From Acidobacteriota bacterium (GTDB taxonomy: Bacteria > Acidobacteriota > Vicinamibacteria > Vicinamibacterales > UBA823), in assembly GCA_002717745.1 (NCBI GenBank), contig PBBF01000043.1, positions 1 through 42,823 of the forward strand: 42,823 nt of DNA. Reading direction: 5' to 3'. The position numbers and the translations under genes were made by a program. Positions 1-42,823 of this stretch are shown here, piece by piece. The notes under the pieces were generated by a model, which worked only from the letters and a program-made list of their open reading frames with translations, did no database searches and was not told the origin of the DNA. The number at the start of each line of letters is the position of its first letter. The stretch's first letter is position 1.

Positions 1-240
1 ATGTTGACTCAGGAACTTGACAGTGGCGGATTCCTGGTCGAGCATCTCCAAGACTTTAACCGGGTGGGAATGCCTGTGTGGTGGTGGAACGGCCGGATTC
101 TTGGCCGCCGTGACTTCAGTCGATGGCAGCTTAAGATTTTTGACTTGCTCATACCACTATTTAAAGTCTTCGACCGGTTCTTGCCCTGGCCAGGACTTGG
201 GCTCATCGCGGTGGCTCGGAGAATCGAGGACGCCGGGTAA
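1..240 (+). CDS. Probable SAM-dependent methyltransferase, C-terminal fragment
   Basis: The gene enters from the left edge, so only the last 79 residues are visible and the true start is outside the window. The tail reads WWWNGRILGRR, then a hydrophobic stretch with FDLLIPLF, then FLPWPGLGLIAVARR. From memory, this combination closes many class I methyltransferases found beside glycosyltransferase genes. The SAM-binding core is not in view, so the assignment rests on this tail alone. It converges on the multicopper oxidase gene across a gap of about 90 bases. Confidence 0.45.
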   Translation: MLTQELDSGGFLVEHLQDFNRVGMPVWWWNGRILGRRDFSRWQLKIFDLLIPLFKVFDRFLPWPGLGLIAVARRIEDAG

Positions 241-242
241 AA

Positions 243-274
243 TCACCCAACCTTGGGTCTCTAGCCTAGGGTGA
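243..274. other. Inverted repeat between convergent genes
   Basis: TCACCC at 243-248 is complementary to GGGTGA at 269-274. A nested ACCCA...TGGGT pair at 245-258 offers an alternative fold. It sits between the ends of two convergent genes, where a bidirectional terminator would be expected. No T-tract follows, so terminator activity is only a possibility. Confidence 0.25.
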
Positions 275-333
275 CTGCGACAGGGGCTCAAGTTTCAGAT
301 AGTAGAACAGACACTGGAAACTCGACAGTCCAC

Positions 334-2157
334 CTACTGTTCGTTGACGCTGAAAGACATCATCATGCCGGCGTCAAGGTGTTCTGCGATGTGGCAGTGC
401 AGCATCCACGTGCCGGGGTTGTCCATATCGGCAAGGATGTCGACGACTGATCCGACAGGCACAATGGCCGTGTCCTTCCATACCAGATTCTGATTCGGCA
501 CACCATCAATCGATAGCACGAGGTAGCGCTGCCCGTGCAAATGGACCGGATGGTTCATAGGGTGGATTGTCTCGGGATTGTTGAAAATCCTAATCTTGAC
601 AACGTCGCCGACAGTAAACCTCCACTCAATCTCCATATTCTCTTGGCCGGTATCGGCATCACGCAGAATCCACTGAACCTGTTCGGTACTCGACAGCCAG
701 TTCATCATCGGCATCGCGTCATTCCACTCAAGTGGTGGCGAAAACAACCCGGCCTCGAACTCCAAAGCACGCATGATAGGCGTCGGTAGGTTTTGCACAC
801 GCAATGTCAACTCAAGTTGATGATCTGGCTCGCGTCCAAACGCGTCACGGTAACCATCAATATCATTGATGACATCGTCATGTTGTCGCAGTGTCTTAAA
901 CTCCACTGACAGATCGTTAGTAGTCGTGGTATCGCGGACAGTAACCCGGCCGAGCGATTTCAGTTGGTAGTAGAACTCACCCATGAAATCATCGATCGCC
1001 TGTATTGAGTTAGTGAGTTCAACTTCACCCGGCTCATCAAACTGCACCTCCACCACATAACGCTCAGCAGGTGCGATCACCACACTTTCAACCCATTCCT
1101 CGCGCTCGAATTTACTAACATCGGACGCTACGACCTTCACGCGTGCTCCACCAAACACCATGTTGAAGGTCCGAGTGTTTGCCACGTTGGTGATATAGAA
1201 CCTGACGACCTCACCACGGTCGACCTCTAGCTGATAATCGGTCGTCCCGTTAACAAGAAGCACGTTCCCAAATCGACCCATGAGGGCATGACTAGGAGCC
1301 GTATCGCCCCATGGAATCGGCCCCTGCTCATCCATCAGGAGATCATCGAGAATAATTACCTCTTCCCGGTTCACGGCGCCGTAGTAGTCGTTCTCGGGTG
1401 GCATCACAAGCATATTGCCGTAGAGACCAAGGTCCTGCTGGAGGTCCTCTCGCATGTGCGGGTGGTACCAGTAAATACCGGTATCACGAAAGTAGAGTTC
1501 ATATGTGAATGACTGACCGACTAACACCGGCGGCTGCGTCACGTCGGGAACCCCGTCGAATCGATTATCGAGCCGTAAACCGTGCCAGTGTACGGTCGTC
1601 GGCATCTCAATCTCATTTGTAAAATTAATGATGACGGTCGAGCCGCGATCGCCCTTAATAAGTGGTCCCGGGTATTGACCGTTGTAGCCATACATCAAGA
1701 AGGTTTTGCCATTGATCGTGCGCTGAACGATCGACGCTGTAAGATCGAGCGTTTCGCCGTCGTCCATTTCAACGATTTCCCCTGGGCGTGCTTCCGGAAA
1801 ACCGGTCGGGTCCATATCACCTTTGACCATAAACGGTCCCACAGTCGGCACGGCGTTCTCGAGGCCCGGGAGCGGTGGCATCGGTGCGTCCATCGGCGGC
1901 ATCCGCCAGGCGACATTGCCATCGCCGAGCACTTCGACGGAACCCATGTGCATCATGCCCATCTGACCTTGCTCGTCCATCTGTTCCATGGATTCCATCT
2001 GCCCTGCGTCCTGTTCATCCAGCAACATGGATGTCTTGACGACCTGCGAGGGCTCGGGAGTATGCCCTCGCTGTGCAGAGAGACCGGGAAGACTATCGAA
2101 GCAGGAACCAGCCAGTAGAAATAGGCCGACCCAAAGCGACCGCTGACGAATACTCAC
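334..2157 (-). CDS. Multicopper oxidase with methionine-rich N-terminus
   Basis: This is an exported multicopper oxidase of 607 residues. All four copper-binding motifs are visible: HWHG (190-193), WYHPH (230-234), HPMNHPVHLHG (532-542) and HCHIAEH with the axial methionine M598 near the C-terminus. An N-terminal hydrophobic stretch (about 9-19) suggests a signal peptide. The following region (about 44-93) is rich in methionine, including clusters such as MGMMHMG. In CueO-like oxidases such stretches bind or deliver copper. The family oxidises cuprous ion, metals or organic substrates with reduction of oxygen to water. The start is GTG and its G-T-G-A overlaps the stop of the preceding gene by 4 bases, so translation is probably coupled. 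The copper-oxidase role is inferred; laccase-type activity is the alternative. Confidence 0.93.
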   Translation of the reverse strand: MSIRQRSLWVGLFLLAGSCFDSLPGLSAQRGHTPEPSQVVKTSMLLDEQDAGQMESMEQMDEQGQMGMMHMGSVEVLGDGNVAWRMPPMDAPMPPLPGLENAVPTVGPFMVKGDMDPTGFPEARPGEIVEMDDGETLDLTASIVQRTINGKTFLMYGYNGQYPGPLIKGDRGSTVIINFTNEIEMPTTVHWHGLRLDNRFDGVPDVTQPPVLVGQSFTYELYFRDTGIYWYHPHMREDLQQDLGLYGNMLVMPPENDYYGAVNREEVIILDDLLMDEQGPIPWGDTAPSHALMGRFGNVLLVNGTTDYQLEVDRGEVVRFYITNVANTRTFNMVFGGARVKVVASDVSKFEREEWVESVVIAPAERYVVEVQFDEPGEVELTNSIQAIDDFMGEFYYQLKSLGRVTVRDTTTTNDLSVEFKTLRQHDDVINDIDGYRDAFGREPDHQLELTLRVQNLPTPIMRALEFEAGLFSPPLEWNDAMPMMNWLSSTEQVQWILRDADTGQENMEIEWRFTVGDVVKIRIFNNPETIHPMNHPVHLHGQRYLVLSIDGVPNQNLVWKDTAIVPVGSVVDILADMDNPGTWMLHCHIAEHLDAGMMMSFSVNEQ

Positions 2158-2741
2158 TTGAAGCCGTACTTCAGGCAGGCCTCGTTCTCATACGGACCGT
2201 GGCCAGCCAGGGTGTGCATCATGCCTGAACGGGACATCCCACGCATTACCACCGGTCCGTGCCACCGCGCCGTCGGCTCAGTCGAAGACTCAAGCGTTAC
2301 GACTACGAGAAATTTATTCCAAGTGACACGTGCCGAGGCAACCTGGCCTTCCTCAATCACACCGAGCCGAACAACGTCTTGGAGATCGGGTGCCACCGCC
2401 CAGGCTGTGTAGGCACCCCGACGAGGCGCCTTAATCCGATCAATCGACAGTGATAGGTCATAAACGTAGCGACCACTGGGTGAGACGGCAACACCAAACG
2501 GGGACCGAGCAAAGTTGACCATGCCGGTGCCGACGGCCCGACCAGTACCCGGCACACGGCGTGTCGTTACCATCTCAATGCCGTAGTACTGCGACGGTAG
2601 TGGCGGTGCGGAGATGATCGCACTACACGGGGACAGGCTGCTAATCGTTCCACTGGTTGTTGACGGCACGGCCGCAGCCAGCGATATGCCCACTGCGGCC
2701 GCAAGAACCGTCGCCAGAACCATGGCCCGAAGGAAGCTCAT
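2154..2741 (-). CDS. Exported protein of unknown function
   Basis: This 195-residue protein is not recognised. An alanine-rich hydrophobic N-terminus (about 5-25) looks like a Sec signal peptide. The mature part contains FGVAVSPSGRYVYDLSL, which resembles one blade of a beta-propeller or a small beta-sandwich. The C-terminal section has a methionine/histidine patch (RGMSRSGMMHTLAGHGPYENEACL). It lies between an LVIVD-repeat protein and a multicopper oxidase, with ATGA and GTGA overlaps on either side. The three products are therefore very likely made together and may act together in the periplasm. The Met/His patch fits copper handling, but that is speculation. Two cysteines remain in the mature protein. 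Confidence 0.8.
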   Translation of the reverse strand: MSFLRAMVLATVLAAAVGISLAAAVPSTTSGTISSLSPCSAIISAPPLPSQYYGIEMVTTRRVPGTGRAVGTGMVNFARSPFGVAVSPSGRYVYDLSLSIDRIKAPRRGAYTAWAVAPDLQDVVRLGVIEEGQVASARVTWNKFLVVVTLESSTEPTARWHGPVVMRGMSRSGMMHTLAGHGPYENEACLKYGFK

Positions 2742-4099
2742 CGGCTGCCACCAGGGCTGACCGAGGAAATCTCGCCAAGGTTCTCATCCCATTTCTGTGC
2801 ACTCGAGATATCCGGCATACCCCAATCAGCACCGTTCCAACCAGAGAACCCTTCCATCCGAAATGCCCAGAAGCCCGTCGTCATGTCGCTCACCACGATC
2901 AACCCGTCAGCGTTACGCACATCGACCCCAAAAGCTCCGTTAAACATCGCAGGGCGGTCCTTGCTCGGTGGGCCGGTGTAGGTGTCGTAGTAGGCCACCG
3001 TCACAGGGTCCTCAGGGTCCATCAGGCTGAAGATTTGTAACCCATCAAGGTAGCCCGACACGAAAACATACGGCCAGCGGATTTCGTGGTTGTGCACAAG
3101 ATGTTGCCAATCAGCCGTCCAGGCTGATATTGGCCTATTGATGTTCTTAACCTCGCCTTCGAAGGCTGGCTCAAGGTCAAAGATCCGAAGCGGTGCGTAT
3201 TGATACTCCGTCTCTGCTACAACGTAACGACCATCTGGTGTTGGCGTGAAGGTGTGTCCACGATTAACTCCGCTTATTCCCAGTAACGTAACAAGTAGTT
3301 CGGGCTCTTCTAGGTCGGTAATGTTATAGACGTAATACCCGCCCGTACCGCCACCATAGAAACGATCTTCCCCGGTGTCAGGATGATAACCGGCATAAAA
3401 ATCATGATAGCCGCGGCGGCCACTTGCCGAATCGCCCACCGGAATCTTTGCCACAAGCGCGTCGTCCATGAAACCGTCGACGACGTGACCCAAGTCGTAT
3501 ACATGCGCGAACGGCCCAGACACCGTTGCGATCAAGAGTACGCGACCATTACTGTGCTTATAAACAAAGATGTTGTGGAACCCACCGAGCGTATCGGGCG
3601 ATCGGATTCGTGCCACTTCTGTCACAGTTGTCGGATCGGGTAGACCAGTCACATCGAGCACAACGCCACCGAGATCGGGATTAGGGCCACCTTGGCGAAA
3701 CTGCAGCGACTGGACGACGTAGTAACGGTCATTCCACTTGAAGTGCTTCACGTCCATCCCACCCGTACCAAGATGGAGATCTTGGTCTTCGATCCGCCAG
3801 GAGTACACACGTTCCGGTTTCATCGGATCGTGTAAATCGATGATGTCAATCCCTTTACCACCCTCGAAGCCATAAACCATCCGACCGACATAGGCATAAG
3901 GCCGGTCAACCTCCTGCTCAATATCGATGTCCGACACGCTCAAGCGCGGACCAAGCGGTAGGTGCGATAGCACAGTAATGTTGTCACTTCCAGGCCTCTC
4001 AGCGGTCCACTGAGCGGCGGCATCACGCGCTGGGAGACATACGGTGAGCATTGTCCCGGCTATGGTGACGGACCAGACGAACTTACTGTAAGTAGTCAT
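2738..4099 (-). CDS. LVIVD-repeat beta-propeller protein, exported
   Basis: This is a 453-residue secreted protein with an N-terminal hydrophobic segment ending around AAAQW. Repeated blade-like units follow, such as YAYVGRMVYGFEGGKGIDIIDLHDPMKP, GYYVYNITDLEEPELLVTL and YVFVSGYLDGLQIFSLMDPEDPVTV. These match the LVIVD repeat, which builds surface or periplasmic beta-propellers of unknown function. I chose ATG at 4099 over the in-frame TTG at 4102 because GAGGGAG lies 4 bases upstream of it. It is the first gene of a three-gene unit with the unknown protein and the multicopper oxidase. It could be a scaffold or a metal- or redox-related partner of the oxidase. Confidence 0.85.
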   Translation of the reverse strand: MTTYSKFVWSVTIAGTMLTVCLPARDAAAQWTAERPGSDNITVLSHLPLGPRLSVSDIDIEQEVDRPYAYVGRMVYGFEGGKGIDIIDLHDPMKPERVYSWRIEDQDLHLGTGGMDVKHFKWNDRYYVVQSLQFRQGGPNPDLGGVVLDVTGLPDPTTVTEVARIRSPDTLGGFHNIFVYKHSNGRVLLIATVSGPFAHVYDLGHVVDGFMDDALVAKIPVGDSASGRRGYHDFYAGYHPDTGEDRFYGGGTGGYYVYNITDLEEPELLVTLLGISGVNRGHTFTPTPDGRYVVAETEYQYAPLRIFDLEPAFEGEVKNINRPISAWTADWQHLVHNHEIRWPYVFVSGYLDGLQIFSLMDPEDPVTVAYYDTYTGPPSKDRPAMFNGAFGVDVRNADGLIVVSDMTTGFWAFRMEGFSGWNGADWGMPDISSAQKWDENLGEISSVSPGGSR

Positions 4100-4103
4100 C
4101 AAA

Positions 4104-4110
4104 CTCCCTC
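4104..4110 (-). promoter_or_regulatory. Ribosome binding site of the LVIVD gene
   Basis: On the minus strand this reads GAGGGAG, 4 bases before ATG at 4099. It supports that start over the TTG immediately upstream. The remaining bases to 4364 hold no convincing gene or hairpin; the promoter of the three-gene operon should lie there, but I cannot pick it out. Confidence 0.6.
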
Positions 4111-4364
4111 GCTGGATCTTCGTTAAGAACGACTTCTAACTGTTGGTCCCCCGAATATGACACGAGAACTCATTCTATAGTACGGGACTCAAAGAGTATC
4201 TCTCCGTGGTCACAGAGGAGGCCAGGCGAAAAAACAGCCTGATTTCATTGGTGAAGACTGACAAAAAAGTCACTTTGTCTAGGAAAACACGCGCACTTGA
4301 AATAATTACCCCCACATACGGGCGTGCCACTAAAAGTGCCCGCCAGTTATTACCAGCTTCTGAC

Positions 4365-5228
4365 TTAGTGTGTCATCGCATACATCAGGACATTGATTCC
4401 GACTGCGTAGGCGTCAATTGAAAAGCGGTGGAAATATTCAGTGTCCTCACCCTCCCGCTCCCAGCCATCGGCAATGTCGGTGTTATGGGTCATGAGCACC
4501 ATCAGTCGACCTTCCTCATCAGAAATACCACGGAAATGCGGTTCTGCCGACCTGACACCACGCTCAGACGTCGTAACGCCACCACTCCGCCGCCAGTGCT
4601 GAATCGACGGAATTTGCGGAAATCCTTCTAAATCGAACAGTCCGCTGAAAATCGGGTGATCCAAGGAAAGATCAGTGATTGGGTACTGGGACGATGGCAG
4701 CGCTTTGCGGATTTCGCCTCGCCAAGTGTCCCACGCAGCCGGGCCCCAGAAATCATCCACCCAGAGGAATCCCCCTTGCTCGAGATAGCGTCGCAGGCCA
4801 CCTGCTTCATCGTCAGTGAAGAACACCGTGCCGACATCGGACATGAAGACGAACGGGTAGTCGAAAAGCTCGGGGTCAGTCAGACGTACAACAACGTGGT
4901 TCGGCTCGCCGTGAGGGCCAAGACTGACCGGCGTCGTCGTCAACTCCGAGAGCCGGATCATAAAGTTGGCGTCGGACAATGGATAATCGGTGCTCCAGCC
5001 GTAGCCGCCAGGTTCGCGACGGAAACTCTGAAACATCACCCGGGCAAAGGCAAATGAACGGTCTGTCTTGACTGCGGTTGGGAAGCGCGGCGAACCACCC
5101 CGCCATCGGCGACCCCACTGAGCTTCGGCTATGCTCACCGTGAGCGCGAACAGCCCCGCAGCTACCAGGCCACAAGTCCAACGGAAATAGCGGCCGTGCC
5201 CGCGGGTGAATCCTGAGCTAAAGGCCAT
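4365..5228 (-). CDS. DUF4159 domain protein, exported
   Basis: This is a 287-residue protein with a transmembrane or signal segment (about 18-36, GLVAAGLFALTVSIAEA). The rest matches DUF4159: RFPTAVKTDRSFAFARVMF, then ELFDYPFVFMSDVGTVFFTDDEAGGLRRYLEQGGFLWVDDFWG, then LDHPIFSGLFDL, and a C-terminal MVLMTHNTDIADGWE. The domain resembles class I glutamine amidotransferase-like folds found in Planctomycetes, Acidobacteriota and similar phyla, often near MoxR ATPase genes. No such genes are seen here. The catalytic role is unknown. AAAGG lies about 8 bases before the ATG. Confidence 0.82.
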   Translation of the reverse strand: MAFSSGFTRGHGRYFRWTCGLVAAGLFALTVSIAEAQWGRRWRGGSPRFPTAVKTDRSFAFARVMFQSFRREPGGYGWSTDYPLSDANFMIRLSELTTTPVSLGPHGEPNHVVVRLTDPELFDYPFVFMSDVGTVFFTDDEAGGLRRYLEQGGFLWVDDFWGPAAWDTWRGEIRKALPSSQYPITDLSLDHPIFSGLFDLEGFPQIPSIQHWRRSGGVTTSERGVRSAEPHFRGISDEEGRLMVLMTHNTDIADGWEREGEDTEYFHRFSIDAYAVGINVLMYAMTH

Positions 5229-5360
5229 CCCGGTGCCTTTCGGTTGTAGCAGCTGGGCTCATCTTACGGCATCAACGCTTGGCGATGTTGCTTCAACTGT
5301 CCAAGAGAGGTCCCTAGTGCTTCTAACCAATCACACTGGAATCTCGACGATACTCACACC

Positions 5361-6548
5361 CTACGATTCGCTACCGGGATAATCCTCGATAGGTGTCCTC
5401 AAAATGCCGATTCCTTCAATCTCAATCTCGACAACGTCACCGGCCTTTAGGAACTCACCCCGCTCAGCACCGGTACCCGATGGTGTGCCAGTGGCGATGA
5501 CATCCCCCGGATAAAGCGTCAAAATTGAGGTGGTAAACCGGATAAGGTGCTCTTGGGGCCAAATGAGATCGGCCGTCGTTTGATCCTGCATCAGTTCGCC
5601 ATTGACCTTGGTAGTCACGCGGAGGTTTGCGGGATCTGGAATGAATTCCTTGGGCACGATGAATGGACCGAACGGCGCACCACGATTCGTGCTCTTGCCG
5701 TCGAACCAATTCACGCCAGGAAACATCGAACCCGCGCCTCGTGACCTGCCACCACGGTCGCTTACGTCGTACATGATGCTGTAGCCGAACACGTAGTCAT
5801 CAGCCTCCTCAGCTGACACTAGATAAGCCGGTTTGCCGATGATCACTGCCATCTCCCCTTCCCAGTCGATTTGGTCACGGCCTGGCGGAATAAAGTAGGG
5901 CTCACCCGGATCGATGATGCCGGAGCGTGGGGACTTCGCAAACATAACCGGGTCGTCGCTGGCTGGGTCGATTTCAGCGATGCGCGATGGGTCGAAGCCA
6001 CCGCCGCTACCACCAGACCCCGCTTCATCCGTTGCACCAGACACACCATCGACGTCGTCAGGATTCTCTCCGCTCGGCGCCGCAGCCATCCCCTCGGCAT
6101 GGGCCCTGTAGTTAGCTGCAACCGACAACACGTTCCACGGATATTTGATCGGTGCTGTGATCCTCACAGCACCGATGGCATGCACAAAAGGCAGCGTCGC
6201 CTCGGCGCCCTCTTGGAAGAAATTGGCGATCTGATACAACCGCACCGCAGCCGTGTCATAATTTTCAATCAGAGCGCGCATCTCGTTAGGTAGTACCATC
6301 ACTTCAAGTCCAGTTTCCGCCACAAGATACTTGCCGGCACCATTCAATTCGAGAATCTGGTCACCGAGCACCATCCCAACAGCTGTGGCACCGACATTCA
6401 GCAACTCGAACGTCGCTAGCTTGAATGGGGTATCAGGGAGATCGGAAATCTGTTCTGTAGTTGATGTACAGGCCGACGTGGACACGAGCACTAGCGCGTA
6501 AAATAGAGTGGGAAGGCCGACCCTCGCATAGGTTGTTTTCGTGGTCAT
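5361..6548 (-). CDS. Exported fumarylacetoacetate hydrolase-fold protein
   Basis: The C-terminal two thirds is a fumarylacetoacetase-type domain (NVLSVAANYRAHAEG, MFAKSPRSGIIDPG, DWEGEMAVIIG, FGYSIMYDVSDRGGRS, VIATGTPSGTGAERGEFLKAGDVVEIEIEGIG). The metal-binding acidic residues of the EGE and YDVS motifs are present. The family hydrolyses, hydrates or decarboxylates beta-diketo acids in catechol and tyrosine breakdown, normally in the cytosol. Here the N-terminus has a hydrophobic segment followed by SACTST, which looks like an imperfect lipobox (Cys27). A Gly/Ser-rich insert (about GSGGSGGG) interrupts the domain after the NYRAH segment. ATG at 6548 is preferred because GAGGAG sits 6 bases before it; an upstream GTG at 6569 includes that RBS inside the coding frame. 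The enzyme substrate is unknown. Confidence 0.85.
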   Translation of the reverse strand: MTTKTTYARVGLPTLFYALVLVSTSACTSTTEQISDLPDTPFKLATFELLNVGATAVGMVLGDQILELNGAGKYLVAETGLEVMVLPNEMRALIENYDTAAVRLYQIANFFQEGAEATLPFVHAIGAVRITAPIKYPWNVLSVAANYRAHAEGMAAAPSGENPDDVDGVSGATDEAGSGGSGGGFDPSRIAEIDPASDDPVMFAKSPRSGIIDPGEPYFIPPGRDQIDWEGEMAVIIGKPAYLVSAEEADDYVFGYSIMYDVSDRGGRSRGAGSMFPGVNWFDGKSTNRGAPFGPFIVPKEFIPDPANLRVTTKVNGELMQDQTTADLIWPQEHLIRFTTSILTLYPGDVIATGTPSGTGAERGEFLKAGDVVEIEIEGIGILRTPIEDYPGSES

Positions 6549-6554
6549 GTAGAT

Positions 6555-6560
6555 CTCCTC
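6555..6560 (-). promoter_or_regulatory. Ribosome binding site deciding the FAH-fold start
   Basis: GAGGAG on the minus strand, 6 bases ahead of ATG at 6548. It falls inside the longer GTG-initiated frame, so the shorter start is favoured. The distance to the stop of the upstream BNR gene is about 30 bases, so the two are likely cotranscribed. Confidence 0.65.
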
Positions 6561-6581
6561 TCTAGACACAGTAACTGTCGC

Positions 6582-9500
6582 CTACGGCAGGGGTACGACT
6601 CCCGCGAGGCCTCGTTCCTCCAGCGCCCGGTTAAATTCGACGAGAGCACCTGTTCGGACACCGTCCATTTGCAGCTCGTAGGTGTCGAGTAGCTCCCTGT
6701 AGTTTTCGAGCACCTCACGTTGCTGGGTAGTCGGTGGAAAGTCCGTTTGTCCGACATAGCCGGCGAGACTGCTTAGCTTCGCCAGCAGTTGGCGCGGCCA
6801 ACGGACCGAATCTTGGCGCGCTGAGCCGCCCGACAACCGTTGATCGCTTAACCTCATCTCAATCGCGAGCAACCGCTCATCCAGGGACCTAGCTGCATCA
6901 ATAATCAAATCATTGTCACGATGGTCATGCACCCGCCGACCTATATCGGCAACCTGTTCACGGACCGACTCGATCTCATTGATGAGCGACACGGCATCGT
7001 TCAGCATATTCCTCAGGTCAACAAGCAACGCCATCTGCGCTGCGATATCTCCCTCGGAGCCCGCCGAGTGCGGGTCCTTGAGAACCGTGAGCGCCTGAAC
7101 GAGTTCAGTGTCACCCAGTCTGAGCCTGACCGTGTATTTGCCGGGCGGCGCGAGAATAGCGACGCGACTGCCATCGCCCACGGGCCGTAATCCTCGATCA
7201 AGGTCAGCCCGCACGTGTGAGTGTTCAAAAGCGGGCATCCGCAGTTGCGGTTCATCAGTTTGGTCGTAGCGGAGATCCCAATGGACACGGTTGATACCCG
7301 CCGCCGACGGCAGTCCCGACAGTGACCGCACTGCTTCTTCGTCCGCATTAAGAATCGTAATGTTTAGGTTCTCGTCATCACCAAGTTCCTTGGGCAGATA
7401 GTAGTGTAGCGCTGCGCCGTATCCCGGATTGGTGCCGGCCCCAGAATCCTCTGGCTGACTCATCGTGCTCTCTCGGGTACGAAAGCGGTAGGTTGGCCGA
7501 GGCTCAAACAGATGCACGGCCATATCGAGCACCTCAGAGTAAATCTGTTGCAGTGGCGTGATGTCATCGAGAATCCAGAAACCACGCCCATACGTGCCAA
7601 CGACCAAGTCGTTGAAATGTGGCTGAATCGTCAGCCAGTGGACCGGCGCATGGGGTAGGTTGGTTTGTAAGGGTAGCCACCGGGCACCATCATCGAACGA
7701 TACGTAGACCGCGTTTTCAGTGCCAGCATAAAGTAGCCCTGGCCTAACAGGATCCTCCCGAACAACGTGGACGCTACTAAAAACGCTGGCAGGAATATTG
7801 CTACTAATCTGCGTCCAACTATTGCCATAGTCAGAGGTCTTGTAGATATAGGGGTTGAAATTGTTTACCTGATGAAAGTCGACGCTAATGTAAGCGGTAC
7901 CGGCATTGTGACCCGATGGTTCAATGTTACTTACCGTACCCCACGGCGGTAAACCGGAGATGTTGGCAGTGACATTGTCCCAACGATTGCCTCCATCGCG
8001 CGTCACATGAACTAAGCCGTCGTTTGAGCCGACCCAGATTAATCCCTCCTCAAGGGATGATTCGCCAATGGCAAATAGCACCGCGGCGTAAGTCGGACTC
8101 ACGTCCTCGGCCGTCAGGCCACCCGTCTTCTGTTGTTTACTCTTGTCGTTGGTCGTCAGGTCAGGACTGATCATTCGCCAGTTCTGTCCACCGTCAGTCG
8201 TCATATGCACGTACTGGCTACCGACATACACACGGTTGTGGTCGTGTGGTGAAATGGCAATCGGAAAGGTCCACTGGAAGCGGTACGGCAGATCCGCTGC
8301 CGCCCACCCTTCAGGGTTATCCGGCCAAACGCTGACGTTGCGTGCGTGCCCGGTCTTGAGGTCGTAGCGCTCGAGAATGCCATCGTAGCAACCTGACCAA
8401 ACGATGTCGTTCTCCACTGGGTCGGGAATGGCAAACCCGGACTCGCACCCACCCACCGAGTGCATAAGTCCGATCGGGATACCGTTGGACTGCAGGCTGT
8501 TGCTTGGCACGCGCGCTGACGGACCGTCTTGGCGGTTGCCGTAGACGTAATAGGGAACTTGGTTGTCGGTGTAGGCGTGGTACATCTGAGCGATCGGTAG
8601 GCGCGGCCGCCACCAGCTCTGACCTCGGGTTGTCGAAATGGACGCACCACCGTCATGGCCGACGATCATTCGATCGGGCAGCAGGGGGTCGATCCACATA
8701 TCGTGATTGTCGCCACCCGCCGTACCACGTTCAGTCGTGATACCTCCATCAAGTGAAACCGAGTGACGCGTCGACAGGAAGTGGATCTCGTCACGATCGT
8801 CTGGGGCAACAGCTGCCCGCGTATAGTAGAGCGGTCTCTGCGCGAGGGTGTGGTCCGCGTTCACCATCCGCCACTGCCTTCCTCCATCGTCTGAGCGCCA
8901 GAGCACGCCTTCGTGATCATCCAACTCCACATAGTCAGCGTTTGAGTTCGTCTCGATGAGCGCGTAGATGCGGTTCGAGTCGTCTGGTGTCATCGCCAGG
9001 CCGATCTTACCGATCGGCTTTTCGGGGAGACCGGCGCCGATGAGTTCCTCCCAGGTTGCGCCGCCGTCGCGCGATGTCCAAAGACCACTTCCAGGTCCGC
9101 CGCTCTCACGGCCCCATGTTTGTATTACCAGCTGCCACATTCCCGCAAAGAGGATCCTGGGGTTGTTCGGGTCCATCACAATATCCGAGGCCCCGGTATG
9201 TTCATCGACGAACAGTACGTGTTCCCACGTCTCACCGCCGTCAGTCGTACGAAACACACCACGCGTCTGCTGGGGGCCATAGCTGTGGCCCATGGCCGCG
9301 GCGAAAACAATATCCGGGTTGGTTGGGTGGATCACGATCCGGCCAATGCGGCCCGTCGCATCTAATCCCATCTGCCGCCATGTTTTGCCAGCGTCGGTGG
9401 ATTTGTAGATGCCGTCACCGTGCGAAATGTTGCTGCGAATGAATGTTTCACCTGTGCCCGCCCAGATAACGTTCGGATTCACCGTTTCGATCGCCAAAGC

Positions 9501-9794
9501 ACCAATCGATGCTGCTGGCTGATCATCAAAAACCGGTTCCCAGTGGATGCCGCCGTCTACAGACTTGAAGATCCCGCCCGAAGCAGCACCGATATAGTAG
9601 ACATTAGGATCTCCCGGCACGCCAACGACAGCACTGACCCTATTACCGACTGGACCGATATGGCGATATTCAAGGCCAGCGAATATTGTTGGATCGTATT
9701 CTGTGGGCTGCTGTGCAACCCCCTGCGACGCACCGAAATGCACCAACGGTAAGCCGAACGCAACTAGTCGAAGGAACGGTACTATGTGCGACAT
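6582..9794 (-). CDS. VPS10/sortilin-type BNR-repeat exported protein
   Basis: This 1070-residue protein begins with a signal peptide (cleavage near GVAQQ). Many BNR/Asp-box motifs follow, of the form SxDxGxxW: SVDGGIHWEP, STDAGKTWRQ, TTDGGETWEH, SRDGGATWEE, SDDGGRQWRM, TTDGGQNWRM, TRDGGNRWDN, SDYGNSWTQ and SFDDGARWLP. These build one or two large beta-propellers of the sortilin/VPS10 class. The last 300 or so residues form a separate beta domain, then an alpha-helical tail (about 940-1065). Such proteins are abundant in Acidobacteriota and Bacteroidota and are often called glycosyl hydrolases, but no catalytic residues can be assigned. GGAGA precedes the ATG. Function unknown; probably surface binding or protein folding. 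Confidence 0.88.
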   Translation of the reverse strand: MSHIVPFLRLVAFGLPLVHFGASQGVAQQPTEYDPTIFAGLEYRHIGPVGNRVSAVVGVPGDPNVYYIGAASGGIFKSVDGGIHWEPVFDDQPAASIGALAIETVNPNVIWAGTGETFIRSNISHGDGIYKSTDAGKTWRQMGLDATGRIGRIVIHPTNPDIVFAAAMGHSYGPQQTRGVFRTTDGGETWEHVLFVDEHTGASDIVMDPNNPRILFAGMWQLVIQTWGRESGGPGSGLWTSRDGGATWEELIGAGLPEKPIGKIGLAMTPDDSNRIYALIETNSNADYVELDDHEGVLWRSDDGGRQWRMVNADHTLAQRPLYYTRAAVAPDDRDEIHFLSTRHSVSLDGGITTERGTAGGDNHDMWIDPLLPDRMIVGHDGGASISTTRGQSWWRPRLPIAQMYHAYTDNQVPYYVYGNRQDGPSARVPSNSLQSNGIPIGLMHSVGGCESGFAIPDPVENDIVWSGCYDGILERYDLKTGHARNVSVWPDNPEGWAAADLPYRFQWTFPIAISPHDHNRVYVGSQYVHMTTDGGQNWRMISPDLTTNDKSKQQKTGGLTAEDVSPTYAAVLFAIGESSLEEGLIWVGSNDGLVHVTRDGGNRWDNVTANISGLPPWGTVSNIEPSGHNAGTAYISVDFHQVNNFNPYIYKTSDYGNSWTQISSNIPASVFSSVHVVREDPVRPGLLYAGTENAVYVSFDDGARWLPLQTNLPHAPVHWLTIQPHFNDLVVGTYGRGFWILDDITPLQQIYSEVLDMAVHLFEPRPTYRFRTRESTMSQPEDSGAGTNPGYGAALHYYLPKELGDDENLNITILNADEEAVRSLSGLPSAAGINRVHWDLRYDQTDEPQLRMPAFEHSHVRADLDRGLRPVGDGSRVAILAPPGKYTVRLRLGDTELVQALTVLKDPHSAGSEGDIAAQMALLVDLRNMLNDAVSLINEIESVREQVADIGRRVHDHRDNDLIIDAARSLDERLLAIEMRLSDQRLSGGSARQDSVRWPRQLLAKLSSLAGYVGQTDFPPTTQQREVLENYRELLDTYELQMDGVRTGALVEFNRALEERGLAGVVPLP

Positions 9795-10004
9795 CGAGTT
9801 TCTCCGAATCGAAAATGAGGTGAGTGGCCTACTATACTCGGACGCGCGCGTAGCACGGCAACAATCAATGATGCAGCGAAGACACCTGTCCGTGGTTGAC
9901 GACCGGTTTCGCTTGTTAGAGGAATCCCGGCCTAGGCAACGCCCGGTTCAGAACCCCCAGGTGGGGTTGACCCGCAACCCTCGTATGACGGATCCTGAGA
10001 CATC

Positions 10005-11612
10005 GTGCGTGGCGTTGTAATAGCGATTATCCTTCTACTGTTTGCGGCTTTCCCACCTAAGGCCCAATCGGAGTCACCAAAACTGGTCGTGCTTCTGGTT
10101 GTTGATCAGATGCGAGCTGACTACCTCGCTCGGTTTCAGCATCATTGGACCTCTGGCCTGAAACGTTTAATCGACGACGGAGCCTGGTTCCGCCAAGCAG
10201 CCTATCCATACTTCCAGACAAACACGTGTGTCGGCCATGCCACCATCTCAACAGGAAGTCTGCCAGAAACCCATGGCATCATCGGCAACAATTGGTATGA
10301 CCGTGCCGAGGGACGCCTCCGAGCCTGTGCCGATAACTCTGACTCCCCGCTTATTAGTTATGACGACCCGGTAGAGGCTACCCTGGGTCCAGATAACCTG
10401 ATGGTTCCGACACTCAGCGATGAGTTACGGGTGCAGGCCTCGGCACGTGTCGTGAGCCTGTCGATGAAACCTCGGGTGGCCGTGATGTTGGCTGGGCATG
10501 GTGCTGATGTCGCGCTCTGGCGGCAGGGCACCGCCTGGGTTACGTCGACCGCCTACACTCGTGAACCGGTAGTTTTTATCGAACAATTCCTTGACGCCAA
10601 TCCGGTCGCTAATGACCTGGGCAAGATCTGGACTCGGGCGCTGCCCGAAAACCTGTATCTGTTTTCCGGCTCCGTTGACGTGAGTCGTCCGTTTGAAGGA
10701 TGGGCCACTGGATTGCCACACACCCTGATTGGCCTGGGCGACAGCCCTGACCTGCTCTTCTACCAGAAATGGATGGCCAGTCCTCGCTCGAATGATTACC
10801 TCGGGCAACTAGCAGGCACCATCGTCGACGCATTGGACCTTGGCCAACGGGAAGCAACCGATTACCTCGCTCTCGGCCTCTCAGCACTCGACTATGCGGG
10901 TCACCGCTTCGGCCCACAAAGTCACGAGGTGCAAGACGTTCTCATTCAGTTAGACCGGATGCTAGGTCGTCTCTTCGATAAATTGGACACTACCGTGGGC
11001 TCCGGTCGTTACGTGGTTGCGTTGACAGCTGACCACGGTGTAGTGCCGATTCCTGAGCGCCGGGCACGATTGGCCGATGCCGGCCGCATCCCAGCGCAGC
11101 AGATCGTTGATGCTGCTGAAACAGCAATCCGCGGGCAGTTTGGGCCAGGTCGCCACGTCGCCCAATTCGAAGAGCAGGACTTCTATTTCGAGCCCGGCAT
11201 ATATGCGCGTCTTTTGGACCAGGAGGGCGCGCTCGAGCGCGTCGCCGACGCTATCCGAGCCGTGGAGGGCGTGGCTGAGGTTTATCGTGGGGACACAATC
11301 CGCGAGCGACGCAATTCAGGAAATGCCGTCGAACGTGCTTTGGCCAGAAACTATTATCCGGGACGGAGCGGGGATCTCCTGATCGTGCCTCGGCCCTACT
11401 GGACAACCTCAGTCTATGCATCCGGCCACGGCACCAGTTATGACTACGACACCCGTGTCCCCATTCTCCTGATGGGTGATCAGATCACCCCAGGGCACTA
11501 TTTAGCTGAAGTTACTCCAGCCGACATTACACCAACGCTAGCAGCAATCGCGGGGGTGACGCTCGCACGTACCGATGGACGCGTCCTTACCGAGGCACTT
11601 GGCGATTTTTAA
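10005..11612 (+). CDS. PafA-like alkaline phosphatase / nucleotide pyrophosphatase family
   Basis: This is a 535-residue exported metal-dependent phosphohydrolase of the alkaline phosphatase superfamily. A signal peptide (about 3-21) precedes the first metal motif LVVDQMRADY (Asp34). The nucleophile region reads TNTCVGHATISTG, in which Thr74 just before Cys corresponds to the threonine nucleophile of PafA. Later metal ligands appear in YAGHRFGPQSHEV, LTADHGVVPIP and the final ASGHGTSYDYDTRVP. PafA-type enzymes release phosphate from phosphomonoesters in the periplasm. The start is GTG with no strong RBS. It diverges from the BNR gene across about 210 bases. A phosphodiesterase is the alternative. 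Confidence 0.87.
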   Translation: MRGVVIAIILLLFAAFPPKAQSESPKLVVLLVVDQMRADYLARFQHHWTSGLKRLIDDGAWFRQAAYPYFQTNTCVGHATISTGSLPETHGIIGNNWYDRAEGRLRACADNSDSPLISYDDPVEATLGPDNLMVPTLSDELRVQASARVVSLSMKPRVAVMLAGHGADVALWRQGTAWVTSTAYTREPVVFIEQFLDANPVANDLGKIWTRALPENLYLFSGSVDVSRPFEGWATGLPHTLIGLGDSPDLLFYQKWMASPRSNDYLGQLAGTIVDALDLGQREATDYLALGLSALDYAGHRFGPQSHEVQDVLIQLDRMLGRLFDKLDTTVGSGRYVVALTADHGVVPIPERRARLADAGRIPAQQIVDAAETAIRGQFGPGRHVAQFEEQDFYFEPGIYARLLDQEGALERVADAIRAVEGVAEVYRGDTIRERRNSGNAVERALARNYYPGRSGDLLIVPRPYWTTSVYASGHGTSYDYDTRVPILLMGDQITPGHYLAEVTPADITPTLAAIAGVTLARTDGRVLTEALGDF

Positions 11613-11699
11613 TTCCTCACACGTCGACGCCGAAAAACTGCCCGCGCCCTCATCCCCGGTTGTCAGAGACCGAGCCAGCTTACGAGACAGCCAAAGTAA

Positions 11700-12824
11700 T
11701 CAGTTGGCCATCTCGGTCAGTAGTTGATGGATCCGTTCAAGTCCACTACGAAGATACTCGGCTGGTAACCCGAAGCTGATCCGCAGGTGCCGGTCGACGT
11801 TGAAGTGATCACCTGGTGCAACAAGCACGCTTTTTTCTTTGATTAACCGTTCGACGAAGGTTGTGGAGTTTACCTCTAGTTCATAGCGCGGAAACGCGAT
11901 CGCCGCGGCACCGGGTGGGACGATCGATAATAAATCGCCTTGCGACTGCATCCACTCTTCGAAAATCTTATAACCGCGCCGGATGTAGTCGCGCGTGCGC
12001 TGCAACAGTTTCGGTCTCATCTCGGGAGATAAGGCCACTGCAGCAAGTTGGTTCGAGAGCGTAGCTACACTGATCGTCAGGTACTCGTGACGTGCCCACG
12101 CCTCATCGACCTCAGTGGGTGGCCCAACAATCCATCCCACCCTTAATCCGGGCAAACCACACGCTTTACTCAGGCTGTTATTGGCGAAGACCTTATCGTA
12201 ACGCCCCCAGAATGAAGGGGTTTGCTCATCGGTTAGGCGCTCAGCGCCACTATAGACCTCGTCAGCCAATATCCAGGCACCGACTCGATCCGCCGCCGCA
12301 ACGACGGCGTCCATCTCAGCTGACGACATGATGTGACCGGTCGGGTTGTTTGGATTACAAACGGCAATAAGCTTAGTGCGATCTGTAACAGCCTGACTAA
12401 GTGAGTCAACGTCGAGTTCCCATTTCCGGTCGCTTGACAAGTCAAATGTCCGAACAACCATGCCAAGGTTCTGTGCTGCACCCCAGACCTGTAAATAGTT
12501 CGGAGCCATGACCGCAATTTCGTCACCCGGTTCGACTAGTGTCTGCAGGGAGAGGAGGTTGGCTTCAATACACCCTACTGTGACCAGGACGTTCTCCGAA
12601 GTCGCGCCCGGGTAGAGCGCAGCAATCCGCTCACGCAGTTCCGGTATACCGTTGGCTTGTGAGTAGACAAACTCGGTCGATAGGAGTTGCTCCACCTGTT
12701 CCGGCTCGGGAATCAGTTCGCGCACTGTCGCCGGATGCACGCCACTCTCCGATAGGTTGTAGTCAACCTGGTTTTCCCACTTCGACAACAATCGTTCCAT
12801 TACAAACGGTTGGAATTTTGACAT
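11700..12824 (-). CDS. Class I/II PLP-dependent aminotransferase
   Basis: This 374-residue cytosolic enzyme is of fold type I. Visible motifs are AVCNPNNPTGHI (Asn that contacts PLP), ILADEVYSG (Asp and Tyr), and NNSLSKACGLPGLRVGW, whose lysine in SLSK forms the Schiff base. The C-terminal HLRISFGLP supplies the arginine that binds the substrate carboxylate. Length fits the family. GGAG sits 8 bases before ATG. Which amino acid it uses cannot be told from the sequence. It stands alone between a phosphatase and a DUF5107-TPR gene. Confidence 0.9.
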   Translation of the reverse strand: MSKFQPFVMERLLSKWENQVDYNLSESGVHPATVRELIPEPEQVEQLLSTEFVYSQANGIPELRERIAALYPGATSENVLVTVGCIEANLLSLQTLVEPGDEIAVMAPNYLQVWGAAQNLGMVVRTFDLSSDRKWELDVDSLSQAVTDRTKLIAVCNPNNPTGHIMSSAEMDAVVAAADRVGAWILADEVYSGAERLTDEQTPSFWGRYDKVFANNSLSKACGLPGLRVGWIVGPPTEVDEAWARHEYLTISVATLSNQLAAVALSPEMRPKLLQRTRDYIRRGYKIFEEWMQSQGDLLSIVPPGAAAIAFPRYELEVNSTTFVERLIKEKSVLVAPGDHFNVDRHLRISFGLPAEYLRSGLERIHQLLTEMAN

Positions 12825-12931
12825 TCAGCAAACTCCACTATCGACTGTGCTTCTGAGCCCTAGCGCTCCTTAACCTCTACTTTTACAACGTCAGCCGTAT
12901 TGATTCATGAAGGATTGAAACCGTAAGACTG

Positions 12932-15900
12932 TTATCGTGTGCCGGGCGACTTCTGGATGGCCAATGCCTGCCGGCTAAGCCTAATGTATTCGATTTGATC
13001 CTCGTCAGTCGGCGGATTCTCCATGCCAGCCTGCCACGCAGCCCGGGCCGCGTCATCTTGTCCCATAGCCTCGAGGGCACGACCCTTCCAGTACTGAGCT
13101 CTCGCCTCATGAGGTTGCGACGGCTGCCCAGCGTTCAGGTTTGTCGGATAGGTTAGTGCACGTTCAAAATCTTCGAGTGCTCCGAATGCGTCGTTGCTAT
13201 CAAGCCTGAGAATACCTCGCTCGATGTGAGTATTAGAAAAAATGGTCCAGGTATCACTGTCACCTTCTCGATTGGAGAACGTCGTCCGGTCAAGTAGCTC
13301 GATCGCGTCGTCGTAACGACTGACGTTAAGGTAAGTGCGCGCTAGAAGGACGGTTGCATCAGCACGCCGACGGGGAGTTGATGGCATTCTCTCAAGGAGG
13401 TCAATCGCCGTGGTCGGGAAATGGCGCGCGATGTGTAACTGCGCAAGGTCGCGGTGAAGGGTCTGGTCAGACGGCCGTGCAACGATTGCCGCTGTGTACC
13501 ACTCGACAGCGGCGTCGAGATCGCCAGCTACTCGCCAGTTATACAGCCCGAGATTGCGACGGGCAACGCTCAAGCTCAAATCGCGATCGGCGGCCTCTCG
13601 CCAAGATTGGGCCGCTTCATCGAGCCGACCGAGGCCTGCAAGAAGATTGCCAAGATACTCACGCGCGCGCGCATCATCGGGTGTTTCTCGGACAGCGTAC
13701 TCCAACACATCTATCGTTTCTGGCCGCGACGGGAAAACGTAGTCCCGCTTTAAGCCGGCCGCACGGTCAAGATATTTTCTGGCTATCGTCCTATTACCTA
13801 CACGCGACTCGTAGTAGGCCAGATAGTAGAAAGGCAACGGCCGGTGTTCACTAGTGGGGACTCCCTCAACCATCGTCACCGACAATAGATCGGCAGCCTC
13901 GCGGTACAGTCCAAGGTCTGCAAAAGTCAAACTCAGTTCAAGAAATGTAAACTCTTTCTCGCCAACGTAAGCACGTGCTTCTGCGGCAAAGTCGGCTGCG
14001 CTAACCTCACCCAGTAACGCCAAGATTGCTCGTGGCACGAGTCGGGTTGTGCCGGTTCGGATCGGTGAGAGCGCGATCCCCGTAGCTTGGGGCCATCGTT
14101 CCGTGTCGTAGGCCGCTATGAGCATTTGTTCGAGGAGACGGATACGGTCACGGCCACCGCGGTCGAACCCTCGACTGAAAGACAGAAGCGCCGCCTCGCG
14201 GTGCCCGGCACGCATTTGCGCTCGCCCAATGAGGCCAAAACCGAGTTCAGCCATCTCAGGTTGGCGCGTCGCCACGTAACCCAGTCGTAGTGCCTCCTCC
14301 AGATCGCCCAGTTGAAGCCTTGTGACGCCGAGTAAGTAGGCGGCCATGCCGTTGGTTGCGTCGCGTTTGAGCGCTCGTTCCAGCCGCGCGGCCGCCACCT
14401 CGTATAGACCGGCCTCCGTGTCGAGCGCAGCTAGCGCCACGAGCGATGGCGAATGGTTTATGTCATCCTCAAGTGCGCGGCCGTACCATTCTCGTGCGCC
14501 AATGCGATCCAAACTGACGTCGGCATCGTATCCATTCCGGTACTTTTGCTCGACACTCAACTTGTCTTCGGGTGTTCCCCCAAGTGAAACCGGTTCCTCT
14601 ACGTTCGGAATCGGTAATGGCGAGGTGTAGGTGGCCAGCGTGTCACCGAGTTGGGTCCGAACCGAAACTTCAACGGGCACATCAGCATTGCCGTCGAAGC
14701 GGATCCGTTGCACCAAAACTGGCGACAAATCCACGATGTCCGTGGCGACAACCCGACCATTTTGTACGATTGATAACTGCGCCTCTGAAAACTTCTGGGT
14801 CGCCATTACCCTGAACTCTAGGCCAGTATCAGTTTCAGCTCGTTGGATGGCCACGTTCTCAGTTGCGTACTCAAAACCGTCGCCAAGGCCAGACACCGGG
14901 TACCACCACTCCTGCCAACTCACATTCTGTCCGGGTCCTAGCATCCCGTAATCAGCTTGCGTTCGCAGAGGTCCGCTTTGCACCTCAATGTAAGGTCCTG
15001 CCGTCTCGGTCAGCACTCTTTGACTGGCTAAACCATCGCCTGATTGACCCCAAGTCCACGCTTTCTTACCAGGCAGCTCGTGATGGTTGGCTACTTGCAC
15101 AATGCCGTAGTCTCGGTCGACATCATAAGCACCAAAAAAATCAAAAACGCATTCGTAGGCAAAGACCGACGTCGGCTCGGGATAGTTCTTGAGCCAACTC
15201 AAATCACGATCGTTGTCCATCGGCCAAGAAAAGAAACTGGTCCCGTTGTGGTCCGAGCCGAGGGTCATGGGATAGATGAATCGGGTGCCCGGCGTGTTCG
15301 GCAATGCTGTGTTGTTCCAAAAATAGTAGGAATGGAAACCATCGGTCGGGTTCGAGATCGAAATCTGCTCATCGAGCACCGCCCGACCGGGATGCAGTGT
15401 TAACCGCACTTGCCAGGTCGTTCGAAAATTCATCTCGGTGTAGCCAATGACAAGCGAGGCTGACCCGTCAGGGTTTTCGACCGTCACGACATCGACAGGA
15501 GAAAAACTCGTCACGGTGTGTCCCGTTGGTCCACGATTCCACTCAATACCACCCGAAATCCAGGCACCCCTTAGAGCAATTAGTCCCGGTTTAACCACCC
15601 CATTGTCATGAAACATCTGCTCGCCACGGATCTTGTCGTAGACCGTTTGAATCCGGCCTCCGATTTCCGGTAGAGCCATAACTTTCAGATATTCATTTTC
15701 GAGAAACACCCCACGATAGGTCTGGTTACTGCGTTTTGCTGATAGGTTATCCTGCATCGTGTAGGGGTAAATCACCGACCCTTCCAACTCCAGAAACTTT
15801 GGATTTACATCATCTGGGTAAGGCTGATAGGTCGGAATGACGACCTCCTCCTCCCATGAGCGCACCCGCTCCTGGGCAGCACTGGGAAGCACACATACGC

Positions 15901-15937
15901 CGATGAGGACCGTAACTACACTCCAGCTTGATCGCAT
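12932..15937 (-). CDS. Exported DUF5107-TPR protein (paralogue 1)
   Basis: This 1001-residue protein has a signal peptide (SSWSVVTVLIGVCVLPSAAQ). A DUF5107 domain follows (about 25-400), with FLENEYLKVMALPEIGGRIQTVYDKIRGEQMF, GIEWNRGPTGHTVTSFSPVD, and NPTDGFHSYYFWNNTALP. The fold resembles mutarotase-like beta-sandwiches seen in carbohydrate enzymes. The second half is a long array of TPR helices, for example YEVAAARLERALKRDATNGMAAYLLGVTRLQLGDLEEAL and DDARAREYLGNLLAGLGRLDEAAQSW. It is clearly homologous over its whole length to the gene at 17085-20018. No good RBS is seen; ATTATA at 15945-15950 reads TATAAT on the minus strand very close to the start. Function unknown, likely glycan related. 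Confidence 0.87.
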   Translation of the reverse strand: MRSSWSVVTVLIGVCVLPSAAQERVRSWEEEVVIPTYQPYPDDVNPKFLELEGSVIYPYTMQDNLSAKRSNQTYRGVFLENEYLKVMALPEIGGRIQTVYDKIRGEQMFHDNGVVKPGLIALRGAWISGGIEWNRGPTGHTVTSFSPVDVVTVENPDGSASLVIGYTEMNFRTTWQVRLTLHPGRAVLDEQISISNPTDGFHSYYFWNNTALPNTPGTRFIYPMTLGSDHNGTSFFSWPMDNDRDLSWLKNYPEPTSVFAYECVFDFFGAYDVDRDYGIVQVANHHELPGKKAWTWGQSGDGLASQRVLTETAGPYIEVQSGPLRTQADYGMLGPGQNVSWQEWWYPVSGLGDGFEYATENVAIQRAETDTGLEFRVMATQKFSEAQLSIVQNGRVVATDIVDLSPVLVQRIRFDGNADVPVEVSVRTQLGDTLATYTSPLPIPNVEEPVSLGGTPEDKLSVEQKYRNGYDADVSLDRIGAREWYGRALEDDINHSPSLVALAALDTEAGLYEVAAARLERALKRDATNGMAAYLLGVTRLQLGDLEEALRLGYVATRQPEMAELGFGLIGRAQMRAGHREAALLSFSRGFDRGGRDRIRLLEQMLIAAYDTERWPQATGIALSPIRTGTTRLVPRAILALLGEVSAADFAAEARAYVGEKEFTFLELSLTFADLGLYREAADLLSVTMVEGVPTSEHRPLPFYYLAYYESRVGNRTIARKYLDRAAGLKRDYVFPSRPETIDVLEYAVRETPDDARAREYLGNLLAGLGRLDEAAQSWREAADRDLSLSVARRNLGLYNWRVAGDLDAAVEWYTAAIVARPSDQTLHRDLAQLHIARHFPTTAIDLLERMPSTPRRRADATVLLARTYLNVSRYDDAIELLDRTTFSNREGDSDTWTIFSNTHIERGILRLDSNDAFGALEDFERALTYPTNLNAGQPSQPHEARAQYWKGRALEAMGQDDAARAAWQAGMENPPTDEDQIEYIRLSRQALAIQKSPGTR

Positions 15938-15944
15938 AAGAAGA

Positions 15945-15950
15945 ATTATA
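15945..15950 (-). promoter_or_regulatory. Possible -10 box of the DUF5107-TPR gene
   Basis: TATAAT on the minus strand, 7 bases from the ATG at 15937. A transcript starting the usual distance downstream would be almost leaderless, which fits the missing RBS. No good -35 box is found at 16-18 bases, so this is tentative. Confidence 0.25.
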
Positions 15951-16016
15951 GTTGGTCGTAGTTTTCTAGTCGCGAAACGATAGAATCAGCCTGGTTCATA
16001 GCTACAGGAGATCTAG

Positions 16017-17012
16017 ATGCGTCTAATCACACTCCGGATGGCGCTCCACATCAGCGCTTGGTTCGTCTGTGCAACAGTTCCGACATTGTCGATTGCGCAA
16101 ACAACTCACGAATTTGACGCGACCGCCTACTACAACACGTTCTCGTTCGACCACCCTGTGGCCTTACGGATCAGCCCTGGGGACCGCGTTGTGACTAAAA
16201 CGATTGACGCGCGCGGTGGCGACGAGAATGGAAGCCAGGTTGCGCGAGGCCCAAATCCGCAAATTGGCCCGTTTTACATCGAAGGCGCCGAACCAGGAGA
16301 TGTTCTTGTTGTGAAATTGGAGAAGATCGAACCGAATCGGGACACTGCATTCTCGAGTTCGGTATTGGCGCCCTACGCCGCCGATCCGGCATTCTTGCGA
16401 TACGAAGCACTTCACGAACAGCAGACGGAAATCTGGGAGCTCGACCTTGTGGGACGTATGGCGCGACCGACGACGGCAGCTTCACGGGAACAAGGAATTG
16501 AGATTCCCTTTCGGCCTATGCTCGGCTGCGTGGCCGTCGCACCGCCTCGAAAGGAAGCCGTCTCGACGGCAACCCCAGGCGAATTTGGTGGAAATCTTGA
16601 TTACTTCGGAATGGTCGCAGGAGTCGCAGTAATGCTCCCGGTATCTGAACCTGGGGCTTTACTGTTCATCGGTGACGGTCATGCACGGCAAGGAGAGGGT
16701 GAGGTCGTCGGCAACGCCCTTGAGGTCTCGATGGATGTAGAGTTCTCCGTCGAACTAATCAAGGCCAAGGAGATCGGCTGGCCACGCATTGAAACAGATG
16801 AATACATCATTGTCCTTGGCAGCGCACGTCCACTGCTCCAGGCTCTGCAGCATGCAACAACCGAGTTGCAGCGCTGGCTCATGTCTGATTATGGATACGA
16901 TGAGCGTGGCTCATCGTTGCTGATGGGGCACGTGCTTGAATACGAAGTGGTTCAGGTTGTAGACCCACACTTCACGATCGCGGCAAAAATACGTAAGGGG
17001 TTTCTGCAGTAA
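16017..17012 (+). CDS. Exported acetamidase/formamidase family protein
   Basis: This is a 331-residue FmdA/AmdA family amidase. Family hallmarks are the early beta-strand region with RISPGDRVVTKTIDARGG, the segment TPGEFGGNLDYFGM (about 186-199), and LLFIGDGHARQGEGEVVGNALEVSMDV (about 215-240), which carries the conserved metal-binding GD and H residues. The family hydrolyses short amides to acid and ammonia. Unlike cytosolic FmdA, it starts with a signal-peptide-like segment ending at SIAQ (about residue 27), so it is probably exported. AGGAG at 16006-16010 sits 6 bases before the ATG. It lies between, and in opposite orientation to, two homologous DUF5107-TPR genes. Confidence 0.88.
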   Translation: MRLITLRMALHISAWFVCATVPTLSIAQTTHEFDATAYYNTFSFDHPVALRISPGDRVVTKTIDARGGDENGSQVARGPNPQIGPFYIEGAEPGDVLVVKLEKIEPNRDTAFSSSVLAPYAADPAFLRYEALHEQQTEIWELDLVGRMARPTTAASREQGIEIPFRPMLGCVAVAPPRKEAVSTATPGEFGGNLDYFGMVAGVAVMLPVSEPGALLFIGDGHARQGEGEVVGNALEVSMDVEFSVELIKAKEIGWPRIETDEYIIVLGSARPLLQALQHATTELQRWLMSDYGYDERGSSLLMGHVLEYEVVQVVDPHFTIAAKIRKGFLQ

Positions 17013-17084
17013 AGCGTAACAGCGTCGGTTCTTTGCCTTCTCGTCGCTTGTCAGAAGTCGGAGTCCGGTAGCGGCTTCAGCGGG

Positions 17085-20018
17085 CTAGCTTTCTGTTTCT
17101 AGTTGCTCTTCACACTTCGAAATATACTCTCGCTGCTCTTCGTTCATTGGTGCGCCAGCAGCACCGGCTTGCCAAGCCACACGCGCCTCGGAAGCTCGGC
17201 TAAGTGCAGTCAGTGCGCATCCCTTCCAATACAAGGCCTTGGCCTCGCGGGGGCGTGACGGACGTCCAACGTGTAGGTGTTCGGGATAAGTTAGGGCCGC
17301 CTCAAAATCATCCAAGGCCCGTAATGCGTCACCGTCCTCTAGTTGTCCACGACCTCGCTCGACGTGAGCACCAACAAAAACCAGCCAATTATCAATATCA
17401 CCTTCCCAATTCGAGTAGGTCGCAGTTTCAAGCACGTCTAGTGACTCATCACATTGGTGCTCGTCGAGATAGGCCCGTGCCAATACTGTTGTCACATCAT
17501 TCCGTAGAGATGGCGCTGGGGACATGCTCTTGAGGAGTGAGATCGCTTCCTGACGTTTCCCGAGAGCAACTAGGACGTTCGCGAGATCGCGATGCATCAC
17601 TTGATCAGATGGTTTGGCCACAACACCCTGACGAAACCAGTCGGCCGCGTCATTTAACACGCCCTGTCGCTTCCAGGCATCAATTCCAAGATTTCTAAAC
17701 GCCACGCTCAACGTCTGGTCCTGTTGCACGGCTTGTTTCCAGTGCCGTACCGCGTCATCTAGTCGTCCTAGCCCACCCAGTAGATTGCCAAGATACAGGT
17801 GGGCTCTTGCATCGGTGGGGTGTCGTTCAATGGCGTATTCAAGGATAGGTAAGGCGTCGACCTGCGAAGGAAAAACGTAATCATCGCAAGTGGTCTGGGC
17901 GCGTCGGAGCCACTCTGTTGCCACGTCATCTTTACCTGCACGAGCCATGTAGTAAGCAACGTGGTATAGCGGCAACGGGCGCACTACCTCGTTGAGGGGG
18001 CCCTCAACGAGCGTTGCGCGTAGCATACTGGTCGCATCATCAAAAAGCCCAAGGTCGGCAAGACACAGACCAAGTTCTAGGTAAGCAAATTCGAACTCAC
18101 CAAGAAAGGTGCGTGTCTCTGTCGCGAATCGTTTCCAATCACCACCATCTACCATTGCAACTACAGCGCGCGGCACTAACCGGGCGTTGCCCTCAGCGAT
18201 TACCTTTTTCGCTAAACTCCTTGCACGGATTGACTCGCCCGAGAAATGCATCGCGAGAATCATCCACTCAAACAGTCGGACACGGTCAAGATCACCACGT
18301 TCGTATGCCGTCCTGAACGTCGTGAAAGCTTCCTGAAACGCACCCTGCCGCATCTTTGCGCGGGCAGCGAGACCCAACCCCAGCGATTCGGTATCCCGGT
18401 GAGTTGAAGCCTTAATTCCACATGCGAACGCATCGTCACTCCGGTCCTGTCTAAGCCGGACAATGCCCCGCAAGTACCAAGCTAGACTCTCGTCCGGTTT
18501 GCTCACTAAGGCACTCGCCAACCGTTCGTCAGCAACTTCGTAAAGCCCCGCCTGTACATCCAGTCTCGCAAGGGCGACAAGGGCTCTAACATGCGAGGGC
18601 TTCGACTCGATCGCCCGCCTGTACCACTTCCGAGCATTAACGCGGTCCATCAACCGGTCGAACTCAACGCCACGCTCGTGCATGTCGTCAGCACTCTTGG
18701 GCTCAGGCCACTCAGTATGCAACTCCGTCGGAACCTCCACATCTGGAATCTCTAGTGGCGATTGGTACTCCGCGAGTAGCCTGCCGTCGGCCGCGGCCAC
18801 CTGCACATCAACTAGGCATCCTGCCTCTAGGCTCAAATCAAATTGAGCTGGGGCGTCCGGAGTCAGGTCCACATAGTTAGCCAACAGCGAGCTGGCATTT
18901 CGTCGAACCTCGAACCGAGCGCCTGGGTGTGCCGCAGTCGTAGCAACTCTGAACTCGACTTTCCCATCATGATCGGTGCGCTCAACCGCAATATCCTTGG
19001 TCGCATACTCGAAACCCGTTCCCAAACCAGCCACGGGATACCACCACTCCTGCCAGGCGACTTGTTGACCCGGCCCGAGGACAGCGTAGTCAGTCTGCGT
19101 TCGAAGCGGTCCACTTTGCACCTCTATATAGGAACTCGCATCGTCCGTGAGCGCCGTCTGGCTCATTCTTCCAGCATCCGACTGTCCCCAAGTCCAAGCT
19201 TTCTTACCAGGCACGACATGGTGGTTAGCACACTGCACCACACCGTAGTCCTCCTTGAGGTCGTAAACACCGAAGAAATCGAACGGGCACGAGTAGGCGA
19301 ATACAGGCGTCGCGTCAGGATAGTTCTTCAGCCACCGCAGGTCGCGATTCTGATAGATCGGCCACGGAAAAAAGCGATCGTGATCACTCGCAGCCTTCAT
19401 CGGATAACAGAACCGCGTCCCTGATGTGTGCTGAAAGGCCGTGTTGTTCCAGAAGTAATAGCTGTGTGGAAAATCAGTCGGGTTAAAGATGGTCACCCGC
19501 TCGTCGATACACGCGCGGCCCGGGTGAAGTGTAAACCTGACCTCCCATCCCGTGCGGAAGTTCAGTTCTGTGCAGGCAATTACGAACGAAGCCGAACCAT
19601 CAGGATGTTCCACAGTTAAGACATCGACCGGGGAATAACTCGTCACGGTATGGCTCTGGGGACCACGATTCCACTCAATGCCACCGGAAAACCAAGCGCC
19701 GCGTAAAGCAATCAGGCCGGATTTAATTACCCTGTTTCGGTAGAACATTTCGCGGCTCCGAATCTTGTCGTAGACCGAAAGAATCCTCCCGCCAAGAGAA
19801 GGAATGCACATCGCTCGTATGTATTCGTTCTCTAAAAAGAGTGCTTGGTAAATCTTGTCCACCCTCGTCCGGGAGAGATGATCCTGCATGGGGTACGGGT
19901 AGATAAGCGTACCTTCGAGCTCAAAAAATCTGGGGTTAACATCTTCGGGATGTAGTGGGTATGTCGGAATGATGACCTGGTCGGCCCAAGTCCTGACGGC
20001 AGCCATGTTCGTAGGCAC
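17085..20018 (-). CDS. DUF5107-TPR protein without signal peptide (paralogue 2)
   Basis: This 977-residue protein matches the gene at 12932-15937 over its full length. Shared blocks include FLENEYI, GGRI..VYDKIR, GLIALRGAW, GGIEWNRGP, SPVDV, PDGSAS, NFRT, HPGRA and SYYFWNNTA. It has the same DUF5107 N-terminal half and a C-terminal TPR array (DARAHLYLGNLLGGLGRLDDAVRHW and others). The frame opens directly into the domain at AVRTWADQVIIPTYPLHPEDVNP with no hydrophobic leader, so the product should be cytosolic. The start could be GTG at 20018 or ATG at 20006; neither has a strong RBS. The CoA-transferase gene ends 22 bases upstream on the same strand, so cotranscription is likely. Function unknown. 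Confidence 0.85.
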   Translation of the reverse strand: MPTNMAAVRTWADQVIIPTYPLHPEDVNPRFFELEGTLIYPYPMQDHLSRTRVDKIYQALFLENEYIRAMCIPSLGGRILSVYDKIRSREMFYRNRVIKSGLIALRGAWFSGGIEWNRGPQSHTVTSYSPVDVLTVEHPDGSASFVIACTELNFRTGWEVRFTLHPGRACIDERVTIFNPTDFPHSYYFWNNTAFQHTSGTRFCYPMKAASDHDRFFPWPIYQNRDLRWLKNYPDATPVFAYSCPFDFFGVYDLKEDYGVVQCANHHVVPGKKAWTWGQSDAGRMSQTALTDDASSYIEVQSGPLRTQTDYAVLGPGQQVAWQEWWYPVAGLGTGFEYATKDIAVERTDHDGKVEFRVATTAAHPGARFEVRRNASSLLANYVDLTPDAPAQFDLSLEAGCLVDVQVAAADGRLLAEYQSPLEIPDVEVPTELHTEWPEPKSADDMHERGVEFDRLMDRVNARKWYRRAIESKPSHVRALVALARLDVQAGLYEVADERLASALVSKPDESLAWYLRGIVRLRQDRSDDAFACGIKASTHRDTESLGLGLAARAKMRQGAFQEAFTTFRTAYERGDLDRVRLFEWMILAMHFSGESIRARSLAKKVIAEGNARLVPRAVVAMVDGGDWKRFATETRTFLGEFEFAYLELGLCLADLGLFDDATSMLRATLVEGPLNEVVRPLPLYHVAYYMARAGKDDVATEWLRRAQTTCDDYVFPSQVDALPILEYAIERHPTDARAHLYLGNLLGGLGRLDDAVRHWKQAVQQDQTLSVAFRNLGIDAWKRQGVLNDAADWFRQGVVAKPSDQVMHRDLANVLVALGKRQEAISLLKSMSPAPSLRNDVTTVLARAYLDEHQCDESLDVLETATYSNWEGDIDNWLVFVGAHVERGRGQLEDGDALRALDDFEAALTYPEHLHVGRPSRPREAKALYWKGCALTALSRASEARVAWQAGAAGAPMNEEQREYISKCEEQLETES

Positions 20019-20040
20019 TTTCTCGAAACTGCGACGTCAG

Positions 20041-21234
20041 TTATTTCACAACCTTTTTCTCTCGCAGGCGAGCAATTTCGTCATCATCGTAGCCCACCTC
20101 GTGGAGAACCGCGTCTGTATGCTGACCGAGAAGCGGCGCAGGCTGACCGACCGAGACGGGCGTCTCAGAGAACTTGAGTGGTGAGCCTAGTGTCTTGATC
20201 GTACCAAGGGTTGGGTGTTCAGTCTCTACCACCATCCCCCTGGCCTGAATCTGTGAATCCTTTACAACAGCCGCGTAGTCGTTGATCGGTCCGCAGGGGA
20301 TATCGTGTGCCTCGAACAAATCGAGCCAGTGGCGGCAGGATTCCTTTTCCGTAATCCCCTGGATCTGCTGTGCTAGGGCCTCACAATTTCTGACCCGGGC
20401 GGTATCATCAGCGTAGTCGGCATCGTCAGCCCATGTTGGATGGCCAAGAAGGTCGCACAGCCTTCGGAAAATTCGATCGTTGGCACCACCGAGCGTAATG
20501 TACCCGTCTAGGCAACGGATCGCCTGGTATGGGGCACTCATCCGATGAGCCGAACCGAGCGGGCCCGGCACCCCCCCGCCAGAAAAATATTCTGTCGCTT
20601 CCCATACCGAGAGTGCTACACCGGCCTCAACAAGCGAAGTGTCGATATATTGGCCGCGCCCAGTCCTCACGGCGCGGTGGTACAGAGCCGCTAAGATTCC
20701 CGACGTTGCAAAGAGCGCTGCACCAAGATCGGTAATGGGCACACCAGCCTTAACCGGAATTCTCCCTGGTTCACCTGTAACCGAAATGATGCCGGAAACT
20801 CCCTGTGCCACGAGGTCAAATCCCCCTCGGTTAGCCTTTGGACCGGTCTGCCCGTACCCGGAAATCGAGGCATAGATGAGACCAGGATTCTGGTCCGCAA
20901 GCCGAGGGTAATCCAGACCAAGCCGGGCCATCACACCGGGGCGAAAATTCTCAACCAGAACGTCGGCTGACATCGCCAGACGTTCAAAAATACCCCGCCC
21001 CTCGGTTGATTTCAGGTCAATAACCACTCCCCGCTTCCCTCGGTTGACTGCATTGAAGCTAGGGCTGTCGGTGGCGTTTGCTCCAGCCATCCGCCGGGAG
21101 GAGTCGCCCTCGGGTGGTTCGACCTTGATCACATCGGCACCCATGTCGCACAGTAGCATCGCGCAGTACGGCCCGGCCATCACCTGGGTGACGTCGAGGA
21201 CGCGGATATCGGCAAGAACACCGTTACTGGCCAT
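20041..21234 (-). CDS. Family III (CaiB/BaiF) CoA transferase
   Basis: This 397-residue enzyme moves CoA between carboxylic acids. It opens with IRVLDVTQVMAGPYCAMLLCDMGADVIKVEPPEGD, the standard family III N-terminus. It carries AGVPITDLGAALFA, whose Asp169 coincides with the catalytic aspartate of formyl-CoA transferase. NFRPGVMARLGLDY and ISGYGQTGP are also typical. I prefer ATG at 21234 to the in-frame GTG at 21261, because the longer version adds nine residues not seen in the family. A crotonase gene starts on the other strand about 32 bases away, so the pair shares a very short divergent promoter region and probably a pathway. Donor and acceptor acids are unknown. Confidence 0.92.
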   Translation of the reverse strand: MASNGVLADIRVLDVTQVMAGPYCAMLLCDMGADVIKVEPPEGDSSRRMAGANATDSPSFNAVNRGKRGVVIDLKSTEGRGIFERLAMSADVLVENFRPGVMARLGLDYPRLADQNPGLIYASISGYGQTGPKANRGGFDLVAQGVSGIISVTGEPGRIPVKAGVPITDLGAALFATSGILAALYHRAVRTGRGQYIDTSLVEAGVALSVWEATEYFSGGGVPGPLGSAHRMSAPYQAIRCLDGYITLGGANDRIFRRLCDLLGHPTWADDADYADDTARVRNCEALAQQIQGITEKESCRHWLDLFEAHDIPCGPINDYAAVVKDSQIQARGMVVETEHPTLGTIKTLGSPLKFSETPVSVGQPAPLLGQHTDAVLHEVGYDDDEIARLREKKVVK

Positions 21235-21252
21235 CGTCAATACTCTAACCGC

Positions 21253-21257
21253 AGGAG
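21253..21257 (+). promoter_or_regulatory. Ribosome binding site of the crotonase gene
   Basis: AGGAG, 9 bases before GTG at 21267, supports that GTG as the start. The site overlaps the opposite-strand 5' extension of the CoA transferase frame, another reason to use the shorter transferase start at 21234. Confidence 0.6.
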
Positions 21258-21266
21258 CCACTCATC

Positions 21267-22052
21267 GTGTCTACTTCCCACACAATCTTCGAAATAGTCG
21301 GTCCAATCGCCACCTTGACCTTTAATCGTCCGGATGTGCGAAACGCCATGACTTGGAGCATGTATCAAGCCTTGATCGACGCGTGTGACGCTGTTGACAC
21401 CACTAAAGGTATTCGCACGCTCGTATTAAAAGGCGCCGGCGGCCAAGCTTTCGTAGCTGGTACCGACATCGGCCAGTTCCGGGAGTTCGAATCGCCTCGT
21501 GACGGTGTTAACTACGAACGCCGGCTTGACGAGGTGATGGACCGTCTCGAACGAGTCACAAAGCCAACCATTGCTCAAATCGAAGGCGCGGCCACTGGCG
21601 GCGGCTGCGCGATCGCGTTGGCGTGCGACTTACGCTACTGCACGCCTGAATCGAGATTCGGGATACCAATTGCCAAAACACTTGGTAATTGTTTGTCCGT
21701 TGCCAACCACGCCCGCTTACTCGATCTGATCGGACCAGCGAGAGTAAAGGAGATGATCTTCACGGGGCGGCTGATCAACGCGACCGAGGCTGCCGCGCTG
21801 GGTTTTGTCAACCGGGTGGTTGAGGCGCACCACCTGGCACAATCGGTGCGTGAAATTGCCGCAGCCATTGCGGAAAACGCACCTCTTACCATCATGGCTA
21901 CAAAGGAGATCACACGTAGGATTCAAGCTAGCCGTCGACCCGACCCGGCCGATGGACGCGAATTGATCGAACTCTGTTACGCAAGTGACGATTTTGCCGA
22001 AGGCATCGAGTCGTTCTTAGCAAAACGGCCACCGAAGTGGACTGGGCAATAG
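21267..22052 (+). CDS. Enoyl-CoA hydratase/isomerase (crotonase) family protein
   Basis: This 261-residue crotonase has a complete CoA-ester fold: FNRPDVRNAMTW, the first oxyanion-hole strand GAGGQAFVAGTDIGQF (about 56-71), and the second, IEGAATGGGCAIALACDLRY (about 105-124). The glutamate that classical hydratases carry in the FG.PE segment is absent; here the segment reads FGIPIAKTLGN. Simple hydration of enoyl-CoA is therefore doubtful, and isomerase, hydrolase or decarboxylase chemistry is possible. It starts with GTG preceded by AGGAG and diverges from a CoA transferase, suggesting that the transferase makes the CoA ester this enzyme uses. Confidence 0.9.
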   Translation: MSTSHTIFEIVGPIATLTFNRPDVRNAMTWSMYQALIDACDAVDTTKGIRTLVLKGAGGQAFVAGTDIGQFREFESPRDGVNYERRLDEVMDRLERVTKPTIAQIEGAATGGGCAIALACDLRYCTPESRFGIPIAKTLGNCLSVANHARLLDLIGPARVKEMIFTGRLINATEAAALGFVNRVVEAHHLAQSVREIAAAIAENAPLTIMATKEITRRIQASRRPDPADGRELIELCYASDDFAEGIESFLAKRPPKWTGQ

Positions 22053-22123
22053 CCCTCTATTCTTAGGCTTGCCGCGCCGGCTGTTCTTAAACTCCACAGA
22101 AGACTGTGACGATTCAGGGAGCT

Positions 22124-23404
22124 TTACTGAATGCCAATCTCCAGAACGGTGAAGAGCAGATAACAGTAAGCTGCACCAACAATCGTCATCGACAAACCCC
22201 AAGCCATTAACTTATTAAATAAGGCGCGTGGGTCTTCGGTCTTTGGCGCGGCGGCCATGCAGAGAGCACCCAAAGTTGAAAGTGCCGACACATCGACAAG
22301 ATGGCCACCGACATTCATCGCTGACGCGATTGCGATCGGCTCGACTCCACCCAGTGCGTTGGCAAGCCCCGGCACCGTCGGTAACATCGCCGGTAAGACG
22401 ACACCGGAAGTGCTACTGTAAATTGAAATGAAGCCCGTCGAGAAGGCAATGACCGCCGTTACTGAATCCGGCGTCGACATGCCAGCCAGTAGTTGGGTGA
22501 AGAGGGCGAGGCCACCAGTCTCGTCGAGCAATGAGATCAGTACGGTCACACCGCACACCATCATGATGACACGCCACGGCATCAGATTCACTGCTTTCAA
22601 TTCATCGCCTACCTTGAGCAGCGATAGCAGAATGGCTCCCGTAAAAGCACCCATCCCGATGTTTATTCCAAAAAAGATGACGCCGACAATAAGGGCGAAG
22701 ATTACACCCATCGTCACATAGTGGCTCCGGTCAAAGCTCCAGTCAGTGGCCTTCTCGGTGCCAGGATTACCCGGAACCTCAATCTCGCCGGTGTGGCGCT
22801 TCCTCATCAACTTCATACCACCCAATAGGAAATACGCGCCGAAGGCAATCACCGTATGCGCCACCATGTTGTTGAGGTAGTTATGCCACTCGAACCCGAC
22901 AAGCCCAACATCGGCCATGATGCCATTGACGATGATACCGGTAGGCGCGATAGGCGATAGCGAACCGGCGTTGGCACCATTTCCGACCATTATCGCGACC
23001 AAAAACGCGGGTATGCCGACTTGACCCGCCACCGCCATCGCCATGGGCGCAATGATTGCGGTCGCGGCAATGTTGCCGGGTCCGATTGAGGCAAGCACGA
23101 AGGCCAACGCGAAGAACATCATCGGTATGACACCCGCGTTGCCGCGGCAGTACAGCACGGCCCGACGCGCGATCCGGTCGAGGGTGCCGTTTGCCTGAGC
23201 CTGTGAAAACAACAAGGTCACACCAGCCAGCGTTAGGAACAAGCGAGTTGGGAAACCCGCCATGACCTGATTTGCGTCGATGCCGGCGTAAAGACCCACT
23301 AACCAGGCCAGACCAATGGCCAGAAAACCCACGTGTAGCCGGATCGTGCAGCTAACAACGATAGTGACTAATAGGGCAAGTAACGAAATGGTAGCGACGT
23401 CCAT
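22124..23404 (-). CDS. MatC-like dicarboxylate carrier (SLC13/IT superfamily)
   Basis: This integral membrane protein of about 426 residues has roughly ten to twelve hydrophobic segments. The N-terminal half matches the MatC N-terminal domain: HVGFLAIGLAWLVGLYAG, GFPTRLFLTLAGVTLLFSQAQANGTLD, then GPGNIAATAIIAP and GNGANAGSLSPIAPTGIIVNG. The second half repeats the pattern with STGFISIYSSTSGVVLPAMLPTVPGL. MatC carries malonate in rhizobia, and relatives carry other small di- or monocarboxylates. ATG at 23404 (MDVATISLLALLV) is preferred; the frame runs open to 23491, but the extra 29 residues are not membrane-protein-like. No strong RBS is seen. It converges on the crotonase gene and probably supplies an acid to the neighbouring CoA pathway. 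Confidence 0.85.
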   Translation of the reverse strand: MDVATISLLALLVTIVVSCTIRLHVGFLAIGLAWLVGLYAGIDANQVMAGFPTRLFLTLAGVTLLFSQAQANGTLDRIARRAVLYCRGNAGVIPMMFFALAFVLASIGPGNIAATAIIAPMAMAVAGQVGIPAFLVAIMVGNGANAGSLSPIAPTGIIVNGIMADVGLVGFEWHNYLNNMVAHTVIAFGAYFLLGGMKLMRKRHTGEIEVPGNPGTEKATDWSFDRSHYVTMGVIFALIVGVIFFGINIGMGAFTGAILLSLLKVGDELKAVNLMPWRVIMMVCGVTVLISLLDETGGLALFTQLLAGMSTPDSVTAVIAFSTGFISIYSSTSGVVLPAMLPTVPGLANALGGVEPIAIASAMNVGGHLVDVSALSTLGALCMAAAPKTEDPRALFNKLMAWGLSMTIVGAAYCYLLFTVLEIGIQ

Positions 23405-23560
23405 CAAAGAGAGCCTTAAAGCCTCAAGGAAAAAGCGCGACGAGTATATCAAGGTGCTGGTATTCAGCGGATTTGCCCCGCGAGTTGACATGTCCTGGTC
23501 TGAGGATCCGAGGTGTCGGGTTTATAGATCCTTACGAGCAAGTCGAAGTACAGTGGTCAC

Positions 23561-26458
23561 ATGCCGAAGGTGACACGCCATACCGTGCATCCGATTGCGG
23601 AGCGTCTTGCTCAGGAGCTCGACGGCGACGTTCGCTTCGATCCGATGACCCGCGAGTTGTTTTCCACCGACGCGAGCAGTTACCGAATCGTTCCGATCGG
23701 TGTTGTGTTTCCGAAACACTTCGAGGATGTCCAGCGCATCGTCGACCTGACGGCACGCGACCAGATCGCGCTCCTGCCTAGGGGGGGTGGTACCAGCCTG
23801 GGCGGTCAAACGGTCGGCGAGGCAGTGGTAATCGACTTTTCCAAGTACATGCACCAAGTACTTGAAATCAACTTGGAGGAAGCTTGGGCACGAATCCAGC
23901 CCGGTGTCGTACTCGACAACTTCAATAGCCTCCTGCAACCTGCCGGCTTCATGTTCGGCCCTGAAGTGTCGCCATCTTCGCAGGCCACACTGGGTGGCAT
24001 GGTGGGTAATAACTCATGCGGCTCGCGGTCGATCCAATACGGCAAAATGGTGGATCACGTCGTCGAACTCCGAGGTGTTCTCGCAAGCGGTTCGGTGTTC
24101 AATTTTGGGTGTTTATCGCAGGCTGAACTTGCGACCACGCTGCAGAAAGACACTGAGACTGCCCGGATCATCCGCGCCGTGAATGACCTGGCAATCACCC
24201 ATCGTGACGAAATCGATCAGCGTTTTCCAAAGATCCAGCGTCGCGTCGCCGGCTACAACCTAGATGAGCTTGGGCTCCGGAACGGGTTCAATCTGGCCGG
24301 ATTGCTCGTTGGGTCAGAAGGCACGCTCGCCATCAACACCGAAGCACGCGTGCAACTCGTCCGAAAGCCTAAACATGCTGTGCTTGGCGTGTGCCATTTC
24401 AAAACATTCTCGGATTCAATGCACGCTTCGGCGTCCATTGTCACATTGGAGCCCCACGCCATTGAACTCAGTGACAAGTTATTGATCGACTTGGCACGCG
24501 AGTCACCACTCCATCGAGACAAGCTTCACTTTGTCCACGGTAACCCCGAAGCACTGTTAATTGTTGAATTCGCTGGCGAGGAACTCGGCCAACTGAATAA
24601 GAAACTTGACACTCTCTCTGTTCTGATGCGTGACCTCGGATTCGGCGACAACGTCGTTAGGGTGACTGAACCTGTACGGTGCGCGGAAGTGTGGGCGGTG
24701 CGTAAGGCTGGACTCGGGCTCTTAGGTAGCGTAAGGGGAGGCGCGAAGCCAGTCGCCTTCGTGGAAGACACCGCGGTCGCACCCGAGCAATTACCGGAGT
24801 TCACGGCCGCGTTTAGAGAAGTGCTCAATAGGTACGGCGTGCGGGCGGCTTTCTATGGCCATGCTTCAGTCGGTTGCCTTCACGTTCGGCCAATGCTCGA
24901 TTTACGAAAGGCAGAGGACGTCGGAAAATACCGCGCGATCGCTGAAGAAGTTACTGAACTAACCATGAAGTTCGGTGGCACACACTCTGGCGAACACGGG
25001 GAGGGACTCGCACGATCTGAGTTCAACCCAAAGGTATTCGGCGAGACACTCTATGCGGCGTTCCGGGAAGTGAAAGCGGCGTTCGACCCGCATGGCCGGA
25101 TGAACCCAGGCAAGAAGGTTGATGCACCGCCGATGGACAAAAATCTTCGATACGGCGCCGCTTACACAACTACTTTCCCAGTGCCTATTCTTGACTATGC
25201 CGAATTCGGAGGGATGGACTCGGCCATTGAAATGTGCAACGGAAACGCTCGGTGTCGGAAATCGGAAGTGGGAACAATGTGTCCTTCCTACATGGTGACA
25301 CTCGATGAAATGCATTCAACGCGCGGCCGTGCCAACGCACTCCGAGCAGCGATCTCTGGGGGATTACCAACCGAAAGCCTGTACTCCGACGAGATGCACG
25401 AGGTGATGGAGCTCTGCATCGGGTGCAAGGCCTGTAAGCTCGAATGCCCGTCGCAGGTCGACATGGCTAAGCACAAGTACGAGTTCCAAGTGCAATATCA
25501 CGCTAGGACTGGTGTGCCGCTACGTACATTAGCGTTGGGTCATGCCCATACCGTAGCGGCGATCGGGTCGGCCCTTGCACCGTTGTCAAATCTTGGTCAG
25601 TGGGGTCCACTGCGATGGTTGACCAACACCGTTCTCGGTCTGGACAACCGCCGGTCGCTTCCTCATTTCCGGCGCGACACGTTCTGGCGCTGGTGGCAGC
25701 AGCAATCCCCAACAACCCAAGTGCATTCACCTAAAACTGTCGTTCTTCTGGCTGACACCTTCACGAATTACTACGAGCCTGCAGTGGCGATTGACGCGGT
25801 ACGAGTACTTGAGGCAGCAGGCTACACCGTCGTTGTGCCTAAACCCACGTGCTGCGGTCGACCACAGATCTCGAAAGGACTGCACGCACCCGCGATCGAT
25901 GCCGCGCGCGCCACTATCACGCAATTACTGCCTTATCTCGACTGCGGCGTCCCGATTCTCGGCCTTGAACCCTCCTGCCTACTCACTTTCCGCGACGAAT
26001 ACCCAAGTTTGTTGCAATCGGAAGAATCGAAGACACTCGCAGCTGGGTCTTGGCTAGTGGAGGAGTTTCTCGCAAATGAAGCGGCGGCAGGGCAACTGAC
26101 GCTCAACCTGCGTTCGAGAGACTCAGAGGTCCTTCTGCATGGCCATTGTCATCAGAAGGCGATTGCAACAACGCGCGCAACTCATGCCGCACTTGACTTG
26201 ATTCCCGGCCTCACGGTATCTGAGATCGATTCAGGGTGCTGCGGCATGGCCGGTTCGTTCGGTTATGAAGTCGGTCATTACGACCTGTCGGCGGCTATGG
26301 CCGAGCGTGTCCTCGCTCCGCGCATCAGAGCAGCTCCACAAGACACCGCCATCGTCGCCAATGGAACGTCCTGCCGCCACCAGATCGCCGACCTGACAGG
26401 TCGGACCGCCTTACACGTGGTACAAGTTCTTGCCCGAGCTCTCAACACGAGCGGCTGA
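23561..26458 (+). CDS. FAD-linked oxidase fused to Fe-S and CCG domains (GlcD-GlcF / Dld-like)
   Basis: This 965-residue fusion enzyme probably oxidises a 2-hydroxy acid. Residues 20-230 form an FAD-binding type 4 domain (LLPRGGGTSLGGQTVGEAVVIDFSKYM, GGMVGNNSCGSRSIQYGKMVDHV). Residues 240-520 form the FAD-linked oxidase C-terminal domain (YGHASVGCLHVRPMLDL, GGTHSGEHGEGLARSEF). Two iron-sulfur segments follow (CNGNARCRKSEVGTMCPSY and CIGCKACKLECPSQVDM). The end carries two CCG cysteine-rich motifs (CCGRPQISKG and GCCGMAGSFGYE) with HGHCHQKA between. The family includes D-lactate, glycolate and D-2-hydroxyglutarate dehydrogenases; the substrate here is unknown. It starts a run of six same-strand genes. 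The RBS is weak. Confidence 0.9.
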   Translation: MPKVTRHTVHPIAERLAQELDGDVRFDPMTRELFSTDASSYRIVPIGVVFPKHFEDVQRIVDLTARDQIALLPRGGGTSLGGQTVGEAVVIDFSKYMHQVLEINLEEAWARIQPGVVLDNFNSLLQPAGFMFGPEVSPSSQATLGGMVGNNSCGSRSIQYGKMVDHVVELRGVLASGSVFNFGCLSQAELATTLQKDTETARIIRAVNDLAITHRDEIDQRFPKIQRRVAGYNLDELGLRNGFNLAGLLVGSEGTLAINTEARVQLVRKPKHAVLGVCHFKTFSDSMHASASIVTLEPHAIELSDKLLIDLARESPLHRDKLHFVHGNPEALLIVEFAGEELGQLNKKLDTLSVLMRDLGFGDNVVRVTEPVRCAEVWAVRKAGLGLLGSVRGGAKPVAFVEDTAVAPEQLPEFTAAFREVLNRYGVRAAFYGHASVGCLHVRPMLDLRKAEDVGKYRAIAEEVTELTMKFGGTHSGEHGEGLARSEFNPKVFGETLYAAFREVKAAFDPHGRMNPGKKVDAPPMDKNLRYGAAYTTTFPVPILDYAEFGGMDSAIEMCNGNARCRKSEVGTMCPSYMVTLDEMHSTRGRANALRAAISGGLPTESLYSDEMHEVMELCIGCKACKLECPSQVDMAKHKYEFQVQYHARTGVPLRTLALGHAHTVAAIGSALAPLSNLGQWGPLRWLTNTVLGLDNRRSLPHFRRDTFWRWWQQQSPTTQVHSPKTVVLLADTFTNYYEPAVAIDAVRVLEAAGYTVVVPKPTCCGRPQISKGLHAPAIDAARATITQLLPYLDCGVPILGLEPSCLLTFRDEYPSLLQSEESKTLAAGSWLVEEFLANEAAAGQLTLNLRSRDSEVLLHGHCHQKAIATTRATHAALDLIPGLTVSEIDSGCCGMAGSFGYEVGHYDLSAAMAERVLAPRIRAAPQDTAIVANGTSCRHQIADLTGRTALHVVQVLARALNTSG

Positions 26459-26498
26459 TCAGGCATGATACGATCTTCAGCAGATAGAGTTCTTTAAC

Positions 26499-27320
26499 GT
26501 GGCTGGTATCACCTATTCACTCGTCGCACCACACACGCCCAGGATGGGCGTCGAGGACAAAGCTCCAGACTTCGTCCGCGCGCTCATTAATAGTCAAAAG
26601 GAAATGGGCGACGTGGTCCGCGCGACAAAACCCGATGTTCTCATTATCAACTCAGCGCACTGGGTATGCACGTTTAACTGGCACGTTACGTGTCAGGCCG
26701 AACATGTTGGACACTGTGTTGCCGATGAAGCTCCCGAGCTGATCGACGGTGTGCCGTATCGCTGGCGAGGTGACGCTGAAATGGGCCGCGCGATTTTGAG
26801 CGAGTTTGAGGCAGATGGCATTCCAGGCGCTCCCAATGAAAGCAAGCATTTCCAGTGGGACTATGGATCGTGGGTGCCAGCAAAATATCTCGACCCGGAC
26901 GCTAAACTCGCAGTCGTCCTGATCGGGACTGTTCCCAGTTCGGACATTGACGAGTGCCTGAAGGCTGGGACAGCCATCCGGCGGGCCGCTGAAGGGCTCG
27001 GGCGGCGGGCAATCTTCGCCGCCAGTTGCGCGTTTTCACACGAGCTTGTGCGGGGACCTACTGAGTGGCCGACCCACGATCGGCAACAGCTCGACCATGA
27101 GTTTATCCAGATGCTTACGTCGGGACGGATCGCAGAAGCGAAGAGCTGGTTCAAAGAGTACAACGATGCGGTTGTCGGTGAGATGGGCGGCCGCAACCTT
27201 GCAACATTCCTCGGTTGCCTTGATGAAACCTCGGCGCGCCCCTACACCGGGAAGCAGTACGGTCCCTATACACAGTCGTCAGGTAGTGGTAACGCCAACA
27301 TTGCACTCTGGCAGACGTAG
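26499..27320 (+). CDS. LigB-type class III extradiol dioxygenase family protein
   Basis: This 273-residue protein belongs to the LigB family of non-haem Fe(II) ring-cleaving dioxygenases. Candidate iron ligands are His12 (APHTPRMG), His54 (NSAHW) and Glu243 (CLDETSARPY), spaced as in LigB. His180 in ASCAFSHEL could be the catalytic base. The family opens catechol-type rings between a hydroxylated and an adjacent carbon, though some members act on non-aromatic substrates such as aminophenols or lack oxygenase activity. The start is GTG, with a weak AGAG upstream. It lies 40 bases after the FAD oxidase and 92 before the CMD protein. The actual ring substrate cannot be read. Confidence 0.85.
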   Translation: MAGITYSLVAPHTPRMGVEDKAPDFVRALINSQKEMGDVVRATKPDVLIINSAHWVCTFNWHVTCQAEHVGHCVADEAPELIDGVPYRWRGDAEMGRAILSEFEADGIPGAPNESKHFQWDYGSWVPAKYLDPDAKLAVVLIGTVPSSDIDECLKAGTAIRRAAEGLGRRAIFAASCAFSHELVRGPTEWPTHDRQQLDHEFIQMLTSGRIAEAKSWFKEYNDAVVGEMGGRNLATFLGCLDETSARPYTGKQYGPYTQSSGSGNANIALWQT

Positions 27321-27412
27321 TTACTAACTGCCGGTCGTCCAATTCTCAGTTCTCTGGTCTCGAGGGGGCGCGACGACCACTAGGGAGCGCAACTTCTTCG
27401 GAAAGGAACGCC

Positions 27413-27784
27413 ATGAGTGTGCAAGAAGATTACGAAAAGGTTTATACCGAGCTAATTGGGTTTGTCCCGCCACGTATTCAACAACGTATTCGTCTTGGTC
27501 TTGAGGTCGATCCTGAGTTACTACGTCAGACTGAGCAGATCCGTCAGACTGCGATGTACCCGAAATGTTTCGACGTAAAGACAGCTCAGTTGATTCTAGT
27601 GGGCATCCTGCTAGCGCACTTGGCTCCGGCGGCTGAGTTCCACGCGCGCGCGGCCAAACGTGCTGGGGCAACCAAGGAAGAGCTGCACGCCGTGGCTGGG
27701 CTGACATTTCTATTTCGTGGTCTGCCGGCGTTCAATCTGGCGTCTGAGATCATCAATAAAATCTTCGACGAAGAGGTTGCATAG
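27413..27784 (+). CDS. Carboxymuconolactone decarboxylase (CMD/AhpD-like) family protein
   Basis: This 123-residue all-helical protein matches the CMD family, with AQLILVGILLAHLAPAAEFHARAAKRAGATKEELHAVAGLTFLFRGLPAFN. The CxxC redox pair of AhpD is absent at the helix start (AHLAPAAEFH), so peroxidase-type disulfide chemistry is not expected. A decarboxylase/lactonase-type or purely structural role is more likely. AAGGA precedes the ATG. It sits between the LigB-like gene and a thioesterase 15 bases downstream, as expected in an aromatic-acid breakdown operon. Confidence 0.86.
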   Translation: MSVQEDYEKVYTELIGFVPPRIQQRIRLGLEVDPELLRQTEQIRQTAMYPKCFDVKTAQLILVGILLAHLAPAAEFHARAAKRAGATKEELHAVAGLTFLFRGLPAFNLASEIINKIFDEEVA

Positions 27785-27799
27785 GAGCGCATTAGGCCC

Positions 27800-28216
27800 A
27801 TGAAGCATTTGGTTCAGGCACTCACAGTCGAATGGGCGCACTGTGACGCTGCCGGCATCGTGTTTTATCCTCACTTCTATACCTGGTTCGACCAGGCCAC
27901 CGAACGGCTCTTTGCAGCCAACGAGGTGACCTACGCCGCGCTGCGTAAGCGCGGTATTCTTGGGATGCCGTTACTCGAAACCGGCGCACGCTACGAAAAC
28001 CCGTGTCAACTCGGCGAACCACTCACAATGGACACGTGGGTCGAGGAATGGCAGCGGAAGACACTGTTAGTCAAGCACCGCGTCACCCACGCTGATGGGC
28101 GGTTAGCGGTAGAGGGTTTCGAACTCCGGGCCTGGGTTGTCGACGCGCCTGATTCAGCGCGCGGGATGCGGGCTACTCCGATTCCCTCCGATATTATTGC
28201 TCTCTTCGACGATTAA
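27800..28216 (+). CDS. 4-hydroxybenzoyl-CoA thioesterase-family (hotdog) protein
   Basis: This 138-residue single hotdog domain has the 4HBT signature WAHCDAAGIVFYPHFYTWFDQATE, with Asp16 in the place of the catalytic aspartate. The second half (VEEWQRKTLLVKHRVTHADGRLAVEGFELRAWVV) is the usual strand pattern. The family hydrolyses acyl- or aroyl-CoA thioesters. It starts 15 bases after the CMD gene and is probably cotranslated. A CoA ligase (PaaK-like) and CoA transferase nearby could produce its substrate, but the ester is not known. Confidence 0.88.
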   Translation: MKHLVQALTVEWAHCDAAGIVFYPHFYTWFDQATERLFAANEVTYAALRKRGILGMPLLETGARYENPCQLGEPLTMDTWVEEWQRKTLLVKHRVTHADGRLAVEGFELRAWVVDAPDSARGMRATPIPSDIIALFDD

Positions 28217-28279
28217 GCCAGAAAGCTAGTTATACTGGTCTCTTGCGCGCTTCATGAAGAGAAGAATACGAGGGTAAAT

Positions 28280-29041
28280 GTGATGACGCAGGCCAACCAC
28301 AAGTCCGGTCCATTTGATCAGCGAGATCGCTACGAAGCACTAATGGACGTCGTCCGGACACGGATGACGAACCGGGCGTTCGCGGCTCACGACATCCCGA
28401 CCGAACATTTCGAACTGATTCTCGAGGCCGCGAGGCATGGGCCTTCCGGTGCCAACTGCCAACCGTGGCACTACATCGTAGTCCGTGATCCCGCTAAAAA
28501 AACTGCGATCGGAGACCTTTTCGTTGAAGAGCAGCAGACGCGCGCCAAACTGAAGATGGGTTTCCCGACACCCAACTATACCGGGATGCGGACTGCGCCT
28601 GGGTTCATCGTGATTGCTGCGGACTTTCGTTTCATTCAGGCGTTTCCGGTTCTCTCCGACGACTCACCTCAGGCACAGATGTATAAAGAGAACGCCGAAC
28701 GCATTTTGCTTCAAAGTGTCGCCGCCTCGACGATGTCGGCACACCTCGCTGCCGCCTCGCTTGGCTATGCCGTCTGGTGGGTCACAGCGATCGGACAAGC
28801 GCGCATTCAAGAAGTTGTGAAACCGATGCTTGGCGTGCCAAAAGCGCTATCGCTCGTTGACATCATGTGTTTCGGCCCACCACTCAAGCCATCTTACAAG
28901 CGCTGGAAGAAACGACTAAACCAGATTATGAACTGGGACCGCTTCGACCCTGCCAACGCTATGTCCGACGAGCAGATCAAGCTTTGGATTAAGAATACCC
29001 GACACAAAGTTATGTACAAGGACGAGTCAAAGATCGACTAA
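28280..29041 (+). CDS. Nitroreductase family flavoprotein
   Basis: This 253-residue FMN enzyme of the nitroreductase fold shows RTRMTNRAFAAHDIPTEHFELILEAARHGPSGANCQPWHYIVVRDPAKK, which carries the FMN-binding R-x-x-R and SGANCQPW segments. A later LAAASLGYAVWWVTAIG and a C-terminal LVDIMCFGPP follow the family pattern. Members reduce nitro groups, quinones or dehalogenate tyrosines; the substrate here is unknown. The start is GTG at 28280 or ATG at 28283, both served by GAGGG at 28270-28274. An ATG-TGA at 28278-28283 just upstream is coincidental. Confidence 0.88.
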   Translation: MMTQANHKSGPFDQRDRYEALMDVVRTRMTNRAFAAHDIPTEHFELILEAARHGPSGANCQPWHYIVVRDPAKKTAIGDLFVEEQQTRAKLKMGFPTPNYTGMRTAPGFIVIAADFRFIQAFPVLSDDSPQAQMYKENAERILLQSVAASTMSAHLAAASLGYAVWWVTAIGQARIQEVVKPMLGVPKALSLVDIMCFGPPLKPSYKRWKKRLNQIMNWDRFDPANAMSDEQIKLWIKNTRHKVMYKDESKID

Positions 29042-29055
29042 CGGGTAAGTTAGTA

Positions 29056-30297
29056 ATGCCGCAACAGTTTTATTCAACGGGTGCGGCTACGCCCGTAGGA
29101 ATACCGAGCGTCGACACGCGAGTCGTCGGAACAGCCGCAGTGCTATTTGCGACCGGCATGGTCTACCTCACACGGACCGTGCACATACAACAGGCTATGC
29201 TGTTTCTGGTCGGCGGTGTCATCGGCTTACTTCTTTATCACGCCTCGTTTGGGTTCACATCGTCATGGCGGGTGTTTATCGCCGATCGTCGCGGCACCGG
29301 TTTGCGAGCACAGATGCTCATGCTGGCCGCGGCCTGTCTCCTGTTCTTCCCAGTTCTGGCATCGGGTACACCAATTTTCACTGATTCGGTCCGTGGGAAT
29401 GTCGACCCACTGGGTTTGTCAGTTGCAGCCGGCGCTTTTCTGTTTGGTGTCGGCATGCAACTCGGTGGCGGTTGAGCGTCTGGCACCCTCTTTGCCGCCG
29501 GTGGCGGTAACACACGCACAGTCATCACACTTGGGGCCTTCATCGTTGGCTCAACCTTTGGTGCAGTGCACGAACATTGGTGGAAGGCGCTGCCCGATCT
29601 CCCAGCGGTGTCGCTGCTCACAAACTTCGGTCTGATCGGTGGACTCGCAATGAGTTTCGCGATGTTCGGAGTCGTGGTAGCCATCACACTGATTGCAGAA
29701 CGTCAGCGGCATGGACAGATCAGGTGGTCCGAAAAAGAAGAAGAGCCGCGACGGCACGGGGTTGCTCGTGTCCTGGGGGGGCCTTGGCCGCTTGTCGTTG
29801 GCGCTATCGGTTTAGCACTCGCCAACTTTGCTACGCTGGCCCTAGCTGGACGACCCTGGGGGGTAACCTCGGGGTTCGCGCTCTGGGGATCAAAAATGGC
29901 CGGGGTGATTGGATTTGACCCGGCGTCCTGGCCCTACTGGTCGTCACCCTCCAGAGCCGTGGCACTCGAAAACAGTTTGGTCACCGACATCACAACGGTC
30001 ATGAACCTCGGGATCATCCTTGGCGCGATGGCAGCGGCCGGGTGCGCCGGACGCTTCGGTTCGGTGTGGCATATTCCGCGGCGGTCACTAGTCGCAGCTA
30101 TTTTGGGGGGCTTACTGCTAGGTTATGGTGCCCGACAGGCCTACGGGTGCAATATCGGCGCGTACTTTAGCGGAATTGCCTCAGGTAGCCTCCATGGCTG
30201 GCTCTGGCTCGTGGCAGCATTCTGCGGAGGCATCCTCGGCACGTGGCTGTGGCCAATGTTTGGTCTCAGCGTCGAGCGAACCGAAGGAAGCTGCTGA
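29056..30297 (+). CDS. YeeE/YedE-family membrane transporter, probable selenoprotein (TGA = Sec140)
   Basis: The reading frame from ATG at 29056 meets TGA at codon 140, then continues in phase to TGA at 30297, giving 413 residues if TGA is read as an amino acid. The full protein has about nine membrane segments and is clearly YeeE/YedE: GMQLGGG-U-ASGTLFAAGGGN in the middle and GYGARQAYGCNIGAYFSGIASGSLHGWLW at the end. In the family the first motif reads GGC-ASGT, so TGA replaces the conserved pore cysteine. The second motif keeps its cysteine. TsuA in this family imports thiosulfate and uses such cysteines; YedE has been linked to selenium uptake. A SECIS-like hairpin follows the TGA. A plain nonsense mutation or sequencing error is the alternative. 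It is the last gene of the six-gene plus-strand run, 14 bases after the nitroreductase. Confidence 0.75.
29476..29517 (+). promoter_or_regulatory. SECIS-like hairpin immediately downstream of in-frame TGA
   Basis: Starting right after TGA (29473-29475), GCGUCUG at 29476-29482 pairs with CACACGC at 29511-29517 apart from one C-C mismatch. After an asymmetric internal loop, GCCGCC at 29494-29499 pairs with GGCGGU at 29503-29508, closing on the three-base loop GGU (29500-29502). The loop begins 24 bases after the TGA and starts with G, which matches the general bacterial SECIS model of a GC-rich upper stem with G near the loop start, 16-37 nt after the UGA. The upper stem also encodes Ala-Ala-Gly-Gly-Gly, so its GC-rich repeats could be coincidental. 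Confidence 0.6.
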
Positions 30298-30328
30298 ACA
30301 ATCGTTTTCATCTTGTGTGTTGAGCTCG

Positions 30329-31657
30329 CTAGGACGACCGCTTGTCGACAACCCGATGCGCCTTCGCGTGGGTATCGCATGGGGAGAGCGTGCCCGGGGG
30401 AAGAAGCTCAAGTCTTGACCTGACGCGCACAGCGGCGGACAGCCCTTGGCGAAGTCGCTGCTCCAACTCTGCCTTAGCGTCTTCCTCGATGCCCGGCCTC
30501 ATCTCAGCGCGGATGGTCAGGGTCGGCAATGTCCCGCTGCCCCCGATGACGATCTCGTACTCGTGCCCCAACTCGTCGAAACTGCGCACGACACCCTCGA
30601 TCGCGGACGGATACAGATTTGCACCGCGAAACCAAATCATGTCATCGACGCGACCCTCAATCGCATCACGCAAACGAGCACCCGTGAATCCGCACGCACA
30701 GGCACCATCAGTGGCCAACCTCGCAATGTCCCGCGTTCGATACCGCAGCAGCGGCTGCGTGTCGCCGACCAGATTCGTGTACACAATCTCACCGGGCTCG
30801 CCAACAGCGACAGGTTCACCCGAATCAGGGTCGACGATTTCGGTGATCACCAGATCGCTGGCAATGTGCAGTGCAGTGGAGTGCCGACAACCTCCACCGA
30901 GAGGGAAAATTTCGGTCATGCCGTAGCCGTCATTGACGAACGTGCCCCAGCCGTCCATTAGGCGTTTGCGGGTCGCGGGCACCGCTGCACCCGGCTCGCC
31001 GACCGACAGGACGACCTTGATTCCTAGCCCGGGCAGGTTTATGCCGATTTCCTGAGCAAGATCAATCAAATACAAGAGATACGAAGCTGTTCCGTTCACA
31101 CTCGTCGGACGGATTTCTTCCATTAGCCGAAGCTTTGTCTTTGAATCAAGTAAGCCAGCCAGCACAACCATCGCACCAGCACGCGCGGCACCTTCGGCCC
31201 CCGCCGTTGGTCCCATTAGACCATCCACCGGTCCCAGGGTCATCGTGATGTCACCAGGTCCCACACGTGGGTTCCGTTGAAACCTGTCGAGCACGTAACC
31301 CCAGTCGCGGCCTGAAAAGACCCGTCGCAGCGGACGACCTGTCGTGCCAGACGTCGTCATGAATTTCGTCAGCCGTGTACGATCGGCGCCAACGTACGAC
31401 CCGAACGGTGGATGCTCGGCCTGGTCCGCTTGTAGTTCTTCCTTGGTGCAGAACGGCAAACTTGCAAGATCTTCGAGACCACTGATATCACCCGGGACAA
31501 CACCGGCCTGATCGAATTTTCGCCGCCAGAATGGCGTCGCCTCGTACACGTACGTAACCATCTGCCGCAACCGCTCAGCTTGAAGCGCGCGAAGCTGAGC
31601 CGGCGTCAAGCGTTCTAGGCCGGGGTCTAGCACCGTATAGTCGGGTAGCATCACCAT
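30329..31657 (-). CDS. PaaK-like phenylacetate-CoA ligase family enzyme
   Basis: This adenylate-forming CoA ligase of about 442 residues is of the PaaK type. Visible motifs: LPFCTKEELQADQ, the P-loop-like TTSGTTGRPLRRVFS, the YGMTE adenylation motif in VNDGYGMTEIF, LLRYRTRDIARL, and GRVDDMIWFRGANLYPSAIEGVV. The enzyme activates an aromatic or similar acid with ATP and CoA. The frame is open from TTG at 31678, but that overlaps the ABC ATPase stop. ATG at 31657, preceded by AAGG, is the better start (GTG at 31660 is also possible). It is the last gene of the unit with the ABC transporter, so the imported compound may be its substrate. Confidence 0.9.
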   Translation of the reverse strand: MVMLPDYTVLDPGLERLTPAQLRALQAERLRQMVTYVYEATPFWRRKFDQAGVVPGDISGLEDLASLPFCTKEELQADQAEHPPFGSYVGADRTRLTKFMTTSGTTGRPLRRVFSGRDWGYVLDRFQRNPRVGPGDITMTLGPVDGLMGPTAGAEGAARAGAMVVLAGLLDSKTKLRLMEEIRPTSVNGTASYLLYLIDLAQEIGINLPGLGIKVVLSVGEPGAAVPATRKRLMDGWGTFVNDGYGMTEIFPLGGGCRHSTALHIASDLVITEIVDPDSGEPVAVGEPGEIVYTNLVGDTQPLLRYRTRDIARLATDGACACGFTGARLRDAIEGRVDDMIWFRGANLYPSAIEGVVRSFDELGHEYEIVIGGSGTLPTLTIRAEMRPGIEEDAKAELEQRLRQGLSAAVRVRSRLELLPPGTLSPCDTHAKAHRVVDKRSS

Positions 31658-31664
31658 CACTGAA

Positions 31665-32762
31665 TTACCTTGAAGCAAACAACGTGCAGCGTTCCGGATT
31701 AATGGTCAGCCAAACTCGCTCGCTGACGCCTACAGAACTAGCCGACGACACCCGTACTCGAATCGTTGTGCCCGCCACCCGGACATGGCATTCGCTATAA
31801 CTCCCTTGGAAGTTCACGCGCTCAACGATACCGACAAGAACGTTTTTGTCAGGACCGGGAGGCGTTCTTGAGCATGCGACATCTTCTGGCTTGATAACCA
31901 CATCGTAACGCACACCAGGAACGCTGTCGTTCAACAAGGGCAGTCGCAGGCGACCGCCATCATTATCAAGCACAATAACGCTGGTGTCTTCCGTCTCGGT
32001 CAATCTGCCGCTCAAGAGGTTGGCTCGGCCAAGGAAACTTGCCACGAAGCTCGTCTGCGGACGTTCGTAGAGTTCTTCGGGTGTGCCGATCTGGACGATC
32101 GCACCGTCACGCATCACCGCGATCCGGTCGGCAAGCGCCAGCGCTTCGGTCTGGTCGTGCGTAACGTACAGAGTGGTAATTGCTACCCGCTCCACTAGAT
32201 CCGACAACTCGTGTTGCATTTGTTGGCGCAACATGGTGTCCAAGTTCGACAGCGGCTCGTCAAGGAGGAGAAGGCTCGGCTGGCGTATCAGCGCGCGCGC
32301 TAGCGCCACCCGCTGTTGCTGCCCACCCGAGAGTACTGTCGACGCACGCTCAGCGAACTCTTCCATGCTGACAAGCGCGAGCACTTCTCGTACTCGTGTA
32401 TCGATTTCAACCGCATTCAGCCGGGGGCGACAGACCCGTAGTGGGTAGGCCACGTTCTCGAACACATTGAGATGGGGCCAAATCGCGTACGACTGGAACA
32501 CCATCCCAATCTCACGTTCATGTGCCGGGATGTGGACACCTTGGATAGCATCGGCGACGACCTGCTCGTGGATACTGATCGTGCCGTTGTCAGGCCGCTC
32601 GAGACCGGCTACGCATCGGAGGGTCGTCGTTTTACCGCAACCACTAGGTCCGAGCAATGCAAAGAACTCGCCATCGCGAATCTCGAACTCGACCTGACTT
32701 AGGGCACATTGCGCACCGTCAGCAGTCGCGAAGCTCTTACTGAGCTGAGCCACCTTCAGCAT
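31665..32762 (-). CDS. ABC transporter ATP-binding protein (PotA/FbpC type)
   Basis: This 365-residue ATPase shows Walker A GPSGCGKT (38-45), Q-loop Gln90, signature LSGGQQQ (144-150), Walker B LLLLDEP (D168, E169), and the switch histidine in YVTHDQTEALALADR. The C-terminal third is a TOBE-type domain (LFASR end, RYDVVIKPEDVACSR), as in the spermidine/putrescine, ferric and sugar importers. It follows the permease gene by 10 bases and powers that fused permease. Its stop codon lies directly before the PaaK-like start. Confidence 0.95.
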   Translation of the reverse strand: MLKVAQLSKSFATADGAQCALSQVEFEIRDGEFFALLGPSGCGKTTTLRCVAGLERPDNGTISIHEQVVADAIQGVHIPAHEREIGMVFQSYAIWPHLNVFENVAYPLRVCRPRLNAVEIDTRVREVLALVSMEEFAERASTVLSGGQQQRVALARALIRQPSLLLLDEPLSNLDTMLRQQMQHELSDLVERVAITTLYVTHDQTEALALADRIAVMRDGAIVQIGTPEELYERPQTSFVASFLGRANLLSGRLTETEDTSVIVLDNDGGRLRLPLLNDSVPGVRYDVVIKPEDVACSRTPPGPDKNVLVGIVERVNFQGSYSECHVRVAGTTIRVRVSSASSVGVSERVWLTINPERCTLFASR

Positions 32763-32772
32763 TTGAACTTCT

Positions 32773-34509
32773 CTACCCGTACTCGGCCTTCGGCGCCACC
32801 AACCGCCTCAGGACGAAAATGACCGGAACGACCAACAGGATAATGAGGCTTGCCACAGCCGAAGCCTCGGAGGCGCTACCATCCTCAAAAAATCGCCATA
32901 GCAACACGCTTAGAACCAGATTATCAGGACTTCCCAGTATCATCGCGAGAGTAAACTCCCGCACCCCAATGATGAACAGCAAGACGAAGCCCGAAACGAG
33001 GGTTGGAGCAAGTAGAGGAAAGATGACTCGCCTCAACGTAGTCAGCCATCGCCCACCCGACATCGCCGACGCCTCCTCAAGTTCCGTGTGAATTTGTATG
33101 AGCCCGACACGGCTCATGCGCGTCGTAACCGCCAAACGGTAAGAATAAGTAAGGATCAAGACCCACACGGTCCCGTAAAGCGCGACTGGCAAGGTCAGAT
33201 AGAGCAGCATTGCCGCCAAGCCGGCGATCACTGAAGGAATGCCAACCGAGGCAAAGCTGACAACGTCGAGTATCGCGCGGCCCGGCATTCGGGTGCGAGC
33301 GAGTACCCAGCCGATCACCGCACCCAGAACCACCACCAAAGCTGCACTGGCACCCGCAACCAGCAGTGTGTTGAGAGTTGCACCGATGAACACCGGGTCA
33401 TTAATAACGGTGCGATAGGCTTCCAGTGACGCATCGGACAACAAATCAAGAGAGGGCATGCCGTAGCCATAAAGGCTGATCCAGATGAGGACGATCGCTG
33501 GCAAAATCCCAGTCACGCCGACATAGCCCACAGCAGCGGTGAAAGCTGGCCAGCGCCACTGTCCCAAGGGCAGCCGACGCGGCCGGTACCCTCGGCCGGT
33601 GACCGTAACGTAGCGATCGGCCTCCCGAACAAGCCGATTGTAGACACATAAAAGCAATAAGCCGATCACTAGGAATGGCAGGGCAACCGCGGCCGCCCGG
33701 CCATAGATGGGTAAACCGGTATCGGGATTAAGCTCATAGAAAATTCTGGTGGAGAAGACGTTGATCCGCGCGGGCAAGCCAACCAGCAACGGCATCTCGA
33801 ACTGTTCGAGGGTGATTAGGGCAGTAAGAATAAGCGGCGCCAACATACCGGGCCGAAGTACTGGCAGCGTCACGCGCCGGAATGTCGTCCACGGCGATGC
33901 GCCCGACGTGCTGCTTGCCTCCTCCAACGCCGGGCTCATCGTCCGCAGCGTCGCTGACATTAAAAGAAACACGAACGGAACGAGAGCGACGGACTGACAG
34001 GCGATCAGGCCGGGCATCGTGAACACGTCGAGCGGCCCATCACCCGAGAACCCCAGGAGACTGCGCAGCGCGACATTAACCCAGCCTGCATTTGGGCCGA
34101 AGAGATAGATCCATGCGATGGCAAGCACGATTGTCGGGACGAGGAGGGGAAAAAGGATCAACGTGAACAGAACATTTCGCCATGGTAGATCCGTCCGTTC
34201 AACCAACCAGGCCAGTGAAAAGGCGATGACGAACGTGCAAACAACCGAACCGACGACGAAGGTGAGGGTGTCAGGAATTGTGACCTGATAGAGGACTGGG
34301 TCGTAGTAGATCGTCCGGAGATGCTCGAGCGTCCACTCAGCTCCAGGCTCGAATGGTAGAAAATCGTGCGGGCCGCGGAAGGCCGTTACCACCAGCATCA
34401 GCAACGGCGCCGACACCAGGTAGACCGCTGTTACAATGGCTGCCCCAACGACGAAAACCCCACCACGGCCAAGGTCTGAGCCAAGAGAGAGTTTCATAGG
34501 TAAGAACAC
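32773..34509 (-). CDS. ABC transporter permease with two fused domains (FbpB-like)
   Basis: This 578-residue protein is two permease domains joined end to end, each with about six membrane helices. The EAA-type coupling loop appears in both halves: LEEASSTSGASPWTTFRRVTLPVLRPG and LEEASAMSGGRWLTTLRRVIFPLLAPT. Such fused permeases are usual for ferric iron (FbpB) and some 2-aminoethylphosphonate or organic importers, where one polypeptide replaces the normal dimer. GTG at 34509 is supported by AAGGG 7 bases upstream; ATG at 34497 lacks an RBS. It lies between the binding protein and the ATPase. Confidence 0.93.
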   Translation of the reverse strand: MFLPMKLSLGSDLGRGGVFVVGAAIVTAVYLVSAPLLMLVVTAFRGPHDFLPFEPGAEWTLEHLRTIYYDPVLYQVTIPDTLTFVVGSVVCTFVIAFSLAWLVERTDLPWRNVLFTLILFPLLVPTIVLAIAWIYLFGPNAGWVNVALRSLLGFSGDGPLDVFTMPGLIACQSVALVPFVFLLMSATLRTMSPALEEASSTSGASPWTTFRRVTLPVLRPGMLAPLILTALITLEQFEMPLLVGLPARINVFSTRIFYELNPDTGLPIYGRAAAVALPFLVIGLLLLCVYNRLVREADRYVTVTGRGYRPRRLPLGQWRWPAFTAAVGYVGVTGILPAIVLIWISLYGYGMPSLDLLSDASLEAYRTVINDPVFIGATLNTLLVAGASAALVVVLGAVIGWVLARTRMPGRAILDVVSFASVGIPSVIAGLAAMLLYLTLPVALYGTVWVLILTYSYRLAVTTRMSRVGLIQIHTELEEASAMSGGRWLTTLRRVIFPLLAPTLVSGFVLLFIIGVREFTLAMILGSPDNLVLSVLLWRFFEDGSASEASAVASLIILLVVPVIFVLRRLVAPKAEYG

Positions 34510-34577
34510 AGCGAAGCCCTTGGTCTTCAGAGGCCCAGTAGCCTGAGACCGAAGTCCAAGACCTCAGAATTCGGCAA

Positions 34578-35618
34578 TTACCTCGCCTGCCCTGTCACAA
34601 TCGCCGAAAGCCGCTCGTACAGTGCAGCACGGTCGGTCATGTTCCCAAGATTCTCAAATACGATGCGACCCCTCTTGGCACTCAACAAGGCGCCGATCTC
34701 CGAACCAGAACCCGGCCGCACGTCGGCGCTGAACATCAGTCGCTCGCGCGTAATTTTTGCTTCGTCGGTCGTCATCCAGCCAGCCAACAGTTGGGCAGCG
34801 TAAGGATGCGGTGCGCGCACCAAGGTGGCTACTCCGAACTGTGTGGCAGGCATCAATTCCGTGGCCGCCCAGTGCATCGGCATGCCGAGCGACTTCCAAT
34901 ACATCGCTGATCCGACGAACTCACCTACTGCGACGAGTCGTTCTCCGCGCTGCAGGATCCCTTCGCGAGGCGCTCTTGTGATAAGCGTCTTCTGCCTGTC
35001 GATCAGCGCGCGCGCGTAGTCAGCGGCCTTCGCCTCACCCCATTCAAGTGCGAGAAAACCCAGTAGTCGCGGCAAGAGGAACTGACTGGCGACTAGCTTC
35101 CCTTGCCACCGCGGCTCCAAATAGCCCGCCCATGTTGTGGGTAGGTCATCCGCCGACACAAGTTCCTCGTTGTAGACGACCGCGTACACCAAATTGTGCG
35201 TCACGCCGACCTTCCCATCGAGTAAGACGTCTTCGGGCCCGTTGCCCCAAATCGTCCAATCGTTCGTAGCGAGGACACGGCGGCGGTCGACCGGCAGCAT
35301 TCCACCAAGAGAGAAATGAAAGAGATCAACGGCAAACCGGCCGGCGCGATGCTCGGTGATAAGTTTCGTGGCAGCGGAGCGGTCAGCCGTCCACTTCACA
35401 TCAATTCCAGGAAAACGTTTGCCGAATGGCTCTTGGATCCACGCGAGCTCGCGCCGCTGAGCGCCCCAAATTACAACCTCGCCCTCGGCTCTGGCGGCTT
35501 CGTAAAGCTTTCGAACTTCCGTCGACGTCCGCCAATCACTCTGGGCAACCGCTGCAAATGGCCATGCGACGAACAGCGCGACCATTGCCACCGTAAGATG
35601 GCCAGTGGACTTTGACAT
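34578..35618 (-). CDS. Extracellular solute-binding protein (family 1, FbpA/AfuA-like)
   Basis: This 346-residue periplasmic binding protein has a signal peptide (about 8-26, ending AAVAQ). The mature part begins ARAEGEVVIWGAQRRELAWIQEPFGKRFPGIDVKW, the classic opening of the ferric/organic binding proteins, and later has YAVVYNEELV and LPTTWAGYLEPRWQGKL. The adjacent tyrosine pair that binds Fe(III) in FbpA is not seen, so iron is doubtful and a small organic anion is more likely. ATG at 35618 overlaps the amidohydrolase stop by one base (TGATG), so the two are translationally coupled. Confidence 0.9.
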   Translation of the reverse strand: MSKSTGHLTVAMVALFVAWPFAAVAQSDWRTSTEVRKLYEAARAEGEVVIWGAQRRELAWIQEPFGKRFPGIDVKWTADRSAATKLITEHRAGRFAVDLFHFSLGGMLPVDRRRVLATNDWTIWGNGPEDVLLDGKVGVTHNLVYAVVYNEELVSADDLPTTWAGYLEPRWQGKLVASQFLLPRLLGFLALEWGEAKAADYARALIDRQKTLITRAPREGILQRGERLVAVGEFVGSAMYWKSLGMPMHWAATELMPATQFGVATLVRAPHPYAAQLLAGWMTTDEAKITRERLMFSADVRPGSGSEIGALLSAKRGRIVFENLGNMTDRAALYERLSAIVTGQAR

Positions 35619-36706
35619 CAACTACACCGGGGCGGGATCGAATCTCGCTCACCAGGCTGAGGAACCAATTCACCACCAACCGGCCGGAAGAGCCGCTTAT
35701 GCGGCACTGGCAACCCATAGAGTCGTGCGGCGTTACCGCCCAAAATAAGGTTGAGGTCATCCTGCACGATGTCGAGACGTAGAAGTTGTTTCAAGCTCCA
35801 ACCCCACACATCCACCTGATGTCTTACAAGGGGTTCCTTCCGAAGCTGCACAGCATAGGCCGGAGGTTGGTTCCCGTATTGCGCATGGAACGGGATGCTA
35901 GCGCCCCAATCACAGCCCCAAAGCAGCTTTTCTGGACCGATGTTCGGGTCGAGCAAGGCCTTCATGTACATGTCAGTCCACCACAACCCGGTCTCAAGGT
36001 AGACATTGTCATGGGCCGCCGCAACGGTCATCGCTTCCTCGACGAACCGCTGCGACCACCAACCCTGCAGACCGCCGTGGTCCAGCACGATAGGCACGTC
36101 GGGATACTCGGCGGCTAGATCGGTGGTCCAGATCGGATTAAGCGACTCGGGCCAAAAATGATGCGTAAGCGAATAGCCCATCACGACGCCGGTATGGATA
36201 CGTGCGACGGATTTATGTTTCTTCGCAACGTCCATAATCGGGCGGATCTGGTCCATCCGTTCCGTCTGGCCGATCGTCCGCTTGTTCGTGTGATCTGCCG
36301 GCATTCCTTCACCCAACCCGACGAACTTGCCCGTCGACAGCAGTTCGTCAATTTCCTCCGCCGCCGCCTGAGGAGTCCATTCAATCTCACCCTTCCGCGC
36401 CTTCCGCTGCGTCTCCATAGCAGTACACACCGCAACGAACTTGTCGGGGTGTCGCTCGACGACTTCAAGATTGAGGGCATTCGTCATGCCAAACGCCGGA
36501 AGCAGCACGCACATGTCGACGTCATAGCAGTCCATGTCGTATAGGAGTCGAGCAGAATTATCGTAAGGTGTCAGGCCCCGCATGACACGCCCGAGGTCGC
36601 TGTAGCGTGCCTTACTGGTATCCAGGTTCGCTTTCGCAAACTCGGGGCCTGCCGCGAACCGCTGAGCGTGCACGTGAGTATCAACAATGAATCGACCGAG
36701 CTTCAT
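35618..36706 (-). CDS. Amidohydrolase-2 family metal-dependent hydrolase
   Basis: This 362-residue TIM-barrel protein shows the amidohydrolase HxH motif in FIVDTHVHAQRF, a histidine in IARIHTGVVMG, another in IVLDHGGLQGWW, and the distal aspartate in LLWGCDWGASIPF. Members include ACMSD-like decarboxylases as well as hydrolases; which chemistry is used here is not clear. The gene leads the minus-strand unit with the binding protein and ABC transporter. The divergent amidase starts 117 bases away, so they probably share a control region. A reasonable idea is that the transporter imports an amide or carboxylate processed by these enzymes. Confidence 0.88.
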   Translation of the reverse strand: MKLGRFIVDTHVHAQRFAAGPEFAKANLDTSKARYSDLGRVMRGLTPYDNSARLLYDMDCYDVDMCVLLPAFGMTNALNLEVVERHPDKFVAVCTAMETQRKARKGEIEWTPQAAAEEIDELLSTGKFVGLGEGMPADHTNKRTIGQTERMDQIRPIMDVAKKHKSVARIHTGVVMGYSLTHHFWPESLNPIWTTDLAAEYPDVPIVLDHGGLQGWWSQRFVEEAMTVAAAHDNVYLETGLWWTDMYMKALLDPNIGPEKLLWGCDWGASIPFHAQYGNQPPAYAVQLRKEPLVRHQVDVWGWSLKQLLRLDIVQDDLNLILGGNAARLYGLPVPHKRLFRPVGGELVPQPGERDSIPPRCS

Positions 36707-36823
36707 GCAGGTCTCCTCCCGAACAGGTGGTCAACGCCGCGGGAACCGCGGGCAACCGAATCTTACCGCTGCTGCCTAACCTTTCCAACCACAGCTATAA
36801 TCGACCCTTCGGCTACGCTTGCG

Positions 36824-38248
36824 ATGTCAGAACTCGACCTCTGCTTCCTCACCGCCACCGAGCTCGCTGGACGTATAGCTACGAAGAATGTATCAGCACG
36901 CGAGGTGATGACCGCTCATCTAGACCAGGTCGAACGTGTGAATCCAAAAGTCAACGCCATCGTAACGCTCGTGGCCGAGCAGGCAATGGCAGCCGCCGTG
37001 AAAGCCGACGAGGCACTCGCCCGTGACGAGTCAGTCGGTCCACTACACGGGATACCGGTTGCGCACAAAGATTTGATACCGACTAGGGGCATTCGGACCA
37101 CGCTCGGCTCACGCGTGTTTGCCGACCAAATACCGAATCACGACGGACTGATCGTTGAGCGCTTGCGTGACGCCGGTGCGATCACGATCGGCAAGACAAA
37201 CACACCGGAATTCGGTGCGGGATCCCAGACATTCAACGCAGTTTTCGGCGCAACACGGAACCCGTACGACGTGACCAAGACGTGCGGTGGGAGCAGTGGC
37301 GGTGCGGCGGTCGCAGTTGCTACCGGAATGACACCTATCGCCGATGGAACGGACTTCGGCGGTTCACTGCGGAATCCCGCCGGATTTTGTAACGTCGTTG
37401 GGCTCAGGCCGTCAGCGGGGCGGGTACCAGTATGGCCAACGCCGGCTCCGGAGTTTCGGCTTGACGTACAGGGACCAATAGCCCGAACGGTGGAGGATAT
37501 CGCGTTGATGTTGAGTGTGATCGCTGGCCCCGATGCGCGTTCACCGATCGCACTACCTGAGCCAGGCTTGTCTTTCAGGCAGTCCCTCATCAGAGATTTC
37601 AGTGGTACACGCGTCGCGTGGAGCCGTTCGTTGGGTGGCCTACCCATAGATAGTCGTGTGACCGCTGTCGTGGAGCCAAATCGAGCAATGTTTGAGACAC
37701 TCGGGTGTCAAGTCGATGACGCAGAACCCGACCTGTCAGATGCAGATGAGATCTTCCGCGTCTGGCGAGCCTGGTACTACGAGCTCGCATTCGGGAAGTT
37801 GCTTGACTCACATCGTGATGTCCTCAAAGACACCGTCGTTTGGAATATCGAAGAAGGCCGCCGGCTCAATGCTCATCAGGTCGATCGAGCTACGGTCGCC
37901 TGGACTAAGTTGGCTCAACGAGTCGAGGAATTCTTTGCGACGTTCGCGTTTCTGGTACTCCCGGTGAGTCAGGTGCCGCCGTTTGATGTCAACACTCCTT
38001 ACGTCACCGAGATCAACGGCGAGGTACTTCAGACTTATCTTGACTGGATGCGGTCGTGCTACTTCATCTCGGTCACCGGACTCCCGGCAATTGCAGTGCC
38101 CTGCGGCTTCACAAACACTGGCTTGCCGGTAGGCATCCAGATTGTAGGACGCCCCGAAGATGATTTCGGACTACTCCAGCTTGCTTACGCGTTCGAACAA
38201 GTGACGGGCGTAGGCCAGCGCCGGCCTGCGATCGCCGGGGCTGGGTGA
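36824..38248 (+). CDS. Amidase signature family enzyme
   Basis: This amidase of 474 residues carries the complete Ser-cisSer-Lys triad: Lys82 in IPVAHKDLIPT, the cis-serine in CGGSSGGAAVAVATG (Ser157/158) and the nucleophile Ser181 in DFGGSLRNPAGFCN. The C-terminal FISVTGLPAIAVPCGFTNTGLPVGIQIVGRPEDD is the family ending. It hydrolyses an amide bond; GatA of the glutamyl-tRNA amidotransferase is excluded because no gatB or gatC is nearby and the length and C-terminus fit free amidases better. The open frame extends to 36668, but ATG at 36824 (MSELDLCFLTATELAG) matches the family start. Confidence 0.92.
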   Translation: MSELDLCFLTATELAGRIATKNVSAREVMTAHLDQVERVNPKVNAIVTLVAEQAMAAAVKADEALARDESVGPLHGIPVAHKDLIPTRGIRTTLGSRVFADQIPNHDGLIVERLRDAGAITIGKTNTPEFGAGSQTFNAVFGATRNPYDVTKTCGGSSGGAAVAVATGMTPIADGTDFGGSLRNPAGFCNVVGLRPSAGRVPVWPTPAPEFRLDVQGPIARTVEDIALMLSVIAGPDARSPIALPEPGLSFRQSLIRDFSGTRVAWSRSLGGLPIDSRVTAVVEPNRAMFETLGCQVDDAEPDLSDADEIFRVWRAWYYELAFGKLLDSHRDVLKDTVVWNIEEGRRLNAHQVDRATVAWTKLAQRVEEFFATFAFLVLPVSQVPPFDVNTPYVTEINGEVLQTYLDWMRSCYFISVTGLPAIAVPCGFTNTGLPVGIQIVGRPEDDFGLLQLAYAFEQVTGVGQRRPAIAGAG

Positions 38249-38344
38249 AGGTGGGTAGTTGGGGCCGCGCATGTATCTCTGTCCGATGTGAATAAGGTCT
38301 TAAGAATTGCACTGCCAAAACCTCGAGGCAGCGAGGCACCAAAT

Positions 38345-39799
38345 TCACTCCGGGGGCGGCCGTAGGTCAAAGGCTGAATTGGCAATCTCTAAGCCCTCAC
38401 GGTGAATCTCGACCTCAGCAAGGATATCAGCGATCACTCCGGGATACTGAGAGCCAACGTCGAATCGTTCCGCAGGGTCTTCGCCGAGGTGGTAGAGCAG
38501 CGGCGGGTCGTGCTCCTTACGCGCTGGTGGCTCACCGTACGAACCCTCCGTAATAAAGTGAGCCTTGAACATTCCTTTGCGCATGGCATACAACTCATCG
38601 GCTCGGTAGTAAGGCATGGTGTTCCGCGGGCTTGCGCCGTTCTGAAGCAGCACTGGTGTCAGGTCGAGGCTATCGATTGGTCTGTCAGCTGGTACTGCAC
38701 CGTCAGTCAATGTGATCGCCGTCGTGAAGACGTCGAGCGTTGATCCTATTTCGTGAACCGTTGCCGGCGAAATTGTTCCTGGCCACCAGAAGATTGCTGG
38801 CACACGCATTCCGCCCTCAAAAGTCGTGGCCTTGCCTTGCTGTAAGAGACCGGCCGAACCACCCTGCTGCCGGTAAACGAGCCATGGACCATTGTCACTG
38901 GTAAACAGCACTATGGTTTGCTTGTCCAGTCCTTGTATACGCAACGTGTTAAGAATTTGTCCGACGCTCCAATCAATTTCCTCGATTACGTCGCCATAGA
39001 GGCCGGCTGCACTCGCACCAACGAACGCCTCATCCGTGAACAGTGGAACGTGCGGCATGGTGTACGGCACATACAGAAAGAATGGTTGTTTTTGGTTCGC
39101 CTCAATGAATGCCTGCGCTTCCTCGGTATAGCGGCGCGTCAGCTGAGTCTGATCCGCAGGCAACTGGATAACCTCATCGTTGCGCATGAGCGGAACGTTC
39201 CAGTATTCACTTTTTGGCTCAAGGAAAATCGACGCCAGAAACGGGGCGTCGCGGGCAGTCGTCTGCTGCATGTCGTTGGAGTACGGTAGACCAAGCCATT
39301 GGTCGAACCCGTGAGCCATAGGAAGATAGGCTGGTAAATGGCCAAGGTGCCACTTCCCAAAGATGCCCGTGGCATAGCCGCGCGCGCCGAGTGCCTCAGC
39401 CAGTGTCGTCTCATCAGCGCTGATGCCGCTGGGGGTGTCCGGAAAGAGAACGCGGGTGCGTTCCCTCGTGCCATACATGCCACTACGAACTGGCAATCGC
39501 CCAGTTAGCAATGCGGCCCGGCTTGGCGAGCAGACCGGTGCACCAACGTAGAAGTTAGTCCATTTCTGCCCTTCCGCCGCCATTTGATCAAGATTTGGCG
39601 TCCGGATGGTCGGATGCCCGTAGACACCCAGGTCGCCAAATCCAAGGTCATCGGCGAAGAGAATCACTACATTCGGCGGGCGTTCTTCGACTGTCGCTGG
39701 CTCATCCGGAACCGCCGAGCAGCCGGTAACCATCAGAAGCGCAAACACGCCGACCGCAACTCGCGTCCTAAACGTCCAAGTCAGTATCAAGGTCCCCAC
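38345..39799 (-). CDS. Lipoprotein sulfatase (type I arylsulfatase family)
   Basis: This sulfatase of about 484 residues has the formylglycine motif C-S-P-S-R in GAPVCSPSRAALLTGRLP, which an anaerobic or aerobic maturase would modify. The metal motif FADDLGFGDLGVYG precedes it. Later come GKWHLGHLPAYLPMAHGFD and FTSDNGPW. The N-terminal VAVGVFALLMVTGC ends in a lipobox-like cysteine, so it is probably lipid-anchored. The frame is open up to 39958, but that upstream part has no protein-like composition; GTG at 39799 is my best start. No sulfatase-maturase gene is in the window. Confidence 0.88.
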   Translation of the reverse strand: MGTLILTWTFRTRVAVGVFALLMVTGCSAVPDEPATVEERPPNVVILFADDLGFGDLGVYGHPTIRTPNLDQMAAEGQKWTNFYVGAPVCSPSRAALLTGRLPVRSGMYGTRERTRVLFPDTPSGISADETTLAEALGARGYATGIFGKWHLGHLPAYLPMAHGFDQWLGLPYSNDMQQTTARDAPFLASIFLEPKSEYWNVPLMRNDEVIQLPADQTQLTRRYTEEAQAFIEANQKQPFFLYVPYTMPHVPLFTDEAFVGASAAGLYGDVIEEIDWSVGQILNTLRIQGLDKQTIVLFTSDNGPWLVYRQQGGSAGLLQQGKATTFEGGMRVPAIFWWPGTISPATVHEIGSTLDVFTTAITLTDGAVPADRPIDSLDLTPVLLQNGASPRNTMPYYRADELYAMRKGMFKAHFITEGSYGEPPARKEHDPPLLYHLGEDPAERFDVGSQYPGVIADILAEVEIHREGLEIANSAFDLRPPPE

Positions 39800-40154
39800 G
39801 GAAGGACCCCAATTATAGCTCGCTCCGGGGTATCCGGCGCCACGAAAACCAATATGGTTCGCCTCACCGCGGATTTTTTCCCATCGGGCTACAGAGATAC
39901 CTTTACCCCTCATGACAGGCATGGAACGGGACGGCCCTGCACGTGTCCCTTGGCACACAGCTCACTTCAGTTGCTTGCGTCGCAAGGATCAGACTATTAG
40001 ACTGCAGACGTACCGGCACCAGCCGACGTCTTACGGCGGTAAATCCGAAACATTTTCAAATGGTGACGCGTTCATGCATCGTTAGCGGCCGTGCCCGAAT
40101 TGCAATGCGGACCGATGCCCGTAACATTGTCTCGTTTCTAGACCAGACTCATCG
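39800..40154. other. Intergenic region, divergent
   Basis: About 355 bases between the sulfatase start and the permease start, on opposite strands. Only short frames are present, with no RBS or coding character that I trust. The promoters of both neighbours should lie here, but no clear -10/-35 pair stands out. Confidence 0.5.
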
Positions 40155-41471
40155 GTGTCGATTACCACACGAGAACTAACGCTGCTAGATGCGCTGATGC
40201 TTAACGTCGGCGTTATGCTGGCGGCGGCCCTCTTCGTTATCCCAGGTATCGTGATTAGCAACACCGGCACGGCCTGGTTGTCGGCTCTCGCGTGGCTAAC
40301 TGCTGGCGCGATCACGTGGTGTGGTGCGGCAACTTTCTCGGAACTCGGCGCGCGCTACCCACAGGCGGGCGGACCCTACGTCTTTCTTGGACAAGCATAT
40401 TCCCCACTTTGGGGTTTTCTTTACGGTTGGACACTGCTGGTGGTCATCCAGCCGGCCTCAATCGCCGCCTTGACCATCGCGGGCATGACCTACCTAGGCG
40501 CACTGATTCCACTCAGCCCAATGATGACGACAGGCGGCGCGGTCACATTGATCTTGGGGTTGTCGCATTGGAATGCGTCAGGGCTTCGTCGAAGCACCGC
40601 AACCCAAAATGTCTTGACGGTCGTCAAGCTTGTGTTACTGATCATGATCGTTGTCGGTTGTTTCTGGTATGGCGGCGATGGAATGGATTCGTTTCGCACC
40701 CCGTTTCCGGACGCGACTCTGACCCGCACCGTCGCCGGCTTCAGTGCGGCCGTGGCCGCGGCACTCTGGGCGTTCAGTGGCTGGACTGGCGTGACTTTGG
40801 TTGGCGGCGAACTCCGGAACCCGTCAGTTACCCTGCCTCGTGCCATGTCCTACTCAGTGATCGCCACGACCTTGCTCGCCCTGCTAGTAACCTCCGGGGT
40901 GCTTTGGGCGCTTCCGCCAATCGCCGCGTTCGACTCCCAACGAATCATGGCCGACGCTGCGACACACGTGTTCGGTGTTTTCGGTGGCCGGGTAGTTACG
41001 TTGGCAGTTATCGTTTCCTGCCTGGCCGCGGTCAATGGCTTACTCTTCTCGGGCGCCCGCGTTACCTACGCCATGGCTCGCGATGGCCTCTTCGTGGACT
41101 GGGCCGCGACGGTCAATGAGCAAAAGGTACCAGGCAATGCGCTGTTATGTCAGGGCATCTGGGCCAGTTTTCTGACCTTGACGGGCCGTTATGAACAACT
41201 TTTCACCTACGTCGTAGTGGCCGTGTGGCTTTTCTACATGCTCGGCGCGTTCGCTGTGGTTATCCTTCGGTATCGTTATCAAAATGACTCTCGACCTCAC
41301 GAAGTCACTGGCTACCCATATATTCCGATAATTTTCGGCACTGTCGCCTGGGCGTTAGTTTTGCAAACTCTGTGGAGCCATCCATGGGACGCAATTATCG
41401 GGGCCGGGCTCGTTCTAACTGGTGTACCCGCGTTTTGGTACTGGAGCAGACGCACAAACGGGGACGTGTAG
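40155..41471 (+). CDS. APC-superfamily amino acid permease
   Basis: This membrane protein of 438 residues has about twelve hydrophobic segments. It opens with LTLLDALMLNVGVMLAAALFVIPGIVISNTG, which matches the first, unwound helix of APC permeases. ARYPQAGGPYVFLGQAYSPLWGFLYGW is the characteristic helix 2-3 region. WAFSGWTGVTLVGGELRNP is the family's helix 6 segment. It imports or exchanges amino acids or amines; LAT-like exchangers are the closest in style. GTG at 40155 has no strong RBS, so the start may be slightly different. Confidence 0.9.
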   Translation: MSITTRELTLLDALMLNVGVMLAAALFVIPGIVISNTGTAWLSALAWLTAGAITWCGAATFSELGARYPQAGGPYVFLGQAYSPLWGFLYGWTLLVVIQPASIAALTIAGMTYLGALIPLSPMMTTGGAVTLILGLSHWNASGLRRSTATQNVLTVVKLVLLIMIVVGCFWYGGDGMDSFRTPFPDATLTRTVAGFSAAVAAALWAFSGWTGVTLVGGELRNPSVTLPRAMSYSVIATTLLALLVTSGVLWALPPIAAFDSQRIMADAATHVFGVFGGRVVTLAVIVSCLAAVNGLLFSGARVTYAMARDGLFVDWAATVNEQKVPGNALLCQGIWASFLTLTGRYEQLFTYVVVAVWLFYMLGAFAVVILRYRYQNDSRPHEVTGYPYIPIIFGTVAWALVLQTLWSHPWDAIIGAGLVLTGVPAFWYWSRRTNGDV

Positions 41472-41690
41472 TCTCTTGCGGCAAAATCGGCTATTGTTTG
41501 CGACGGCTACGAGGAGAATTTCGCGGTCGGGTTGGCCGGCAGCAGCACAACTTGCCGCAAGGATTCATAACCCTGGTGTCGAGCGGACGTAGGTCAACGG
41601 TATGTTTGGTGGAACCGCGGCAGCATTCGTGATCCAGCAAGGCTGAGGTAGTTTGTAACAGCCGGTGGGTCAAGGGAGAGGGAGAACGAC

Positions 41691-42596
41691 ATGGGTGCGT
41701 TTGTAATCAGTCCGCATATGCGGCTCCAAGAATGGGTCGCTCACGATCAGGGCTACTTCACTGAGGAAGGCCTCAAGTATGAATTCAAGAAACGGCCAAA
41801 AGGGAACTTCTCGGTGAAATCCGCCGACCCATTACCCAAGGATCAGATTCGCGGGGCTTATCAAAGTATCGAATCGGGCCTGCGAAAGACGACCGACGTG
41901 AGTTGTGCGTGCCACTGGACCATCAATATGGCTGCCGCCGCGGGACATGGCAAACTCTGGGGTGAAGCCTATTCGGTCACACCATCAGGCATTTACGTAT
42001 CAGAAGAGTCGAATATCAGACGGCCTGAAGACCTGGCGAACGTGCCGATTTCCGTTGGCTATCAGTCAGGCAGTCACTATTCAACCATGCAGGCTTTGGA
42101 ACCGTTCTTGCGGCAAGAGGAAATCTCGCTCCATTTTGGCGGCATGCTGTTTCAGCGACTAGAGTTGCTCGTTGACCGTGAGGTGCCGGCAGCGGGGCTG
42201 TTCGGCGGACCGTTGTATCTTGCCGAGCAACTCGGCTTTCGAAAGATTCTCGACACAACGTTCATGGTTGCAGCGCTTGTTCCGAACGATGCCAATGAAG
42301 ATGATGTTAGAAAGTACTACCGTGCATTGAAGCGTGCGCAGGCAGACATCGACCTTCATCCAGAACGGTACACACACTTCTACAAAAAGTTCTTTCCGCC
42401 CCGGTGGCACGACGTAATGGACGTGAGGAGGTTCGGCCCGGGCGAACGGATTGTGTTCTTACCCTACGACCGACGTATTTTCGACAGTACGCAGCGCTGG
42501 GTGGCAGACCGTGGCATCTTTGAAACAGGTTTGGAAGATCGCCAGGGTTACGCTTGCTCCGTGGCGGGTGAATTGACGTCTAGTGCAGACGCCTGA
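41691..42596 (+). CDS. NMT1/THI5-like binding-fold protein without signal peptide
   Basis: This 301-residue protein looks like a type 2 periplasmic binding fold: RLQEWVAHDQGYFTEEGLKYEF at the front, then PSGIYVSEESNIRRPEDLANVPISVGYQSGSHYSTMQALEPFL, and RKYYRALKRAQADIDLHPERY. These are the usual landmarks of NMT1/THI5-like and SsuA/TauA-like binding proteins. The start is well supported by GAGGGAG just before ATG, and it runs directly into the fold with no hydrophobic leader, so the protein is probably cytosolic. Related folds without leaders act as enzymes, for example dihydroxyphthalate decarboxylases. The next gene is an MFS carrier, not an ABC permease. Confidence 0.78.
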   Translation: MGAFVISPHMRLQEWVAHDQGYFTEEGLKYEFKKRPKGNFSVKSADPLPKDQIRGAYQSIESGLRKTTDVSCACHWTINMAAAAGHGKLWGEAYSVTPSGIYVSEESNIRRPEDLANVPISVGYQSGSHYSTMQALEPFLRQEEISLHFGGMLFQRLELLVDREVPAAGLFGGPLYLAEQLGFRKILDTTFMVAALVPNDANEDDVRKYYRALKRAQADIDLHPERYTHFYKKFFPPRWHDVMDVRRFGPGERIVFLPYDRRIFDSTQRWVADRGIFETGLEDRQGYACSVAGELTSSADA

Positions 42597-42688
42597 AAAA
42601 ACCCTGAAGTCCGTGTAAACCTCTTACCGGCAATCTGTTGACTGACCATCGTGTCCAACATCGTCGCTATTGACTGAAAGAGTTGGCT

Positions 42689-42823
42689 ATGAGTAATCGC
42701 TTCACCCGAGTGTTTCGCGAAATACAGTCAGAAATAAAAGGCCCTGACGGCAAGATGTACTACGGATGGTGGAATGTTGCGGCCGTCTTCCCATGTGTCA
42801 TTTTTATATTCTCCACTGCGAAT
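42689..42823 (+). CDS. MFS transporter, N-terminal fragment
   Basis: The frame opens at ATG 42689 with GAAAGAG upstream and runs off the right edge after 45 residues. It reads MYYGWWNVAAVFPCVIFIFSTAN near the end, where YYGWW followed by a hydrophobic helix is the typical first membrane segment of oxalate/monocarboxylate-type MFS carriers. It starts 92 bases after the NMT1-like gene. The transported compound is unknown. Confidence 0.7.
   Translation, partial: MSNRFTRVFREIQSEIKGPDGKMYYGWWNVAAVFPCVIFIFSTAN

Follow-up and report, generated by a model that had tools for sequence, protein, structure and literature searches.

The TGA that interrupts a YeeE/YedE-type membrane transporter gene of an acidobacterium is best explained as a selenocysteine (Sec) codon. 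The gene lies in a 42,823-nucleotide stretch of DNA, here called the window, and the reading that we favour as a whole (with a probability of roughly 0.85) is a transporter decoded with Sec at codon 140, in which Sec140 and Cys365 would form a relay. Taken by itself, decoding of UGA codon 140 as Sec is close to certain on the comparative evidence below, while uptake of a sulfur species is the function that we consider somewhat probable. The substrate, direction, acceptor and actual incorporation of Sec are what we infer from this picture. The gene and its internal TGA are located as follows.

29056..30297, + strand: Sec-YeeE gene, 413 residues with codon 140 as Sec; PF04143 Sulf_transp
29473..29475, + strand: TGA codon 140, presumptively read as selenocysteine; equals Cys91 of StTsuA

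The frame at 29056-30297 was open throughout except for the TGA at codon 140 and the terminal TGA, and the read-through protein matched PF04143 over residues 62-393 (E=1.9e-63, 215 bits against a Pfam cut-off of 27 bits). A phmmer alignment placed codon 140 on Cys91 of S. thermophila TsuA, within GGCASG; the motif around Sec in the window protein is GGGUASG. A preliminary description of this DNA had reported a single TGA breaking an otherwise open 413-codon frame at the conserved cysteine of the family, and both points were borne out, the aligned cysteine being an essential one in TsuA. Six TGAs in the window have over 80 open codons to either side; of these, the one at codon 140 alone falls within a recognisable gene, and the remaining five belong to frames judged spurious by position and sequence. 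Standard gene callers end Sec-yeeE at its TGA, so databases probably omit genes of this kind or annotate them wrongly.

Within NCBIfam the top-scoring model was the selenium-metabolism YedE/FdhT family (NF033796; 137.3 bits, below its cut-off of 350), and the TsuA cut-offs (400 and 645 bits) were missed at 61.1 and 36.1 bits. The genes directly upstream are:

26499..29041, + strand: syntenic genes encoding a LigB-type dioxygenase, a CMD family protein, a 4HBT thioesterase and a nitroreductase

A same-strand set at 23561-29041, led by a D-2-hydroxyglutarate dehydrogenase YdiJ-like gene, precedes Sec-yeeE. This cluster is largely conserved in the window's family (f1) and not elsewhere. The set next to the sulfur transporter is aromatic-catabolism-like and comprises neither sulfur nor selenium genes, a context that speaks against the favoured reading. 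Elsewhere in the window, two similar proteins of ~1000 residues are encoded close together on the minus strand (12932-15937 and 17085-20018; translations compared by eye). No PF01206 (TusA/YedF/TsuB) was found in the window's genome bin (G000), nor in a further six f1 genomes (G001, G003-G006, G008), four of these six being at least 90% complete and control genomes scoring positive in 11/14 cases. A TsuB/TusA relay is therefore unlikely.

The alternative that survives best accepts the selenoprotein and assigns it to selenium handling (YedE/FdhT type) instead of sulfur uptake. The best NCBIfam match is consistent with this role, as is a YedE-like protein tied to selenium in M. maripaludis (PMC11582611), and in five species of genus g18 (L009, L010, L011, L013, L016) a Cys-form yeeE lies 6-13 kb from selC. 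However, the NCBIfam score is far under its cut-off, many Cys homologues occur in Halomonas, Rhizobium, Bordetella and others with no selenium link seen in this analysis, Sec-yeeE is not near sel genes in the window's genus, and TusA/YedF was not found. Proximity of yeeE to selenium genes holds for genus g18 only, where it probably represents one ancestral arrangement; at one g18 locus (L168) seemingly unrelated genes separate the Cys-form yeeE from selC. We regard a selenium-handling role as possible but doubtful.

A survey of codon 140 took in 100 relatives. TGA was found at the identical codon in nine species: G000, which is the window's own genome bin (1.5 Mb, 62% complete), and G001, G003, G004, G005, G008, G020, G021 and G030. 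These span three GTDB families of one order, with protein identities from 100% to about 60%, and read GUASG in seven cases and GUATG in two (G001 and G004). All other full-length homologues examined of the order have TGC or TGT at this codon, as do the great majority of the best 80 loci of the genome collection (mostly Pseudomonadota), among which four TGA loci were the same acidobacterial species matched again. The preliminary description had proposed looking for relatives of either kind at this site, and both exist. Stops reported elsewhere in homologous genes were terminal. Recoding of UAG as Sec, prompted by TAGs within some homologues, was considered and rejected: these TAGs are ordinary terminal stops, and codon 140 is TGC/TGT in those genes.

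Downstream of the TGA, third codon positions take most of the substitutions (e.g. 37/23/125 by codon position, G000 versus G005), as they do upstream, indicating from the sequences that the downstream codons are under purifying selection. The same TGA in nine species, the Cys codons elsewhere and the third-position substitutions together mean that the TGA is not there by chance. A decayed gene or a sequencing error, with the TGA as a nonsense mutation or a miscall of TGC/TGT and the remainder inert, might be suspected given that a single substitution turns a Cys codon into TGA and that the source is a metagenome bin. Yet separate assemblies of nine species carry the same TGA, further internal stops are absent, and selection appears purifying on both sides; by these comparisons a pseudogene or base error is excluded, with only a very small residual probability.

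The phylogenetic tree contained two Sec clades, one in family f1 and one in families f13/f14. The AU test rejected the one-clade topology, and with it a single origin of Sec (p=0.003), a result qualified by long branches and by a group that was named after inspection. Also, one f1 genome (G007) carries a Cys ortholog at a locus syntenic with the Sec gene (L166; neighbours LigB, CMD, AMP-ligase and amidohydrolase shared), and its formate dehydrogenase gene contains a TGA, indicating that Cys and Sec were exchanged within family f1 at one locus. In the same genome no tRNA-Sec was detected and SelB looks split in two frames (G007:C55); an ongoing loss of Sec use or an assembly error may explain this.

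Two further residues are relevant to the proposed transport path.

30148..30150, + strand: Cys365 codon (TGC), invariant; equals Cys293 of StTsuA; presumed relay partner of Sec140
29251..29253, + strand: Gly66 codon, standing at StTsuA Cys22 (the third cysteine, TsuB contact); Cys absent in the whole subfamily

An alignment of 35 sequences showed no variation at Cys365, Gly66 or residue 140 (entered as C). An AlphaFold2 model (pLDDT 86.9) showed helix breaks at 138-140 and, as a mirror break, at 362-365, and its Foldseek matches were the TsuA structures 6leo/6lep/8k1r/8j4c (TMt 0.61-0.76, E 7e-10 to 2e-9), including 6lep, which is titled inactive mutant C91A. In StTsuA three cysteines line the path, of which Cys22 touches TsuB and Cys91 and Cys293 are indispensable (PMC11073785, PMC11582611). 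In YedE1E2 both cysteines are essential for zero-valent sulfur uptake (PMC10812762). The preliminary description had called the window protein TsuA-type, which proved too specific: the curated TsuA cut-offs were missed, the third cysteine is absent and no TsuB/TusA partner was found.

Another possibility is that UGA terminates translation and that, with an internal start downstream, the transporter is produced as two halves in the manner of the split PmpA/PmpB or YedE1/YedE2. Split forms are known in the family (PMC11582611, PMC10812762), and downstream of the TGA a 243-residue frame begins with a GTG at 29566. Here, however, the stop would replace an essential residue at the start of the re-entrant helix and leave the first half without it, the strongly conserved ASGTLFAAGGGN would fall between the two halves, and the Cys homologues are single polypeptides. 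We consider a two-part protein highly improbable.

A candidate decoding signal follows the TGA.

29492..29510, + strand: predicted bSECIS stem-loop, 8-bp stem TTGCCGCC/GGCGGTAA, apical loop GGT at 29500-29502

The bacterial SECIS model specifies a loop of 3-9 nt with G in the first two positions, a stem of 4-16 bp and a spacing of 16-37 nt (PMC13188914). The window stem-loop agrees with these constraints, having a GGT loop and 8 bp, with the UGA separated from the stem by 16 nt and from the loop by 24 nt. Scanning the window with Rfam gave no RNA family, and synonymous sampling of the window sequence alone yielded an equally stable stem about 5% of the time; the case for a SECIS element therefore rests on comparing Sec with Cys genes. 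Sec genes keep 7-8 of the 8 stem pairs (mean dG -12.9), whereas the same region of 86 Cys genes keeps 5.3 pairs (-7.1), with a G+C content of 70% in both sets. Wobble bases in the stem region are frozen across the Sec genes (ACC CTC GCC GCC GGC). Where a residue does not vary among the Sec proteins, its codon is likewise identical at 5/7 positions in the stem region versus 17/155 elsewhere (Fisher p=0.0005, for a region picked after looking and among related sequences). All Sec forms encode Ala-Ala (GCC GCC) at a site occupied by Thr/Ser-Val/Ala in most Cys forms, a difference to be expected if the protein sequence is constrained by the stem.

The genome encodes machinery for Sec decoding. The window's own bin contains tRNA-Sec with anticodon tca (UCA), SelB (325.7 bits, above cut-off), a SelD with an in-frame TGA at its active site (L163:1460-2548; CxGUASK), which would itself be a selenoprotein, and an FdhA with an in-frame TGA (G000:C16:63766-65628); in four relatives whose loci were read, FdhA has the canonical Sec site SCNRTUHAP. 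SelA was not found in this bin and was present at about 548 bits in three of four sister species in the genus (G001, G003, G004), the best reading being that it is missing because the bin is incomplete. An fdhE-like gene (ORF 8902-9855, named from its sequence) shares a stretch with selC (L165:4967-9855). Among a scored part of the candidates, G008 (97% complete), G020 and G030 yielded no tRNA-Sec, although they have SelA, SelB and/or TGA-containing genes, including the TGA yeeE. A DNA search for tRNA-Sec in these three and G007 was empty, a search of no diagnostic value.

Readthrough of UGA happens in bacteria, but the idea that a near-cognate tRNA inserts another amino acid, e.g. Trp, is the least credible of all, as homologues have Cys and never Trp at the site, the genome holds Sec machinery and other TGA selenoprotein genes, and a predicted SECIS follows the UGA. 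Taken together, TGA conservation, the Cys homologues and the Sec machinery, a search for which had been suggested at the outset, support the preliminary description in its proposal of a likely selenoprotein. The observations that it named as telling against this proposal (a genome lacking Sec machinery, TGC/TGT at the site itself, scattered stops in relatives) were not made.

We propose the following mechanism for the Sec-decoded transporter. SelB and tRNA-Sec would decode UGA codon 140 as Sec, directed by the stem-loop just downstream, placing Sec140 at a helix break midway along the transport path, where Cys homologues have their essential cysteine, and pairing it with Cys365 at the mirror-image break. 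The selenolate could then take a sulfane sulfur atom from thiosulfate, a persulfide or zero-valent sulfur, or a selenium analogue, and the sulfur would pass from Sec140 to Cys365 or in reverse. It might finally be given to a small cytoplasmic acceptor, e.g. a low-molecular-weight thiol, which is proposed because no TusA/TsuB carrier was found. By analogy, these features point to a Sec-Cys relay like that of the two-cysteine YedE1E2, rather than to TsuA-TsuB. The fullest version of the model, a carrier-free covalent relay of sulfane sulfur (or a selenium analogue) between selenolate and thiol, with Cys-to-Sec exchange at least twice using the same SECIS solution, is speculative and, as a complete package, unlikely to hold. 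If true, it would describe a Sec-dependent chalcogen transporter with a mechanism unlike that of TsuA-TsuB.

Selenoproteins of known function are mostly redox enzymes, and a transporter with Sec along its path is a rarity. With one family carrying naturally occurring Sec and Cys versions at a single syntenic locus, the role of the conserved YeeE/YedE cysteine becomes testable: under covalent sulfur transfer selenium should alter rates, the alternative being mere hydrogen bonding, a model reportedly proposed for the TsuA cysteine.

Comparison with known systems places the window protein within a catalogued group. Reviews (2022, 2026) list a predicted YeeE/YedE (PF04143) selenoprotein with motif GUxSG (WP_012471001.1) and credit the Sec family to Zhang and Gladyshev 2008 and Peng 2016 (PMC9312934, PMC13188914), whose main texts do not mention YeeE/YedE (PMC2398784, PMC5029168). 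The preliminary description had left open whether Sec forms were described, and they had been: Sec YeeE/YedE is not categorically new, and the window protein fits the catalogued entry, sharing its Pfam family and Sec in the same short motif, a likeness to one catalogue line that consists of motif and family alone. A plasmid search for the published Sec YeeE returned homologues whose identity did not exceed about 61%. New here are the well-supported acidobacterial branch, the two separate Cys/Sec exchanges and the Cys ortholog at a syntenic locus, none of which was found in the literature on Sec YeeE/YedE examined, together with the loss of TsuA's third cysteine and the lack of a detected TusA/TsuB carrier in f1 genomes.

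YedE/FdhT (NF033796) is the NCBIfam model against which the window protein scores highest, yet it reaches 137 of 350 bits, and no selenium genes are adjacent in the window. With TsuA/YeeE of S. thermophila (PDB 6LEO, 8K1R; acting with TsuB/YeeD) it shares a common fold in which Sec140 corresponds to Cys91 and Cys365 to Cys293, but it has Sec instead of Cys91 and Gly in the position of Cys22, is about 22% identical and longer (413 versus 330-350 aa), and no TsuB/TusA was found for it. The two-subunit zero-valent sulfur transporter YedE1E2/PmpAB likewise has only two conserved chalcogen residues, each essential in YedE1E2; it consists of two separate subunits of about 130 aa, whereas the window protein is one fused 413-residue polypeptide with Sec as one of the two residues. 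YedE1E2 supplies glutathione persulfide formation, with glutathione-type acceptors (PMC10812762). By this analogy, YedE1E2 would be a better functional model for the window protein than TsuA-TsuB.
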